From an uncultured Alphaproteobacteria bacterium (GTDB taxonomy: Bacteria > Pseudomonadota > Alphaproteobacteria > Rhodobacterales > Rhodobacteraceae): a DNA stretch of 64,000 nucleotides. The stretch covers positions 1-64,000 of the forward strand of contig CACFNV010000002.1 in NCBI GenBank assembly GCA_902567635.1, in the 5' to 3' direction. Position 1 is the stretch's first letter. Each line of letters begins with the position of its first letter. Position numbers and translations under genes: made by a program. A model generated the notes under the pieces. It saw nothing but the letters and a program-made list of their open reading frames with translations. It did not search any database and was not told the DNA's origin. Positions 1 through 64,000 of the stretch are shown in pieces.

Positions 1-1
1 T

Positions 2-109
2 GAACGAGTTGACGTAGCTCGAGGACAGTATCTTGATTCTGAAAAGACAAAGAGCCAAATCGAAGATATTTTAAAAAACTCTATTTTGGACTCAATAGGT
101 GAAATTTAA
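2..109 (+). CDS. 3' end of a CDS truncated by window edge (…ERVDVARGQYLDSEKTKSQIEDILKNSILDSIGEI*)
   Basis: Open frame from window start to TAA at 107-109; product not recognisable. Confidence 0.5.
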   Translation, partial: ERVDVARGQYLDSEKTKSQIEDILKNSILDSIGEI

Positions 110-248
110 AGTATGCCGTGTTGGTTTCCCCTAAATTTATCGGTGTTGGTGAAATATACAATGAGGTGTGAAACAGAATGAGAAACAAAGGTGTGTATCG
201 GTAATTAGATTAATATATTAAAACTGTGTGGTTAATAAGAGAAATAAA

Positions 249-686
249 ATGAAAGCAATAGATTCAAAAAAATTAATGGAAATTTATTTGATAGAGGTTG
301 GTCAGAATGGTCGACTAGATTTAATTGAGACTATTGCGCAACCAGATATGATTGATGAAGCAAATAGAGCGTTTGGCGGACCAGCTGGACGAGATGGACT
401 TACAGCTCACGTCAAGACATTTCGTCGTCAGATAGGAGAGTTAAAACTTGAGATAAAGCAGATAGTTGGAAATGAAAATGAAGTTATGGCCCATTGGTTT
501 TTTACTGGGATCCATAAGGGGCCTTGGCTAGGTCGTGAGGCAACAGGAAAAGAGGTGTCAGCAGATGTATTTAGCTTCTTTACCTTGAAAGAGGGGCTTA
601 TTAGCTATTACCGTCTTTGGCTATATGCTACACTTGATGTCCCAGTAATTTTTGATTCAGCTCACCCTAATATAAAAAAACTATAG
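249..686 (+). CDS. SnoaL-like / NTF2-like ester cyclase family protein
   Basis: ORF 228-686; ATG at 249 is a likely start; SnoaL-like pattern (HVKTFRRQIGELKLEIKQIVGNENEVMAHWFFTGIHKG…). Confidence 0.7.
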   Translation: MKAIDSKKLMEIYLIEVGQNGRLDLIETIAQPDMIDEANRAFGGPAGRDGLTAHVKTFRRQIGELKLEIKQIVGNENEVMAHWFFTGIHKGPWLGREATGKEVSADVFSFFTLKEGLISYYRLWLYATLDVPVIFDSAHPNIKKL

Positions 687-747
687 ATTATAAGGTTTTA
701 GTTTTATTTTGCGGTATTTTAAATACTTAAAGATTAGATCATTAACA

Positions 748-1878
748 ATGTTTACGAAATCAATATTAATATTATTTTTAGTTCTCATCTCTTCATTCCC
801 TGGCTTTGGAGCACAATACTGGCCTACCTTGGTATGGAAAAAAAGCTCACCACAGTCGCTAGACTTTGATCCTAAATCGATAAAGAAAATGTTTCAATTT
901 ATTCAAAAGAAGCAATTTCCGATCGATAGCGTTGTAATCGTTAAAAATGGATATTTGATTGGAGAGTTTTATGCTGGTGATATGAATGAAAATTCTCTGA
1001 GTAATATTTATTCCGTAACAAAAAGTTTCACTTCAGCGCTTGTTGGTATAGCTATCGATAAAGGCTATATAAAAAATGAGAAACAGACCTTAGGATCAAT
1101 TCTAACAAAGAATTTAACAATAAAAAAAGACCCAAGACTTAATAAAATACAACTTCAACATTTGTTGACAATGACCTCTGGGTTAAAAACAAGAGATAAC
1201 TTTCTTTCAAACTGGTCTGGAATCAAAAAACTCAAAAATTCAAAGAATTGGGTGGATTTTATAATATCATTAGGAACGGAAAAAAAATCAGGCGAACAGT
1301 TCAACTATAGTAATAGTGGATCTCATTTATTAGCTGCTATTGTTACTGAAAATACGGAAACTGCACTGGAAAAATTTGCGGAAAGACATTTATTTTCTCA
1401 CATCGGCATAAAGAATTATAAATGGCAGAAGGATCCACAAGGTATTAATCATGGATATTCCAATTTAAAACTATCTGCAAGAGATATGGCTAAATTAGGT
1501 ATTCTTTACATAAATGGGGGCCGATGGGGTGAGAAACAAGTTATAAGCTCTTCTTGGGTCAAAAAATCTTTAAAGACGCATTCATATCCAAACAAAGGAC
1601 AATTTAATCCCTTGAAGTTCTATGGTTTTAATGGATATGGATATCAATGGTGGAACAGTGAAACTGTTTGGAAAGCAGACCTCATTTATCGTAAGGCTTG
1701 GGGCATGGGAAAAAATTCTAAAAAGTACCCTGAATATTTTTTTGCGCTAGGATATCAAGGACAATACATTTTTATACTTCCTCAACTTGATATGGTGGTG
1801 GTGTTCAAGTCACGATTTAAAAAGTCTCGAGATAATATTATACCTAAAGCATTAATTGAGGAATTTCTCTTAAATTGA
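748..1878 (+). CDS. beta-lactamase-family serine hydrolase with signal peptide
   Basis: ORF 709-1878; S-x-x-K motif (SVTKSF), YSNSG, HGYSNLKLSARDMAKLGILYINGG; hydrophobic N-terminus after internal ATG near 748. Confidence 0.8.
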   Translation: MFTKSILILFLVLISSFPGFGAQYWPTLVWKKSSPQSLDFDPKSIKKMFQFIQKKQFPIDSVVIVKNGYLIGEFYAGDMNENSLSNIYSVTKSFTSALVGIAIDKGYIKNEKQTLGSILTKNLTIKKDPRLNKIQLQHLLTMTSGLKTRDNFLSNWSGIKKLKNSKNWVDFIISLGTEKKSGEQFNYSNSGSHLLAAIVTENTETALEKFAERHLFSHIGIKNYKWQKDPQGINHGYSNLKLSARDMAKLGILYINGGRWGEKQVISSSWVKKSLKTHSYPNKGQFNPLKFYGFNGYGYQWWNSETVWKADLIYRKAWGMGKNSKKYPEYFFALGYQGQYIFILPQLDMVVVFKSRFKKSRDNIIPKALIEEFLLN

Positions 1879-1962
1879 AAATGTTTATATTACATTGATA
1901 GTTATTTGAAATCTTAAATTAGTAACAACAATGACCTTTAAATTACTTTGAGTAAGCAACTC

Positions 1963-2025
1963 ATCTGCTACAAAATCCAATAATAGAATATCTGTACGCC
2001 CCCGTTGGTCCAACATTGGGGGTAG
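1963..2025. repeat. imperfect repeat copy A with internal hairpin (CCCCC-GTTG-GTC-CAAC-ATT-GGGGG)
   Basis: Aligns by eye with 2936-2996 (atctgctacaaa…aatagaat…gtt…aac…gggg). Confidence 0.5.
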
Positions 2026-2069
2026 ACAAAAATGGTGTCTACAAACATTGAGAGCTTCCAAAATTTTTT

Positions 2070-2104
2070 AAGCTGATAAGGGTCAATGGGACCCTTATCA
2101 GCTT
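2070..2104. terminator. Perfect 15-bp stem-loop downstream of the minus-strand gene 2117-2845
   Basis: aagctgataagggtc / aatgg / gacccttatcagctt; no clear U-tract, so terminator role uncertain. Confidence 0.5.
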
Positions 2105-2116
2105 GAAGCATTAGTT

Positions 2117-2845
2117 TTAACTAAATATTTTTGACTTATTTGCCATGATTTTTTCACGATTACTCATCATTAATTGTCGTCTATCACTAATTCCTTTTTT
2201 ATTTTCCATCAGCGATTCAGAGTTTTTTTCTGAGGTAGATATTAATGACTCCATTTTTGCACGGTTAGAACTGACTCTTTCTTCCAGTTCTGTCATCATT
2301 TTTTGGTTGTTTTCGATAGTGGTTGCATTTGAGTCAGGAGTAGCTTTAGAAGTCTGTAGATCGCCTCCTAAAAGAGAACTATTCATGTCTATTTGTTTCT
2401 GATTGAATTCAACAATCTCTTGATTAGACTCCATAATCCTCCTGTTGATATCTATCAATCTGGAGTTTATTTCTGCCATTTCCTCGCTGATTGATAGCAC
2501 AGCGGAATTTAAAGCAGACCGATGATTTAAGAAATCAAGTGCTGCTTTATTTTTTTGAGAATTTATAAAATTTTCCTCTACCTCATTATTTGACTCAGCA
2601 TTGTCTAAAATAGCCTGCCTATTTTCAAAAATCTCATCAGTATTGCTATTCGCTATTTGTCTATTGCCCATAAATGCTGCTGCATAGTTGCTAAGTATCA
2701 TTAATCGATTTTCTTCTATCATTGATCTAGAAGCGTATATCATGGTCTTATTAGTCATAACTTGGGAATCTATCTCGAAGATTCTCTTTTTGTTTTTTTT
2801 TATCGCTTCTCTGTTTGCTGATACATCACTCATAATTCCCTCCAT
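2117..2845 (-). CDS. Uncharacterised coiled-coil protein made of Asn-first heptad repeats
   Basis: 242 aa ORF; Asn (or Ser/Leu) every 7 residues through three runs with hydrophobic residues at +3/+4. Confidence 0.8.
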   Translation of the reverse strand: MEGIMSDVSANREAIKKNKKRIFEIDSQVMTNKTMIYASRSMIEENRLMILSNYAAAFMGNRQIANSNTDEIFENRQAILDNAESNNEVEENFINSQKNKAALDFLNHRSALNSAVLSISEEMAEINSRLIDINRRIMESNQEIVEFNQKQIDMNSSLLGGDLQTSKATPDSNATTIENNQKMMTELEERVSSNRAKMESLISTSEKNSESLMENKKGISDRRQLMMSNREKIMANKSKIFS

Positions 2846-2935
2846 AGGTTTGTGTTATCAATTTTTTCATAAATCTTAAGACAAGAATGACGCTAGGTAA
2901 AGATAATAGGCGTTCTTAGAAAATCAAAACACCCA

Positions 2936-2996
2936 ATCTGCTACAAACTTCAAGAATAGAATGCCTTTACATCTCCAGTTAATCTAACAAGGGGTT
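2936..2996. repeat. imperfect repeat copy B with equivalent hairpin (CTCC-A-GTTA-ATC-TAAC-AA-GGGG)
   Basis: By-eye alignment with 1963-2025; stem substitutions are compensatory. Confidence 0.5.
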
Positions 2997-3011
2997 TAAA
3001 TTATTAGTGAA

Positions 3012-3347
3012 TTAAAGCGGGTCTTCTTTTTCTAAATCACGAACACTGACAATATCTCTCCAAACCTTATTGTCTTTCCATATTTGGACGTTAGTTGTTT
3101 CCCATTTTTTCCCGCCATGTTCAATCAAAACGTCCCTCCAGGCCAACAAATCCTTATTCTCAATTATAAGTTCAAGCTTTTCAAAAGTTAAACCTTCATC
3201 AAATCTCTTTTTTATGAATTCAACCATCTCATCTTTTGGAATTAAAGTGGTTTCTCTAAGATATAAATATTCATCATGCAAAATGTTTTCTAATCCTTCA
3301 AAATTTTTATTTTTTATTAGTTTAGTAATTGTTTCCCACTTATTCAT
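3012..3347 (-). CDS. NTF2-like / DUF4440-type small protein
   Basis: 111 aa; WETITKLIKNKNFEGLENILHDEYLYL… pattern typical of NTF2-like folds. Confidence 0.5.
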   Translation of the reverse strand: MNKWETITKLIKNKNFEGLENILHDEYLYLRETTLIPKDEMVEFIKKRFDEGLTFEKLELIIENKDLLAWRDVLIEHGGKKWETTNVQIWKDNKVWRDIVSVRDLEKEDPL

Positions 3348-3389
3348 TGTATCCTCTCAATATCTTTTGATATTTCTTTTACATTAAGC

Positions 3390-3445
3390 ATAATACGCCA
3401 TATCTGATTGTCCTTTTATAATACGCCATATCTGATTGTCCTTTT
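3390..3445. repeat. Perfect 28-bp tandem duplication
   Basis: ataatacgccatatctgattgtcctttt at 3390-3417 and 3418-3445. Confidence 0.95.
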
Positions 3446-3653
3446 AATTTAATGTTTTGTAAGCAGAAACTTTTCGTTTCAGTTTTAATAAAGTGGCGAT
3501 TTTTACATTTATAAAATGAACTTTATATTTTTGTTTTAACAATCCATCTACTACTTAAGCCAAAACTATAGTGCTTTTGTATAACCAAGTTTGTAGGCCA
3601 ATTAAATTAAAGAAAAAAATTATGTAATTAGTGATCAAGATTGGGGTCATTTG

Positions 3654-4058
3654 CTAAAGTTCACCCTTTTCCCTTAGGTCCCTCCTAATTTTTGTCGCAC
3701 TAATGTCAGTTATGGATTTATCAAAAACTTCCTCTTCGAAGACATAACCAACTCCTCTTCCATAAGTGATATTCACAATGTTTGGAACTAACATTATTTC
3801 AAATTCCTGACCACGCTTGAAGCCCTCTTTTTGCAGATTTTCTTCTATATTCTTACAAACAGAAACCCAACTAAATGGATTGTCATCTTGACCGACTCCT
3901 CCTGAAGAGCCTTCAACGTCTCTAACTTGAATGATGACTTGACCTGTTTTTGCAACACATCTCTTAAACAGTTCTTTGTGACCATCGTGCCAAGGTTGCC
4001 ATCTTCCCAACATTTGCACTGTGGGCTTTTTCCAATCAAACATTTTTCGGTACTCCAC
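3654..4058 (-). CDS. nucleotidyltransferase (cytidylyl/adenylyltransferase-like)
   Basis: GRWQPWHDGH (HxGH signature) and ISATKIRRD (ISxTxxR signature). Confidence 0.75.
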   Translation of the reverse strand: MEYRKMFDWKKPTVQMLGRWQPWHDGHKELFKRCVAKTGQVIIQVRDVEGSSGGVGQDDNPFSWVSVCKNIEENLQKEGFKRGQEFEIMLVPNIVNITYGRGVGYVFEEEVFDKSITDISATKIRRDLREKGEL

Positions 4059-4187
4059 GTTTTTTATATTTGAATATTTTTTGCCTAATTAATTTTTAAC
4101 GCAAGGTATATTTAGGTATATTTAGTTAGTAACTACCTCAATCAAGATAGTAAATATAGTTTTTAAAGATAGGTTGAATTTATATAT

Positions 4188-4595
4188 TTAGCTCCTCAAA
4201 ATTTTTTCGGCTATTGTTTTGTGATTGGTTTGATTCCATTCGGTGATATGAAAGTCAACATTTTTGGGTTCTTGGAATAGTCTATTAGTATCTTCAAATC
4301 TTCCTGCTCCAATCGTGTCCATCCAAATAATTATATCCGCATCAAATTTTTCCCTAGTTTCTTTTGTTGGGCATACAAAATCACAAATAACAAGGCGTCC
4401 ATTTTGTTTCTCAAAATCTGCGATACACCTCATCCTATTTGCTTGGCGTATCCTTGCGGTTTCAGAGAAATCCCAATCATTTGCCATCTCTCTTACTTTA
4501 TCGGCATTGTACCAAGCGGCTTGAAGGAGAGGAGCTAATCTTTCTGATAAATAAGTTTTGCCGCTTCCTGGCAAGCCCATGACTAGGATTTTCAT
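4188..4595 (-). CDS. P-loop kinase, adenylylsulfate (APS) kinase-like
   Basis: Walker A GLPGSGKT; YNADKVREMANDWDFSETARIRQANRM resembles CysC. Confidence 0.7.
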   Translation of the reverse strand: MKILVMGLPGSGKTYLSERLAPLLQAAWYNADKVREMANDWDFSETARIRQANRMRCIADFEKQNGRLVICDFVCPTKETREKFDADIIIWMDTIGAGRFEDTNRLFQEPKNVDFHITEWNQTNHKTIAEKILRS

Positions 4596-4798
4596 TTTAC
4601 ACTCGATCCTTTTTTAAAAAAGTATTTAACATTATTATTTTATAAAAAACTAATAAGCAATTTTTAAAATACTGTTTTTAATTTCCCAAATAAAAAAAAA
4701 TTGTGGGAGATTTAATGCTAAAAAATGCGACTATTCATAAAGAGTCAATCATAGGTTTCCTTTTTGCAATCACTTCATCTAAAGAGTAAGATAGTTTT

Positions 4799-5380
4799 AT
4801 GAAATTCCTTTTTAAAAGAACTTTATTAATCATTTTTTCATTTATATTTTTGTTTTCAGTTCCTGTTTATTCCTCAGATATTAATCAAATAATAGACAAT
4901 TTTGCCGATAATCCTGGGATGAGATGGCAATTTTACACTGATCAGGTAATGGGGGGAGTTTCTACAGGTAAAGCAGTTATAAAATTAGATTCTCAGGGAC
5001 CATACCTCAGATTAGAAGGTTCTGTAAGTACTGCTAATAACGGAGGATTTATCCAGGTCAGAACTTATGTCAGCGAGGGGCCGAAAAGTGCCAAAGGTAT
5101 TTTGCTAAGAGTAAGAGGTAATGGTGAAAGATACTACATGCATATAAATACAAGTGAAACTATCTCTTTACCACAACCATATCGCTTTTATTATCAAGCA
5201 GATTTTCCTACTTATAAGGAGTGGAATGAAGTTAGACTACCTTTCTCATCTGCATTTAAAAGATCCAAATCACAGATGCGTGAAAAGATAAGTGGAAATA
5301 ATATTAGAACTATAGGTCTACTTGCGTATGGTAAAGATCATAACGCTTTTTTGGAAATAAAATATTTGTCGTTTTATTAA
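4799..5380 (+). CDS. CIA30-family (complex I intermediate-associated protein 30-like) secreted protein
   Basis: RWQFYTDQVMGGVSTGKAVI… GFIQVR…GILLRVRGNGERYYMHI typical of CIA30; N-terminal signal peptide. Confidence 0.75.
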   Translation: MKFLFKRTLLIIFSFIFLFSVPVYSSDINQIIDNFADNPGMRWQFYTDQVMGGVSTGKAVIKLDSQGPYLRLEGSVSTANNGGFIQVRTYVSEGPKSAKGILLRVRGNGERYYMHINTSETISLPQPYRFYYQADFPTYKEWNEVRLPFSSAFKRSKSQMREKISGNNIRTIGLLAYGKDHNAFLEIKYLSFY

Positions 5381-5562
5381 AGATTCAGATTTTTTTTATT
5401 TCTGAAAAGAAATTTAAGCAATAGATTTTTTAAATATATCGTTTATTAAGTAGAACCAACAAATCTTCTTCATTAATTATTACATGAATAAAATATTAGC
5501 ATCATATAATTAGCTTTCACTAATGCTGTAAAGCTGATATCGATGGCTGGTTAAAACTAGAA

Positions 5563-6747
5563 ATGCTTATTATAAGAATGACCAACCCACCAAAAAATTT
5601 TACTCTTTCGCTAATGGCAGGAATCTATATTTTGGCTCAAATAATTGTTGTTCCTGCCTTGCCTGAATTACAGAAGATATTTTTATCTGATTATAAAACC
5701 ATACAGCTAAGTATTGCCGTTTTTTTATTAGGCGCCGCTATTGTCAACATAATAGCTGGCCCCTTATCAGATAGGTTTGGAAGAAGGCCGATTGCATTAA
5801 TTTTTTATGTCATATTTTTTTTTTCATCTTTAGGGGCAATTCTTTCGGATAATATTTCTTTGTTTCTTTTCTTTAGATTTCTCCAGTCTAGTTCTGCAGC
5901 CGGGATGGTGCTTGCCAGAGCAATCGTGGGAGATATTTATTCAACCAAAGAAGCAACGGTAATGTTCGGTTACATTTCAATTGTTATGGCTTTGGGTCCT
6001 CTGGTAGGTCCTTTTCTCGGAGGCTTAATAACAGAGAACTTTGGAGCTATAAACATATTTACTTTTTTGGCTATTTTGGGATTTACGATCTTTCTTTTAG
6101 CATTCTTTGATTTAAAAGAAACCAATTCAAAAAAATCAGCCAGCTTTTTCAAACAACTAAAAAATTATCCAACTCTTTTGACTTCTATTAGATTTTGGCC
6201 ACCAACAATAGTTTCTTCTTTTAGCTTCTCAATTTTCAGTATATTTTTTGTGGGAGGACCATTTGTAGCGACTTATGAATACTCACTCTCTCCAATATCG
6301 ACCGGGCTATATTTTGCTTTTCCCCCGATAGGATTTATTATTGGAAATCTATTAATAAGTAGGTTTCCAAGTCTCTATTCAACAAAAGTATTTTTATTTT
6401 ATGGGGCTTTTTTGGTGACCCTGGGACCCGTTGCTATATTAGGTCTGACCTACTTCTCATCTAGTCCTATGGCGTTTTTTATTCCTGTAATAATAATAAC
6501 TATAGGAACAGGTATTATTTGGCCAATTGCAAATACTGAAATAGTTAAATCTGTGCCTTCCCTAGGAGGTAGTGCTTCAGGAATAAGTTCTGCCTTGATG
6601 GTCATTATTTCTGCAATAGCAAGTGGAATAGTTGGAACTACAATTGAATTTTATCAACCCATTTCGCTTGTTGTGACTGCATTAGTAATTGTTGGGATTA
6701 TAACATTGATTGGATCATTTTTTATAAGAGAAGAGGTTAAAAATTAG
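5563..6747 (+). CDS. Bcr/CflA-like MFS drug transporter
   Basis: GPLSDRFGRRPI motif, 12-TM pattern. Confidence 0.8.
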   Translation: MLIIRMTNPPKNFTLSLMAGIYILAQIIVVPALPELQKIFLSDYKTIQLSIAVFLLGAAIVNIIAGPLSDRFGRRPIALIFYVIFFFSSLGAILSDNISLFLFFRFLQSSSAAGMVLARAIVGDIYSTKEATVMFGYISIVMALGPLVGPFLGGLITENFGAINIFTFLAILGFTIFLLAFFDLKETNSKKSASFFKQLKNYPTLLTSIRFWPPTIVSSFSFSIFSIFFVGGPFVATYEYSLSPISTGLYFAFPPIGFIIGNLLISRFPSLYSTKVFLFYGAFLVTLGPVAILGLTYFSSSPMAFFIPVIIITIGTGIIWPIANTEIVKSVPSLGGSASGISSALMVIISAIASGIVGTTIEFYQPISLVVTALVIVGIITLIGSFFIREEVKN

Positions 6748-6764
6748 GTAGACAGCTCATTATT

Positions 6765-7523
6765 CTAAAAAAAATCTAATATTAATTTTATACTGGCAAA
6801 AAATATCAAGGCATAAATGATATTATAAAAGAGATTTTCTTCCAGAATTTTTAGTAATTGGTAACCAATCAATATTCCCAGCAGTGATAATGGGAATAGG
6901 GCAATGGATTGATAGAGTGTTTCAAAGTTGACCATAGAAAGATAAAGATAGAAAGGTAATTTTATTATATTTATGCTAGTAAAAAACATTATCCTAGTTC
7001 CAACATAAATTTCTTTTTTCAGTCTTAGTGGCAATAGATAAACACTTGTAGGGGTCCCTCCGGAATGCGCACAAAAAGAGGTAAAACCTGCGATAGAGGA
7101 GCAAATAGCTCCTTTAAAAAAGTTTGGTTTCGCTGGTTTAGTTGTGACTTTTCTAAAAAGAAAATAATGACCCACAAATAAGATCCCCATTATACCTAAA
7201 AGTAACTTAAGAAATGTTTCAGAAAATAATGTAAATGTAAAAGACCCGACTATAACACCTATTGCTGCAAAAGGTATGATTAGATTTAGGGTTTCTCTAT
7301 CAAAGTCTCTTCTAAATCTGTAGGCAGCTATAAAATCTGAGAAGATTAAAATTGGTAAAAGAATTGCCAACGCGTGATTCAATGGCATTACGATGGTCAT
7401 CAAAGGAATTGAAACTAAGGAAACAGATCCTCCCAGTCCTGATTTAGCAATTCCAAAAAGAATTATTGCTGGGATTACTGTAAGACAGAATATTATACTT
7501 ATTTCCAAAACTATCGCCTTCAA
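6765..7523 (-). CDS. TSUP (TauE/SafE) family sulfite exporter-like permease
   Basis: GKSGLGGSVSLVSIPLM-like start (AKSGLGGSVSL), SSIAGFTSFCAHSGGTPTSVYLLPLRL. Confidence 0.85.
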   Translation of the reverse strand: MKAIVLEISIIFCLTVIPAIILFGIAKSGLGGSVSLVSIPLMTIVMPLNHALAILLPILIFSDFIAAYRFRRDFDRETLNLIIPFAAIGVIVGSFTFTLFSETFLKLLLGIMGILFVGHYFLFRKVTTKPAKPNFFKGAICSSIAGFTSFCAHSGGTPTSVYLLPLRLKKEIYVGTRIMFFTSINIIKLPFYLYLSMVNFETLYQSIALFPLSLLGILIGYQLLKILEENLFYNIIYALIFFASIKLILDFF

Positions 7524-7788
7524 AAATAACAGCTACAAATTTAGTTGCTTGAGGATTTATATTATCGTGATTGCTCATAGCAATAGTTTGCACCATATAT
7601 AGGTAAGCAACAATTTCTAAATGTAAATTATTTAAGACTTAGTTCTTTTATATCTACTCTATATTTTTGTTAGTGCCAATATAAATGCAGTTGCTTGTAC
7701 TAAGGTTTTTATCGATATCCCATTTATTTAAAAGATGATAACTGAGATTTTCGTTTTAATTGTTGTTTATTGTTTACTAAGACTTCTT

Positions 7789-8172
7789 TTAAGACAAGTA
7801 CATTACATATAGTTGTGCTATTCCTGTCCCAATAAACAAAATGGTCAGCAAAATTTTAAAAAACAAGGTAGGGGTGTTAGAAAATCGTTTGGCTAGACTA
7901 GTTTCTTTTTCTTTATCATCATAATCTAAACGAACAGCATCAAAATCACCTATAGCATCCACTGTTCCAGCCGCTGAGAGAATATTTATAAAAATAATTA
8001 AAATTGTTATTGGCAAATAAACTTTTTCTCCTGCAAATGCAATCAATGAAATAGTTCCCAAGTTTGCTAATATTCCAATAAATAGCATAATAAAAATAGA
8101 GTGCAGGGAGAAGTGTTGCCATGCCGCTCTGTTAGCTCTATCTGCTGGAGTATTCATTCTATTTCCTTTCAT
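7789..8172 (-). CDS. Hypothetical membrane protein
   Basis: 127 aa, multiple TM segments; distant resemblance to 10099-10455. Confidence 0.55.
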   Translation of the reverse strand: MKGNRMNTPADRANRAAWQHFSLHSIFIMLFIGILANLGTISLIAFAGEKVYLPITILIIFINILSAAGTVDAIGDFDAVRLDYDDKEKETSLAKRFSNTPTLFFKILLTILFIGTGIAQLYVMYLS

Positions 8173-8429
8173 ATGTTAACACTTTAGGGCAAAAATAGTT
8201 CAATAAATGCACTTTATTGATTAACAGCTTTTTATCAATAGAAAAATGATCTGAGTCTTTAATATCTCATGATAATGAGTAGTATAATCTCTGTAAGAGT
8301 TATGGCTATCCTAAATCTTACAAAAAAGTATTTTCTGTAATCAATTTGTATTTTTAAGTACATGAATTGAACTTTATAAATATCTGTTATAGTTTTACTA
8401 AACCAATTGATCTGATTAGGAGTATATTT

Positions 8430-9185
8430 ATGGAAAATATTTTAGTTTCATTTAATGCTGGAGTCGCAAAAGTTTCAATAAATCGTCCAAATAAGAAAAA
8501 CTCTTTAACGGGACAAATGTACCAAACTATGGATGATGCTTTTAAGGAGGCTCGAAACCGAGAGGATATAAAAGTAGTTCATCTATGTGGTGAGGGAGGT
8601 ATTTTTTCTGCGGGTAACGATATAACTGCTTTCGCAAATGCAAATCCCAATACAGTTAGCGATGAGACAGAGGTTATGGGGTTTTTATATGAAATCAGTT
8701 CTTTCCCAAAGCCCATTGTTGCTGAAGTTTCAGGTCTAGCAGTTGGAGTAGGTGTAACATGTCTACTACATTGTGATTTTGTTTATGCTGAATGCGAAAC
8801 AAAATTTAGTCTGCCTTTTGTCAAATTGGGCTTGTGCCCAGAGGCCGCTTCAACACTTATCCTACCGAGAGTTTCAGGATATCTTAAGGCAGCTGAAAAA
8901 CTTTTATTGGGAGAAAACTTTAATGCGCAGGATGCCTTAGATATGGGAATTATTAGTAGAATTTTCAAAGCTGCAGAATTATCAGATGCTGTAAAGGCAA
9001 CTTGTGATAAATTGGTAGCTTTGCCTTCTAACTCATTAAGGGTATCAAAAAAATTTCTTAAGTCTGAGATAAAAGAGGGAATGAAGGAGAGAATGAAAGA
9101 GGAAGGGGATATGTTGTGGAAGCTTTTAAAATCAGATGAAGCTAAAGAGGCTTTTTCAGAATTTCTTAGTAAGAAATCTGCGTAA
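8430..9185 (+). CDS. enoyl-CoA hydratase/isomerase family protein
   Basis: Crotonase motifs (FSAGNDITAF, AVGVGVTCLLHCDFVYA); ATG at 8430 in preferred context. Confidence 0.85.
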   Translation: MENILVSFNAGVAKVSINRPNKKNSLTGQMYQTMDDAFKEARNREDIKVVHLCGEGGIFSAGNDITAFANANPNTVSDETEVMGFLYEISSFPKPIVAEVSGLAVGVGVTCLLHCDFVYAECETKFSLPFVKLGLCPEAASTLILPRVSGYLKAAEKLLLGENFNAQDALDMGIISRIFKAAELSDAVKATCDKLVALPSNSLRVSKKFLKSEIKEGMKERMKEEGDMLWKLLKSDEAKEAFSEFLSKKSA

Positions 9186-9252
9186 TATTTAATAAAAAGA
9201 AAACTTGTTGCATGTTTGACTATATAGTTGAGCTTCAATTTCTATAGGGAGT

Positions 9253-9792
9253 TTACGAATTCTCAGACTCCCTTGAGTCAAAAATTTTTACTCCAGAGTT
9301 CCATATTTCAGTCCACTCCACTTCACCAAGAATAGTATAATAAACCCAATTACCGTTCTTTTTTCCTTTTTTATAAAAGCCTTTTGTATAAACCCACCCA
9401 TCATAAGGATCTATGTATAACCACGGTCCTTCTAAGTTACCGTTACTAAAGGTAGACCTTATAAAAAGTTGCCCACCACTACTATACTCCTCTCTTACTC
9501 CATGTAAAACACCAAGTTTATAATTTTCGACCTGCTTAGGTTTACCATTATTATAATAATATTCCCACCTCCCAACTTTCTTTCCTTTTTCTAGATTACC
9601 TTTTTCTTTTAAGTGACCATTTCCCCAGTAGATAATTATTTTCCCTTCGAATGGTGTATCTCTAAATTTTTCAAAGTATATCTTGTTTCTCTCTACTAGG
9701 TTACTCCAAGTAAAAGTTCTAGTTAATCCGTACTCAAAAAATGTTAAGTATATTGGAATTGTGAAAACAAATAGTAGTTGAACTTTTTTCAT
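9253..9792 (-). CDS. MORN-variant / YwqK-like repeat protein
   Basis: G-x-W-x-Y-Y-x-N-G-x-x repeats (KVGRWEYYYNNGKPKQVENYKLG…). Confidence 0.7.
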   Translation of the reverse strand: MKKVQLLFVFTIPIYLTFFEYGLTRTFTWSNLVERNKIYFEKFRDTPFEGKIIIYWGNGHLKEKGNLEKGKKVGRWEYYYNNGKPKQVENYKLGVLHGVREEYSSGGQLFIRSTFSNGNLEGPWLYIDPYDGWVYTKGFYKKGKKNGNWVYYTILGEVEWTEIWNSGVKIFDSRESENS

Positions 9793-10098
9793 TGAACTGA
9801 TGAATGCTGATATATTGATAGAACTGTGAAACTGTTAAAAAGATTTCTTAATTGTATAATAAGTTTATTAACATAGTTTAAACAATAATCGAAAAGCTCT
9901 TCAATCGTGTTGTAGTTTCTCCGATTAAAATCATTTAAATCCATCCGTTAACTTATTTTTGAAAAATAACCCTCAAACTTCTTTAGCTTAGAAAATTATA
10001 CTCTACCACTATCAAGTTTTAAAATGAAGTAATAGACAAAAAGTCTAAAGCAAAATATGATTAAATAGTTCAAGAAATAAACTAATAAGGAGAGCAGA

Positions 10099-10455
10099 AT
10101 GAACATCGATCAAATATTAATTGCAGCAAATAACAGGATAGGTGACGTGTACAAGACCCTTTATGTATCAATAGCAAGTTACCTAATTATTATTCTCGGT
10201 TTAACTAACTCAGATAGTGGAGAGGTTGATTTAATCTGTGCTGTTTTGGCAGTCGCAATAGGTATTATTCAAATTGCAGCAGGAGACGGTGCTATTAGAG
10301 ACATAGCAGCTTTACGCGAAGATATGCCTAAAGAAATGGAAAACTCTAATTTTGCAGACAGTTGGAGAGGTCAGCCCATTCCATTGTTCAGAGCATTAAA
10401 TTTTCTTGTGCCAATTTTTATATCTGGATCAATCTTGATGACGATATACATGTAG
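10099..10455 (+). CDS. Hypothetical membrane protein
   Basis: 118 aa ORF preceded by AGGAGAG ribosome-binding site; multiple TM segments. Confidence 0.6.
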   Translation: MNIDQILIAANNRIGDVYKTLYVSIASYLIIILGLTNSDSGEVDLICAVLAVAIGIIQIAAGDGAIRDIAALREDMPKEMENSNFADSWRGQPIPLFRALNFLVPIFISGSILMTIYM

Positions 10456-10647
10456 AGACAAGCTTTTAACAAAGTGGCTTATTACAATTATATAAATCTA
10501 GATTTAATATTTATTTAAGTGAGCCACTTTACATAGGTGTGTTTATTGTTAATTTAATATCACCAAAAGTTGAATAAACGGACTAGAAAAGGGGTTTAAC
10601 AGTAATTATTGAAACATTCATCCAACTGTTTATAACCCCATCAAAAT

Positions 10648-11055
10648 TCATTTTTCCTCAGACAAAAAAGAATCTTCAATTGACGTAAAATAAATCATTC
10701 CTAAAATTAGACCCTGTATAATAAAAAAGACGGGTGATACAATATAGAATATAATTAAGTAAAACAGGTCTTTGTTAACTTGCATGGGACTGATTATTTC
10801 TCCAATGAAACCGATTCCAATAAAGGATAAAACTAAAGGTAGGTAAGTTACTTTCCCAAACGGGAGGAACTTATAAAGAAGGTAAGAGTTAACAAAATAC
10901 GCTACTGAAAATAACATAAATACTAAACCGCCTATGTCTATCACCGAGGGTGTCATTGGAGAGGAGTTCGAGGATGCTTGATAACCTCCCCAAGCCATTA
11001 TCGACAGCAATATTATTGCATTTGATATAATTAACTTCCGAAATACATTTTTCAT
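10648..11055 (-). CDS. Hypothetical membrane protein
   Basis: 135 aa, about four TM segments. Confidence 0.5.
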   Translation of the reverse strand: MKNVFRKLIISNAIILLSIMAWGGYQASSNSSPMTPSVIDIGGLVFMLFSVAYFVNSYLLYKFLPFGKVTYLPLVLSFIGIGFIGEIISPMQVNKDLFYLIIFYIVSPVFFIIQGLILGMIYFTSIEDSFLSEEK

Positions 11056-11076
11056 AGAAACTCCCCTAAATATGAA

Positions 11077-11451
11077 CTAGCTACTACTAAGACTACAATG
11101 AGGTGATCGTTTGAACTTCCAATCAGCAAACTGATTATAGCAAATATTTAAAGCTTGATTGAGTATTGGTAATGAGGCTACTAAAGCGGCAAAGCGCCAC
11201 CATTTAATGTTAGACCATATTACAATAAATGCATCAAAGCCAACGGTAAGTTTCTTTTTACTATCTAAAACATGCAACCTCCTTAAGGCGATTGATTGAG
11301 AAACATTTATTTCCTGTAGATATTTAGGCTCTGTAGCAATATCCCTCCAAAGGAAAGTGTTTATCGGTGCTATAGCTTTGTAATAGGCTATCTCTTTCTT
11401 GCACAAACTACATTTGCCGTCAAAATAAACGCTTATCACTTTACTCTCCAT
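11077..11451 (-). CDS. DCC-family (DUF393) thiol-disulfide oxidoreductase-like protein
   Basis: VYFDGKCSLCKKEIAYYK matches DxxCxxC DCC signature. Confidence 0.8.
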   Translation of the reverse strand: MESKVISVYFDGKCSLCKKEIAYYKAIAPINTFLWRDIATEPKYLQEINVSQSIALRRLHVLDSKKKLTVGFDAFIVIWSNIKWWRFAALVASLPILNQALNICYNQFADWKFKRSPHCSLSSS

Positions 11452-11702
11452 CTAAAAACTTCGTTTATACAAAAAAGCCTTCCAAATCTACAGTTATTTT
11501 TATCTCTACAAACTCTTTCGTGTTTACTATTTTCCCAGCAATCTGTAGAGATGGGACTTCCATACTTAATAACGAACCTTTCCCAGGTATTGTCCATTGA
11601 CAATAATGCGACTGAGGGTAAAACAAACATCAATAATACGATAGTCATGAAGGCCAAACCTAAACCTTTATTGTTATTCTCTTCTTCCATTTTTGCTCTC
11701 AT
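11436..11702 (-). CDS. Hypothetical membrane-anchored protein
   Basis: 88 aa, one TM, Cys-containing C-terminus; overlaps 5' end of DCC gene by 16 nt. Confidence 0.45.
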   Translation of the reverse strand: MRAKMEEENNNKGLGLAFMTIVLLMFVLPSVALLSMDNTWERFVIKYGSPISTDCWENSKHERVCRDKNNCRFGRLFCINEVFRWRVK

Positions 11703-11913
11703 TGAACCTACTCAGGTTGGATGTAGTTTTATTGAGTGCGATGTCAAAATATTTGTCTATTCAATATAAGATATTTATTGCGTAGCATGAGAATTTTTCG
11801 TATTCATCTCCGTCCCTCAAACTCACGAACTGAGTTATAGTAATCTGCCGTAAGTTTTCAAAGCTGTAGATAAAAAATGGAGACTGTCTTGCCGGCACCT
11901 ACAACTTATTTTG

Positions 11914-13794
11914 TTACAGAGCGCCTTTAAACAACTCCTGTCCTTGGTAAGTTTTCAGTTGGAGTTTAGAAGCTGAAGGAGTACCAATGAAACCACCTGA
12001 CTGACGTTGCCAATATCTGAAATAAAGTCCTTTTTTTGCTAACAGAGATTTATGCGTTCCTTCTTCTATAATACAACCTTTATCCATAACAATGATTCTA
12101 TCCATTGTACTTAGTGTCGATAGCCTATGAGCAATAGCCAAAACTGTTTTCCCTTTCATAACTTTTGTCAAGGCACCTTGAATAGAAGCCTCCACTTCAC
12201 TGTCGAGTGCACTAGTTGCTTCATCTAGAACAAGAATAGGAGCGTTCTTTAAAATTGCTCTTGCAAGAGCAATCCTTTGTCTTTGACCCCCTGATAACTT
12301 AACTCCTTGCTCACCCAAATGAGCGTCATATCCTTTTCTTCCTTTGTGATCTTGAAGTTGTAAAATAAAATCATGAGCCTCAGCTTTTTTAGCAGCATGG
12401 ATTATGTCTTTATTACTTGCACTATACTGACCGTAAGCAATATTTTCCCTAGCAGAACGATTGAACAGAGCAGTTTCCTGAGTTACCATTCCTATCTGTC
12501 GTCGGATACTCGCTTGGGTTACTTTTTTTACATCATGATTATCAATAAATACGGAACCAGATTCTGTATCATAAAGCCTAAGCAATAATGAAACTAAAGT
12601 TGATTTTCCTGCGCCGGAGGCACCTACCAAACCAATCTTTTCTTTTGGTGCAATTTGAATGGAAACATTTTCTACGCCGTTGACATTCCGGCCATATGCG
12701 AAACAGACCTGATCAAATACTATACCACCACCACTAATTTTAAGTTTTTTCGCAGTTGCTGAGTCTTTTAAGTCGTGGGGAGGCGATAATGTTTTAATCC
12801 CATCTTCTATTTCACCAAGATTAGCGTATAAAGCCATTAGAGTATAGCTTACCCAGCCCGTCATTTGAGATAGTCTAAGAGATATTGCCCCGGCTGCTGC
12901 AATATCGCCAGCAGAAACATTGCCTGTATTCCAAAACCACAGACTTCCCCCAACCATTACTACTGGTAATATTCCAGCCAAAGTGTTTAGGCAAAAACGA
13001 AACCACGCTGCGATCAAGCCATAATCAATTGATCGGTCTCTGAATCCCTCCATAGCTAAAAGGGCAGCTCGGTCCTCATGTTTGTCATGAGCAAATAGCT
13101 TTACCGTTTTTATGTTTGTAACTGTATCAACAATTTGGCCGGTAACTAAGGCACGAGCACCAGCCTTTTTTAATGAGCGTTTTCTGATTTTTGGCATAAA
13201 ATATCGAATCAGCAACAAGTAGAATACAAGCCAAAGACCAAGTGCAAAAGCTAGGTATATGTTAACGGAAGTTAACAGCAAGCAAGCGCCAATTACGGAT
13301 GCAAGCGCCAATAAAACTGTAAAAAGTAACTCAACAACCACATCAGTTACAGCACGAGCTGTCTGCATTTCCTTTTGAGCTATTCGACCAGCAAAATCAT
13401 TATCGAAAAATTCGATAGAATGACCTAGAGTCCAACGGTGTATCCTAGATAATACTAGATTGAAAACATTAGGTGAAACCATTACTGTTTGCATAAAGGA
13501 AAACCCACCGAATATAATTGGGCGAAGCACTAGAAAAAAAATTAAGCCTGCAGTAAATAGCCAAATTTCTTCTCCCAGAGGGTTCTCTGGTGAAGATTGT
13601 AAGGCAGTGTCAATTAATGCACCCAAAATTAGAACAGCAGAAACTTCAAAAATGCCGGTAATAATGGCTATCAAACCTGAAAGTGTTAAGAGTGGGAAAC
13701 AGCCTGATAAAGCCCAGAGAAGAAAAGAACCTATTGTACTAGGAGGTGGACTGAGCGCGGGTGTATTATAATTGATCCAGTTCCAAGGTTTCAT
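11914..13794 (-). CDS. ABC exporter, fused permease/ATPase
   Basis: GASGAGKSTL, LSGGQRQRIALARAIL, DEATSALD plus 6-TM N-terminal domain. Confidence 0.9.
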   Translation of the reverse strand: MKPWNWINYNTPALSPPPSTIGSFLLWALSGCFPLLTLSGLIAIITGIFEVSAVLILGALIDTALQSSPENPLGEEIWLFTAGLIFFLVLRPIIFGGFSFMQTVMVSPNVFNLVLSRIHRWTLGHSIEFFDNDFAGRIAQKEMQTARAVTDVVVELLFTVLLALASVIGACLLLTSVNIYLAFALGLWLVFYLLLIRYFMPKIRKRSLKKAGARALVTGQIVDTVTNIKTVKLFAHDKHEDRAALLAMEGFRDRSIDYGLIAAWFRFCLNTLAGILPVVMVGGSLWFWNTGNVSAGDIAAAGAISLRLSQMTGWVSYTLMALYANLGEIEDGIKTLSPPHDLKDSATAKKLKISGGGIVFDQVCFAYGRNVNGVENVSIQIAPKEKIGLVGASGAGKSTLVSLLLRLYDTESGSVFIDNHDVKKVTQASIRRQIGMVTQETALFNRSARENIAYGQYSASNKDIIHAAKKAEAHDFILQLQDHKGRKGYDAHLGEQGVKLSGGQRQRIALARAILKNAPILVLDEATSALDSEVEASIQGALTKVMKGKTVLAIAHRLSTLSTMDRIIVMDKGCIIEEGTHKSLLAKKGLYFRYWQRQSGGFIGTPSASKLQLKTYQGQELFKGAL

Positions 13795-14030
13795 TAGAAG
13801 GCAAACTATCTTTCTTCTGCTATGAGAGATGTTTTATAGTCAATATGTCGCTGTTGACGTACGTAACCAAGTTTGGTCATTAAAGCTTGCTAACTAACTC
13901 ATTAAAACATCTTAGTTTAAAATATCATACTTTTAGATAATTCTTTTTCAAAAAAAAAAAAGCGAGTGATTAAATATTTGCTAAAACTATTATATAATTT
14001 CCCCTATACTAAATCAATTCTCATGAAAAA

Positions 14031-14960
14031 ATGATACGAAACAAAACTAAAATCCCCTGGATAACTCATCCCGATTACGATATACCTCTTCCTAGCGGGC
14101 ATAGGTTTACTTCAACAAAATTTTCAGATTTGTTTAATGAAATGAAAAATTCTAGTGAACATGATGCGGCAGAAATTTTTCAACCGAATAAAGCAAATGT
14201 GAAACAGGTATCTATTGCCCACGACCCGGATTACATTCAGAGAGTGAAATTAGGAACTCTCACAGATCATGAACTAAGAAGGCTAGGTCTTTCATGGAGT
14301 CCGGAATTGGCTATTAGGTCATTTTTAGCAGTAAATGGTACCTTGCTCGCTGCTAGGCTAGCACTAGAAAAAGGTATTGCATGCCATCTAGCAGGCGGTA
14401 CTCATCACGCTCACTATGAATTTGGTTCTGGATTTTGTGTTTTTAACGATTTGGCATATACCTCCTTAACTTTATTAAAAAATAAGGAATTGGAAAAGCT
14501 GTTGATTTTAGATTGCGATGTCCATCAAGGAGATGGAACTGCCAGAATATTAAGTTCAGAAAAAAATGTTTTTACGTGCTCTCTGCATTCAGAAAAAAAT
14601 TTTCCTGCTCGAAAAGCAGAAAGTGATCTGGATATTGGTTTAGATGATGAAATTGAGTGGGATGCATATAGAGAACAGCTTATTTTTGCATTAAGAAAAA
14701 TTCTTGAGTTATTTCTACCTGATCTTGTTTTATATGTTGCTGGTGTGGACGTGCATACTAATGATAAGCTAGGTAGACTAAATATTGATGATGATGGCTT
14801 GATGCAAAGAGAATTATTAATTTTGGACTTTTTCAAGAAAGAGGGGATCCCAATAGCAACGGTCATCGGTGGCGGTTATTCGAATGATAAAATAGAGTTA
14901 GCTAGACGGCATTCAAATGTTTTGAAAGCAGCTTACAATATTTGGATTGCTAATATTTAA
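14031..14960 (+). CDS. histone-deacetylase-superfamily hydrolase
   Basis: GGTHHAHYEFGSGFCVFND, LDCDVHQGDGTA, AGVDVHTNDKLG metal/active-site motifs. Confidence 0.88.
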   Translation: MIRNKTKIPWITHPDYDIPLPSGHRFTSTKFSDLFNEMKNSSEHDAAEIFQPNKANVKQVSIAHDPDYIQRVKLGTLTDHELRRLGLSWSPELAIRSFLAVNGTLLAARLALEKGIACHLAGGTHHAHYEFGSGFCVFNDLAYTSLTLLKNKELEKLLILDCDVHQGDGTARILSSEKNVFTCSLHSEKNFPARKAESDLDIGLDDEIEWDAYREQLIFALRKILELFLPDLVLYVAGVDVHTNDKLGRLNIDDDGLMQRELLILDFFKKEGIPIATVIGGGYSNDKIELARRHSNVLKAAYNIWIANI

Positions 14961-14980
14961 ACCAAAATTACTCTCAGATT

Positions 14981-16126
14981 TCAGGTTAGGTTGTTTAATT
15001 TCAACAAATAAGGTATTTTTTTCTTGAAGTGAAAAAAGCCTTTGTTAGCGAAGGGAAAGGCGTGTCTATCCCAATCTCTCATGAAAAAAATAGGAGTTAT
15101 TTGTGCCTTTTTAAGTTTTTCAATCAACTCTCTTTTATTAAGTATTTCGTTACCAATAGTTTCGTACGGAAAAATTACTTTGTTGAATTTATAATTCCTT
15201 GCCCAATCAATTAATTGATTGTAATTGCAAAACACCTTTACTCTTGGTGTCTTACTTATTGTTTCATCCATAATCCTCTTTTCAAAACTATTGACAACTT
15301 CACTTCTTGAATTTTTTTTATCCTCTTCAATATAAATACACCGCTCGAATGTAATTTTTTTAGCTTCAAATAACTTGTCCAAAGACAGGTCATTTTTAGT
15401 TAAAACTAAGCCAACATTATCTTGATTTTCAAGATTTAAGATTCTAGGTAGATAAAAATTTATTGCCTCTCTAACTGATGGTTCGTTTCTTACTGGCATC
15501 GGTTTTTCGTTTAATTGATTAATAGGGTGGAACCGATTTTTTGTGAAGAATTTAATGTTATCTGCCTTCGCGATATAAGGTTTGCCAATTGTTTGTATTC
15601 CTGCAACCCATCGCCAACCCAGTGTATTAGATGCTGGACACCAGTCTAAAAGGTTGCGTTTAAAAAAGTTGGCACCCGAAACCCACGGTTTATTAAGTGT
15701 AAAAATCCATATGCTTGCATACCACATTCTTGCATGATTGTGTAAATATCCAGTTTCAATGAGTTCTTCTGTCCAGTGATCAAAACACTTTATACCCGTT
15801 TTATTTGGGATAGCAACTTGACTCGTCACATTATTGACTTGCGTATATACCCATGGATGTAATTCTAACCAACCTCTCCAGTAAGTTCTCCAAAAAACCT
15901 CTTGGATAAACTTTTCAATTTTACCTATTTTATGATTTTTAAGAGCTACCCTAATAACTTCATTTTCAGAAATAATCCTCCTGTTTATGTAAGGAGATAA
16001 TGTAGAAACATTATTGTGAGGTTGGCCATAGTCAAAGTTTCTATCCTTTGAATAATTACTTAGTTTGTCTTCACAAAATGAATTTAAGGCCACTGAAATA
16101 TCATTTTTCTTACTAGGAAAATGCAT
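14981..16126 (-). CDS. photolyase/cryptochrome-like protein; FAD-binding domain N-terminal, apparent alpha/beta domain C-terminal
   Basis: FIQEVFWRTYWRGWLELHP, GYLHNHARMWYASIWIF, ASNTLGWRWVAGIQTIGKPYIA. Confidence 0.8.
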   Translation of the reverse strand: MHFPSKKNDISVALNSFCEDKLSNYSKDRNFDYGQPHNNVSTLSPYINRRIISENEVIRVALKNHKIGKIEKFIQEVFWRTYWRGWLELHPWVYTQVNNVTSQVAIPNKTGIKCFDHWTEELIETGYLHNHARMWYASIWIFTLNKPWVSGANFFKRNLLDWCPASNTLGWRWVAGIQTIGKPYIAKADNIKFFTKNRFHPINQLNEKPMPVRNEPSVREAINFYLPRILNLENQDNVGLVLTKNDLSLDKLFEAKKITFERCIYIEEDKKNSRSEVVNSFEKRIMDETISKTPRVKVFCNYNQLIDWARNYKFNKVIFPYETIGNEILNKRELIEKLKKAQITPIFFMRDWDRHAFPFANKGFFHFKKKIPYLLKLNNLT

Positions 16127-16194
16127 ATTATTAATTTTTTTCTAAGCTTAAAATAGGATTGTTGTCATTTGAGTACAACACTACTTTGATTAAG

Positions 16195-16290
16195 TTAGAA
16201 ACCTATTAGAATTATAATCATCACTAAACCAAGCGCTCCCCATAGAAAAGGTGATAATTCATTTTCTAATATCCATTTTAACCACGACAT
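16195..16290 (-). CDS. 31-aa predicted small membrane protein MSWLKWILENELSPFLWGALGLVMIIILIGF
   Basis: Manual reading: ATG (cat 16288-16290) to TAA (tta 16195-16197); amphipathic start plus one TM helix; not in ORF track. Confidence 0.45.
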   Translation of the reverse strand: MSWLKWILENELSPFLWGALGLVMIIILIGF

Positions 16291-16470
16291 ATTGTTGTAC
16301 CTTGATAGTTAACTGATAACCATTAGATAGGGCATTAATACATTAAGTCCAGATTGAAAAAAATGTTAACAATGACCCAAAAAACTTTTCTTATAAGTAA
16401 AGTTCTATCAATAATATTATTAATATTTTATTATAGGGATCTTAATTGAAAATAAGCTGAGATAATCAGA

Positions 16471-16896
16471 ATGAAAAAAAAAGTTTATATCGCAGGGCCC
16501 TTGTTTAACCAACATGAAAGGCAGTATCTCGAAGATATAGCAAAGCATTTAGAGAGCAATGGGTTAGAATGTTTTCTACCACACCGAGATTTAAAAGGAG
16601 TTGAGGAATCTGAGTTGACGACAACAGAAATGAGCCAAGAAACCAAAGATAAAATTTTCAGTATTGATTTAAATGCTCTTAAAAGTGCTGATATTACTGT
16701 TGCGTTAATAACAGGTTGGGATATTGATTCTGGAACATCAGCAGAAATTGGATACACATATGCGAGGAACAAACCTATTATTGCAGTTGATGCCTCAGAG
16801 CGAAGGTTTAGAAATTTGTTTGTTGAAGGTATGATATATAAAAAGGTTCACAATATTGGTCAAATAATCACAGCAATTAAAGAGGCTACTTCTTAA
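16471..16896 (+). CDS. nucleoside 2-deoxyribosyltransferase family protein
   Basis: YIAGPLFNQHER…DIDSGTSAEIGYTYARNKPIIAV. Confidence 0.85.
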   Translation: MKKKVYIAGPLFNQHERQYLEDIAKHLESNGLECFLPHRDLKGVEESELTTTEMSQETKDKIFSIDLNALKSADITVALITGWDIDSGTSAEIGYTYARNKPIIAVDASERRFRNLFVEGMIYKKVHNIGQIITAIKEATS

Positions 16897-17042
16897 ATAG
16901 TTTTTGCTTATTAAACAAACCTTAATTGATAAAGTTTTTTTGATTTTAAACGTTCTTTATTTATTTAAATAATTTCTATGTTAAAAAACTGAGAATCAAG
17001 AGGGGATTTAAAAAAATACTAAATAAAGTGAAAATTTAAAAT

Positions 17043-17684
17043 TTGAAAAATTTACAAAAGAGTTTGGTTAAAAACCTTTTATGGGAAATAGTAAAGTTTC
17101 TGGAATTTAATATAGAGGGAAGGCCAGAACGTGAAATTTTAGCAATGTTGAGCTTGGTTGTTTCTGGAAACTGTCAGTACTCATATCAAATACCCAATAA
17201 ACCACCAAAGGAAGAATCTCTTCTTACAGCATTAAATCAAATTAATAATGACAAATTAATACCAATTAAAAACTCACTTCTTTCAGCAATTAATCAACTC
17301 AAATGGAATATTGATGACGGTTTGTTTTACGAAACAAGCTCTGAAATTGGTAGGAGCTACCTGAATGGCAACATGCATACAGAGCTTATTGGACCAAAAA
17401 ATGGAGTATTTAAGCACGATGACCTGAGATTAGGCTTTTTTTTGTTGGAACCAAAAATATTCTATAAGGATCATAAACACGAAGCTCCGGAGCTATATTT
17501 AAGCTTATCCAACGGTACCTCTTGGAGGTTTGAAACAATGAAATGGGTTAATAAAAAGGCAGGCAGCATAATATATAATAAACCATTTAGAGTGCATGCC
17601 ATGAAGGTTAGTAGTCAACCTTTCTTAGCAGTTTGGTGCTGGCCACATAATTCACTAAAAAAGTGTATTGTGGTGCATAGGTAA
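17043..17684 (+). CDS. cupin protein resembling the DMSP lyase family (DddL/DddQ-like)
   Basis: ELIGPKNGVFKHDDLRLGFFLLEPKIFYKDHKHEAPELYLSLSNGTSW…IYNKPFRVHAMKVSSQPFLAVWCW: HxH…ExY…H ligand pattern and family layout; TTG start reported by ORF track. Confidence 0.6.
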   Translation: MKNLQKSLVKNLLWEIVKFLEFNIEGRPEREILAMLSLVVSGNCQYSYQIPNKPPKEESLLTALNQINNDKLIPIKNSLLSAINQLKWNIDDGLFYETSSEIGRSYLNGNMHTELIGPKNGVFKHDDLRLGFFLLEPKIFYKDHKHEAPELYLSLSNGTSWRFETMKWVNKKAGSIIYNKPFRVHAMKVSSQPFLAVWCWPHNSLKKCIVVHR

Positions 17685-17819
17685 ATAGGAACTAATAAAA
17701 TTGATTTGTAATGGTTGAGTTCTTTTGTAGAAAAAAATAGGTTTTTTATAATCAATAAAATCGTATAAAATTATTTTGTTTAAAATTAATTAAAAATACA
17801 ACTTGAAAGGTAGTATATA

Positions 17820-18089
17820 TTGGGGAAGTGGCTTTCTCTCTTTTTTATATTTTTACTCTTTGCAAGCTCAGTTTTTGGGGGCTCTGTAGAAGAAAGAAGT
17901 ATGGAGCATACCCGAATAACCAGTAAGGAATGTTTAGAGGTTCTTGAAAAAGGAAATGTCTTAAGGCAAAACGGTCAAAATTTCTTTCGTATAATTTACA
18001 AGGGTTATTCATATATAGTGAATGTAAAGTATATGGGATCCGTGAGAAACTTTAAATGTGATGAAAAAATGAAGCTTATAGCAAACTAA
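17820..18089 (+). CDS. small secreted protein
   Basis: 89 aa with N-terminal signal sequence; TTG start. Confidence 0.45.
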   Translation: MGKWLSLFFIFLLFASSVFGGSVEERSMEHTRITSKECLEVLEKGNVLRQNGQNFFRIIYKGYSYIVNVKYMGSVRNFKCDEKMKLIAN

Positions 18090-18287
18090 AATTAGCAGTA
18101 CTAGATCTCTTTACCACAAGGAACATTAGGATATAGTGAAGTGCTAGTGTCAATTTATATTCCTATTGCTTTAAAAATTATTTTGTTAATGAGCAAAGTT
18201 AAAAAAATAATATGAGAAAACTGTTTTAATTTTTGTGAAAATTTGTTAAGCTTAAAGTATCAAAATTGAACTAATAGGGCTAAGCTT

Positions 18288-18545
18288 ATGAAAATTTTTC
18301 TTTTTGTACCATTATTACTTACTTTAGTCAGCTCTCAGGTATTTGCTGGAGGAGACTGTGCTTCTAAAACGGCTGCTTTTACCACGAAGATAAACAAAGC
18401 TTTGGAGCTAGCATCTTTGGATAGCGAGACTGTTCAAAGGATCAATAAGCTGACTTCTGATTGTCACTTTGAATATAACGTTGGAATGTCAACTTATCAG
18501 ACAAACTCATGTAAAGAAGCACTGGATTTGTTGGGTATAAATTAA
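18288..18545 (+). CDS. small secreted Cys-containing protein
   Basis: Signal peptide …SSQVFAGGDC; three Cys in mature part. Confidence 0.55.
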   Translation: MKIFLFVPLLLTLVSSQVFAGGDCASKTAAFTTKINKALELASLDSETVQRINKLTSDCHFEYNVGMSTYQTNSCKEALDLLGIN

Positions 18546-18554
18546 ATCGTTTCT

Positions 18555-18593
18555 GATCAAACAATTGATGGCCTTTCGATTGATTGTTTGATC
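18555..18593. terminator. Inverted repeat downstream of 18288-18545
   Basis: gatcaaacaat … attgtttgatc (11-bp arms); no U-tract. Confidence 0.4.
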
Positions 18594-18680
18594 CCTGAAA
18601 ACTAAACAGAATAAACAATGTCGTTTTATAGATTTATCAAGTAAAGTTATGATTGGAAATATTTTAGCTGGTAATCAATA

Positions 18681-18776
18681 ATGAGTAACATTGATGTTTT
18701 TATGTCAATAAAGGCAGTGGCTATTCTTGGTTTTGCAACCTATATGTACTGGAAATCGTCCAAGCCAAAAAAGTAA
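18681..18776 (+). CDS. 31-aa predicted small membrane protein MSNIDVFMSIKAVAILGFATYMYWKSSKPKK
   Basis: Manual reading ATG 18681 to TAA 18774-18776; one TM plus basic tail; not in ORF track. Confidence 0.4.
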   Translation: MSNIDVFMSIKAVAILGFATYMYWKSSKPKK

Positions 18777-18839
18777 AAATTGCTTATTAACGAATGTTTT
18801 TCTAAATGTTCATAAGTTTAACTTACTAAAACTATATTT

Positions 18840-20066
18840 TTAGCTGTTTTGAAATAGCCTAATTGGAAGGCTCTTCAACGATCTCATAGCATTATTTGGT
18901 TTCCATATAGGCATTTTTAAGCTTTCAATTTTTTCTATTTTTTCAGCTACGGAAAGTAGTAGTGACGTTATTTCTGCTCTCGCAAGCGTTTGTCCAACGC
19001 AATTGTGTACACCAATGCCTAAAGCTAAATGCCCCATAGTTTTTCTTGATACATCGAATTTATAGGGGTCACGCCAAACATCCGGGTCTGTATTAGCGGC
19101 CCCTAAAACACAAAGTACCTTAGTTCCTTCCTCGATTTTAATTCCAGAAACCTCTGTATTAATAGAGCTTGTCCTGCAGAAAGCTTTGACAGGACTGGTT
19201 AATCTAAGCGACTCTTCGACAGCATTGTTCACCAACTCCTTATCATTTTTAATTTTGTTAAACTGTTCAGGGTTTTGGAGAATACACCAAATTAAATTTC
19301 CAATGGCACTTACTGTTGTATCAATGCCTGCAGATAATAAGGACCTTACCAACATTCCCGCTAACTCTTGGTCAATTTCTCCTGATTCTACTTTATCGTA
19401 AATATTTTGTGCTAAGCCTTCATCATCGATATTCCCAACAAGACATTGATCGTTAATTTTCTGAATAACTGACATGCCTAGGTTCATAGCTTCTCTTCGG
19501 AATTCATTATCTGGTCCGAGTGCATTGAATACCATTGAACCATAACCCAACAAAGTGGACTTATTAATTTTTTTCAATCCTACTGCGGCAGGAAAAACTA
19601 TTGTGGGGAATACTTCTGCCAGATCGGCAATAGCGTCAATATCTTTTTTAACAATTAATTCGTCTAGCAGGGTGTCTGCTGATCTTTTAAAGAAGGGTTT
19701 TAATAAAGATATATTTTTTGGTGATAGAGCTTTAGTAAGAATCCTTCGGTTTTTTGTATGCTGTGGAGGATCAACCTCTAACACAACTGAGGGCGGTCGC
19801 CATGGTTTCTCTAATTTAAAATCCTGAATTCCTACTCCTCGAGAGGAGACAAAGCGCTCATGGTCAGAAAAGACCTCTTTTGTTTCCCCGTAACGTCCAC
19901 AAGCTAACATTTTATATTTTTCTAGATATACAAAAGGTCCTTTTGATCTCAACTGATCAAAGAAAGTAGTAGGATCTAATAATACTTCTTTTGAGTAGGG
20001 GTCTATATCCCAGGAATTAATCCCTACAGGTGCATTTATTGGCTTATGGCCTTCAAATAAACTCAT
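18840..20066 (-). CDS. cytochrome P450
   Basis: AGIDTT I-helix, EESLR (ExxR), heme loop LGIGVHNCVGQTLAR. Confidence 0.92.
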   Translation of the reverse strand: MSLFEGHKPINAPVGINSWDIDPYSKEVLLDPTTFFDQLRSKGPFVYLEKYKMLACGRYGETKEVFSDHERFVSSRGVGIQDFKLEKPWRPPSVVLEVDPPQHTKNRRILTKALSPKNISLLKPFFKRSADTLLDELIVKKDIDAIADLAEVFPTIVFPAAVGLKKINKSTLLGYGSMVFNALGPDNEFRREAMNLGMSVIQKINDQCLVGNIDDEGLAQNIYDKVESGEIDQELAGMLVRSLLSAGIDTTVSAIGNLIWCILQNPEQFNKIKNDKELVNNAVEESLRLTSPVKAFCRTSSINTEVSGIKIEEGTKVLCVLGAANTDPDVWRDPYKFDVSRKTMGHLALGIGVHNCVGQTLARAEITSLLLSVAEKIEKIESLKMPIWKPNNAMRSLKSLPIRLFQNS

Positions 20067-20179
20067 AATTAATTATGAGTATAATATTTTTATAAGCAAT
20101 AGATTTTGCAGGTAGTCTAACTGAAGTTTGCATTTAAAAAAATTTCCTTATTAGATTTAGAGGTATCTAGAAAAATATC

Positions 20180-21703
20180 TTACATAGTTGCCCCGATTTG
20201 CCAGGGAACAAATTCTAAATCACCCAAACCTTGCTTTTCTGATTTTGACTGCTCTCCAGATGCGACTTTAATTATAAGATCAAAAATCTCATTTCCTACT
20301 TCTTCGACGCTTGAATTATCCGATATAATTTTACCCGCATTGATATCCATGTCTTCAATCATATGATTGTAAATCTTTGTATTAGTCGAAATTTTTATCG
20401 CTGGTGAGGGTTTTGATCCGAAAGCTGAGCCTCTTCCTGTTGTGAAGCTTACAATGTTACATCCACTCGCTATTTGACCCGTAACAGAAGCAGGGTCGTA
20501 TCCAGGACTATCCATAAAAAGAAATCCCTTTTCCTTTATTCTTTCTGCATATAACAAGACATCCATCAATGGTGTAGTGCCTCCTTTTGCAGTTGCTCCC
20601 AACGACTTTTCAAGAATTGTAGTTAGCCCACCTTCCTTATTACCAGGTGTAGGATTATTATTAAGGCTCCCTTTATTTCTTTTAACATAATCTTGCCACC
20701 AAGCTATCCTCTCCAACAGTTTCTTCCCAACAATTTCACTTGTAGCTCTCCTTGTTAACAAATGTTCAGCACCAAAAATTTCTGGTGTTTCGGCTAATAA
20801 AACTGTTCCACCGTTTCTAATCAATAAATCAGCTGTGTAACCGAGAGCTGGGTTTGCTGTTATACCAGACCATGCATCAGACCCGCCACATTGTAGAGCC
20901 AAAGATATATGTTCAATCGATTGAGGTGAACGTTCAATTGTGTTAATTTTAGGCAGCATCTCCTGAATAATTTCAATTCCACGATCTATAGTTTGCCTGA
21001 GACCTCCTTGTTCCTGTATTGTCATTGCTTGAAAGAATGGATTTAGATTGAGATTATAGGCATCTAGTAGAAATTTAATTTGATTTGCTTCGCAACCAAG
21101 TCCTATTAATAAAACACCCGCTAAATTCGGATGTTGAATGTATCCCAATAAAACCCGCTGCAGCGCTTCAAATCCCTCTCCAGAACTAGGCATGCCGCAA
21201 CCAGTTCCATGAGTGAAAGATACCACACCATCAACGTTTGCATATTTCCTAAGTTTTTTTTCATTAAAGAAATTTGAAATATTTTTTGCAGCTGTTGCAG
21301 AACAATTTACAGATGTCAAAACACCAATATAATTTCTGGTACCGACTTGGCCATTTTTCCTTTTATACCCATTGAAAGACGGTCTAAGGTTGCTAGGGAC
21401 AAAATTGGGAATCTTTACAGAAGTGGAAAATTCATAATTATGTTTAGAAAATAAAAATTGAGTATTTTCTGTATGGACGTGATCTCCCGCAAGAATATCT
21501 TTGCCCGCAAGACCAATTGTTTGGTCGTACTTAATTATCTCTTCCCCTTTTTTTATTTTTTTTAATGCTATTTTGTGTCCCTGAGGTATACGAGTATTGG
21601 CCTTTATTTTCTGGGTAGTTTCCTCTTTTTCAATATCTTTAAAAGCAATGGCTACATTATCATTTGGATGTAGTTTAATGGTTAGATTATCATCAAAGCC
21701 CAT
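20180..21703 (-). CDS. UxaA family hydrolase (altronate/galactarate dehydratase-like, SAF + main domain)
   Basis: GYKRKNGQVGTRNYIGVLTSVNCSAT, SLALQCGGSDAWSGITANPALG, TGRGSAFGSKPSPAIKI. Confidence 0.9.
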   Translation of the reverse strand: MGFDDNLTIKLHPNDNVAIAFKDIEKEETTQKIKANTRIPQGHKIALKKIKKGEEIIKYDQTIGLAGKDILAGDHVHTENTQFLFSKHNYEFSTSVKIPNFVPSNLRPSFNGYKRKNGQVGTRNYIGVLTSVNCSATAAKNISNFFNEKKLRKYANVDGVVSFTHGTGCGMPSSGEGFEALQRVLLGYIQHPNLAGVLLIGLGCEANQIKFLLDAYNLNLNPFFQAMTIQEQGGLRQTIDRGIEIIQEMLPKINTIERSPQSIEHISLALQCGGSDAWSGITANPALGYTADLLIRNGGTVLLAETPEIFGAEHLLTRRATSEIVGKKLLERIAWWQDYVKRNKGSLNNNPTPGNKEGGLTTILEKSLGATAKGGTTPLMDVLLYAERIKEKGFLFMDSPGYDPASVTGQIASGCNIVSFTTGRGSAFGSKPSPAIKISTNTKIYNHMIEDMDINAGKIISDNSSVEEVGNEIFDLIIKVASGEQSKSEKQGLGDLEFVPWQIGATM

Positions 21704-21873
21704 CGATCATATCCTCATTACCACCAAGCATCTTTTAAAATTCTTTGAGAAGCATCAATAACATTAACTCAGTTTAAGCTTTTTACCAAATATACTTTTT
21801 TACCAAAACAAATCTTAAAAAGAGAATTTAATTTAAGCTTTTAAAGCAATCAATCAATCTCTTAAGTAAGAAA

Positions 21874-22098
21874 TTAATCTTTTGGCCTTTTGAAAACATA
21901 TTCCGTAAGAGCTCTACCACCTCCAACACGACTCACTCCAACTAATTCCCAGCCTTGAGCGCCATACTTATTTAAAGCAGGTGCGTAATCACCCTTACTT
22001 AACTGCTCTTTATACAAGTCATCTTCCTTTGCCAAATTTTCTAAGCTTTTTATGCTACGCATGTTTTCAACCAACACCAAATACTCCCATTTTCTCAT
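21874..22098 (-). CDS. small DUF4177-like protein
   Basis: KWEYLVLV…LNKYGAQGWELVGV pattern. Confidence 0.6.
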   Translation of the reverse strand: MRKWEYLVLVENMRSIKSLENLAKEDDLYKEQLSKGDYAPALNKYGAQGWELVGVSRVGGGRALTEYVFKRPKD

Positions 22099-22337
22099 TG
22101 CTTATTCCCTTTCTTTAAGCTGAAATCTCTATATGTAGATCAATTCTTAACACAGTTTTAAAACACATTTTATTAATAAGTAATCTAAGAGACAGATAAC
22201 TATTTTTGGTATAGAGATTTTATCTCTTTCCCTAGGTAGGAAATTATTTTTAGGATTTTTTGCAATTCAAGGAAATAAAAATAAATATAGAGTTGACTAT
22301 TTTCTTTAAGCAATTGAACGCTCTTATTATCTTTAAA

Positions 22338-23120
22338 TTAACTTGGTATTAAACCACCATCTATATTGAAACTCTGTCCTGTTATATTCCTTGCCCTCTC
22401 AGTTGACAAAAATAGAACCATTTCCGCGATATCTTCTGGCTCGTTTATTCGCCCTATTGGAACGTCCGTTACATAAGATTCTAGTAGTTCCTCTACACTT
22501 TTTCCCTGTTCCTTAGCTCTATTTTTTACAAGGTCTTCAACAATTGCGGTATAAGTAAATGAGGGGCAAATGGAATTTACATTTATATCGTATTTACCCA
22601 GCTGTTGAGCGGCTGTCTTTGTCAAGCTTAGTACAGCGCCCTTGCTAGATGCATAAATAGCATTCGAAACATCAGAGAAGCCCTTTGCACCAATAGATGA
22701 CATATTTATTATTATTCCTCCTTTTTGCTGTTTTATCATTTGTTTAGCAGCCATTTGAAGACAGAAAAAAGTTCCTTTAGCATTAACATCATATATCCAA
22801 TTCCAATCCCTCTCTGTTAATTCAAGGATATGAGCAGGTCTTGTAACACCGGCATTATTTACCATCACATCTAGTTGATCAAAATTATTGACAACCTTGT
22901 TAATCATATTTTGTATTTCTGTATTTTTTGTCACGTCAATCCCGATTGCCATTGCTTCAGCGTCCGAATTAGAAAAGTTATCAATTGTATCTTTGGCGCT
23001 TTTTAAATCTATGTCACAACAAGCCACGTTATAGCCACTTTTGTTCATCAAAGTTGCTATAGCTTTACCAATTCCATTTCCTGCGCCTGTAATACAAACA
23101 GTTTTAATTTTTTTTTTCAT
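22338..23120 (-). CDS. short-chain dehydrogenase/reductase
   Basis: TGAGNGIGKA, NNAG, YASSKGA, GQSFNIDGG. Confidence 0.92.
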   Translation of the reverse strand: MKKKIKTVCITGAGNGIGKAIATLMNKSGYNVACCDIDLKSAKDTIDNFSNSDAEAMAIGIDVTKNTEIQNMINKVVNNFDQLDVMVNNAGVTRPAHILELTERDWNWIYDVNAKGTFFCLQMAAKQMIKQQKGGIIINMSSIGAKGFSDVSNAIYASSKGAVLSLTKTAAQQLGKYDINVNSICPSFTYTAIVEDLVKNRAKEQGKSVEELLESYVTDVPIGRINEPEDIAEMVLFLSTERARNITGQSFNIDGGLIPS

Positions 23121-23131
23121 TTAGATCTCCG

Positions 23132-23959
23132 TTAAACGGCCTGGTTGATTTCCAGAATATTAGAGTTTATATCATATAAATAGATTTGATGAAAACCAGG
23201 CATAGCGTATACTTTTGCGTCTGAGAACAGAACTTTCTTTTTTTTCAATAATTGAATAGTTTTGTGCAAGTCCTTTACAGTAAACGCAGGGTGTCCCCCA
23301 ATCGAAGGGTTGTGTATAAAATTGTTTCTAAATGCAAAACCTTCATCAGGTTCGATAATATGGAGACCTTTATGATCTGAAGAAACGGGAAAAATTGATA
23401 ATTTTTTTGGATTAATACTAAAATCTCCCTTATTCATGGGAGCCACCCACCTTCCTTCGGACATACCGGCAATATTATTGAAGAATTCAACAGATTGTCT
23501 AACGTCTAAAGACTCAATATTCATATGATGTATCCCCCAGTTTAAACCCATATTAGAAACATCAATTTCTTGATCAAATAAACTAATATTTTTTACAAAT
23601 TGTATTAAGTTTAATGAAGGTTCCTGAACAAGGACGGAGGTTAATTCTTTACTCTTTTTACATAAAAAAGGGTAGTCGTTCTGTTTGAGTTTATTAATGA
23701 TAGAGTCAATTTCGTCTACCAAAATGGTAATAAAGCTTCTTCTGCTTTGTAATTTACCTTTTAGTAACAAGTCTGGTTTTGGGGTAAAAAGCCTTACACC
23801 AAAGCCTTGAAAGCCAAAGAAACAATTTTTATCTTGACCAAATATTAAATCGATCTCTTTTTTGTTGATATTTTCTTTACCCAACAACATTTCATAGAAA
23901 GATTTAGATCTTGCTAGATCTTTTACGGGAACTGATATGTTTAAAATTTTCCATTTCAT
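23132..23959 (-). CDS. VOC (glyoxalase/bleomycin resistance) family two-module protein
   Basis: Two VOC half-modules: LNISVPVKDLARSKSFYEMLLG and IHHMNIESLDVRQSVEFFNNIAGM. Confidence 0.75.
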   Translation of the reverse strand: MKWKILNISVPVKDLARSKSFYEMLLGKENINKKEIDLIFGQDKNCFFGFQGFGVRLFTPKPDLLLKGKLQSRRSFITILVDEIDSIINKLKQNDYPFLCKKSKELTSVLVQEPSLNLIQFVKNISLFDQEIDVSNMGLNWGIHHMNIESLDVRQSVEFFNNIAGMSEGRWVAPMNKGDFSINPKKLSIFPVSSDHKGLHIIEPDEGFAFRNNFIHNPSIGGHPAFTVKDLHKTIQLLKKKKVLFSDAKVYAMPGFHQIYLYDINSNILEINQAV

Positions 23960-23974
23960 TTGAGAGATAAGATT

Positions 23975-24740
23975 TTAATTGTTGGTTTTAGATAAAATGA
24001 AATTAACTCCCCCCAAAGCTACCATATTATTTCTTATAAAACCTCTTTCTTTTGCTCTCTTATAAATTTCGCCTGATTTCCGAGTTGACAATATAAATGC
24101 ATCTACACTTTCTCCTAAGCCGTCCTTTCCCTCGATGAATTTAATATTTGATTTTTCCAGTTCAATTGAAAATTCGTCTACCGATCTGGTTCGTTTTTTT
24201 CCAAGCGCAACTTCCCAATTGGCACATAATTTTTCTGGGTTTTGAGATTTTAGTACTACTCCTGTTAAATTATCCACCAGTGATTTATTTATATCACCAC
24301 GCCAATTTGTGCCTGCCCATAGCCAAGCTGATTCAGGTACCATTGAGTCTAAAGATAAAATTGCCCCCCCCAATTTGCTTGGGATGAAGATGCAGAGCTT
24401 GAGCATGAATCCCATCTATGTTACGATTTTCGTGCCAAATAATTTTAAGATTTTCATTTTTTATTCTTTGCTTTTCGTGTTCAAAATCTTCAACGTCAAC
24501 AATCACCATATAGCCACCGGGACCGTTTCTTTTTATTAGAAACCTCTATGCAGTGGTATTCTTCTGCACAGGTGACACAACTTCGATAAAAGTATCGCCG
24601 ACAGGTATCATTCTGTTTTCTAACCCAAAATGGATCAGTTCTGGGTCACAAAAACTTATTTTTAACTCGAAAAGCTCACAGATTTGATCAGCCAAACTAT
24701 CTATTTCTTTTGTTACTAAAACTAATTGTCGTAGCCGCAC
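23975..24740 (-). pseudogene. VOC-family protein gene disrupted by in-frame TAG and a G8 frameshift
   Basis: Two ORFs (24546-24740 and 23975-24415) read as one VOC protein if the TAG after …VQKNTTA and one G of the GGGGGGGG tract (8 C on + strand near 24364-24371) are repaired. Confidence 0.7.
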
Positions 24741-24773
24741 TGGTTCAAATCTCTTTTAAATGCTAAAGGTTTA

Positions 24774-24980
24774 TTATTCCTCAACTTTAATATTAGCCGC
24801 GGACATTTTCCCTTTGTTTTCAGCGATTTCAAAAGATACTTTTTGACCTTCAGACAAACTCTTTAAGCCGGATCTTTCTAGAGAACTTATGTGAACGAAC
24901 ACGTCACTTTCACCATCTTCCCTACCGATAAACCCGTATCCTTTTGAAAAATTGAACCACTTCACAATTCCAGTATGCAT
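24774..24980 (-). CDS. cold shock protein, CspA family
   Basis: [32 protein letters not shown]. Confidence 0.95.
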
Positions 24981-25291
24981 TTTACTTCCTTATTTACGTT
25001 ATCATTGTTTCGAGGAAAATTAATTTCCTCAATTATTTACGAATAACATGTGGGGAAAAAAATCAACTTCAATATGTGTTTGTAATAGGAAATAAATATG
25101 AAAGCCATAAAAAAATTAATAAAGTCGATAGATTTATTTTAAGCTGATCTCCAATGTCAAAGTATTTCATTTTGAAACTGGTTATTCCTTTAATATGACC
25201 AAATTTTAAACTTTCATTTAAATGACTATAATATGTGTATCGGATATGATCTAATTAAAAAAATTTATTACGGTTTATTTATTTTCGAATA

Positions 25292-25507
25292 ATGCAGAGA
25301 TTTAAAAATTGGAAGTTAAGTTTTGCTGATTGGTGGTTGCTTATACCAGCTTTTTTTGTAATGTATTTTATATTTCATATCTTCGCATACTTCTTTTTTC
25401 ACTTGGTTAACATAAAACTTAATCACAATTTAAAGATAGTTTTTCAGATTTCTGGCTATCTTTTGATATTTCTGGTAATGGCAATTTCATTATTTTCCTT
25501 TCTATAA
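25292..25507 (+). CDS. small hypothetical membrane protein
   Basis: 71 aa with two TM helices. Confidence 0.4.
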   Translation: MQRFKNWKLSFADWWLLIPAFFVMYFIFHIFAYFFFHLVNIKLNHNLKIVFQISGYLLIFLVMAISLFSFL

Positions 25508-25607
25508 TTAGCTCTAATTACAACTTGTATTTGAATTCAATACTCTGAAATAGTTTTAGACGCCTTTTTACCTTTACTTATCAAGAGACGAGTTGTACTT
25601 ACTTACT

Positions 25608-25733
25608 ATGCGTTATATTTTAATTGTCAGTCTTTTGTTTCTCACTCACTGTTCTTCTAATAAGGAAACAATAAAAAAGATGACTGCTGGAAAGCATTTT
25701 CATACTCACTCAGGAGAAACTCATAGGCATTGA
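25608..25733 (+). CDS. 41-aa predicted His-rich lipoprotein MRYILIVSLLFLTHCSSNKETIKKMTAGKHFHTHSGETHRH
   Basis: Manual reading ATG 25608 to TGA 25731-25733; lipobox LTHC, His-rich tail HFHTHSGETHRH; not in ORF track. Confidence 0.5.
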   Translation: MRYILIVSLLFLTHCSSNKETIKKMTAGKHFHTHSGETHRH

Positions 25734-25932
25734 GCATCTTAATTGATCAAGATTAATCAAGGACTAACCAAGTACATAAAGTTTCTATTTTACAGCTGAT
25801 AGATAAAAACTCTCGGATAGTATGGCTAATAAAATAAAAAGTATGTACCTTTCTATTTAAAAAGTGTAAAATGAGAATACCAAGGGTTAACTAAAAAAAA
25901 AGAGCAGAATCTTTGGTATTTCCTCCCTAACT

Positions 25933-25963
25933 GGGGCTACTATGGAAGTAGTAGCCCCTTTTT
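25933..25963 (+). terminator. Rho-independent terminator
   Basis: GGGGCTACTA / TGGAAG / TAGTAGCCCC followed by TTTTT. Confidence 0.9.
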
Positions 25964-26024
25964 ATTGTGTTATATAGAGAAAATTTGAGTTAATCATAGC
26001 TATTGAATAATTTATTGTTAGGTT

Positions 26025-26891
26025 TTATTCTTTCTTCCAAGACACGAAAATACCACTTAAAATTATTATTATCCCTCCAGCAAATATTGAAATAGACAAC
26101 GTATCTTCAAATATTGCTACGCCAATTATTGACGCGAACAATAGCTGAAAATATGTATATGGCTGTAAAGAACTTGCTTCTGCTATCTCGTATGCTTTAG
26201 TGAGTAAAAAATGTCCTGCTATACCTGCGCAACACAAGAAAAAAAGAAGATCCCAATCTGAAAAAAATATTGGCTCATAATAAAATGGACCTATTATTGA
26301 CATTACTGCGCCGCTAATTAATGAAGCCCAAAAAAAACTTGTTTCGGCACCGTCTTTTTTAGATGCTTTCCTAGTTAGGATAGTATAAAGACTAAATGAT
26401 ATCGCAGTTAATATTGGTATTAATGATGTAAAAGTCAAATTGATTGAAAAAGGGTTTAAAATTATCAAAACACCGGAAAACCCAGCAAGAACCGCAAGCC
26501 ATTTTGATCGACCTACTTTCTCATTAAGGATTGGTCCTGAAAGGGAAACAACTATTAATGGGTAACAAGCCATAAGTGAGTGTGTAAGAACCAATCCAAG
26601 CTTAGTAAAAGAATAAACACCTGAACAGATAGCAGTTATAAGTAGTATGCCTCTGGTTACTTGTAATAGTGGTTGAGGCGTCGAAAGCACTTCACGAAGA
26701 CGTCCTTTTCTTCTTAAGGCTAGACCTATTACAATAAAAGCAAAAAACCAGGCCCTGATCATATTTATAACTAAAACATTATAGTTTTGGGCAAGGTGTC
26801 TAGAAAGACCGTCCATCACCGCTAAAAAAAATGTGGCGAAAAGTATAAAAGTAATTCCCTTTCCATAATTACTTATCATAGAAACTGTCAT
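26025..26891 (-). CDS. EamA/DMT family transporter
   Basis: 10-TM DMT pattern with two EamA repeats. Confidence 0.85.
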   Translation of the reverse strand: MTVSMISNYGKGITFILFATFFLAVMDGLSRHLAQNYNVLVINMIRAWFFAFIVIGLALRRKGRLREVLSTPQPLLQVTRGILLITAICSGVYSFTKLGLVLTHSLMACYPLIVVSLSGPILNEKVGRSKWLAVLAGFSGVLIILNPFSINLTFTSLIPILTAISFSLYTILTRKASKKDGAETSFFWASLISGAVMSIIGPFYYEPIFFSDWDLLFFLCCAGIAGHFLLTKAYEIAEASSLQPYTYFQLLFASIIGVAIFEDTLSISIFAGGIIIILSGIFVSWKKE

Positions 26892-26944
26892 TCCTTTTTT
26901 AACAATTAATTAAGATCTAATTTTACTTAAATTAATTTTGTTGA

Positions 26945-28195
26945 CTATCTCGTGAACTCCAATGGTAATTCTAAGATCTCTCTAAATCTAATTCTTTTTG
27001 CTAATTTAGGGACAGAAACTAGATTTATATCTCTAAACTCAGATATTATCTTACCGAAAGCTACTCGTCCTTCAATTCTAGCTAAACTATTGCCAGCACA
27101 GATATGAATACCCAAACCAAAAGATAAATGCCTATTTGGTTTTCTAGAAATTTTAAACGTATCCGGTTCATCAAATTGTTTTGGGTCACGGTTACCGCCA
27201 GGAATAATCATGTGAACTGAGGTGCCTTTTGGAATAGTTTTGTTACCAATAACCGTATGCTTTTTACTTCTTCGATTATTTATCTGTATTGGAGGTTGGA
27301 ATCTAAGAATTTCTTCAACAGCAGTATTTACTTGACTAAGGTCTTTCCTTAATAATCTAAATTCGTCTTTGTTCTTTATCAATTCGTTGATGCCGTGCGA
27401 TAGCATATTGGTAGAAGTTTCATGTCCAGCATTCAACATAAAAATACATTGATGTAAGAGTTCTGTTGTAGATAATCTTATACCTGCATTCTTGGCATCT
27501 ATAAGAGTAGATAGGACTTCTCCTTCCCTATTAAGTTTGGGATTTTTTTTTCGAAAATCAACCTGATCACTCAAATAATCTTTAAATGAATTTACTGCAT
27601 CACAACCATTCTTAAATTGATTTTCAGTTAAGGTTGGTTCAAGTGCGCCCAATATCTCTCTTGCCCAATCTCTGATCAAACTTCTATCAGTTTTTGGTAC
27701 GCCAAGTACATTACAAACTACATCAACAGGGAGCCGGAAAGAAAAGTCAGATACAAAATTAAAAGTATTTTTTTCCATTATCTCATTTACATATTCTCCT
27801 ACCAGCTTGTTGATGTCATTCTCAATGTTAATTAGCGCCTTTGGTGTAAAGGCATGTTGAAAAATCTTTCTTATTCTAGTGTGAGCAGGGGGGTCAGTGA
27901 AAACAACGCTAGAAGTATGATGTTCGAATAGAGGTGAATTACCGAACTTAGGTTTAAATTCTGCCTTTTTATCTGAGCTCCAAACGTCATGATTACGATA
28001 AATATCAACTAAATCTTTATGAGAGGTAACAATATATGAACCATCAGGATTTTGGTGTACTGGATCTTTCTCTCTTAACGCATTGTAATATTCATAACTG
28101 TTATCTATAAAATCTTCAGGGAGATTGTATAAATCGAATTCATTTATTTCGCAGTCATTTATTGTCATTATTTTAAAATCATCTCTTAATACCAC
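26945..28195 (-). CDS. cytochrome P450
   Basis: AGHETS, EEILRFQPP, FGLGIHICAGNSLAR. Confidence 0.93.
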   Translation of the reverse strand: MVLRDDFKIMTINDCEINEFDLYNLPEDFIDNSYEYYNALREKDPVHQNPDGSYIVTSHKDLVDIYRNHDVWSSDKKAEFKPKFGNSPLFEHHTSSVVFTDPPAHTRIRKIFQHAFTPKALINIENDINKLVGEYVNEIMEKNTFNFVSDFSFRLPVDVVCNVLGVPKTDRSLIRDWAREILGALEPTLTENQFKNGCDAVNSFKDYLSDQVDFRKKNPKLNREGEVLSTLIDAKNAGIRLSTTELLHQCIFMLNAGHETSTNMLSHGINELIKNKDEFRLLRKDLSQVNTAVEEILRFQPPIQINNRRSKKHTVIGNKTIPKGTSVHMIIPGGNRDPKQFDEPDTFKISRKPNRHLSFGLGIHICAGNSLARIEGRVAFGKIISEFRDINLVSVPKLAKRIRFREILELPLEFTR

Positions 28196-28795
28196 TCAGT
28201 TGAAAGTGGTAATTAGCAATTCTCCAAGTTTATATGACTCTGTTTTTAAGAGTGATCCTTGAGGATCAAACGTTTTCCAAAGGCCGTGTTTTTCACCATT
28301 TTTATAGAATTCTTCCTCTTTTAAGTTTGAGTTCAAAAAATAATATTTCCACGAACCTTCCTTTATCCCCATTCTATAGTGGCCTATAGATTTCTGTCTT
28401 CCATTTGAGTAATACTTCTCCCAAAGGGCATTTTTTTTACCATTTATTATCTGCCCTATCGTTTTCAATTGACCATTTTCGTGATACGATTCAACGAGGC
28501 CAGAGAAGGGTAGGTTTGTAAATTTCTTATAATATAAATCATTTCTCATGACTAAATTTTTTTCAGAAATTCGTTCAGTCTCAGGTTGGTCTTTCTCAGT
28601 TGATGCTTCTTTCTCCTGTTCCATTCCTTCTTCAGAAGTTTCATTGGTTATGTATCCATCTACCTTGCCAAAAAACCAATCAATAAAATTATTTGTTAAA
28701 GTTTGAATGAAAAAACTTGGCTCTGCCCAACTCACGGATGCTGTTGTAAACAGAAAGAAAGATATATAAATTGCAAGAAAAAAATTTTTCATCAA
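28196..28795 (-). CDS. MORN-variant / YwqK-like repeat protein
   Basis: Repeats YHENGQLKTIGQIINGKKNALWEKYYSNGRQKSIGHYRMGIKEGSWKYY. Confidence 0.7.
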   Translation of the reverse strand: MMKNFFLAIYISFFLFTTASVSWAEPSFFIQTLTNNFIDWFFGKVDGYITNETSEEGMEQEKEASTEKDQPETERISEKNLVMRNDLYYKKFTNLPFSGLVESYHENGQLKTIGQIINGKKNALWEKYYSNGRQKSIGHYRMGIKEGSWKYYFLNSNLKEEEFYKNGEKHGLWKTFDPQGSLLKTESYKLGELLITTFN

Positions 28796-28877
28796 AAGAT
28801 AATGTAAGAAACTTCTCTATTATGCAATAAATAGTATAGGCGGGCATCTTTGTGTTAAAAGCTTAGCTCGCGTTTTT

Positions 28878-29180
28878 TTAGAGAACTTTTTCAAACCCCT
28901 CGAATTTGGGATGTTCAAGGTAAACAGATTTATTTCCTCCAGCACCTTTATGGGCTAATCTAAATTCCTCAGATTTAGTCCAATTTACAAAGTCCTCTCT
29001 CGTGTCCCATATTGTGTGCGAAGCGTATAAGGTATACTCTTCTGTTTTTTCACCTTTAACTAAATTAAACTCTTTAAAACCTTTAACCTTATCCAGATGG
29101 GTCTCTCTATTTTTCCATATTTCTTCAAAGGCAGTCTCTTCACCGAGGATAATTTTAAATCGGTTCATTGCTATAAACAT
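28878..29180 (-). CDS. antibiotic biosynthesis monooxygenase / heme-degrading monooxygenase-like protein
   Basis: MFIAMNRFKIILGEETAFEEIWKNRETHL… ABM/HmoA-like; internal ATG preferred over ORF start 29216. Confidence 0.75.
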   Translation of the reverse strand: MFIAMNRFKIILGEETAFEEIWKNRETHLDKVKGFKEFNLVKGEKTEEYTLYASHTIWDTREDFVNWTKSEEFRLAHKGAGGNKSVYLEHPKFEGFEKVL

Positions 29181-29181
29181 T

Positions 29182-30885
29182 TTAAACTCTATTTTTTTGC
29201 ATTCTATTGATTGCACTAATCACTGCTTTTATTGGAGCTAGCGTTATAGAGGTATCAATTCCAACACCGTATACACTCACTCCATTCTCATCAGGCACTT
29301 TTATCTCAATAAACGCTGCAGCTTCTGCTGAAGAACCGGAACTTCTCGTATTTTGACCAAAGTCAGTTAATCGAAAAGTTAAATCAAATTCGTCCTTTAT
29401 TGCGTTTACAAAAGCGCTTATTGGCCCATTTCCAGTTGCTGATATTTTTGTTTTTTTACCTTCATGTTCGACAGTTGCTTCTACAAGCTCCTTATTTCCC
29501 TGCTTTGAAAGCTTTTTACTTTTAAACTTGTGCAGCTCAAATTTACCTTTTGACAGAAACTCGTTCTGAAATATTTCCCAGATAATCTCAGATGTTATCT
29601 CTTTACCTGTATTGTCAGCTACACTTTGTACAGCCTGACTAAATTGTATCTGAGCTCCTCTGGGAATGCTAATATTGTGATCTTGTTCCAAAAGCCAAGC
29701 TGATCCAGCCTTACCTGATTGAGAGTTCACTCTTATTATAGCTTCGTATGTTCTCCCTATGTCTCCGGGGTCAATAGGTAGGTAAGGTACTTCCCATTTA
29801 TCTTCATTGGATTTCTTTATAGCATCCATACCCTTTCTGATGGCGTCTTGGTGGCTTCCGGAAAATGCGGTATGAACCAAAGAGCCAGCATATGGATGTC
29901 TCTGATGTACTGGGAGTTGATTACAAAATTCTGCAGTTTCTATCAGCTTATTAATATCAGAAAAATCTAAATTTGGATCTATCCCTTGAGTAAACATATT
30001 GAGACCCAAAGTAACAATATCTACGTTACCTGTTCTTTCTCCATTTCCAAAAAGAGTTCCTTCAACACGATCTGCTCCAGCCATTAAAGCTAACTCGGTG
30101 GCGGCTACTCCAGTTCCTCTATCATTATGGGGATGAAGAGATAAAATGATACGGTCTCTATCAGAGAAGTTTTGTAGCATCCATTCAATCTGATCTGCAT
30201 ATATATTAGGCGTAGACATCTCCACTGTGGCAGGAAGGTTTATAATTACTTTGTTGGACTTAGAAGCCTTCCAACAGTCAAGAACTGTTTCACAAACATC
30301 CAAAGCATAATCTAACTCAGTTCCTGTAAAACTTTCCGGTGAATACTGTAGTTGGAGTTTTGTTTCTTGTAATTTGTTTAGTCTATCAAAAACCATCTCA
30401 GCACCATCAAGTGCTATTTTCTTTACACCTTCTCTATCCTGATTAAATACGACTCTTCTTTGCAATGTTGAAACTGAGTTATAAAGGTGTAATATTGCGG
30501 ACTTGCATCCTGACAAAGCTTCAAATGTCTTATCAATCAAATGTTCTCGAGCTTGAGTTAGGACCTGTACAGTTACATCTTCAGGAATTAGGTTATTATC
30601 AATAAGGTATCTGCAAAACTGGAAATCTGTTTCTGATGCGGAAGGGAAACCAATTTCTATTTCTTTAAATCCCATGCCAACAAGAGCCTTAAACATCCTA
30701 AGTTTTCTTGAAGTATCCATAGGTTCAATAAGGGCTTGGTTGCCGTCTCGCAAATCAACACTACACCAAATTGGGGCCTTTTTAATGGTATTATTAGGCC
30801 ATGTTCTAGACTTAATTTCCACAAGTCCTGAGGGTGTGTATTTTGAATATGTTTCTTCACTCATTATAGTTTTAGCATATAGCAC
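29182..30885 (-). CDS. leuA: 2-isopropylmalate synthase
   Basis: CSVDLRDGNQALIEPM, HPHNDRGTGVAATELALMAGADRVEGTLFGNGERTGN. Confidence 0.96.
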   Translation of the reverse strand: MLYAKTIMSEETYSKYTPSGLVEIKSRTWPNNTIKKAPIWCSVDLRDGNQALIEPMDTSRKLRMFKALVGMGFKEIEIGFPSASETDFQFCRYLIDNNLIPEDVTVQVLTQAREHLIDKTFEALSGCKSAILHLYNSVSTLQRRVVFNQDREGVKKIALDGAEMVFDRLNKLQETKLQLQYSPESFTGTELDYALDVCETVLDCWKASKSNKVIINLPATVEMSTPNIYADQIEWMLQNFSDRDRIILSLHPHNDRGTGVAATELALMAGADRVEGTLFGNGERTGNVDIVTLGLNMFTQGIDPNLDFSDINKLIETAEFCNQLPVHQRHPYAGSLVHTAFSGSHQDAIRKGMDAIKKSNEDKWEVPYLPIDPGDIGRTYEAIIRVNSQSGKAGSAWLLEQDHNISIPRGAQIQFSQAVQSVADNTGKEITSEIIWEIFQNEFLSKGKFELHKFKSKKLSKQGNKELVEATVEHEGKKTKISATGNGPISAFVNAIKDEFDLTFRLTDFGQNTRSSGSSAEAAAFIEIKVPDENGVSVYGVGIDTSITLAPIKAVISAINRMQKNRV

Positions 30886-30958
30886 AAATTATTATTTTAT
30901 TAAATAGTTTTGAGAAAGATCCGTTCTTTGAAAACCATAGGATGTTGAGAAATTATAA

Positions 30959-32185
30959 TCATTTTCTCTCAGGTTTTTTTGTTGCATAGCCTAAAAAAGA
31001 AATAGCAAACAAAACAAAACTCAAAAGCAGGAGTCCTTCAATACCAATAATTATTGTTATTTTCTCGGTCATTAGTGTTTTTGACATTATAAAGATATTT
31101 AACGAACCAAGCGCACCACTTCCTATAGCAATCGTCAAGAGACTAAAAGTTGGTGAACGCAGTTCAGGGGAAGAATAAAGATAAATAATTGTGCTTTGAA
31201 GAGCAGAATAGCAAGCTGCTGAAAAACCAAAGACAATAATACAGGCCAAGTAAAAAATTAAATTATTTGTGAGCGCAGAGCTGATCATAGATATAAGAAT
31301 TATTGCAAGAAAAATTGTAAACATGATACGCTTATTGTTTGGAGGAAAAGCTGCTATTAGTAAGCCTCCTATAAGAGCTCCCAATCCTTCCAGGGATGTA
31401 AAAGTACCTATTTCAAGGGCTTTTAATTGAAATTTTTCAATGAGTAAAATACTTATCAATGCTATAAAAGGCAACGAGAAAATATTAAATATGAAAGTAA
31501 GTAAAATAACAGTAAGTAGATTTAAGTTTTTTCTAGTTTCAGAGAGAACTCGTATAAACGCATTAAAGAAATTTCCTTCTTGTTTCGTGAATGTAGTTGA
31601 ATCTCTCTGAGTTACCACGCAAAGAAGAGATAATAAATATAAACAGAATAGAAAAAAGGTAATGTAGCTGTCATCTAGGTATGCCAAAAATATTCCACCA
31701 AATAAAGGTCCAAATATTCGAGTTGCATGAGTTGACAAGACGTCAACGGAAACACCAGTGGATATCATATGATCGGGAAGTGTGTCTGCAAGCATGGGTC
31801 TTCTAAAGGAGAAGTCTACACTCCACATAGCACCGCTTATGAATGAAATTAGTCCTATTGAAATAAGATTGAGCTCTACTCCAAAAGTAGATAATAAAAA
31901 GATTGATAAACAAGTAAAAGCACATAAAAAAGTAGTGATCACCAAAACAAGTTTTCTTGGAAAAAATGCACCAGTTACACTAAAGAAAACTCCGGTTATA
32001 GCTACTGCTACCAATCTCAGCATAACTAGGAATGCAGCCATACTCGCATCTTCAGTCAGGTTCCAAGCAATAACTGAAAAAATAAGAACTTCAAACCATC
32101 TGGCTACACTAGTAAACCAACCCGCTGCAAAGAAAACAGAAAATTTCTTATAAGTCCAAATCTCTAAAAGTAAATGAAAGCCCAT
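30959..32185 (-). CDS. MFS transporter (enterobactin-exporter-like)
   Basis: MFS TM pattern; SVDFSFRRPMLADTLP, FTSLEGLGALIGG. Confidence 0.75.
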   Translation of the reverse strand: MGFHLLLEIWTYKKFSVFFAAGWFTSVARWFEVLIFSVIAWNLTEDASMAAFLVMLRLVAVAITGVFFSVTGAFFPRKLVLVITTFLCAFTCLSIFLLSTFGVELNLISIGLISFISGAMWSVDFSFRRPMLADTLPDHMISTGVSVDVLSTHATRIFGPLFGGIFLAYLDDSYITFFLFCLYLLSLLCVVTQRDSTTFTKQEGNFFNAFIRVLSETRKNLNLLTVILLTFIFNIFSLPFIALISILLIEKFQLKALEIGTFTSLEGLGALIGGLLIAAFPPNNKRIMFTIFLAIILISMISSALTNNLIFYLACIIVFGFSAACYSALQSTIIYLYSSPELRSPTFSLLTIAIGSGALGSLNIFIMSKTLMTEKITIIIGIEGLLLLSFVLFAISFLGYATKKPERK

Positions 32186-32193
32186 AAATTAGA

Positions 32194-33471
32194 TTAAGAA
32201 GAATTTTTGAATAAAAGGTCTTCCTTTTCAATCGTTTCTCCCATGAAAAGTTTGTATTCTACAGGAGGAGTAGAGCTAATTATCTTACCCTTTCTTATTA
32301 CAAAGAGTCTGGCTGGTTTCAGCCTTAACGCTTCAATTGGATCCTTACATTGTAAAATCACCAAATCGCCCTTAGCCCCAGGATAAATGCCATATTTTTC
32401 TAAATGCAAAATTTCAGCTGCTTTTGTTGTTACCGATTCATAGCAAGATCTCATCTGCTCGACTCCAGTTAAATGGCAACAATGCAGGGCCATATGAGCA
32501 ACTTCAAGCATATCATGTGAGCCTAGTGGATACCATGGGTCCATTACACAGTCATGGCCGAATGCGACTTTGAGGCCTGCATTAATTTGCTCGGGAATTC
32601 TCGTTAAACCTCTTCTTTTAGGGTAAGCATCTTGGCGGCCTTGAATTGTAATATTTATTAATGGGTTTGCTATAATATGCAAATCAGCTTCAACCAGTAG
32701 AGAAATAAGTTTTGTAAAATAGTAATTATCAAAAGAGTGCATAGAAGTCAGGTGAGACCCAGCTACTCTCCCATTCAGTCCCAGTCTCAATGTTTCGTAT
32801 GCAAGTGTTTCAACATGTCTAGAAATAGGGTCATCTGTTTCGTCGCAATGTAGATCTACTAGCAAACCTCTTTTTTCAGCAATTTCGCACAGAATTTTAA
32901 TCGATTCAGCCCCATCTGCCATGGTTCGTTCAAAATGAGGTATTCCACCAACAACATCGACCCCCATATCTAAAGCAGAAACTAGATTCTCTAAACAGTT
33001 TGCTCTCAATAAACCATCTTGAGGGAAAGCTACAAGCTGTATATCAATAAATTCCTTCATTTCCTCTCGTATGTCTATAAGGGCTTCTACGCCAAGCAAG
33101 TTATCTCCGGATACATCCACATGACTTCTAATAGCTAAAGTTCCTCTAGCAATAGCCCATTTACAAAAACGCCGGGCTCTATCTTTAATGGCATCAACTG
33201 TTAGTTTTGGTTTTAACTCCCCCCACAAAGCTATTCCTTCCAGAAGTGTGCCGCTTTCGTTAACTCTGGGAAGACCATAACTCAATGTTGCATCCATATG
33301 AAAATGACTATCAACGAAAGGAGGAGTAACAAAATGGTGATTAGCATCAATTTTAGGCGTATCAGTAGCTGATATGTTTTTTGAAATATCTTTTATTATA
33401 CCATTTTTAATAAGAATGTCGGAGGACTGACCATCAGCCATTAGACAATTCTTAATTAGTAGATTAGCCAT
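32194..33471 (-). CDS. codA: cytosine deaminase-like amidohydrolase
   Basis: PPFVDSHFHMDATL, IRSHVDVSG, VDLHCDETDD, GSHLTSMHS, FGHDCVMDPWYPLGSHDMLE. Confidence 0.88.
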   Translation of the reverse strand: MANLLIKNCLMADGQSSDILIKNGIIKDISKNISATDTPKIDANHHFVTPPFVDSHFHMDATLSYGLPRVNESGTLLEGIALWGELKPKLTVDAIKDRARRFCKWAIARGTLAIRSHVDVSGDNLLGVEALIDIREEMKEFIDIQLVAFPQDGLLRANCLENLVSALDMGVDVVGGIPHFERTMADGAESIKILCEIAEKRGLLVDLHCDETDDPISRHVETLAYETLRLGLNGRVAGSHLTSMHSFDNYYFTKLISLLVEADLHIIANPLINITIQGRQDAYPKRRGLTRIPEQINAGLKVAFGHDCVMDPWYPLGSHDMLEVAHMALHCCHLTGVEQMRSCYESVTTKAAEILHLEKYGIYPGAKGDLVILQCKDPIEALRLKPARLFVIRKGKIISSTPPVEYKLFMGETIEKEDLLFKNSS

Positions 33472-33489
33472 AAATCACCTCATCAATAA

Positions 33490-34443
33490 TTAATGTCTTT
33501 CGCCGCGCCTAAATGGGACAAGAAGTGCCTTGGGATATCTAGTTCTTTTTGCAGCAATAATCATAGCTATAATGCTTAATACAAAGGGCATCATCAAGAA
33601 GAATTGATAAGGAATTACTGCTCCTGCGAGTTGCTGAGCACGAACTTGATACGCATCAAGTCCTGCAAAAAGCAACGCCCCTAACAAAGCGCGCTCTGGC
33701 TTCCAAGAGGCAAATATTACCAATGCGATAGCTATCCAACCTCTACCGTTTATCATCCCAAAATAAAAAGCATCAAATGCTGAAAGTGTTAAGTAAGCCC
33801 CACCTACTGCCATAAAGGCACTACCTAGAACAACAGCTATTGTTCTTACTAGAAAGACATCAATTCCCTGAGCCTCTAGGGCCATAGGGTTTTCACCCGC
33901 CATTTTAATGGAAAGTCCAAGTGGTGTGGAATTCATCAACCAGAAAGCAAATATAACTGCAACAATTGCTAAATAGGTAAAGGGAGTGTGCTGAAATAGA
34001 GCTTGACCAAAAAATGGTAAATCTGACAGGAAGGGTATGTCTATTGGTTGAAAAGGTTTAATTTTTGGTGGTGTAGTAGAAGCCGGGAGTATTAATTTGA
34101 AGATAAAAAAACCTAGCGAAGACGCTAACATAGTAATTCCGATGCCAGTTACATGCTGTGAAGCTCCTAGGTATACAGTAAAGATCGCGTGCATGAGACC
34201 AAATACTCCACCAATGATTAGTGCAGCTAATATGCCAGTATAAAGATCTGCACCCAGAAATACAGTCATCCAGCCAACCATTGCTCCTATTGACATTATT
34301 CCCTCTATTCCAAGGTTTAATACTCCTGCTCTTTCGCACAGAACTTCTCCCAAGGTTGCCAGAATAAGTGGGCAAGCTATCCTAATAGTTGCTGCCCAAA
34401 AACCTGCGGTCAGAAATATTTCAAAAAATTCAATCATTATCAC
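33490..34443 (-). CDS. nucleoside/nucleobase ABC transporter permease
   Basis: LGEVLCERAGVLNLGIEGIM signature of BMP-type permeases. Confidence 0.93.
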   Translation of the reverse strand: MIMIEFFEIFLTAGFWAATIRIACPLILATLGEVLCERAGVLNLGIEGIMSIGAMVGWMTVFLGADLYTGILAALIIGGVFGLMHAIFTVYLGASQHVTGIGITMLASSLGFFIFKLILPASTTPPKIKPFQPIDIPFLSDLPFFGQALFQHTPFTYLAIVAVIFAFWLMNSTPLGLSIKMAGENPMALEAQGIDVFLVRTIAVVLGSAFMAVGGAYLTLSAFDAFYFGMINGRGWIAIALVIFASWKPERALLGALLFAGLDAYQVRAQQLAGAVIPYQFFLMMPFVLSIIAMIIAAKRTRYPKALLVPFRRGERH

Positions 34444-35506
34444 GGTTACCTATGAATTTAATTTTAAAGTTGATGAATATCAAACTTAGAAGAATACTAA
34501 GAACTGTTAGTCCAACAATTACATCTGCTAAATAGGTAGGAACATTCATTGCTCTGCTCATGGCATCAGCTCCCACATATATTGATGCTAAAAATATACC
34601 AGAAAATATAACACCTAATGGATTAAGGTTGGCTAACATTGCTACCGCAATGCCAGCATAACCAAACCCAGGTGACAGATCCAAAGTCAGATAACCTTTC
34701 AATCCTGCTGTCTCAGTTACTCCAGCCATACCAGCCATTCCACCACTGAAAAGCGCTACAATCAAAGTCGTCTTAAAAATAGGTAGCCCTGAGTGAGACG
34801 CAGCTGAGGCATTAGAACCTACCGATTTTATTTGATATCCAATAATAGTTTTATTCATAATTAACCAAATCGATAAGGCTGTAAAAACGGCTATGACAAA
34901 ACCCAAGTGAAGGCGGGTTTTTGCTAATATCTGAGGTAAAATACCTGAGTCTACTACTGATTTACCTTGAGGCCATCCAAGAGACATCGGATCTTTCCAA
35001 GGACCTTCCAGGAGATAGCTTACTAAAAGTACCACTACAAAATTTAAAAGAAGAGTGGTGACTACCTCATCGACCTTATAATAAAGTTTAAGCAGAACTA
35101 ACGGTAACAATAGAAGGCCGCCAGCTAGAGCTCCCATAATGAACAAAAATGGTATCATAAGTATGCTGGGTAGGACTATTAGACCCGTTCCAAACATTGT
35201 TGTGGCTAAAGCGCCAAAGTACAATTGACCCTCTGCACCAATATTCCAGAATTTAGCTCTAAACGCTATTGAAGCGGCGAGGCCTGTTAGTATAATGGGA
35301 GTGGCCCTAGCCAGAGTCTCTGCAAATGCATTTTTTGACCCAAAAGCTCCTTTCATTAATTCGTAATAGGACTGGACAGGGTTTGCTCCAGCTAAAATAA
35401 TTAATAACCCTGCTAAAACAAGTGATATAAACACTGCGATTAAGGGAGAAATTAGAGCTAGCGGATAAGAAGTCCTTTCCCTTTCCTCAAGTCTAAAAGT
35501 TACCAT
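34430..35506 (-). CDS. nucleoside/nucleobase ABC transporter permease
   Basis: FRAKFWNIGAEGQLYFGA signature; overlaps partner permease. Confidence 0.93.
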   Translation of the reverse strand: MVTFRLEERERTSYPLALISPLIAVFISLVLAGLLIILAGANPVQSYYELMKGAFGSKNAFAETLARATPIILTGLAASIAFRAKFWNIGAEGQLYFGALATTMFGTGLIVLPSILMIPFLFIMGALAGGLLLLPLVLLKLYYKVDEVVTTLLLNFVVVLLVSYLLEGPWKDPMSLGWPQGKSVVDSGILPQILAKTRLHLGFVIAVFTALSIWLIMNKTIIGYQIKSVGSNASAASHSGLPIFKTTLIVALFSGGMAGMAGVTETAGLKGYLTLDLSPGFGYAGIAVAMLANLNPLGVIFSGIFLASIYVGADAMSRAMNVPTYLADVIVGLTVLSILLSLIFINFKIKFIGNRDND

Positions 35507-37011
35507 TAGAAACCTTCTCCTGCCATCATGAGACCAATTGATAGTTTATCTGTCTGTTCAGTATTAATGGGTTCGGACAAGGCGCCTTTGTACATTACAG
35601 CAACGTCATCAGATATTGAAAGCAATTCATCCAAGTCTTCCGAAATTAATACAATACCGGATCCTTTTGCTCTTGCTTGTAGAAGTAACTTTTGTATGGA
35701 AGCTATAGCGCCCTCATCTAAGCCTCGAGTAGGTTGACATGCAATTATTATTTTTGGGGATCTCATAAGCCATCGGCCTAACAACAGTTTTTGGACATTA
35801 CCACCGGAAAGTAATCTGCAAGGTTGTCTTATAGATTGCATTCTAACGTCATATAAATTGCAAAGATTTGTAGCTCTTTCAAATGATTTTGATTTGTTTA
35901 TCCAGCCAAATTTATTTCGAAAATATGGGGTATCAATTTCCGTCATAATTACATTTTCCCAAATTTCCATTTCCCCTACAAGACCATCACTATTGCGATC
36001 CTCTGGAATATAAGCTAATCCCAAATTCATAAACGACTTTGGGGATGTATTTACCTTTTTGTTTTCGTAAAAAAGTACTTCTCCACTAGAAGGTTTTAAA
36101 TGACCAGAGAGTAACTTTGCTAAAGTTGTCTGACCATTCCCGGCTACTCCAGCAATACCAAGAATTTGTCCACCTGACAAAGTGAGATTTATATTCTGTA
36201 CGGCAGGAAAACTTAAACTTTTATAAGATATATCTGTTAGCTGTAAATATTGTGATTTGCGCTTCACGTCTTGTTTTTTGGGATACTCTATTTTTTTACC
36301 AACTATCATTTCAGCTATTTCACTCCTCACAGCTGAATTCGTGTTTACCTCACCTACTAGAGCTCCATCTCGCAGAACAATAATTCTGTCACTCACTCTA
36401 AGAATCTCATTCAATTTATGGGATATCAAAATCACAGATAACCCCAGCTCAACCATTTCTCGGACTGTAGCAAACAAAGCTTCAGTTTCCTGTGGTGTTA
36501 GAGCTGCAGTAGGTTCATCCAAGATCAATAATTTACAGTCTAAAAACAAAGTTTTCAAAATTTCTAATCTTTGTTTTTCACTAACAGATAAGTCTGTTAC
36601 CATTGAGTCTGGATTAATTGGCAAACCATATTTTTCTGATAATCTTAGTAATTTTTTCCTTGCATCTTTCTTTGGAAGTGAAAGTGAAAATATAGATTGT
36701 TTCCCGATCATTATATTTTCTAAAACGGTAAGATTCTCTGCCAAAGTAAAATGCTGATGCACCATTCCAATGCCAAGTTTAATGGCGCTATTGGTGTTTC
36801 CAAAGTCTATTTTATGTCCTTCAAAAATTACATTTCCGGAGTCGGGAGTGTAATGACCGAATAGGATATTCATAAGAGTGGTTTTGCCAGCCCCATTCTC
36901 GCCTAGAATCGCTAGGACTTCACCTTTTCTAACCTCAAAATTTATCTCATGATTTGCAAAGAAATTGCCAAATTTTTTGGTTATTTTTTCTACTTTTAGG
37001 AGATTTTCCAT
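35506..37011 (-). CDS. nucleoside/nucleobase ABC transporter, double ATPase
   Basis: Two ABC domains; ENGAGKTTLMNILFGHYTPDSG, CQPTRGLDEGAI. Confidence 0.93.
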   Translation of the reverse strand: MENLLKVEKITKKFGNFFANHEINFEVRKGEVLAILGENGAGKTTLMNILFGHYTPDSGNVIFEGHKIDFGNTNSAIKLGIGMVHQHFTLAENLTVLENIMIGKQSIFSLSLPKKDARKKLLRLSEKYGLPINPDSMVTDLSVSEKQRLEILKTLFLDCKLLILDEPTAALTPQETEALFATVREMVELGLSVILISHKLNEILRVSDRIIVLRDGALVGEVNTNSAVRSEIAEMIVGKKIEYPKKQDVKRKSQYLQLTDISYKSLSFPAVQNINLTLSGGQILGIAGVAGNGQTTLAKLLSGHLKPSSGEVLFYENKKVNTSPKSFMNLGLAYIPEDRNSDGLVGEMEIWENVIMTEIDTPYFRNKFGWINKSKSFERATNLCNLYDVRMQSIRQPCRLLSGGNVQKLLLGRWLMRSPKIIIACQPTRGLDEGAIASIQKLLLQARAKGSGIVLISEDLDELLSISDDVAVMYKGALSEPINTEQTDKLSIGLMMAGEGF

Positions 37012-37020
37012 ATATTTTTG

Positions 37021-37050
37021 GTCACTCCCGTTATTGAAAACGGGAGTGAC
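37021..37050. promoter_or_regulatory. Intercistronic stem-loop between SBP and ATPase genes
   Basis: GTCACTCCCGTT / attgaa / AACGGGAGTGAC perfect 12-bp stem. Confidence 0.8.
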
Positions 37051-37058
37051 AAAAGTTT

Positions 37059-38066
37059 TTAGAAAGTAGACTTTGGTTCACTATCGATTATTTCAACCGT
37101 GAACTTTCCTTTTTTAATATTTTCAGCCAAAGTCGCAACTTGATCTTTTACAGATGAAGGTATTTTGCTCTCAAACTCATAGTATGGAGAAAGAGTTGCT
37201 CCGCCCTTAGCCATCATTGTCCAATCGTGATATTCTTCAGCAGCAAAATTTCCAGCTTTAACTTTAGCAATAGCATGATTTATTGCTTCTTCCATATGCC
37301 ACAATGCAGAGACTACAACTACATTTGTACCGTTTTCTTCTTTGTTCATATCGTTAACGTTTCCAAAGGCTAGTATACCTTTTTCTCTGCAAGCATCTAC
37401 CACACCAGCTCTTTCGGCATATAAAATATCACAACCTGCTTCAATCTGAGCAAAAGCTGCCTCTTTTGCTTTAGGAGGATCATACCAAGAGCCAATGAAA
37501 GTTACTTTGAATCCAATATCGGGCTTAACAGATTTTGCGCCGTTCATAAATGCATGAAACAGACGATTTACTTCCCCGATAGCAAATCCTCCCACCATAC
37601 CAATTTTCTTTGCTTTTGTCATATGCCCTGCAATTATTCCCATAAGATAGCATGGTTCGTGTATATAATTATCGAACACTGAAAAGTTATTTCCATGAGG
37701 CTTAAAAGGATCTCCCATCAAAAAAGAAATTTCTGGATAGTCGTCTGCAACTTTTCTAGCTTCTTTACTAATACCAAAGGCTTCTCCGACAATCATATTC
37801 ACGCCACTATCGCAATATTCTCGCATGACTCTTACATAGTCAGTGTTAGCAGTGCTTTCTGAATAAACATAATCAATTTCACCACGCTTAGCAGCTGCAT
37901 CGAGAGCTAGGTGTAATCTTGCTACCCATTTTTGTTGTGTCGGTACAGTGTAAATACCAGCTACTTTAAGTTTACCGCTGGCGAATACAGGCAGTGAGCT
38001 CATAGCTGTTATTAAAGCAGCACCGCCAACTGCAAATTCTCTTCTATTAATTATTAATTTTGGCAT
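37059..38066 (-). CDS. BMP family ABC transporter substrate-binding protein, Tat-like signal
   Basis: NRREFAVGGAALITAMSS signal; KVAGIYTVPTQQKWVARLHLAL, GEAFGISKEARKVA. Confidence 0.9.
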   Translation of the reverse strand: MPKLIINRREFAVGGAALITAMSSLPVFASGKLKVAGIYTVPTQQKWVARLHLALDAAAKRGEIDYVYSESTANTDYVRVMREYCDSGVNMIVGEAFGISKEARKVADDYPEISFLMGDPFKPHGNNFSVFDNYIHEPCYLMGIIAGHMTKAKKIGMVGGFAIGEVNRLFHAFMNGAKSVKPDIGFKVTFIGSWYDPPKAKEAAFAQIEAGCDILYAERAGVVDACREKGILAFGNVNDMNKEENGTNVVVVSALWHMEEAINHAIAKVKAGNFAAEEYHDWTMMAKGGATLSPYYEFESKIPSSVKDQVATLAENIKKGKFTVEIIDSEPKSTF

Positions 38067-38201
38067 ATGTTTCCTCCTATTTTTTCTAAACCACTAACCA
38101 ATTAAACTCTACTATAAATAAGAACAGATTCTAATAGTTTATTACATTTTTCATTGAAAGTTTGTAATTATTGGTAGCAAAGGTTGAATTGGTAAATTGA
38201 T

Positions 38202-39065
38202 GTGAATTCCAAATTGTCTATATTATATATGATTACATCGTGCATGTTTTTTGCCGCTGGAACTATTTGTTCAAAAATTCTAGGGCTTATGAATTCAACC
38301 AATGCACTTCACCCTTTACAAGTTGCTCATGCAAGATTTTTTTTTGCTCTAATATTTATTTCAGTTTTTATTCTTATCCAAAGTAAGCCAATAAGTAGTG
38401 ATAATCTAAGAATTCACTTTATAAGGTCCTCTTGTGGATGGGCTGGGGTTTCGATATTATTTACAGCTGTTTTATTTATACCAGTATCAGATGCAACTGC
38501 CATTACATTCTTAAATCCAATTTTTGCAATGCTGTTGGCTGTTTTTATCTTGAATGAAAAAGTTGGTGTTTATAGAGGATTTGCTACTTTGATCACATTT
38601 TCGGGAGCAATTCTTTTGATAAGACCCACCAGTAATCTAGGTTTTAACCCTGTTGCAGCCCTCTGCTTGCTGGGAGCCATTATCATGGGTTTGGAAATAA
38701 TTTGCATAAAAATATTATCAGGTCGTGAAAGCTTCCCCCAGATTCTCTTTATTAATAATTTGATGGCAACAATTATAGGTACTATTCCAGTTATTTTCGT
38801 TTTTCAGTTACCTGACTTGGTACAAGTATTTTTTTTAGTTAGCGTAGGTTTATGTTTTTTGCTTGGTCAATTTTTCTTTTTAAATGCAATGAGAACATCA
38901 GAAACGACATTTATAGCTCCATTTTTTTATTCAACATTAATATTTGTGATGATACTAGATTTTCTCATCTATAAAAATTTTCCAGATTTGGTGAGTTTTA
39001 TAGGTTCTGCAATAATTGTAATAGGAGGAACTTTTATAGCCTACAGAGAGCGTTTAAAATCTTAA
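38202..39065 (+). CDS. EamA/DMT family transporter
   Basis: DMT TM pattern; PVSDATAITFLNPIFAMLLAVFILNEKVG. Confidence 0.88.
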   Translation: MNSKLSILYMITSCMFFAAGTICSKILGLMNSTNALHPLQVAHARFFFALIFISVFILIQSKPISSDNLRIHFIRSSCGWAGVSILFTAVLFIPVSDATAITFLNPIFAMLLAVFILNEKVGVYRGFATLITFSGAILLIRPTSNLGFNPVAALCLLGAIIMGLEIICIKILSGRESFPQILFINNLMATIIGTIPVIFVFQLPDLVQVFFLVSVGLCFLLGQFFFLNAMRTSETTFIAPFFYSTLIFVMILDFLIYKNFPDLVSFIGSAIIVIGGTFIAYRERLKS

Positions 39066-39083
39066 ATATAAACAGACTTTTGA

Positions 39084-39566
39084 TTAAGCAGATAATTTTG
39101 GGGGGTCTTGCTGGACCAAGTTTAAAAGCCAATCAAGTTGCTCTTCCTGGTGTATATTCCAATTTTTAGGTGCCAAAGAAACTTTTTGAGCTCTACATCT
39201 AAAAACAAAAGCTTTAAACGAACTCACTAATTTCCTAGAATTTGAAGGGGATTTCTCCCCTTTAAATTGGTTGTAAAAAACATTGAATCTCCTACTGCCG
39301 CCATTGTCTTTGAACTTAATTTTGTTAAAAACAAACGACTTTACGAATCTGGGAGTGAATTCATCAATACCTATATCATTTAGTTCCGCTATTATATCAT
39401 TTGCTGTATCACTAATAAAATCTTTTGTAATTTCCTCATAGTGTTTTGATAAGCCGTCACTAAATTTCTGAGAATTTGCTAAAATAGAAGTTGTACCCAT
39501 AAGAGCGTCTCCAACCACTATTCCTAGGGCAACACTTAATATCCAATCTGGACAAAAATTAGACAC
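39084..39566 (-). CDS. Uncharacterised protein, paralog of 40841-41329
   Basis: Shared CPxWIL, FKGExSP…FxAFxFxxR…LAPxxW…LDW blocks. Confidence 0.65.
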   Translation of the reverse strand: MSNFCPDWILSVALGIVVGDALMGTTSILANSQKFSDGLSKHYEEITKDFISDTANDIIAELNDIGIDEFTPRFVKSFVFNKIKFKDNGGSRRFNVFYNQFKGEKSPSNSRKLVSSFKAFVFRCRAQKVSLAPKNWNIHQEEQLDWLLNLVQQDPPKLSA

Positions 39567-39628
39567 TCGTTTTTCCTATTTTTATTTAAGTTCTAGTATT
39601 TTGAGCAAGACTAAGTCTAACATCCAAA

Positions 39629-39661
39629 ATAAAAAAAACCAAATCTTTGTAATAGATTTGG
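39629..39661 (-). terminator. Predicted intrinsic terminator read on the minus strand
   Basis: Minus strand CCAAATCT-attacaa-AGATTTGG followed by TTTTTTTT. Confidence 0.65.
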
Positions 39662-39884
39662 TGGAGTAGTATCCAGTTAATGGAAAAAGCCTATTTTATT
39701 TAATTCTTTTCGTTTAATTTTTAATTAAACAAACTCAAAAATCTAATGGTTAGTCTTAAAAATATTTTAGCAACCACTAATTAAGTTTAATTAAAAAGCG
39801 ATTCGGCTTAGTTTCAAAAAATAGAGTTTCAGTTAATGTTGATATAAGATTCAAATGCAGTTAATTAACAAAAGGAGACATTCA

Positions 39885-40826
39885 ATGCGTGTTGGATTTA
39901 TTGGTCTTGGAAATCTTGGATATAGATTAGCAAATAATCTGGTAATGTCTAATGTTGAAACATTCATATATGATTTAAAAAGAGATTTAGGGAAAGAGTT
40001 GGAAGAAAAGGGAGCTGTTTGGATGGACTCCCCCCAAAGAGTGGCTGAATCTGCTGATATATGTATCACTTGTTTACCAAGTCCCCAGGCGGTTTCAATT
40101 GTCTTAGAAGGAAGCGATGGCCTTCTCAAAGGACTGGGGCCTGAGAAACTGTGGATTGAAATGAGTACTACTGATAGTGAGGAGGTAATCAGATTAGGTA
40201 GACTAGCTAAGGGAAGAGGTGCAAAGGTAGTAGAAGCACCGGTTTCTGGAGGCTGTCATAGAGCTTCGACCGGTAATATTTCAATTTTAGTAGGGGGTGA
40301 TAGGGATGCTTTTGAAGTTGCTCTCCCTATTTTAAAAATTATTGGTCGCAAAATAATTCATGTTGGGGAAATTGGTAAAGCATCCGTATTGAAAGTTGTA
40401 ACAAACTTTTTGGCATCAACTCACTTAGTTGCCATAGGTGAGGCGCTAATGGTTTGCAAAAGGTCTGGTTTGGATCTTGGCAAAGCATTTAAAGGAATAC
40501 AGGCAAGTTCGGGTAATAGTTTTGTTCATGAGACTGAAAGTCAAGTAATCTTAAGTGGAAGCTATAATGTTAACTTTACTATGGACCTAGTTTGTAAAGA
40601 TGTTGGATTATTTCAAAATCTAGTTGAGAGATTAGGCATAAAGGCTGACCTTTCACCATTAATAACTGAAATCTTTAAGGAGGGTAGAGATATTTTTGGA
40701 GACAAATCTTGGTCAACTAAAATTGTGAAGCGCCTCGAAGATGCTTGCAAAGAAAATTTGAGGGCTGAAGGGTTCCCCAGTGAACTGATTGACAAAGAAA
40801 GTAAGGCTGTAGGGGTAGAATTATAA
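39885..40826 (+). CDS. NAD(P)-dependent 3-hydroxyisobutyrate dehydrogenase-family oxidoreductase
   Basis: RVGFIGLGNLGYRLANNL, EAPVSGGCHRASTGNISILVGG, GKASVLKVVTNFL; AGGAG upstream of ATG 39885. Confidence 0.9.
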   Translation: MRVGFIGLGNLGYRLANNLVMSNVETFIYDLKRDLGKELEEKGAVWMDSPQRVAESADICITCLPSPQAVSIVLEGSDGLLKGLGPEKLWIEMSTTDSEEVIRLGRLAKGRGAKVVEAPVSGGCHRASTGNISILVGGDRDAFEVALPILKIIGRKIIHVGEIGKASVLKVVTNFLASTHLVAIGEALMVCKRSGLDLGKAFKGIQASSGNSFVHETESQVILSGSYNVNFTMDLVCKDVGLFQNLVERLGIKADLSPLITEIFKEGRDIFGDKSWSTKIVKRLEDACKENLRAEGFPSELIDKESKAVGVEL

Positions 40827-40840
40827 AAGAGCAAAAAGTT

Positions 40841-41329
40841 TCAAATATCCATAACGGATACTTTTCTCATCATAACTTCTTGAACCCAGTCTAGATCAGG
40901 AACTTGATCTACCTGCCATCCGGGAGGAGCTAAACCCTTCACTCCCGATCTCATGGAGAAAAGAAAGGCTCTAAAATTCGTAACGACATACTTCTCGGTA
41001 CCAGTAGGAGATCTCTCTCCCTTGAATTCAGAGGAAAACATACCAGTTAGTTTCCTGGCTGAGCCATCATCTTTGGTCTTTACCTTTTGATAAATATACC
41101 CTCTAATAATCTCTTCAGCAGCACTGCCAGCATCTACTTCAACTAATGAGGCTAACATTTTCTCTGCACACAGCTGGACAAATTCGGATGAGATTTCACT
41201 GTAATTCTCGGCTATAGCGCCTGAATATTTCTTAACGATTGTATTGATAGGAGCTGAGTAAACTAAGGTTTCTCTCGCAGCATTGGCACAGAAAATACAC
41301 AAAATCCATCCAGGGCAGTGAAGAGCCAT
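40841..41329 (-). CDS. Uncharacterised protein, paralog of 39084-39566
   Basis: See paralog; same block order over about 160 aa. Confidence 0.65.
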   Translation of the reverse strand: MALHCPGWILCIFCANAARETLVYSAPINTIVKKYSGAIAENYSEISSEFVQLCAEKMLASLVEVDAGSAAEEIIRGYIYQKVKTKDDGSARKLTGMFSSEFKGERSPTGTEKYVVTNFRAFLFSMRSGVKGLAPPGWQVDQVPDLDWVQEVMMRKVSVMDI

Positions 41330-41413
41330 TTGATTTATTTCCTTTCAATATTCCTTCTTAGGCTAATTTTTGTAAATTCTTTTACAATCATCAATTGATT
41401 TATACCAACTGAT

Positions 41414-42028
41414 TTACAAAAAACATAACATTTTTTCAGAAATTGTTTCCGGTGTTGCTCTTCTATTAAAAAATGTAAGCACTTTTCCATTTCGATCAGT
41501 TAAATAGGTGTAGGTTGAGTGATCTAGTAAATAAGTATTGTCAGCAAGATCTTTTTTATTTGATTTTCCATATACCTTATACAAGTCTTTTATCTTTTCA
41601 ATTTCTTCTTCTGACCCAGTAAGTGAAATCAAATCTTCATGAATATATTCTGAAAACTCTTTAAGTCTCTCGCTAGTATCTCTTTTTGGATCTAGTGTGA
41701 CAAAAACTAAATTTATTTTTTTTCCTAGCTTATCCATTATATCTTTAGCGTAAGCATTTCGTTCCAAATCATAGGGACATATATCGGGACAGAAGCTATA
41801 CCCAAAATAAATTAGTGAAATATCAGCTTGTTGGGTTGAAAGCTTTACTCTTCTATTATTCTGATCCAATAAATGAATCTCTCCGCCTAGGTCTTTGGCG
41901 AACCTTGTTTTAGTTTCACAACTCCCGTCACTAGAAATAATCCAGTAAAAATTATAGGAGAACGAGCCAACCACAACAATGAAAGCAATAAATAACAGAG
42001 GTAATAATACCCTTTTCTCGTTTAGCAT
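41414..42028 (-). CDS. SCO1/SenC family copper-binding protein
   Basis: IYFGYSFCPDICPYDL CxxxC motif, FVTLDPKRDT. Confidence 0.93.
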   Translation of the reverse strand: MLNEKRVLLPLLFIAFIVVVGSFSYNFYWIISSDGSCETKTRFAKDLGGEIHLLDQNNRRVKLSTQQADISLIYFGYSFCPDICPYDLERNAYAKDIMDKLGKKINLVFVTLDPKRDTSERLKEFSEYIHEDLISLTGSEEEIEKIKDLYKVYGKSNKKDLADNTYLLDHSTYTYLTDRNGKVLTFFNRRATPETISEKMLCFL

Positions 42029-42496
42029 CTATTTTGCCTTCACTGCAAAAGAAACAGTTTTGGTAAAGGTTTTTTCTGAATTTCTGAATTTTAATAGAAT
42101 ATCTTTTGTTGAATCTACCCTAAGGTCTCTATCAATACCAACAAACATTATATGTAGCCCTCCTGGTATGAAATTTACCTTATCACCCTTATCTATATCA
42201 ATTTGGTCCAAATGTATCATTGAAACTACCCCATCTTTTTCCTCAGACGTGTGTAACATGGTAGAACCAAAGTCACTAACTGCTTCCAATAGTGTAATTT
42301 TTTGACCACTTAAATTTTCTAACACCATATAGCCAGCGGCAGACTTAGCATTTTTTCCGATAACATTAATAAATGGGTTAGTAATTTTTATTTGTTCACT
42401 CTGCGCAAATGCTTTTTTAGATGTTGCAACTGAATTTTCGATTATGAGAATAAATATGAAAATAAAAGAGACTGCTTTTAAGTTTGATTTGATCAT
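42029..42496 (-). CDS. PCu(A)C family copper chaperone
   Basis: SAAGYMVLENLSGQKITL, MLHTSEEKDGVVSMIHLD, GGLHIMFVG. Confidence 0.93.
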   Translation of the reverse strand: MIKSNLKAVSFIFIFILIIENSVATSKKAFAQSEQIKITNPFINVIGKNAKSAAGYMVLENLSGQKITLLEAVSDFGSTMLHTSEEKDGVVSMIHLDQIDIDKGDKVNFIPGGLHIMFVGIDRDLRVDSTKDILLKFRNSEKTFTKTVSFAVKAK

Positions 42497-42658
42497 GAAA
42501 AAATGCCCTGCAAATATTTAACAGAAGGTCTATCGGAAAGGTTCATTTTGTCAAATTCTAAATTATAATATATATAAATTTTTTTAATTGGCTGATATCT
42601 AATTATTTTATATAAAATAAGCATTTGCTTTTGATTTCCATGGGAGCATGTTTAATAA

Positions 42659-43324
42659 ATGGTTAAAACTCTATTAGATGGATTCGAGAATTTTAGGAAA
42701 GAATATTTTTCTGAAAATTCAGTTTTGTTCCAAAAACTTGTGCGAAAAGGACAGTCTCCGAAAATTATGGTTGTGTGTTGCTCGGATTCTCGCGTTGACC
42801 CTGCAATACTGTTTGGGTTAAAGCCAGGTGATCTATTTGTTATCAGAAATGTGGCTAATCTAATACCTCCTTACAGGTCAGATGATCAATTTCATGGAGT
42901 GAGTGCGGCACTTGAATTTGGTGTTAAGGATTTAGCTGTTTCAGACATTGTAGTTTTAGGGCATGCGTTCTGCGGAGGAATCTCCGCATTATGTAAAAGA
43001 GTAATAAATGAAAATAAAAATGAGCATAATACAGAGAAAAAGGATGGTGATAGGGATTTTATTAATAAATGGGTTGATATAGCAAAACCTGCCCTGACAG
43101 AAATCAATTTTGATGATTGGCCGGGTAGCTCACAACATGAGGCGGAAAGAAAGGCAATATTAAACTCTGTTATGAACCTTAAAACATTCCCTTGGATTAA
43201 AACTGCTATTAAAAGTAAAAAACTAAGAGTACATGGTTGGTGGTTTGATATGAAAAATGGTGCGCTTTGGGGTAATGAAGAGTCTTCAAATAAATTTGTG
43301 AAATTAGTTCCCGGAGCAGTATGA
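42659..43324 (+). CDS. beta-class carbonic anhydrase
   Basis: VVCCSDSRVDP, VLGHAFCGGISAL. Confidence 0.94.
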   Translation: MVKTLLDGFENFRKEYFSENSVLFQKLVRKGQSPKIMVVCCSDSRVDPAILFGLKPGDLFVIRNVANLIPPYRSDDQFHGVSAALEFGVKDLAVSDIVVLGHAFCGGISALCKRVINENKNEHNTEKKDGDRDFINKWVDIAKPALTEINFDDWPGSSQHEAERKAILNSVMNLKTFPWIKTAIKSKKLRVHGWWFDMKNGALWGNEESSNKFVKLVPGAV

Positions 43325-43917
43325 CAGAAGATCAACAAACGATATCAGTTTATAATAAAAATATAGAACGATATAAAAAACTAGTTGTTACTACAAATTT
43401 AGACAAAAATGTCGAACTGTTTTTGAAAATGCTTAAAAGTAAAGCAGTTGTTTTGGATGCTGGTTGCGGTATTGGACAAGTATCATCAAAACTGCAATCA
43501 CTTGGCCATGTTGTCTACCCAATCGATGCTTCATTAGAGATGGTCAGGGTAGCCAGAACAGAATTCCAAGTGAATGCTACGCAACGCACTTTTGATCAGA
43601 TTGATGAGGTTAAGTTTTTTGGAGGAATTTGGGCTAATTTTAGTCTTCTTCATACCGAAAAAAAATATTTTCCTGAAAATCTAAATAAATTATTTATCGC
43701 ACTAAAACAAAATGGAGTATTTTTCTTTAGTCTTAAATATGGAACCGGAGAAAATAGAGACTCATTAGGAAGATATTATAGCTATTATTCGAAAGAAGAA
43801 GTTTTAGATATTTTGAACAAAGTTGGTTTTGTAGTGAGAAAACAGACTAATGGTGAAGACAAAGGGTTAACAAATGCTATTGAAAAATGGATGGGTTTTT
43901 TTTGTACAAAGAAATAA
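43321..43917 (+). CDS. class I SAM-dependent methyltransferase
   Basis: VLDAGCGIGQVSSKL motif I; ATGA overlap with carbonic anhydrase stop. Confidence 0.88.
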   Translation: MTEDQQTISVYNKNIERYKKLVVTTNLDKNVELFLKMLKSKAVVLDAGCGIGQVSSKLQSLGHVVYPIDASLEMVRVARTEFQVNATQRTFDQIDEVKFFGGIWANFSLLHTEKKYFPENLNKLFIALKQNGVFFFSLKYGTGENRDSLGRYYSYYSKEEVLDILNKVGFVVRKQTNGEDKGLTNAIEKWMGFFCTKK

Positions 43918-43933
43918 TATTTGAGGAGGAAAA

Positions 43934-44209
43934 ATGATTTTAAGGAAGATCTGGTTCTTATCTCTATCTTCTATATTTTTGGGTAGTTGCATGACTGGTT
44001 CAATATTAAGTGAAAGGTTCGCGAATGAATGTCAGAGAGCTGGCTTCAAAAAAGGGTCAAATGTATATAAATTATGCATTGAGAACAAAAAGGATATATA
44101 CAAGATAGATCAAGCTAACAGTCTGAGAAATCTGAACGACACGAATACGAGTATATCAAATACGTCAGGTAATACCGTATCTTTCAGTGCTACCTTTCGC
44201 TTGAATTGA
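43934..44209 (+). CDS. putative small lipoprotein
   Basis: Lipobox-like FLGSC; GAGGA ribosome-binding site. Confidence 0.55.
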   Translation: MILRKIWFLSLSSIFLGSCMTGSILSERFANECQRAGFKKGSNVYKLCIENKKDIYKIDQANSLRNLNDTNTSISNTSGNTVSFSATFRLN

Positions 44210-44310
44210 TTTATAGGCGTTTCTCTATCTAATAAGGCTTATTTAGATAGGCTTTAACATTTGTTTAAATTTCTGTGGGTAATGATGCTTGACAAGAAGG
44301 GTTAGAAAAG

Positions 44311-45243
44311 ATGATTTTTAATAAAAATCAGTTAGGCATTTTCTATATAATCTTAGGAATGACCATATATAGCTTTCATGACTTGAGCGTTAAGCTGATT
44401 TCGCAAGATACCTCCATTCTGCAAATCTTTCTAACAAGAGGGTCTGTAGGAGTTATTGTGACATTTTTAATTCTGAAATATTTGAATTATAAAGGTCAAC
44501 TGTATCCTTACTTTCCCAAGTTAGCGTTACTTCGATGTGTGTTAATGCATTTTGGCTTTTTTATATTCTTTATTTGTTTAGAAAAAATGCCCCTAGCTAT
44601 TGTTACGGCGCTTTTCTTTGTATCACCATTTTTTATATCAATACTATCTAAAATATTTTTGAAAGAAGTTATTGGAGGATTTAGGTTAATAGTAATTTTT
44701 GTCGGTTTCCTTGGGGTGGTCTTGATTGTTAAGCCTAACAGCGAACAAGGGTTTGAGTTGTTTTTTTTAGCTCCCTTATTCACTGCGTTTGCATATGCAT
44801 CAGCAATGGTGATTTCAAACTACACTTCTTATAAAGAAAATGCTTTTGTACAGGCTTTACAACAATATTTTGTGAGTTTTATTTTGACGCTTATTACTCT
44901 ATTAGTAATAAGAAGTGGTATTATTGATTATAATCAATTAGATGGGTGGGAATTTGTTACAAGAGAAATCCAATTAGAAAACTTTAACTTTTTTATAATC
45001 ATTGTAGTTCTGGCAGTTTTTGGCTGTTTGGGCATTGTGTCCTTAATTCATGCATATCAGATTGGCTCTCCAATAAGTAACGGACCTGTAGAATATATTC
45101 TTCTAGTGCTAGCTGTTATAAACGGATTTTTGTTTTTGGGAGAGGTTCCTGACAAATTATCTACATTGGGAATGGTTTTCATAATTTTTGGAGGGTGCAG
45201 CTTATTTTTACGTGAAGCCTTTGGAAAAAAAGTTAAACTATAA
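44311..45243 (+). CDS. EamA/DMT family transporter
   Basis: DMT TM pattern. Confidence 0.88.
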   Translation: MIFNKNQLGIFYIILGMTIYSFHDLSVKLISQDTSILQIFLTRGSVGVIVTFLILKYLNYKGQLYPYFPKLALLRCVLMHFGFFIFFICLEKMPLAIVTALFFVSPFFISILSKIFLKEVIGGFRLIVIFVGFLGVVLIVKPNSEQGFELFFLAPLFTAFAYASAMVISNYTSYKENAFVQALQQYFVSFILTLITLLVIRSGIIDYNQLDGWEFVTREIQLENFNFFIIIVVLAVFGCLGIVSLIHAYQIGSPISNGPVEYILLVLAVINGFLFLGEVPDKLSTLGMVFIIFGGCSLFLREAFGKKVKL

Positions 45244-45336
45244 GAGCTAATAAGTTGACGTAAGGTTAATTTTGTTGACTTTTATGCATTTAAAAGAAAA
45301 AATGAGCTATGCGTGCATTTTTTTGGAAAAATAGTC

Positions 45337-45696
45337 ATGGACCAAAATGCCTTTGATCAACTTAAGAGTGCTCTTCAATCTAAAACTGTTGAAAAAGATG
45401 AAATAATTTTTAATGAGGGTGAACAAGCTGGTGATGGCTATATTCTTTCGCTAGGAGAAGTTCTTCTGCTTCAAAAAGGAACTAGTGGTACTGAAGTTCA
45501 AAAGCAAAAGATAAAGTCTATGCAAGTTTTTGGTATTTGGAACTCGATATTTGAGTCGGAATCCAGGCTTTTTACAGCCAAGGCCTGTGAGAAGTCTTCA
45601 TTGCTGGTTATACCCAGGGCAACACTTGAGAAGAAACTAAAAACACTAGACCCCTTCCTCAGATTTTGTTTTCGACAGGCAATCCCAATAGAATGA
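45337..45696 (+). CDS. stand-alone cyclic nucleotide-binding-domain-like protein
   Basis: IIFNEGEQAGDGYILSLGEVLLLQK…; no HTH or effector domain attached. Confidence 0.65.
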   Translation: MDQNAFDQLKSALQSKTVEKDEIIFNEGEQAGDGYILSLGEVLLLQKGTSGTEVQKQKIKSMQVFGIWNSIFESESRLFTAKACEKSSLLVIPRATLEKKLKTLDPFLRFCFRQAIPIE

Positions 45697-45715
45697 TACA
45701 TAAATATAGTTAAAT

Positions 45716-46903
45716 CTATATTTTCTTTTTTTCAAAAATTCCAAATTCTTTAATAAAGAATACAAGTCCCAGTACAGGTCCTGGGAGAAGAATCCAGGCG
45801 ATGTAATTCCCGATTGAGTCATAAAAAAAAGTAGTAACATATATAGTGATCATGCTTATTGAAAAACCCACACAATTTTGCAATGTTAGAGCCGTCCCAA
45901 CTAAATCTTTAGGACAGACTGATGAAGAAATGGCAGAAAAGTGAGGAGAGTCAGAAATCACAAAGAAACCCCAAAATAGAAAAATAAAAACATCAAAATA
46001 AAAGTAATTATTTCCTATTAAAGGATAAACCAGGCAAATTAAACCACTCAAAAAAAGAGAAACAAATACTACAAAAGGGCTACCATAGTTCTTTGATACA
46101 ATGCCCCCGACGATGCATCCCATGCAACCAATGCCTATAACAAAAAAGCTTAATAATGAGACGGTGTATTCCAAACTAAAGGAAGTCGTCTTGAGAAGTG
46201 ATAGAGTTAACAGTAAAGGCACACATGTCCAAAATGCGTATAATTCCCACATATGACCAAAATAACCGAGAGCTGAAGAAACATATTTTTTATTTTTGAA
46301 TAGTTTTCCAAAATCGGAAATAAAATTGAAGTTTTGATTTTTTTTAGGTTTATGATAGGGGCCATCTCCAAGCATAAAGATGATTGCTGAAGAGAATATG
46401 CACAGAATAGATGCTACTCCTATAGTATATTGCCAATCAAAGGTAATTCCAACTGCCCGAATTAGGTAAGGGAGAGCAGACCCCATAACAAGCATACCTA
46501 CGAGTAAACTAAGGCTATTTGCTGCTCTTTTGGGATCCCAAGTTATTATTAGTTTCATTCCAACAGGATATATTCCCGCCAACGACATTCCCACTATGAA
46601 CCTCAATAATAGGGCAATAAAAAAGGGTATATTGTCGATAACTATAAGGAAGTTTGCAAACGCCCCAGTTAAACAACATAAAGATACAATTATTGATGGC
46701 TTGTATCGATCGGCAAACCCTGTAACTGCAAAAAGAAGTGTTCCAAATATAAATCCTAATTGAACTGAATTTGTAATTATTCCTATCCCGCTGTCGCTCA
46801 AAAGCCAAATTTCTTTTATCTGGGTAATAACGCCGTTAGTACTGAACCATAAAGAGGTTCCCAGCATCTCTGCGAAAACAATAAATATTACAGCCTTATG
46901 CAT
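45716..46903 (-). CDS. MFS transporter
   Basis: 12-TM MFS pattern; AEMLGTSLWFSTNGV. Confidence 0.85.
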   Translation of the reverse strand: MHKAVIFIVFAEMLGTSLWFSTNGVITQIKEIWLLSDSGIGIITNSVQLGFIFGTLLFAVTGFADRYKPSIIVSLCCLTGAFANFLIVIDNIPFFIALLLRFIVGMSLAGIYPVGMKLIITWDPKRAANSLSLLVGMLVMGSALPYLIRAVGITFDWQYTIGVASILCIFSSAIIFMLGDGPYHKPKKNQNFNFISDFGKLFKNKKYVSSALGYFGHMWELYAFWTCVPLLLTLSLLKTTSFSLEYTVSLLSFFVIGIGCMGCIVGGIVSKNYGSPFVVFVSLFLSGLICLVYPLIGNNYFYFDVFIFLFWGFFVISDSPHFSAISSSVCPKDLVGTALTLQNCVGFSISMITIYVTTFFYDSIGNYIAWILLPGPVLGLVFFIKEFGIFEKKKI

Positions 46904-47717
46904 CCGGTTTAAATCGTCTATTTCGATAAACTAAGGCTTCTTTCATTCCTTTATTTCGAGCTATCTCCATAAATCTCTTTTTATCAGGAGATCCCTTTGA
47001 TTCAATTTGATAGTCAATTTCCAAACTATTTTGAAGAGATTTAAGTAAACCTTGAATTTCATAACTTTGATTGATGGCCTTTTTTGTTTCCCTTACTAAA
47101 TTAGTATCTATTTCAGCCAAATTAAAGGCAATTTCTTTAGCTGTTTTTAGTAAAAATTTCTCTTCAGTTAATCTAGTTACCAAGCCTAATCTAAGAGCTT
47201 CCTCAGCTTTAATATTATCTTTTCCTAAAAGAATAATCTCCTTGGCAGCTTTTATGCCGGTGACCCAAGGTAAAAGCATTGTTACAATTCCAGCTCCAAA
47301 CCTTAATTCAGGTTCACCAAAAAAAGCATCTTTTGACGCAATTGTTATGTCGCAAGCTAACGCTAGTTCAAATGCGCCAGCTAAACAAGCTCCTCTAATA
47401 GCTGCTATTGTTGGTTTAGGACTATGCCAAAAACGCATTATAGTTTTAAAATCTAAGTCTAGAATCTCCTTCCACTCTTTGCCTTTTGGAGATTTTTCAA
47501 GCTGATCTTTTAAATCAAAACCTGAAGAAAAGGTGTTACCCTTACCAGAAATAATAATAGCCTTTATCTCATTGTCTTCTTCTGCAAAATCCATAGCTTT
47601 ATTTAACATTTCAAGGGTTTCACTATCCAAGGCATTTTTTCTTTCAGGCCTGTTTATAGTTATGAGAGCTAAACTACCTTCTACCTCATAAATAATATTA
47701 TTAGTGGTTTTTGTCAT
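46896..47717 (-). CDS. enoyl-CoA hydratase/isomerase
   Basis: FSSGFDLKDQL, AIRGACLAGAFELALACDITIAS. Confidence 0.92.
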   Translation of the reverse strand: MTKTTNNIIYEVEGSLALITINRPERKNALDSETLEMLNKAMDFAEEDNEIKAIIISGKGNTFSSGFDLKDQLEKSPKGKEWKEILDLDFKTIMRFWHSPKPTIAAIRGACLAGAFELALACDITIASKDAFFGEPELRFGAGIVTMLLPWVTGIKAAKEIILLGKDNIKAEEALRLGLVTRLTEEKFLLKTAKEIAFNLAEIDTNLVRETKKAINQSYEIQGLLKSLQNSLEIDYQIESKGSPDKKRFMEIARNKGMKEALVYRNRRFKPDA

Positions 47718-47776
47718 ATGAAAACTATACAGATTACCTAATTAAAAGCGAGAGTTTAGAAAATGTAAAAATACAG

Positions 47777-48637
47777 TTAGTTTGCTTTTCCTGGTAATTG
47801 CTTAGCAAATATTAAAATATAAGCTGTAGATAAAATAATTAGCGTGGAGCCTAAAACGAACCAAATATCTATAAGTTCTCCAAAGAATATAAAACCAATT
47901 AATGTTGCCCAAACCAATTGAAGGTAATTTGCTGGTTGAGTTACACTAATTGGGGCCAGTTTGAACGCAAGTGTCATAGTATAGTGACCACAGGTCGCAA
48001 AAAATGCAACTAATGATAGCCAAAGTGTTTCATATAAAGAAGGAGTTTGCCAGAAAAAGATAGCAAATGGAGCTAGTACTAAAGTCACAATAGAGTTCAA
48101 GCCTGTTAAAACTTCTATTATAGAATTTGAAGAAGATAGTTGTTTTGCAAGAATATAAGAACCTGCAAAAAAAATGGTTGCGATAATCATAGTTAACTGG
48201 CCTATTTCTATTCCTGTACCACTTGGGTTTACAATAACAAACATGCCAGTAAAACCAACTGCCAAAGCCAAAATTAATTTTTTAGATAATCTCTCTCCAA
48301 GGAAAAAGAAAGCAGCAATTGTCACAAAAACTGGGGTCATGTAACCAATTACGGTAACCTCGGACACTGGAATGGTAGCCATAGCAAAAAACCATCCTAT
48401 AACTCCCAAGCCATGGCATATACCGCGAGCAAAATGTATTTTATTTTTTTCTTGGTCAGCTTGAGTTACAAACATTTTAAATATAAGAGGGAGAAAAAAA
48501 ATCGTACTAGCGACATATCTGACAAAAGCAGCAACGGGCGCAGGCAAATCAGTACCCAGATGTCTTACCATTCCAGTAACAATAGCAAACAGAATGGTAG
48601 TGATTACCATCCAAAAAATAGCATGTAGATTCTTCAT
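47777..48637 (-). CDS. EamA/DMT family transporter
   Basis: DMT TM pattern. Confidence 0.88.
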   Translation of the reverse strand: MKNLHAIFWMVITTILFAIVTGMVRHLGTDLPAPVAAFVRYVASTIFFLPLIFKMFVTQADQEKNKIHFARGICHGLGVIGWFFAMATIPVSEVTVIGYMTPVFVTIAAFFFLGERLSKKLILALAVGFTGMFVIVNPSGTGIEIGQLTMIIATIFFAGSYILAKQLSSSNSIIEVLTGLNSIVTLVLAPFAIFFWQTPSLYETLWLSLVAFFATCGHYTMTLAFKLAPISVTQPANYLQLVWATLIGFIFFGELIDIWFVLGSTLIILSTAYILIFAKQLPGKAN

Positions 48638-48717
48638 TTAGTTTTGGGTTTAAAAATTCTAAAAAATTAATATGCTGTTTTAATTATATCGTCAATATTA
48701 TCTTATTTTTAAAAATT

Positions 48718-49299
48718 ATGTGCGGAAGATTTACACTTAGAAATTTTGAACAGGTTAAATCAGTTCATGATATAATCATTGATCCATCCTATAATATTGC
48801 CCCCTCACAACAGGCTTTGGTTATAAAGGAAGATGAGACACTAGATTTTATAGACTGGTCTTTTTCACCATTTTGGGCAAAAAAGCCATTTAACTTGATC
48901 AATGTGCAGTACGATAGCCTTGATGTAAAGCCAAGCTTTAAAAATTACAAAAAATGTGTTTTTTTGGCAGACGGTTGGTATGAATGGGTCAGATTAAAGG
49001 ATGGTTCGAGTAAGCCCATATTCATTCATCTAAATAATGATCTTTTTTATTTTGCGGCTATTTATAATGATGCGGGTGGAGCTATTGTGACAATAGACGC
49101 ACAGGCCAGTTTGAAAAATATACATCACAGACAACCAATGGTATTGAATGCAGAAGAAATTAAGGAATGGTTATTCTCAGAGAAGCAAGTTATTTTCTCT
49201 AAAATAATTGAGGCAATATCTTCATATGAGGTAAGCAAATATGTTAACTCTCCTAGAAATAATGATACAAAGTGCGTTCAACAAATTTCAGAAAAATAG
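48718..49299 (+). CDS. SRAP/HMCES-family (YedK-like) abasic-site protein
   Basis: MCGRFTL N-terminus, WYEW, HHRQPMVL. Confidence 0.9.
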   Translation: MCGRFTLRNFEQVKSVHDIIIDPSYNIAPSQQALVIKEDETLDFIDWSFSPFWAKKPFNLINVQYDSLDVKPSFKNYKKCVFLADGWYEWVRLKDGSSKPIFIHLNNDLFYFAAIYNDAGGAIVTIDAQASLKNIHHRQPMVLNAEEIKEWLFSEKQVIFSKIIEAISSYEVSKYVNSPRNNDTKCVQQISEK

Positions 49300-49321
49300 A
49301 AATTTTTCCTAATATAGATAA

Positions 49322-50455
49322 TTATAACAACTTTGATAGTACTGTCTCAAGTCTATCGAAATCGTTATTATTGTTCCATAGGTGTGGAGTTATTCGGAGA
49401 GATCCTCCTCTTTCAGACAGGTATATTTTTTCTATGCTAAGCGCCTCCAAGATATTTTCTGGAGCACCTTTTGGTAATTTCGCTCCTATAAAATGCGGAC
49501 CTCTATTTTTGGGTTCAGAAACTGTAAGACCCAATTTTTTCAGTTTTTCAGAAACGGAAATACTTTGATGATAAAGTGTAGATTCTATGTTTTTTATTCC
49601 CCACTTTTTTATTTGTTTTAGCGCTGCTACTACACCAGGAATCAGAGCAAAATTCGATCTCTGTCCCATATCATATCTGATCGCTCCGTCCTCATAACAA
49701 TCTTGATAATTGACTAAATTAGCGAAGTCTTTGCTATCCTTTCTTTGTATCCAACCTTCCTCCAGAGGTGTACCCTCTAAATATCTTGAGGACACATATA
49801 GAAATCCAGTAGTGTAGGGGCCGAGCATCCACTTGTAATTTGCAGTTATTGCGAAGGCAGGATCGATTTCTGTTAAATCAATATAAAAGGCGCCGGCAGA
49901 TTGAGTTAAATCTAAAACTAGTTCAGCATCCATTTCTCTACATTTTCTGCTTATCTCTTTAAGACCTACAAGTGAGCCATTAGTCCATAATATATTCGGA
50001 ACTGCCACCACTGAGACCGTTTCATCCATTTGATCAAGAATATATTGAGTGGCGGCCTCCTGTTCAGGAATAGTTATAGTAACTATTTGTGCATTATTTA
50101 TTTTAGCAGCTCTTCTCCAGGGGTATACATTAGAAGGAAACTGATTTTCTAAAACAAGAATTTTTGAGCCGTTATCAATCTTTATATTGTTAGCAGCTAT
50201 TTGTAACCCATATGAGGCAGAGGGAATTATGGCAACGTTCTGTGAAGTAGTTTTTAGAAGTTCAGAAAATAATGATCTAGCTATATGAACATCTTGATAA
50301 AAATGATCTATTTTTAATGTCCAGGGTCTTGCCTTAAGCCTGCTCCCCTTGTCAATAGCTTCCACCACAGAGTTCATTAAAGGGGACATATACGCAGTGT
50401 TTAAATAAGCTACATCTTCTGGGATATCAAAAAGATCGCGTTGACAATCAATCAT
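49322..50455 (-). CDS. class V PLP-dependent aminotransferase
   Basis: VAYLNTAYMSP, ELVLDLTQSAGAFYIDL, ITANYKWMLGPYTTGFLYV. Confidence 0.9.
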   Translation of the reverse strand: MIDCQRDLFDIPEDVAYLNTAYMSPLMNSVVEAIDKGSRLKARPWTLKIDHFYQDVHIARSLFSELLKTTSQNVAIIPSASYGLQIAANNIKIDNGSKILVLENQFPSNVYPWRRAAKINNAQIVTITIPEQEAATQYILDQMDETVSVVAVPNILWTNGSLVGLKEISRKCREMDAELVLDLTQSAGAFYIDLTEIDPAFAITANYKWMLGPYTTGFLYVSSRYLEGTPLEEGWIQRKDSKDFANLVNYQDCYEDGAIRYDMGQRSNFALIPGVVAALKQIKKWGIKNIESTLYHQSISVSEKLKKLGLTVSEPKNRGPHFIGAKLPKGAPENILEALSIEKIYLSERGGSLRITPHLWNNNNDFDRLETVLSKLL

Positions 50456-50465
50456 TACAGTTGTC

Positions 50466-51755
50466 TCAATTGGAAATTTTATTCACTAAAGCATCAGAAG
50501 CCTTGTTGAATGCTCTGTCTGTTAATTGTAAATCTTCTTCGGTAATAGCTAGGTGAGTGTACAATTTGGCATCAGCTTTTAGAATACCGCAGTCTCTTAA
50601 AACTCTATTAAATTCCTTAGCCATATTAGCGTTATTTTTTTTGGTATCTCTATAGTTTAAAACATATTGGTCCGTAAATAAAACATCGAATAAAGTTGGA
50701 TCTCCAACTATTTGAAAGTCGATATTATTTCTCTTAAGAGAGTCAGACAAGCTTTTCATTATTCTTGTTCCGTTTTGTCTTATTTTTTCATAAGATCCTT
50801 CTCTCCTTAGGATTTCCATCGTTTTTAATCCGGCTACTGATGCAAGAGGGTTTCCACTTAAAGTACCCACTTGAAAAGTAAACTTTTCTGCTCCCACAAT
50901 ATTTTTATCAAAATGATTCATTATGTCAGTTTTTCCTGCTATTGCAGCTAAAGGTAACCCTCCACCAATTATCTTTCCTAAAGTGCAAAGGTCAGGTGTC
51001 ACCCCATACAATTCCTGTGCTCCACCATAAGCGAGTCTGAACCCTGTCACTATTTCATCGAAAATTAGTAATGAACCGTGTTTTGATGTTTCACCCCTTA
51101 AATGTTTCAAAAACCCGTTTTCAGGCGGTATTATCCTTTGTAAGGGTTCCACAATAACTCCTGCGATTTCATTTCCATACTCACTCATTATTTGTGAAAA
51201 GAAATCTATATCATTAAAAGGGGCCACTAAAATATCGTCTCTTACAGCTTCTGGTATGCCAGCAGAGTCGGGTACAGCTATAGGAAAGTTAACTAGTTTT
51301 TCTGGAGCTAAACTCATTAGCGAGTCTGCGCTCATCCCATGATAACCGCCTTCGAATTTAAGTATCTTATTTTTACCAGTAAATGCTCTTGCCAGGCGCA
51401 TGGCATACATATCTGCTTCACCGCCTGAGCTAACAAATCTTACCATATCAGAGCATTGAACTGCCTTACATATTTCTTCTGCTAACTCTATTCCTTTAGA
51501 GTTGTTGGTAAAAAATGTTAGTCCCTCAGATAGTTGCTCTTTTATAGCTTCTATAACTTCTTTGTTCCCATGTCCTAGGATCATCGGGCCAGAACCTATC
51601 AGGAAATCTAAATACTCATTATCATCTTCATCCCATACTCTTGAGCCGTGCCCTTTTTTTAAGCTAATATTTGGATCAAAATTACCAAACCCTGCTCCTG
51701 GCAACACACCCTTTGCTCGATTTTTCCATGTTTCTGAAGAGATGTTTTTATTCAT
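50466..51755 (-). CDS. class III PLP-dependent aminotransferase (GSAM-like)
   Basis: FLIGSGPMILGHGN, IFDEIVTGFRLAYGGAQELYGVTPDLCTLGKIIGGGLPLAA. Confidence 0.92.
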   Translation of the reverse strand: MNKNISSETWKNRAKGVLPGAGFGNFDPNISLKKGHGSRVWDEDDNEYLDFLIGSGPMILGHGNKEVIEAIKEQLSEGLTFFTNNSKGIELAEEICKAVQCSDMVRFVSSGGEADMYAMRLARAFTGKNKILKFEGGYHGMSADSLMSLAPEKLVNFPIAVPDSAGIPEAVRDDILVAPFNDIDFFSQIMSEYGNEIAGVIVEPLQRIIPPENGFLKHLRGETSKHGSLLIFDEIVTGFRLAYGGAQELYGVTPDLCTLGKIIGGGLPLAAIAGKTDIMNHFDKNIVGAEKFTFQVGTLSGNPLASVAGLKTMEILRREGSYEKIRQNGTRIMKSLSDSLKRNNIDFQIVGDPTLFDVLFTDQYVLNYRDTKKNNANMAKEFNRVLRDCGILKADAKLYTHLAITEEDLQLTDRAFNKASDALVNKISN

Positions 51756-51783
51756 ATTAATTTCAAGAAATTCTTTAAGAAGA

Positions 51784-51813
51784 AAAAAGGAGGTGAAAAC
51801 TCACCTCCTTTTT
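51784..51813. terminator. Strong stem-loop after the SBP gene, with T-run on minus strand
   Basis: AAAAAGGAGGTGA / AAAC / TCACCTCCTTTTT. Confidence 0.8.
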
Positions 51814-51825
51814 AGATAAATAGAC

Positions 51826-52812
51826 CTACTTCAAAGCAGCGTCTGTAATTTCATGAGTCCAAGCACCTGATGGCTTTTTAGTAATAACAGGATCAGAAGC
51901 TCCTGACATAAGAACCTTTACCGTTCTTTCATAATCAGCAGGATCAAGTGAGCCGTTAGAACCGGCTGTTAACTTCGCGATCTCGCCCATCATTCTTACC
52001 TGATGCTTCTCTGTTTGAACCCCAGCGTCGTCATTCTCTAGAATTATCATCGCTGCTTCTTTCGGATTTGCTTCTGCATGCTTCCATCCCTTCATAGAGG
52101 CTCTGACAAATCTAACCATTTTATCCTTAAATGCTGAATCACTTAGGTTCTTTTCATGAACATATAATCCGTCCTCAAGAGTAGCAGCACCTTCTGTCTG
52201 ATACTTGAAAACAGTTAATTGCTCTGGAGAATACCCTGCATCTCTCACAACCCAGTATTCATTGTAAGACATCGTTGATACACAGGCTGCTTGACCTTCT
52301 GTTAAAGGCTCAACGCCCCAGCCCTGCTTAAGAACTGTAACGCCATCTGAGCTTCCATCAGTCTTTAATCCAAGCCGGCTCATCCAACTTAAAAAAGGAT
52401 ACTCGTTTCCATAAAACCAAACTCCTAAAGTTTTGCCTTTTAGGTCTGAAGTACTATTTACGCCCATATCTTTTCTGCAAGTCAGCATCATTCCTGAACT
52501 TTTGAATGGTTGAGCAATATTAACGAGCGGCAAGCCTTTTTCTCTTGCAGCGAGTGCTGAGGGCATCCAATCTACCATCACATCAGCACCTCCGCCTGCT
52601 AATACTTGGGCAGGAGCAATGTCTGGCCCTCCTGGCTTTATAGTTACATCTAACCCTTCATCTTTATAGAAGCCTTTATCTTGGGCAACATAATATCCAG
52701 CGAATTGAGCTTGGGTAACCCATTTGAGCTGGATGGTAACTTTATCGGCAGCAAAAACAGCTGACGCACACAGTACAGTCATTGCAGCCAAAACAGATAG
52801 TAATTTATTCAT
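51826..52812 (-). CDS. NMT1/THI5-like ABC transporter substrate-binding protein
   Basis: KVTIQLKWVTQAQFAGYYVAQDKGFYKDEGLDVTIKPGG. Confidence 0.93.
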   Translation of the reverse strand: MNKLLSVLAAMTVLCASAVFAADKVTIQLKWVTQAQFAGYYVAQDKGFYKDEGLDVTIKPGGPDIAPAQVLAGGGADVMVDWMPSALAAREKGLPLVNIAQPFKSSGMMLTCRKDMGVNSTSDLKGKTLGVWFYGNEYPFLSWMSRLGLKTDGSSDGVTVLKQGWGVEPLTEGQAACVSTMSYNEYWVVRDAGYSPEQLTVFKYQTEGAATLEDGLYVHEKNLSDSAFKDKMVRFVRASMKGWKHAEANPKEAAMIILENDDAGVQTEKHQVRMMGEIAKLTAGSNGSLDPADYERTVKVLMSGASDPVITKKPSGAWTHEITDAALK

Positions 52813-52872
52813 ATTTATTTCCTCTCAGTCATTTTTTTTAATTGTTAATCAAATTTTTACTATTAGCAATTC

Positions 52873-53715
52873 TTATTTTTGATTGCTAGGATGCCAGAAT
52901 GTAAGCTGTTTCTCGATAAGTGAGATTAATCCGTAGAACAGACACCCTGCTAAAGCTGCTACGAATATTTCTGCCCAAACCATGTCAAGAGCAAACCTCC
53001 CCACTTCAGATGAGATCCTGAATCCCATTCCCTTTATTGGTGAACCAAAAAATTCTGCAACTATGGCACCTATAAGTGCAAGAGTAGAACAAATCTTTAG
53101 ACCATTAAAAATAAAGGGCAGAGCAGATGGTAAGCGGAGTTTGAAAAGCGTCTGCGTGTATGAGGCATTATACGTTTTCATCAAGTCTTGTCGGCTATGA
53201 TCAACTAATTCTAGACCTTGAACGCTGTTTACAAGCATAGGGAAGAAGACCATAACTACGACTATCGCGCACTTGGATTCCCAGTCGAACCCAAACCACA
53301 TAACAAAAATAGGAGCCATTCCTACAATCGGAAGAGCAGAGACAAAGTTTCCAAAAGGTAATAAACCTCTTTTTAAGAAATTAAATTTGTCTATGGCTAT
53401 CGCAGTTAATATGGCTGCCCCGCACCCTAAAATATAACCTGATAGTGCACCCTTAATCAAAGTTTGTACAAAGTCTATCCACAATATATCTAGTGAGTCT
53501 GCGAATTTAAGAGCGATCGCTGTGGGTGGAGGCAGAAGAACGGGGTTTATATTTAAGCCTAGTACAAGAAACTCCCACATTAATAATATAACAAACCCAA
53601 ACAACGTAGGAATGAAAAATCTTAAAAACTTAGCATTTTTTATCAGGGATAGTCTTATATTTATCAACCAACCCAAGATCCAAACTATAAAAAACAATAC
53701 TAAAAAAATATTCAT
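52873..53715 (-). CDS. ABC transporter permease (SsuC/TauC-like)
   Basis: LPSALPFIFNGLKICSTLALIGAIVAEFFGS EAA-type loop. Confidence 0.92.
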   Translation of the reverse strand: MNIFLVLFFIVWILGWLINIRLSLIKNAKFLRFFIPTLFGFVILLMWEFLVLGLNINPVLLPPPTAIALKFADSLDILWIDFVQTLIKGALSGYILGCGAAILTAIAIDKFNFLKRGLLPFGNFVSALPIVGMAPIFVMWFGFDWESKCAIVVVMVFFPMLVNSVQGLELVDHSRQDLMKTYNASYTQTLFKLRLPSALPFIFNGLKICSTLALIGAIVAEFFGSPIKGMGFRISSEVGRFALDMVWAEIFVAALAGCLFYGLISLIEKQLTFWHPSNQK

Positions 53716-54593
53716 CTTAATATAGCCATCTTTCTAAGAGTATAATTTTGAATAAAAGAAATGAAAAATACTAGTGAAGCAGCTAGAAATGCAGCTGCAA
53801 ATAGAGCGCTCCAGATCATTACCGTTTGGCCATAGTATGTTCCGGCTAACATTCTTGCGCCTAAACCAGATATAGCCCCAGAAGGAAGTTCTCCGACTAT
53901 CGCTCCGATTAAAGAAGCAGCTATGCCGACCTTTAGTGAAGCAAAAAGATATGGTAACGAGGAGGGAAACCTTAATCGCCACAACAGTTGATTTGGGGAA
54001 GCAGACCAGGTTCTCATCTGATCAATTTGCATTTGATCAGGAGATCTCAAACCTTTCACCATACCCACAACTACTGGGAAAAAAGAAAGATACATTGATA
54101 TTATTGCTTTTGGGAGCAAACCGGTCACCCCAACAGAATTCATAACAACAATAATCATCGGTGCTATAGCTAAAATAGGAACTGTTTGACTTGCAATTAC
54201 CCACGGCATAACGCTCAGATCCATTGCTCTATTATGAACAATTCCTAATGCAAGTATAATTCCTAAAAAAGTACCTAATATAAACCCTGCTAAAGTAGCT
54301 TTTAATGTTATCCATCCGTGATAAACCAAGGATCTTTTAGAGCTGATTTTTTTATAAAAAGTTGTGTTGATAATTTCATTTACTATCTGATGAGGAGTAG
54401 GCAGTTTAGGTTTCTTTAAATTCCATGTCTTCTCAACATGTTCTGTAAAAGACAAGTTTTTAAATTGTCTTGTAACCTTTTCAGAATTCATTGGTATTGC
54501 CGCTAAATACCATACTATTACAATGAATAATAATATTGTTAATATGGGAAGTATACTGTTGTTTATTATTAATCTTTTCATCAATTTATTCAA
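53712..54593 (-). CDS. ABC transporter permease (SsuC/TauC-like)
   Basis: LRFPSSLPYLFASLKVGIAASLIGAIVGELPSG. Confidence 0.92.
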   Translation of the reverse strand: MNKLMKRLIINNSILPILTILLFIVIVWYLAAIPMNSEKVTRQFKNLSFTEHVEKTWNLKKPKLPTPHQIVNEIINTTFYKKISSKRSLVYHGWITLKATLAGFILGTFLGIILALGIVHNRAMDLSVMPWVIASQTVPILAIAPMIIVVMNSVGVTGLLPKAIISMYLSFFPVVVGMVKGLRSPDQMQIDQMRTWSASPNQLLWRLRFPSSLPYLFASLKVGIAASLIGAIVGELPSGAISGLGARMLAGTYYGQTVMIWSALFAAAFLAASLVFFISFIQNYTLRKMAILR

Positions 54594-54599
54594 TTAAGC

Positions 54600-55373
54600 C
54601 TATAGGTCCTCATCAAGGTGACCAGATTTCAATCCTTCTCTAACTCTCTGAGCAATCTGAATAAATTCTTTACTGTCTCTTATCTCCAAAGTTCTTTCTT
54701 TAGGTAAAGGACTTTGGATCACATCTGTTATCCTGCCTGGGCGAGGAGACATAACAACTATTTTAGTTGACAAATAAACGGCTTCAGGAATTGAATGTGT
54801 GACAAAACAAATTGTTTTACTCGTTCTTTCCCATAACTTTAATAGTTCTCCATTTAGCCTGTCTCTTACAATTTCATCTAGAGCACCAAATGGTTCATCC
54901 ATTAAAAGAATATTAGCATCAAACGCTAATGCCCTTGCAATTGAAGCTCTTTGTTGCATGCCACCGGATAATTGCCAAGGAAATTTTTTCTCAAACCCTT
55001 TGAGTTCAACGAGTTCTATCACTTTTTTTGTTCGTTCTTCTTTTTCTTTTGAGGAATATCCCATGATTTCTAAAGGTAGCTTTATATTACCACTGACGGT
55101 CCGCCATGGATAAAGACCAGCGGCTTGAAAAACATATCCATACTCTCTAGCTTTTCGAGCATCGTCCGGAGGCATATTGTTCACGATAACGTTACCCTTA
55201 GTTGGAGTCTCTAGAGCCGCAATAACTCTGAGTAGTGTTGTTTTTCCACAGCCAGATGGTCCAATGAAGGAAACAAAATCCCCTTCTTTGACTTCTAAAG
55301 ATACTTCTTTTAGAGCATGAACAGGACCATCGTTTGTTTCAAACGTCAAATCTACATTTTCAACAGATATCAT
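54600..55373 (-). CDS. ABC transporter ATP-binding protein
   Basis: [37 protein letters not shown]. Confidence 0.94.
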
Positions 55374-55395
55374 TAGGCTACCAAAAAAATATTAA

Positions 55396-56856
55396 CTATA
55401 TACCGGAAGGAATGTTTAAAGGGTCTCTCTCAATTTTCCTTGGTGTATTAAGGGCTTTCCATTTTGAAACGGCACTATGAAGTGATGGAAAAGCAGGTCG
55501 AGGAACGAATCTTCCTCTTCCCGGTTGAGGACTTGAGTTCTTTCCCCAGGCCCAAATTACGTCACCTCTTGAGAGTGTATATCTAGGTTGCGCTGTTACT
55601 TTGAAATTTTCAAATACATTATAGTCAAGTATCGATTTATGTGTGCTTGTAGAAATTGTTTTAGATATCTTCGGATCCCAAACCACTATATCTGCATCTG
55701 CGCCTTCTATCAGAGATCCCTTTTTAGGGTAGATATTTAATATTTTTGCAATGTTACTGGAAGTTACTGCCACAAATTCCTGACGAGTAATACGGCCAGT
55801 TTCAACACCCTCAGTCCATAAGACAGATAATCTTTCTTCTAAGCCATTACTTCCATTAGGTATTTTGGTGAAATCATTGATGCCCATTCTCTTCTGCTCT
55901 GTCGAGAAAGCAGCGTGATCAGTAGCGACAACTTGAAGAGATCCAGATTGCAAGCCAGCCCATAACCCATCTTGATGTGATTTGTCCCTAAAAGGCGGAG
56001 ACATAACTCTCCTCGCCGCATGTGCCCAATCTTTATTAAAGTATTCACTTTCATCCAATGTTAAGAATTGTATTAAAGGTTCACCAAACACTCTAATTCC
56101 CTTTTGTCTCGCTCTTCTTATAGCTTCATGCGATTGCTCGCATGACACATGAACGATATACAAAGGTACACCTGCAGCATCTGCAATCATTATTGCACGA
56201 TTAGCTGCTTCCCCTTCTACCTCAGGAGGCCTAGAATACGCATGCCCTTCCGGTCCTGTAATACCTTCTTCGAGATATTTCTGTTGTAATTCAGCTACCA
56301 TATCGCCGTTCTCAGCGTGTACCATTGGTAAGGCTCCGATCGAAGCGCAACGCTTAAAAGACGCGAACATTTCATCGTCTTCAATCATGAGAGCTCCTTT
56401 ATAAGCCATAAAGTGCTTGAATGAGTTTACCCCCATCTCTACCACTTTTGGCATATCATCAAAAATCTGTTCTGACCAGCCCGTTACAGCCATATGATAA
56501 CCTATATCTGAACAAATTTGAGGGTCTGATTTTCTATGCCACTCCTTTACTGCATTAACTAAGCTTCCGTCTTCACCAGGTAAACAAAAATCCACCAGCA
56601 TAGTTGTTCCTCCAACAGCGGCGGCCCAAGTTCCAGTTTCAAAAGTTTCTGCCGCAGTAGTTCCCATAAATGGCATTTCAAGGTGTGTATGAGGATCAAT
56701 GCCTCCGGGTATGACGTAGGCCCCATCTGCTTCTATAACTTCATCTCCTTTTAGGTCATTGCCTATTTGTTTGATCTTTTCATCTTCTATTAATATATCT
56801 GCTTTCCACTCGCGATCTGCAGTTACTAAGGTTCCCCCCTTTATTACTTTTGACAT
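55396..56856 (-). CDS. hydA: dihydropyrimidinase/hydantoinase
   Basis: GGIDPHTHLEMPF, SFKHFMAYKGALM (Lys ligand), PMVHAENGD, VHVSCEQSHEAI, VVATDHAAF. Confidence 0.93.
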   Translation of the reverse strand: MSKVIKGGTLVTADREWKADILIEDEKIKQIGNDLKGDEVIEADGAYVIPGGIDPHTHLEMPFMGTTAAETFETGTWAAAVGGTTMLVDFCLPGEDGSLVNAVKEWHRKSDPQICSDIGYHMAVTGWSEQIFDDMPKVVEMGVNSFKHFMAYKGALMIEDDEMFASFKRCASIGALPMVHAENGDMVAELQQKYLEEGITGPEGHAYSRPPEVEGEAANRAIMIADAAGVPLYIVHVSCEQSHEAIRRARQKGIRVFGEPLIQFLTLDESEYFNKDWAHAARRVMSPPFRDKSHQDGLWAGLQSGSLQVVATDHAAFSTEQKRMGINDFTKIPNGSNGLEERLSVLWTEGVETGRITRQEFVAVTSSNIAKILNIYPKKGSLIEGADADIVVWDPKISKTISTSTHKSILDYNVFENFKVTAQPRYTLSRGDVIWAWGKNSSPQPGRGRFVPRPAFPSLHSAVSKWKALNTPRKIERDPLNIPSGI

Positions 56857-56866
56857 CTTAATCTCC

Positions 56867-58117
56867 TTATTTGATAATTTCTGCAGTTTCTAGGACTGCA
56901 TGTAATAATACGTCGGTACCTGCAGAGGCCCAACTTTCAGTTATTTCTTCTGCTTCATTATGGCTCAACCCATCTACGCAAGGACACATAATCATTGCTG
57001 TTGGGGCTACTCTATTTATCCAGCAAGCATCATGTCCTGCACCTGAAATTATATTCTGGTGGGAGTAACCTAATCTTTCAGCTGCCTTTCTAACAGTATT
57101 AACGCATGTTTCATCAAAAGTAACTGGATCAAAATGCCCAACCTTTTCAAACTCAATCTCCAAGTCGAGATCTTTAGCGATTTTCTTTGCTCCTGAATAT
57201 AGCCTTGTCTCCATATCTTCTTGAACATCAAATGAGGGAGATCGAAAGTCTATGGTGAAAACAACTTTTCCAGGAATGATATTTCTACTATTTGGATAAA
57301 CATCACACTGACCTATTCCTCCCACAGCTGCTGGTTGATGGCTCATAGCTATTTCTTGAACAAGTTCAGTTATTTTTGCCATACCGAGCCCAGCATTTTT
57401 CCGCATCGGCATGGGGGTTGATCCTGTATGACTCTCTCTACCAGTTATTGTTACCTGGATCCAATTTAGTCCTTGACCATGAGTTACAACTCCTATCTCT
57501 TTTCCTTCAGCTTCTAAAATTGGTCCTTGTTCAATATGGAGCTCAAAAAATGCATGCATTTTTCGTGCTCCAACATCTTCCTCGCCAATCCATCCAATTC
57601 TTTTTATTTCATCCCCAAACTTTTTGCCATCTGCATCTGTTTTGTTATAAGCCCACTCTAATTCATGAATACCAGCGAACACGCCGGATGCCATCATTGG
57701 AGGGGCAAATCTTGTTCCTTCCTCGTTTGTAAAATTAACCACCACTATTGGGTGCTTGGTTCTTATGTCTAATTCATTCAATGTTCGTATGATCTCAAGC
57801 CCTCCCAATACACCCAAGACTCCGTCATACTTTCCACCAGTAGGCTGAGTATCTAGATGGCTCCCGACATAGACGGGTAATGCATTAGGATCAGTTCCCT
57901 CTCTTCTAGCGAACATAGTTCCCATTTTATCGGTTCCCATAACAAGATTTTCTTTCTCACACCAACTTTTAAATAACTCTCTACCTTTGGCGTCATCATC
58001 GGTCAGTGTTTGCCTATTATTTCCCCCGGCTATACCTGGTCCAATTTTAGCCATTTCCATAATGGAGTCCCAAAGTCGGCTTGAATTTATTTTTAAATTT
58101 GCTGCTGGTTGTGACAT
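56867..58117 (-). CDS. M20-family Zn-dependent N-carbamoyl amidohydrolase (beta-ureidopropionase/HyuC-like)
   Basis: GSHLDTQPTGGKYDGVLGVLGGLEI, NEEGTRF, FELHIEQGPILE, SGAGHDA. Confidence 0.92.
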   Translation of the reverse strand: MSQPAANLKINSSRLWDSIMEMAKIGPGIAGGNNRQTLTDDDAKGRELFKSWCEKENLVMGTDKMGTMFARREGTDPNALPVYVGSHLDTQPTGGKYDGVLGVLGGLEIIRTLNELDIRTKHPIVVVNFTNEEGTRFAPPMMASGVFAGIHELEWAYNKTDADGKKFGDEIKRIGWIGEEDVGARKMHAFFELHIEQGPILEAEGKEIGVVTHGQGLNWIQVTITGRESHTGSTPMPMRKNAGLGMAKITELVQEIAMSHQPAAVGGIGQCDVYPNSRNIIPGKVVFTIDFRSPSFDVQEDMETRLYSGAKKIAKDLDLEIEFEKVGHFDPVTFDETCVNTVRKAAERLGYSHQNIISGAGHDACWINRVAPTAMIMCPCVDGLSHNEAEEITESWASAGTDVLLHAVLETAEIIK

Positions 58118-58136
58118 TTTCCCCTCTTAAAAAATC

Positions 58137-59054
58137 TTACTTTGATATTTTTTGTCTATTATCACTAATTAACAAAAATAATGCAAAGGCAATTATTAGT
58201 CCTCCAAAAATTAAATGCGCCTCAGGCATACCCTTCCCTACAAACATATCTCCAAGTGCTGCCCAAAAAGGAACCGCGTAGGTGTAAGCCATAACCTTTG
58301 AGGCATTTAGTCTTTTAGCAGCAAACTGTATTAGAAACGCGCTTAACGCGGTGGCAACAAGAGCAAGATATATGATTGTGACCCAAATTAGGAGGCTTAG
58401 TTGAGTCCAATTTGTACCAACAATATCTTGCCAAAAAAATAAAACCAAAAGAATAAAACCAGCAGATAAAGTGCCAAATGTTTGAGATGCAGCATCTTCG
58501 CCTCTGTTAAGTATAGGTATTAGTATTGCATAGATTGAATGACCAACACATCCCCAGAAGAATATTAATTCACCATAGCCAACTTTAAGAAGAATTAAAT
58601 TTTCGAGCTTACCATCAAATATTACCCATAAAGCACCTAGTGCTCCAAGTATAATTCCAAAAAGTGCTCTAAAATTTATCGGTTTTTTTAAAAAGAACTC
58701 AAAAAATAACGCAATAAGAGGGGTCAAAGTAAAAACGACCGACAGGGATAAAGAAGAAGATGTTTTTAATGCTTCAAACATCAGTACAAAGTATATGATA
58801 ATGCTAAAACTAATAACAAAGAATCTCCACGGAGATTTAAAATCTTCCAATTTACGTTTTCTCACTGCGAATACCAATGCTCCCATAACACAAGCTCCAA
58901 TAAAAAAACGAGCAGCAGTTATTGCTCCAGGCTCAATATCATTAGCAACCAACGAGCCTAGAACATATGAGACTGAAACAAAAATAGAAAAAAATATCAT
59001 TGTTACGTGGCCTAATAACTCGTCGTTTTTCGCGAAATAAATAGAGTTACCCAA
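58137..59054 (-). CDS. EamA/DMT family transporter
   Basis: DMT TM pattern. Confidence 0.88.
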   Translation of the reverse strand: MGNSIYFAKNDELLGHVTMIFFSIFVSVSYVLGSLVANDIEPGAITAARFFIGACVMGALVFAVRKRKLEDFKSPWRFFVISFSIIIYFVLMFEALKTSSSLSLSVVFTLTPLIALFFEFFLKKPINFRALFGIILGALGALWVIFDGKLENLILLKVGYGELIFFWGCVGHSIYAILIPILNRGEDAASQTFGTLSAGFILLVLFFWQDIVGTNWTQLSLLIWVTIIYLALVATALSAFLIQFAAKRLNASKVMAYTYAVPFWAALGDMFVGKGMPEAHLIFGGLIIAFALFLLISDNRQKISK

Positions 59055-59231
59055 GGTTTTTCCCTCAAATGCTAGAAGTTTTTGTATATTGACAGTAATT
59101 ATTGATTTTTATCAGTCACCCTTAGATTGAAATTTTTCTATTTAAAAAAAATTCATTGTCTCAATAAATAGAAAAAGCATCAAATAAGCTAGAAAATTTT
59201 TGAAGAAGTCAAATTAAGATATAATTAGCTT

Positions 59232-59798
59232 TCAAATTTTATTAAAACCGGAGCGGTTTGGACAAGGGTTGTAACCGCTCCCGATAGACAATTTATACCA
59301 TTTCAGAGCCTCTTTTTTGTTTTGTTTTACCCCTAACCCTCGAGTATAAATCAGTCCCAAAGCATATTGTGATTTAGGATAGCCACTTTCTGCCGATCGT
59401 TTAATCCATCTAACTGCCTCACGCAAATCTCGTTTTATACCTTCTCCTTTTAAGTACATGAGTCCAAGATTGGCTTGAGCTTTTACATTCCCTTGAGAAG
59501 CAGATAGCTTGTATAGGCGTTCGGCCTCAACAAGGTTTTTTTTTAGACCAATACCATTCTCATATATCCATCCTAAATGGTATTGTGCTCCTTGGTGACC
59601 TTCATCAGAAAGAGGTTTCCATTCACGTATGGCATTTTGATAATCATTTCTTTTTGAAAACATTAGACCTTTTTGAAAATCAGCCCAAAGAAAACTTGAA
59701 GAAAAAAATAAAAAAGCAACCGCAGTAATTAATTCAACTAAAAATCTTAAAATTGAATTGGTCCTATCAAATAATTGAAAAAAAATCCTCAAAACCAT
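59232..59798 (-). CDS. Sel1-repeat protein with signal peptide
   Basis: Repeats GAQYHLGWIYENGIGLKKNLVEAERLYKLSASQG / AQANLGLMYLKGEGIKRDLREAVRWIKRSAESG / SQYALGLIYTRGLGVKQNKKEALKWYKLS. Confidence 0.9.
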   Translation of the reverse strand: MVLRIFFQLFDRTNSILRFLVELITAVAFLFFSSSFLWADFQKGLMFSKRNDYQNAIREWKPLSDEGHQGAQYHLGWIYENGIGLKKNLVEAERLYKLSASQGNVKAQANLGLMYLKGEGIKRDLREAVRWIKRSAESGYPKSQYALGLIYTRGLGVKQNKKEALKWYKLSIGSGYNPCPNRSGFNKI

Positions 59799-59840
59799 AG
59801 TTCCTTTAAGAATTTACAAAAACAGCTTAATTATATTAAA

Positions 59841-60842
59841 TCATGAAAAGGCTGGAATAACACTTTCACCATATTCAGCTATTATTCTTTCCTCATCACC
59901 GCTATCTAAATATATATTAAATTGAGTTACTCCTACTTCCTTCAATTTTTCCAATTTACTTATGTGTTCTTTTGCTGTGCCTAAAACACAAAATTCATCG
60001 ACAATATCATCTGTTATAAACTCGAGATACGGATTGTCACTTTGTCCATGTTTTGAGTAATCATAGCCCCTTCTATTTTTTATGTAGTCAGTTAAGCTAC
60101 TAGGAATTTCACTATTATTTTCTCCATAGCGCTCAACAATGTCTGCAACATGATTTCCAACCATAGCCGGGAACCATTTTACTTTCTCTATGCTTTCACT
60201 TCTTTCTCCAAAATAGGCTGGAGCTGCTGCCATGACCCTATAGTTTGACATGTCTCTTCCATGTTCTTCTCCTGCTTTCACTGCCTGATCTCTTAACCAT
60301 TTACATATTGTTGGTGCAGCGATCTGCAAGACCAAACCGTCGCCAACTTTTCCAGCTGAGGTAAGAGCTTTCGGTCCATATGCTGCCACCCATACTGGTA
60401 GCTCATAACCTTGAGCCCATGGAAACTGAATAGGGTTAGGGACATCTCCATACTGCACTTTTTCTCCTTTTACCATAGCTTTTACGTCAAGTATGAACTG
60501 TTCCATATTGGCTAGATTTGATGGCTTCCGTCCCATTACTCTCACTGCGCTGTCGCCGCGACCAACGCCAATGTCAAATCTTCCGTCAGATTGCAAGGCC
60601 AAAGATCCAAACATCGAGGCAGCTAGTGACCAGTCTCTGGTATTAGGATTTGTAACACAAGGTCCAAATCTCATTTTTGTGGTATGCTCGATACACATAG
60701 CCATTTGAGCAAAGCTTTCTCTCCACAGGATATGACTGTCGTAAAACCAGCAGTAGGTAAAACCTGCGCTTTCGGCTAGTCTTACCAATGCTTTAGCTCG
60801 AGCTGGTTGAACAAATCCCTTAAAACATATACCAAATTCCAT
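59841..60842 (-). CDS. luciferase-like (LLM) F420-dependent oxidoreductase, probably the CPS_4043-type family
   Basis: EFGICFKGFVQPARAKALVRLAESAGFTYCWFYDSHILW, GRFDIGVGRGDSAVRVMG; LLM fold motifs and neighbourhood. Confidence 0.85.
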   Translation of the reverse strand: MEFGICFKGFVQPARAKALVRLAESAGFTYCWFYDSHILWRESFAQMAMCIEHTTKMRFGPCVTNPNTRDWSLAASMFGSLALQSDGRFDIGVGRGDSAVRVMGRKPSNLANMEQFILDVKAMVKGEKVQYGDVPNPIQFPWAQGYELPVWVAAYGPKALTSAGKVGDGLVLQIAAPTICKWLRDQAVKAGEEHGRDMSNYRVMAAAPAYFGERSESIEKVKWFPAMVGNHVADIVERYGENNSEIPSSLTDYIKNRRGYDYSKHGQSDNPYLEFITDDIVDEFCVLGTAKEHISKLEKLKEVGVTQFNIYLDSGDEERIIAEYGESVIPAFS

Positions 60843-60863
60843 TTTATTTTCTCCTATAATAAT

Positions 60864-61532
60864 TTACTTTTCTGGTGCCCAAATTTTAATACCAGCATGG
60901 GAAAAGGGTACCGCCTTTGACATATTAATTCTTATCAATATTGGTGTTATAGCTTCAATACATCTAGCAGCAGAAGCATCTCCAGCATTATATGCGTTAA
61001 CACCTAACTTAGAAATAAAGTCAATTATTTTTAATCTTGCCTCCAAATTATCTCCACAAACAAGCACATCACAGTTTATTGTTTTTTTCAAATTATTTAA
61101 AGTGTTCGCTGATACATTATGAAGAGCTCCAATAACAGGTATTTCGGAGCCTAATATACTTTGTGCAGACTCGGTAGCTGACCCCTGAGGTGGCATTTCA
61201 ACTTTTCTAGGGTTTCCTTCAGCCAAAGGGACAACAATGTCTACTAAGATTTTACCAGGAAGATATTTTTTTATGGACTCTAATGTTACGTCATGACCAG
61301 ACCACGGAACTGAAAGGATAACAAATTCGTCTGCATATTCTACAGCTTCTTCATTGCTAAGGCCTGTAATATTACCTTTTTCATTTCCCAGCAGAGAATT
61401 CATTTCTTTTGCAGCCGTTTCTGCTCTCTGCTTGTCTCTGGATCCCACGGCGACATCAATTCCCACACTTGCAAATCTCAAAGCCAATCCCTGACCTTGT
61501 GGCCCAGTACCTCCTAAAATAGCAATTTTCAT
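60864..61532 (-). CDS. npdG: F420H2:NADP oxidoreductase (FNO/NpdG)
   Basis: [49 protein letters not shown]. Confidence 0.9.
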
Positions 61533-62308
61533 CTGAACATATCCTCACTCTCTTTTCTCAAAATATTTTCTACATTACTTATCTCAAATTCCCAATCTAA
61601 GCCATTAAATAAAATCACAGGTGTTTTCCCAGATTTGTCCATGAGTAGACCAGAAGCCGCAGAGACTTCGTCACAAAATGCTGGTTCTGTAACTAATAAA
61701 TCTCTCCCCCACGCGTCGACATTGCCCTGCAGTCTTTTAGTAGGAGAAACCCCAGACAAACCTATGGCCACATTAACTTGACCTATTCTCCAAGGCCTAC
61801 CAAAAGTATCTGTTATTATTACGCCTAATTTCTTGACATTAAACTTTTCTGACAAGAATAATCTTAGCTTGTTAGCACTCATGTCAGGATTCTCAGGAAT
61901 TGTGATTACAGCATCTGTCTCTTTTATATTTGACTGATCAACGCCTGAATTTGCGCAAATGAATCCCAACTTATGTTGACAAATCATCGTTCCTTCAATT
62001 TGCTCTGGACGTTTAAAAGATCTTATTACTTTTTCACTTTCTCTTAAAATAACTTCAACTTTTCTTATGTCTTTATTTAATTTCTTTCCTAATTTTATAG
62101 CTTCTTTAGAGGGCTTTACATCGCTTAAAAAAACAATGTTGCCCTCAGCTTTTGAGACTACTTTATGAGCTATACAGAGTATGTCACCTTCTTTAAGCTT
62201 TAAACCGGCTTCATCAAGTGCCGTTCCTATAATCATTCCGAGGTTGTCACCCTCTCGAACGTCAGGTATTCGAGGTATAGCAGTTATTTTGACTGATCCA
62301 AGATGCAT
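61529..62308 (-). CDS. cofE: coenzyme F420-0:L-glutamate ligase
   Basis: [51 protein letters not shown]. Confidence 0.94.
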
Positions 62309-62310
62309 TT

Positions 62311-62955
62311 TTAATTTTTACTTATCCCTAACTTTTTATGCTTTATCTTTTTGAAATCCCATTTTGTATCTACATCATTTCTGAGGCTTGCAAATGGTAA
62401 TATTTTGGGCAAAATGCCTTTACTTTTGCAAAGCTCACTATGCTTGATAAAGGAATTGTGACCGAAACAAAATGTTAATTTCGAAGGTAGGGATAAAAGC
62501 AAAGCGTTAGTGCCCATGTCATTTGATGGGCATAAAGCTACAGTTGGTTCACTGCTAGCTTTATAATGATTTAGAAATGACAAAATTTCGTCAGGTTTTG
62601 GATCGGCTAAGTCCGCGGGTAATATAGCAAGGAACTTATAATTCTTTTTAGAGGCCCAAAGATAACTGTCTTTAAGAGCTAAATTCAAGCCTTTACTTCT
62701 CTCCTCTATTAGAAATAAATCAAACTCTTTTATAAGGTTTTTTATAGTTAGTGATTGGGTAACTACACCTATGTCAAAAAAGTTCTTATTGTTCGATCTG
62801 ATAGTATTAAGAATTGTTAGTGTTCTTAAAAATAAAAGTTTTGCCAAAAGCTCTCGTTCTTTTCCGGTTAGTGTGTCATTCAATCTTGATTTTGCTTCTC
62901 GGAGATCTTTCATTGGGACTACAACTAAAAGATTTTTTTTCTGATTTTTTCTCAT
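62311..62955 (-). CDS. cofC: F420 precursor guanylyltransferase
   Basis: VVPMKDLREAKSRLNDTLTGKEREL; LPADLADPKPDEI. Confidence 0.9.
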   Translation of the reverse strand: MRKNQKKNLLVVVPMKDLREAKSRLNDTLTGKERELLAKLLFLRTLTILNTIRSNNKNFFDIGVVTQSLTIKNLIKEFDLFLIEERSKGLNLALKDSYLWASKKNYKFLAILPADLADPKPDEILSFLNHYKASSEPTVALCPSNDMGTNALLLSLPSKLTFCFGHNSFIKHSELCKSKGILPKILPFASLRNDVDTKWDFKKIKHKKLGISKN

Positions 62956-62967
62956 TGGTTTGCTTTT

Positions 62968-63906
62968 TTATTGCAACATAATTTTAATTAACGTCTGGGC
63001 TAAAGATTTCTTATCTTCTATAGAGCTCATAAGAATATTTGTCATGTAACAACTTAGCCCGCAGTTTTCGAACTTATCTTTAAAATTTTTATCTGAATGA
63101 TCTATTACAAAATTACCACATATATTTTTATAAAAGTTTAGTGCTGCGAACGCATTTGATTTATATCCCAACTCTTTAAGCATTTTGCTTGCTGGACCTT
63201 TGACAGTTTTCCCGGAAATGATTGGACTAACAGCAATTACTTTTCTTCTCTGGTCTTCCAGAACTTTCTTGAAAGATGGTATGTCTATAATTGGTTTTAT
63301 GCTCGCAAGAGGATTTGATGGCGCGATTACTATCAAATCGGCGACTTTAATAGCTTTGATTGCATTTAAATTGATTTTGGCTTTTTTTATCCCCGAATAT
63401 TTAAGATCTAATATCTTTGGGATGCATTTTCTCTTGACGAAGTACTCTTGAAAAGAGATCCAGCCTTCACTTATTTTTACTAGTGTTCTAATTTTGTCAT
63501 CAGTAGGCAAAATTATTTTGGCTTTTACTCCCAGTTTTTTAGCAATATCTTTGGCTATATCACTGGGTTTTGAGCCTTCTAATAATCGTTGAGTCCTATA
63601 AATGTGAAGTCCAAAATCTGAGTCGCCTAACGTCATCCATGTTTTGTTACCCAATTTCTTAAGCATATCAAGTGCCCTAAGGCTTTCATTCTTTATACCC
63701 CATCCTTGCTCGCGGTTTACTATTCCAGATAATGTATAAGTAATAGTATCTATGTCAGGTGAAACTCTTAGACCATGGAACTCATCGTCATCACCAATGT
63801 TGCCAATTATTGATAGTTCAATATTTTGTAAAGCAGAAAAGCCCTCTGCCATTTTTGCGCCACCAACGCCACCCGCTAAAAGCGCTATTTTAATAGGTTT
63901 ATTCAT
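62968..63906 (-). CDS. cofD: 2-phospho-L-lactate transferase-type enzyme (CofD/FbiA)
   Basis: ALLAGGVGGAKMAEGF, IGNIGDDDEFHGLRVSPDIDTITYTLSGIVNREQGWGI. Confidence 0.94.
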   Translation of the reverse strand: MNKPIKIALLAGGVGGAKMAEGFSALQNIELSIIGNIGDDDEFHGLRVSPDIDTITYTLSGIVNREQGWGIKNESLRALDMLKKLGNKTWMTLGDSDFGLHIYRTQRLLEGSKPSDIAKDIAKKLGVKAKIILPTDDKIRTLVKISEGWISFQEYFVKRKCIPKILDLKYSGIKKAKINLNAIKAIKVADLIVIAPSNPLASIKPIIDIPSFKKVLEDQRRKVIAVSPIISGKTVKGPASKMLKELGYKSNAFAALNFYKNICGNFVIDHSDKNFKDKFENCGLSCYMTNILMSSIEDKKSLAQTLIKIMLQ

Positions 63907-63915
63907 AATTATAAA

Positions 63916-64000
63916 CTAAAGCTGGTTTATGAAATCAATGGTTTTCTGGCTAGTTCTGTCAACAAGGGGCGCTGTTTCTTTTGGATCTTTTTGCGAAAAA
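63916..64000 (-). CDS. 3' end of a further minus-strand CDS, truncated by window edge (…FSQKDPKETAPLVDRTSQKTIDFINQL*)
   Basis: Open frame to TAG (cta 63916-63918); possibly the next gene of the F420 cluster. Confidence 0.4.
   Translation of the reverse strand, partial: FSQKDPKETAPLVDRTSQKTIDFINQL

Follow-up and report, generated by a model that had tools for sequence, protein, structure and literature searches.

A gene on the minus strand of the window (the whole 64,000-nucleotide stretch of DNA analysed here) encodes a 242-residue protein in which most heptads are headed by asparagine, and which is a real member of an undescribed bacterial protein family. The explanation that we lean towards, and think somewhat probable, is that the protein is a single-chain, cytoplasmic rod of three antiparallel helices with layers of asparagine in its core. 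Core layers of asparagine are chiefly familiar as rare inserts that destabilise trimeric coiled coils, and a natural protein that keeps many such layers across a wide bacterial range would allow a test of how helix pairing is specified by buried polar ladders.

The gene and its asparagine heptads

The interval delimited in the first-pass annotation was borne out as a coding region and assigned to the minus strand (Table 1), the plus-strand frame across it being interrupted by many stops. The in-frame extension upstream of the ATG consists of HKP only, and inspection of the N terminus (MEGIMSDVSANREAIKKNKKR) by eye revealed no hydrophobic stretch, signal peptide or transmembrane segment. Relatives at 38–69% identity keep the length of the 242-residue protein, and a near-identical copy of the gene differs from it by 13 synonymous and 3 nonsynonymous base changes. 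The gene is therefore real, and the conserved length and purifying selection rule out a low-complexity or spurious open reading frame.

Asparagine accounts for 30 of the 242 residues and heads 24 of the approximately 31 heptads counted by eye. At lags of 7, 14 and 21 residues there are 13, 12 and 13 Asn–Asn pairs, compared with an expectation of 3.3–3.5 ± 1.6 (3.5 at lag 7) from 20,000 shuffles, none of which reached the observed counts, and such pairs are depleted at lags 3, 4 and 11. This confirms the Asn-first heptads reported in the first-pass annotation, whose division of them into three runs is also broadly correct, although run 2 starts near residue 92 and not 113, and run 3 near 173 and not 180. 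The heptad phase changes near 82–92 and 155–173, and a one-residue skip at 53–61 means that the Asn period is not unbroken.

Ten relatives have 42 invariant columns, of which 18 hold Asn, almost always in phase with the heptads, and Asn is the most conserved residue type; across 16 members, 86–95% of ladder cells are headed by Asn. A register profile of 16 members places a hydrophobic residue at Asn+4 in runs 1 and 3, and additionally at +5 in run 1, whereas in run 2 hydrophobic residues occupy –1, +3 and +4, so that Asn lies centrally on the hydrophobic face. Over the cells of helices 1 and 3 in this profile, position +4 is hydrophobic in 67–89% and Asn is present in 86–93%. Of the hydrophobic positions +3 and +4 originally described, the latter thus holds in all runs and the former in run 2 only. 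Since the hydrophobic residue follows four positions after Asn, runs 1 and 3 have Asn at d and Ile at a; judged from sequence, their pattern is [I/V]xxNxxx, the register of chloride-binding trimeric coils, and it is only run 2 that could be read with Asn at a. The most conserved patch of the protein (NYAAAFMGNRQIANSNTDEIFENR), which holds the one-residue skip, may form a binding site with D104, F105 and H108 and with R222 and R223.

Table 1. Location of the asparagine-heptad gene, its sequence and structure features, and related or neighbouring loci (coordinates refer to the window unless a locus is named)
Feature	Residues	Location	Strand	Details
Asn-heptad protein gene	242 aa	2117–2845	minus	ATG start at 2845
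Run 1, heptad-heading Asn	11, 18, 32, 46, 53, 61, 68, 75, 82			Assigned by eye
Run 2, heptad-heading Asn	92, 99, 113, 127, 134, 141, 148, 155			Assigned by eye
Run 3, heptad-heading Asn	173, 180, 194, 208, 215, 229, 236			Assigned by eye
Predicted helix 1	2–81	2603–2842	minus	AlphaFold2; Asn 11, 18, 32, 46, 53, 61, 68, 75; Asn at d, Ile at a (+4)
Predicted helix 2	88–162	2360–2584	minus	AlphaFold2; Asn 92, 99, 113, 127, 134, 141, 148, 155; hydrophobic at –1, +3, +4
Predicted helix 3	170–241	2123–2338	minus	AlphaFold2; Asn 173, 180, 194, 208, 215, 229, 236; hydrophobic mainly at +4
Most conserved patch	53–76	2618–2689	minus	From invariant columns
Divergent member between fliO and fliP		L067:6599–7687	minus	FliM, FliO and FliP confirmed by Pfam
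Divergent member between fliO and fliP		L069:6986–7711	plus	FliO and FliP confirmed by Pfam
Divergent member between fliO and fliP		L090:6995–7708	plus	Recognised by likeness to L067 and L069
DUF1538, P-II, small P-II-like, Asn-heptad unit		L063:6986–10326	minus	Near-overlapping genes
DUF1538, P-II, small P-II-like, Asn-heptad unit		L071:6980–10279	minus	Near-overlapping genes
DUF1538, P-II, small P-II-like, Asn-heptad unit		L072:6977–10304	minus	Near-overlapping genes
Octadecabacter plasmid copy and flanking transposases		L026:8663–12024		IS6 transposases on either side
111-aa protein		3012–3347	minus	No Pfam match
Similar copies of the 111-aa protein, sister genome		L091:13000–13320; L091:14489–14965
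Nucleotidyltransferase-like protein		3654–4595	minus	GRWQPWHDGH motif; no Pfam match
Beta-lactamase-fold neighbour		709–1878	plus
Beta-lactamase-fold neighbour, sister genome		L091:8572–9717	minus

Predicted fold and competing assemblies

AlphaFold2 models of the window protein are entirely helical, the best having a pLDDT of 91 and a pTM of 0.70; the underlying alignment held six sequences, and pLDDT ranged from 63 to 91 over the five models. A relative of 45% identity (L024) was modelled with helices at 4–77, 84–155 and 166–241 (pLDDT 92, pTM 0.68), and in both of these divergent members each Asn run coincides with one predicted helix. The proposal of the first-pass annotation that a helical repeat carries a polar Asn ladder is supported both by these all-helix models and by the family-wide conservation of Asn; rather than a single long coil pairing in parallel, the prediction has the runs as three helices within one chain. 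In Foldseek searches the top match of both models was a designed three-helix bundle, 4tql (probability 0.99, E 0.04–0.05, with a low TM score of 0.38), and neither model had a match at E ≤ 0.001; for the antiparallel packing of the helices these matches are an indirect indication. Viral fold matches were to generic coiled coils only.

An antiparallel fold predicts a common Asn offset between helices 1 and 3, and a constant sum of Asn positions when helix 2 is paired with either of them. Of 80 offsets tried for helices 1 and 3, 162 scores best, against about 163 expected from the turns. For helices 2 and 3 the best sum is 328, with about 332 predicted by the turns, and for helices 1 and 2 a sum of 166 (predicted, about 169) ranks second, the top-scoring value of 145 being far from the turn geometry. 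With these values, N-N-N layers number six out of ten, namely 11-155-173, 18-148-180, 32-134-194, 53-113-215, 68-99-229 and 75-92-236, of which the last two require a shift of the offsets by one, owing to the skip at 53–61; within that shifted stretch alone, the offsets used are not the best-scoring ones. The matching Asn occupancy of helices 1 and 3 would arise by chance about once in 21 cases (near 0.05). On the basis of these positions, an antiparallel three-helix bundle would have ten core layers, about six of which would bring together Asn residues from all three helices, and the register of helix 2 differs from that of helices 1 and 3, as would be required of an antiparallel helix placing its Asn in a common layer.

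As we envisage it, the soluble cytoplasmic chain would fold as a long antiparallel three-helix coiled coil with about 75 residues per helix, the three predicted helices being joined by two short predicted turns and packing as one antiparallel bundle. The core would alternate hydrophobic layers with Asn layers fed by all three helices, whose Asn side chains may hydrogen-bond mutually, possibly around water or chloride. This polar ladder would fix the register and pairing of helices otherwise prone to slide or mispair, and a structural or adaptor rod so built would hold a partner at its conserved end (residues 53–76, 90–117 and 208–229). Trimeric coiled coils repeatedly use Asn at d combined with Ile or Val at a as a layer that binds chloride, each Asn-at-d layer lowers stability, and two such layers blocked the assembly of engineered GCN4 trimers in solution (PMC12933892); six Asn layers would therefore be demanding.

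The motif and register of runs 1 and 3 also fit a parallel homotrimeric coil of the type seen in trimeric-autotransporter stalks, in which the [I/V]xxNxxx layers would come from three chains, with one chloride per Asn triad (PMC12933892). Weak PDB profile matches include the autotransporter stalks EibD (2xzr, E 0.012) and UspA1 (2qih, E 0.021), and a single-sequence PDB search returned a designed construct rich in Asn (6nx2, E 0.027) and nothing else. We nevertheless consider such an assembly unlikely, as the register of run 2 differs, the breaks at 82–87 and 163–169 cut the chain into near-equal thirds at points where both models leave the helix, and the protein has neither signal peptide nor membrane anchor. 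A C-terminal YadA-type membrane anchor was not found by Pfam, and in the AlphaFold2 model the C terminus is helical up to residue 241; with anchor and signal both lacking, a trimeric autotransporter is rejected. Hardly any weight can be given to a GCN4-like parallel dimer with Asn at a, the analogy drawn in the first-pass annotation, for although run 2 is readable as Asn at a with hydrophobic residues at +3, in runs 1 and 3 Asn is at d and the hydrophobic residue at +4 rather than +3, and the breaks between the runs rule out one continuous dimer of the 24 Asn.

The single-chain antiparallel rod would stand apart from the systems that it most resembles. It has the core-Asn [I/V]xxNxxx heptads of runs 1 and 3 in common with the Asn-at-d chloride-binding trimers (engineered GCN4 variants, for example 2wpy), which hold one to three layers, but it is one chain, predicted to be antiparallel and many-layered, with a middle run in another register and with neither export signal nor membrane anchor. 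The de novo bundle 4tql is the best fold match of both models, and 6nx2, the "design construct AAA" with IVENN-type repeats, is the best single-sequence match in PDB; in contrast to both, the Asn-heptad protein is natural and conserved, with predicted Asn layers along the whole rod, and it has no significant homology to either. Spectrin-like and other natural three-helix bundles have the topology also predicted here, although the heptads of the present protein are headed by Asn rather than Leu and it has no Pfam match.

Distribution and descent of the family

No homologue of the family was found in Pfam, NCBIfam, PHROG, PADLOC or PDB. None of the ten members scanned against Pfam had a match over the cut-off, nor had any of 21 members in NCBIfam, and this includes the curated flagellar family models of both collections; neither of the results that the first-pass annotation had named as refuting its reading, a match to a well-characterised family or modelling devoid of helical repeats, was obtained. 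Matches to LiaX, Nesprin, phasin and similar proteins (E 0.002–0.2) fall far below cut-offs and are typical coiled-coil noise. A defence role was rejected, the PADLOC matches being scattered and limited to one member each (E 0.004–0.008), and spike-protein matches in the PDB profile search (E 0.01 or worse) are weak and taken to be chance resemblances among heptads rich in Asn and Gln. As no relatives occur in IMG/VR, GenBank phages or PHROGs, a phage tail fibre or tail needle was discarded too.

A sister genome carries a copy 99% identical to the window protein. Within the genus, most of the genomes sampled, the sister genome among them, encode a second copy that is about 38% identical to the window protein; a search of the window's own assembly, only 58% complete, did not detect it. 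Relatives at 45–69% identity are present in metagenome-assembled genomes (MAGs) labelled Gammaproteobacteria and Pelagibacterales, and one of 56% identity lies on an Octadecabacter plasmid, where the IS6 transposases on either side represent a possible transfer route. Strong full-length matches occur in 7 of 386 genomes of the class; in a sample of the phylum the family was detected in 1 of 399 genomes, and in two orders in 5 of 28 and 6 of 196. The distribution is patchy and falls in mostly small proteobacterial genomes, the hosts being apparently marine in the main. In the phylogenetic tree the window protein groups with proteins from gammaproteobacterial MAGs (support 98/95) and is separate from the copy found across the genus, which suggests horizontal transfer, tentatively so in view of the MAG labels and long branches.

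Genomic context and possible partners

We infer that the function of the protein is most likely that of a cytoplasmic structural or adaptor rod, for which the flagellar machinery is, with some hesitation, the best current lead to a partner. Tentatively, the family may provide a flagellar accessory (for assembly, as a chaperone, or as a rod on the basal-body side), a role compatible with the bundle fold, and the window protein would then be a relocated member. In three gammaproteobacterial genomes (L067, L069 and L090) a divergent subfamily member, X, is encoded on the operon strand within the order fliK-fliL-fliM-fliN-fliO-X-fliP-fliQ-fliR-flhB, and in L076 another divergent copy is separated from a flagellin gene by about 0.7 kb. 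FliP is encoded in 17 of 18 sampled strong carriers, compared with 10.6 expected (p about 3e-4 over three samples, phylogeny and genome completeness being ignored); of 20 family-bearing genomes screened for FliP, 18 have it. This co-occurrence is a lead. Against it, two family-bearing genomes (G786 and G1004) have no detectable FliP, five FliP-bearing genomes of one order are without the family, and neither the window gene nor its closest relatives have flagellar genes close by. In L092, the section read of the flagellar cluster of the window genome, no family member is present.

FliJ and FlgN are cytoplasmic helical coiled-coil proteins encoded in flagellar loci; the Asn-heptad family matches none of the proteins of this type, and the window gene is located elsewhere in its genome. 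The fliO–fliP interval is an unusual site for an extra gene, on which a literature search returned nothing useful, and the subfamily located there would give gammaproteobacterial flagella an unnamed candidate part. The fullest version of this scenario, in which the fold of a new family is set by at least six Asn triads in one chain, with a file of chloride or water, and the protein serves streamlined marine bacteria as an accessory rod of flagellar export or the motor, would be a long shot.

Alternatively, the protein might act as an adaptor for P-II-like regulators and a DUF1538 membrane protein. In three genomes (L063, L071 and L072) genes for DUF1538, P-II and a second small P-II-like protein are followed by the Asn-heptad gene, all on a common strand and at most 15 bases apart. 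This neighbourhood is, however, confined to one subfamily and absent for the window gene and its near relatives, and Pfam confirmed P-II for just one of the two small proteins, which makes the adaptor role distinctly improbable; nothing useful was found in the literature on DUF1538 with P-II.

A conserved operon was not found for the close relatives of the window gene. In the window, the gene comes after that of the 111-residue protein, at a distance of 166 bases; this protein apparently has two further similar copies, NTF2-like by eye, close together with the gene's counterpart in the sister genome. Farther along, a small nucleotidyltransferase-like protein adjoins an adenylylsulphate-kinase-like protein, and the pair is conserved in the sister genome. 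The beta-lactamase-fold neighbour has an N-terminal stretch clearly different from that of its counterpart in the sister genome, while the 40-odd following residues that were compared are almost identical in the two.
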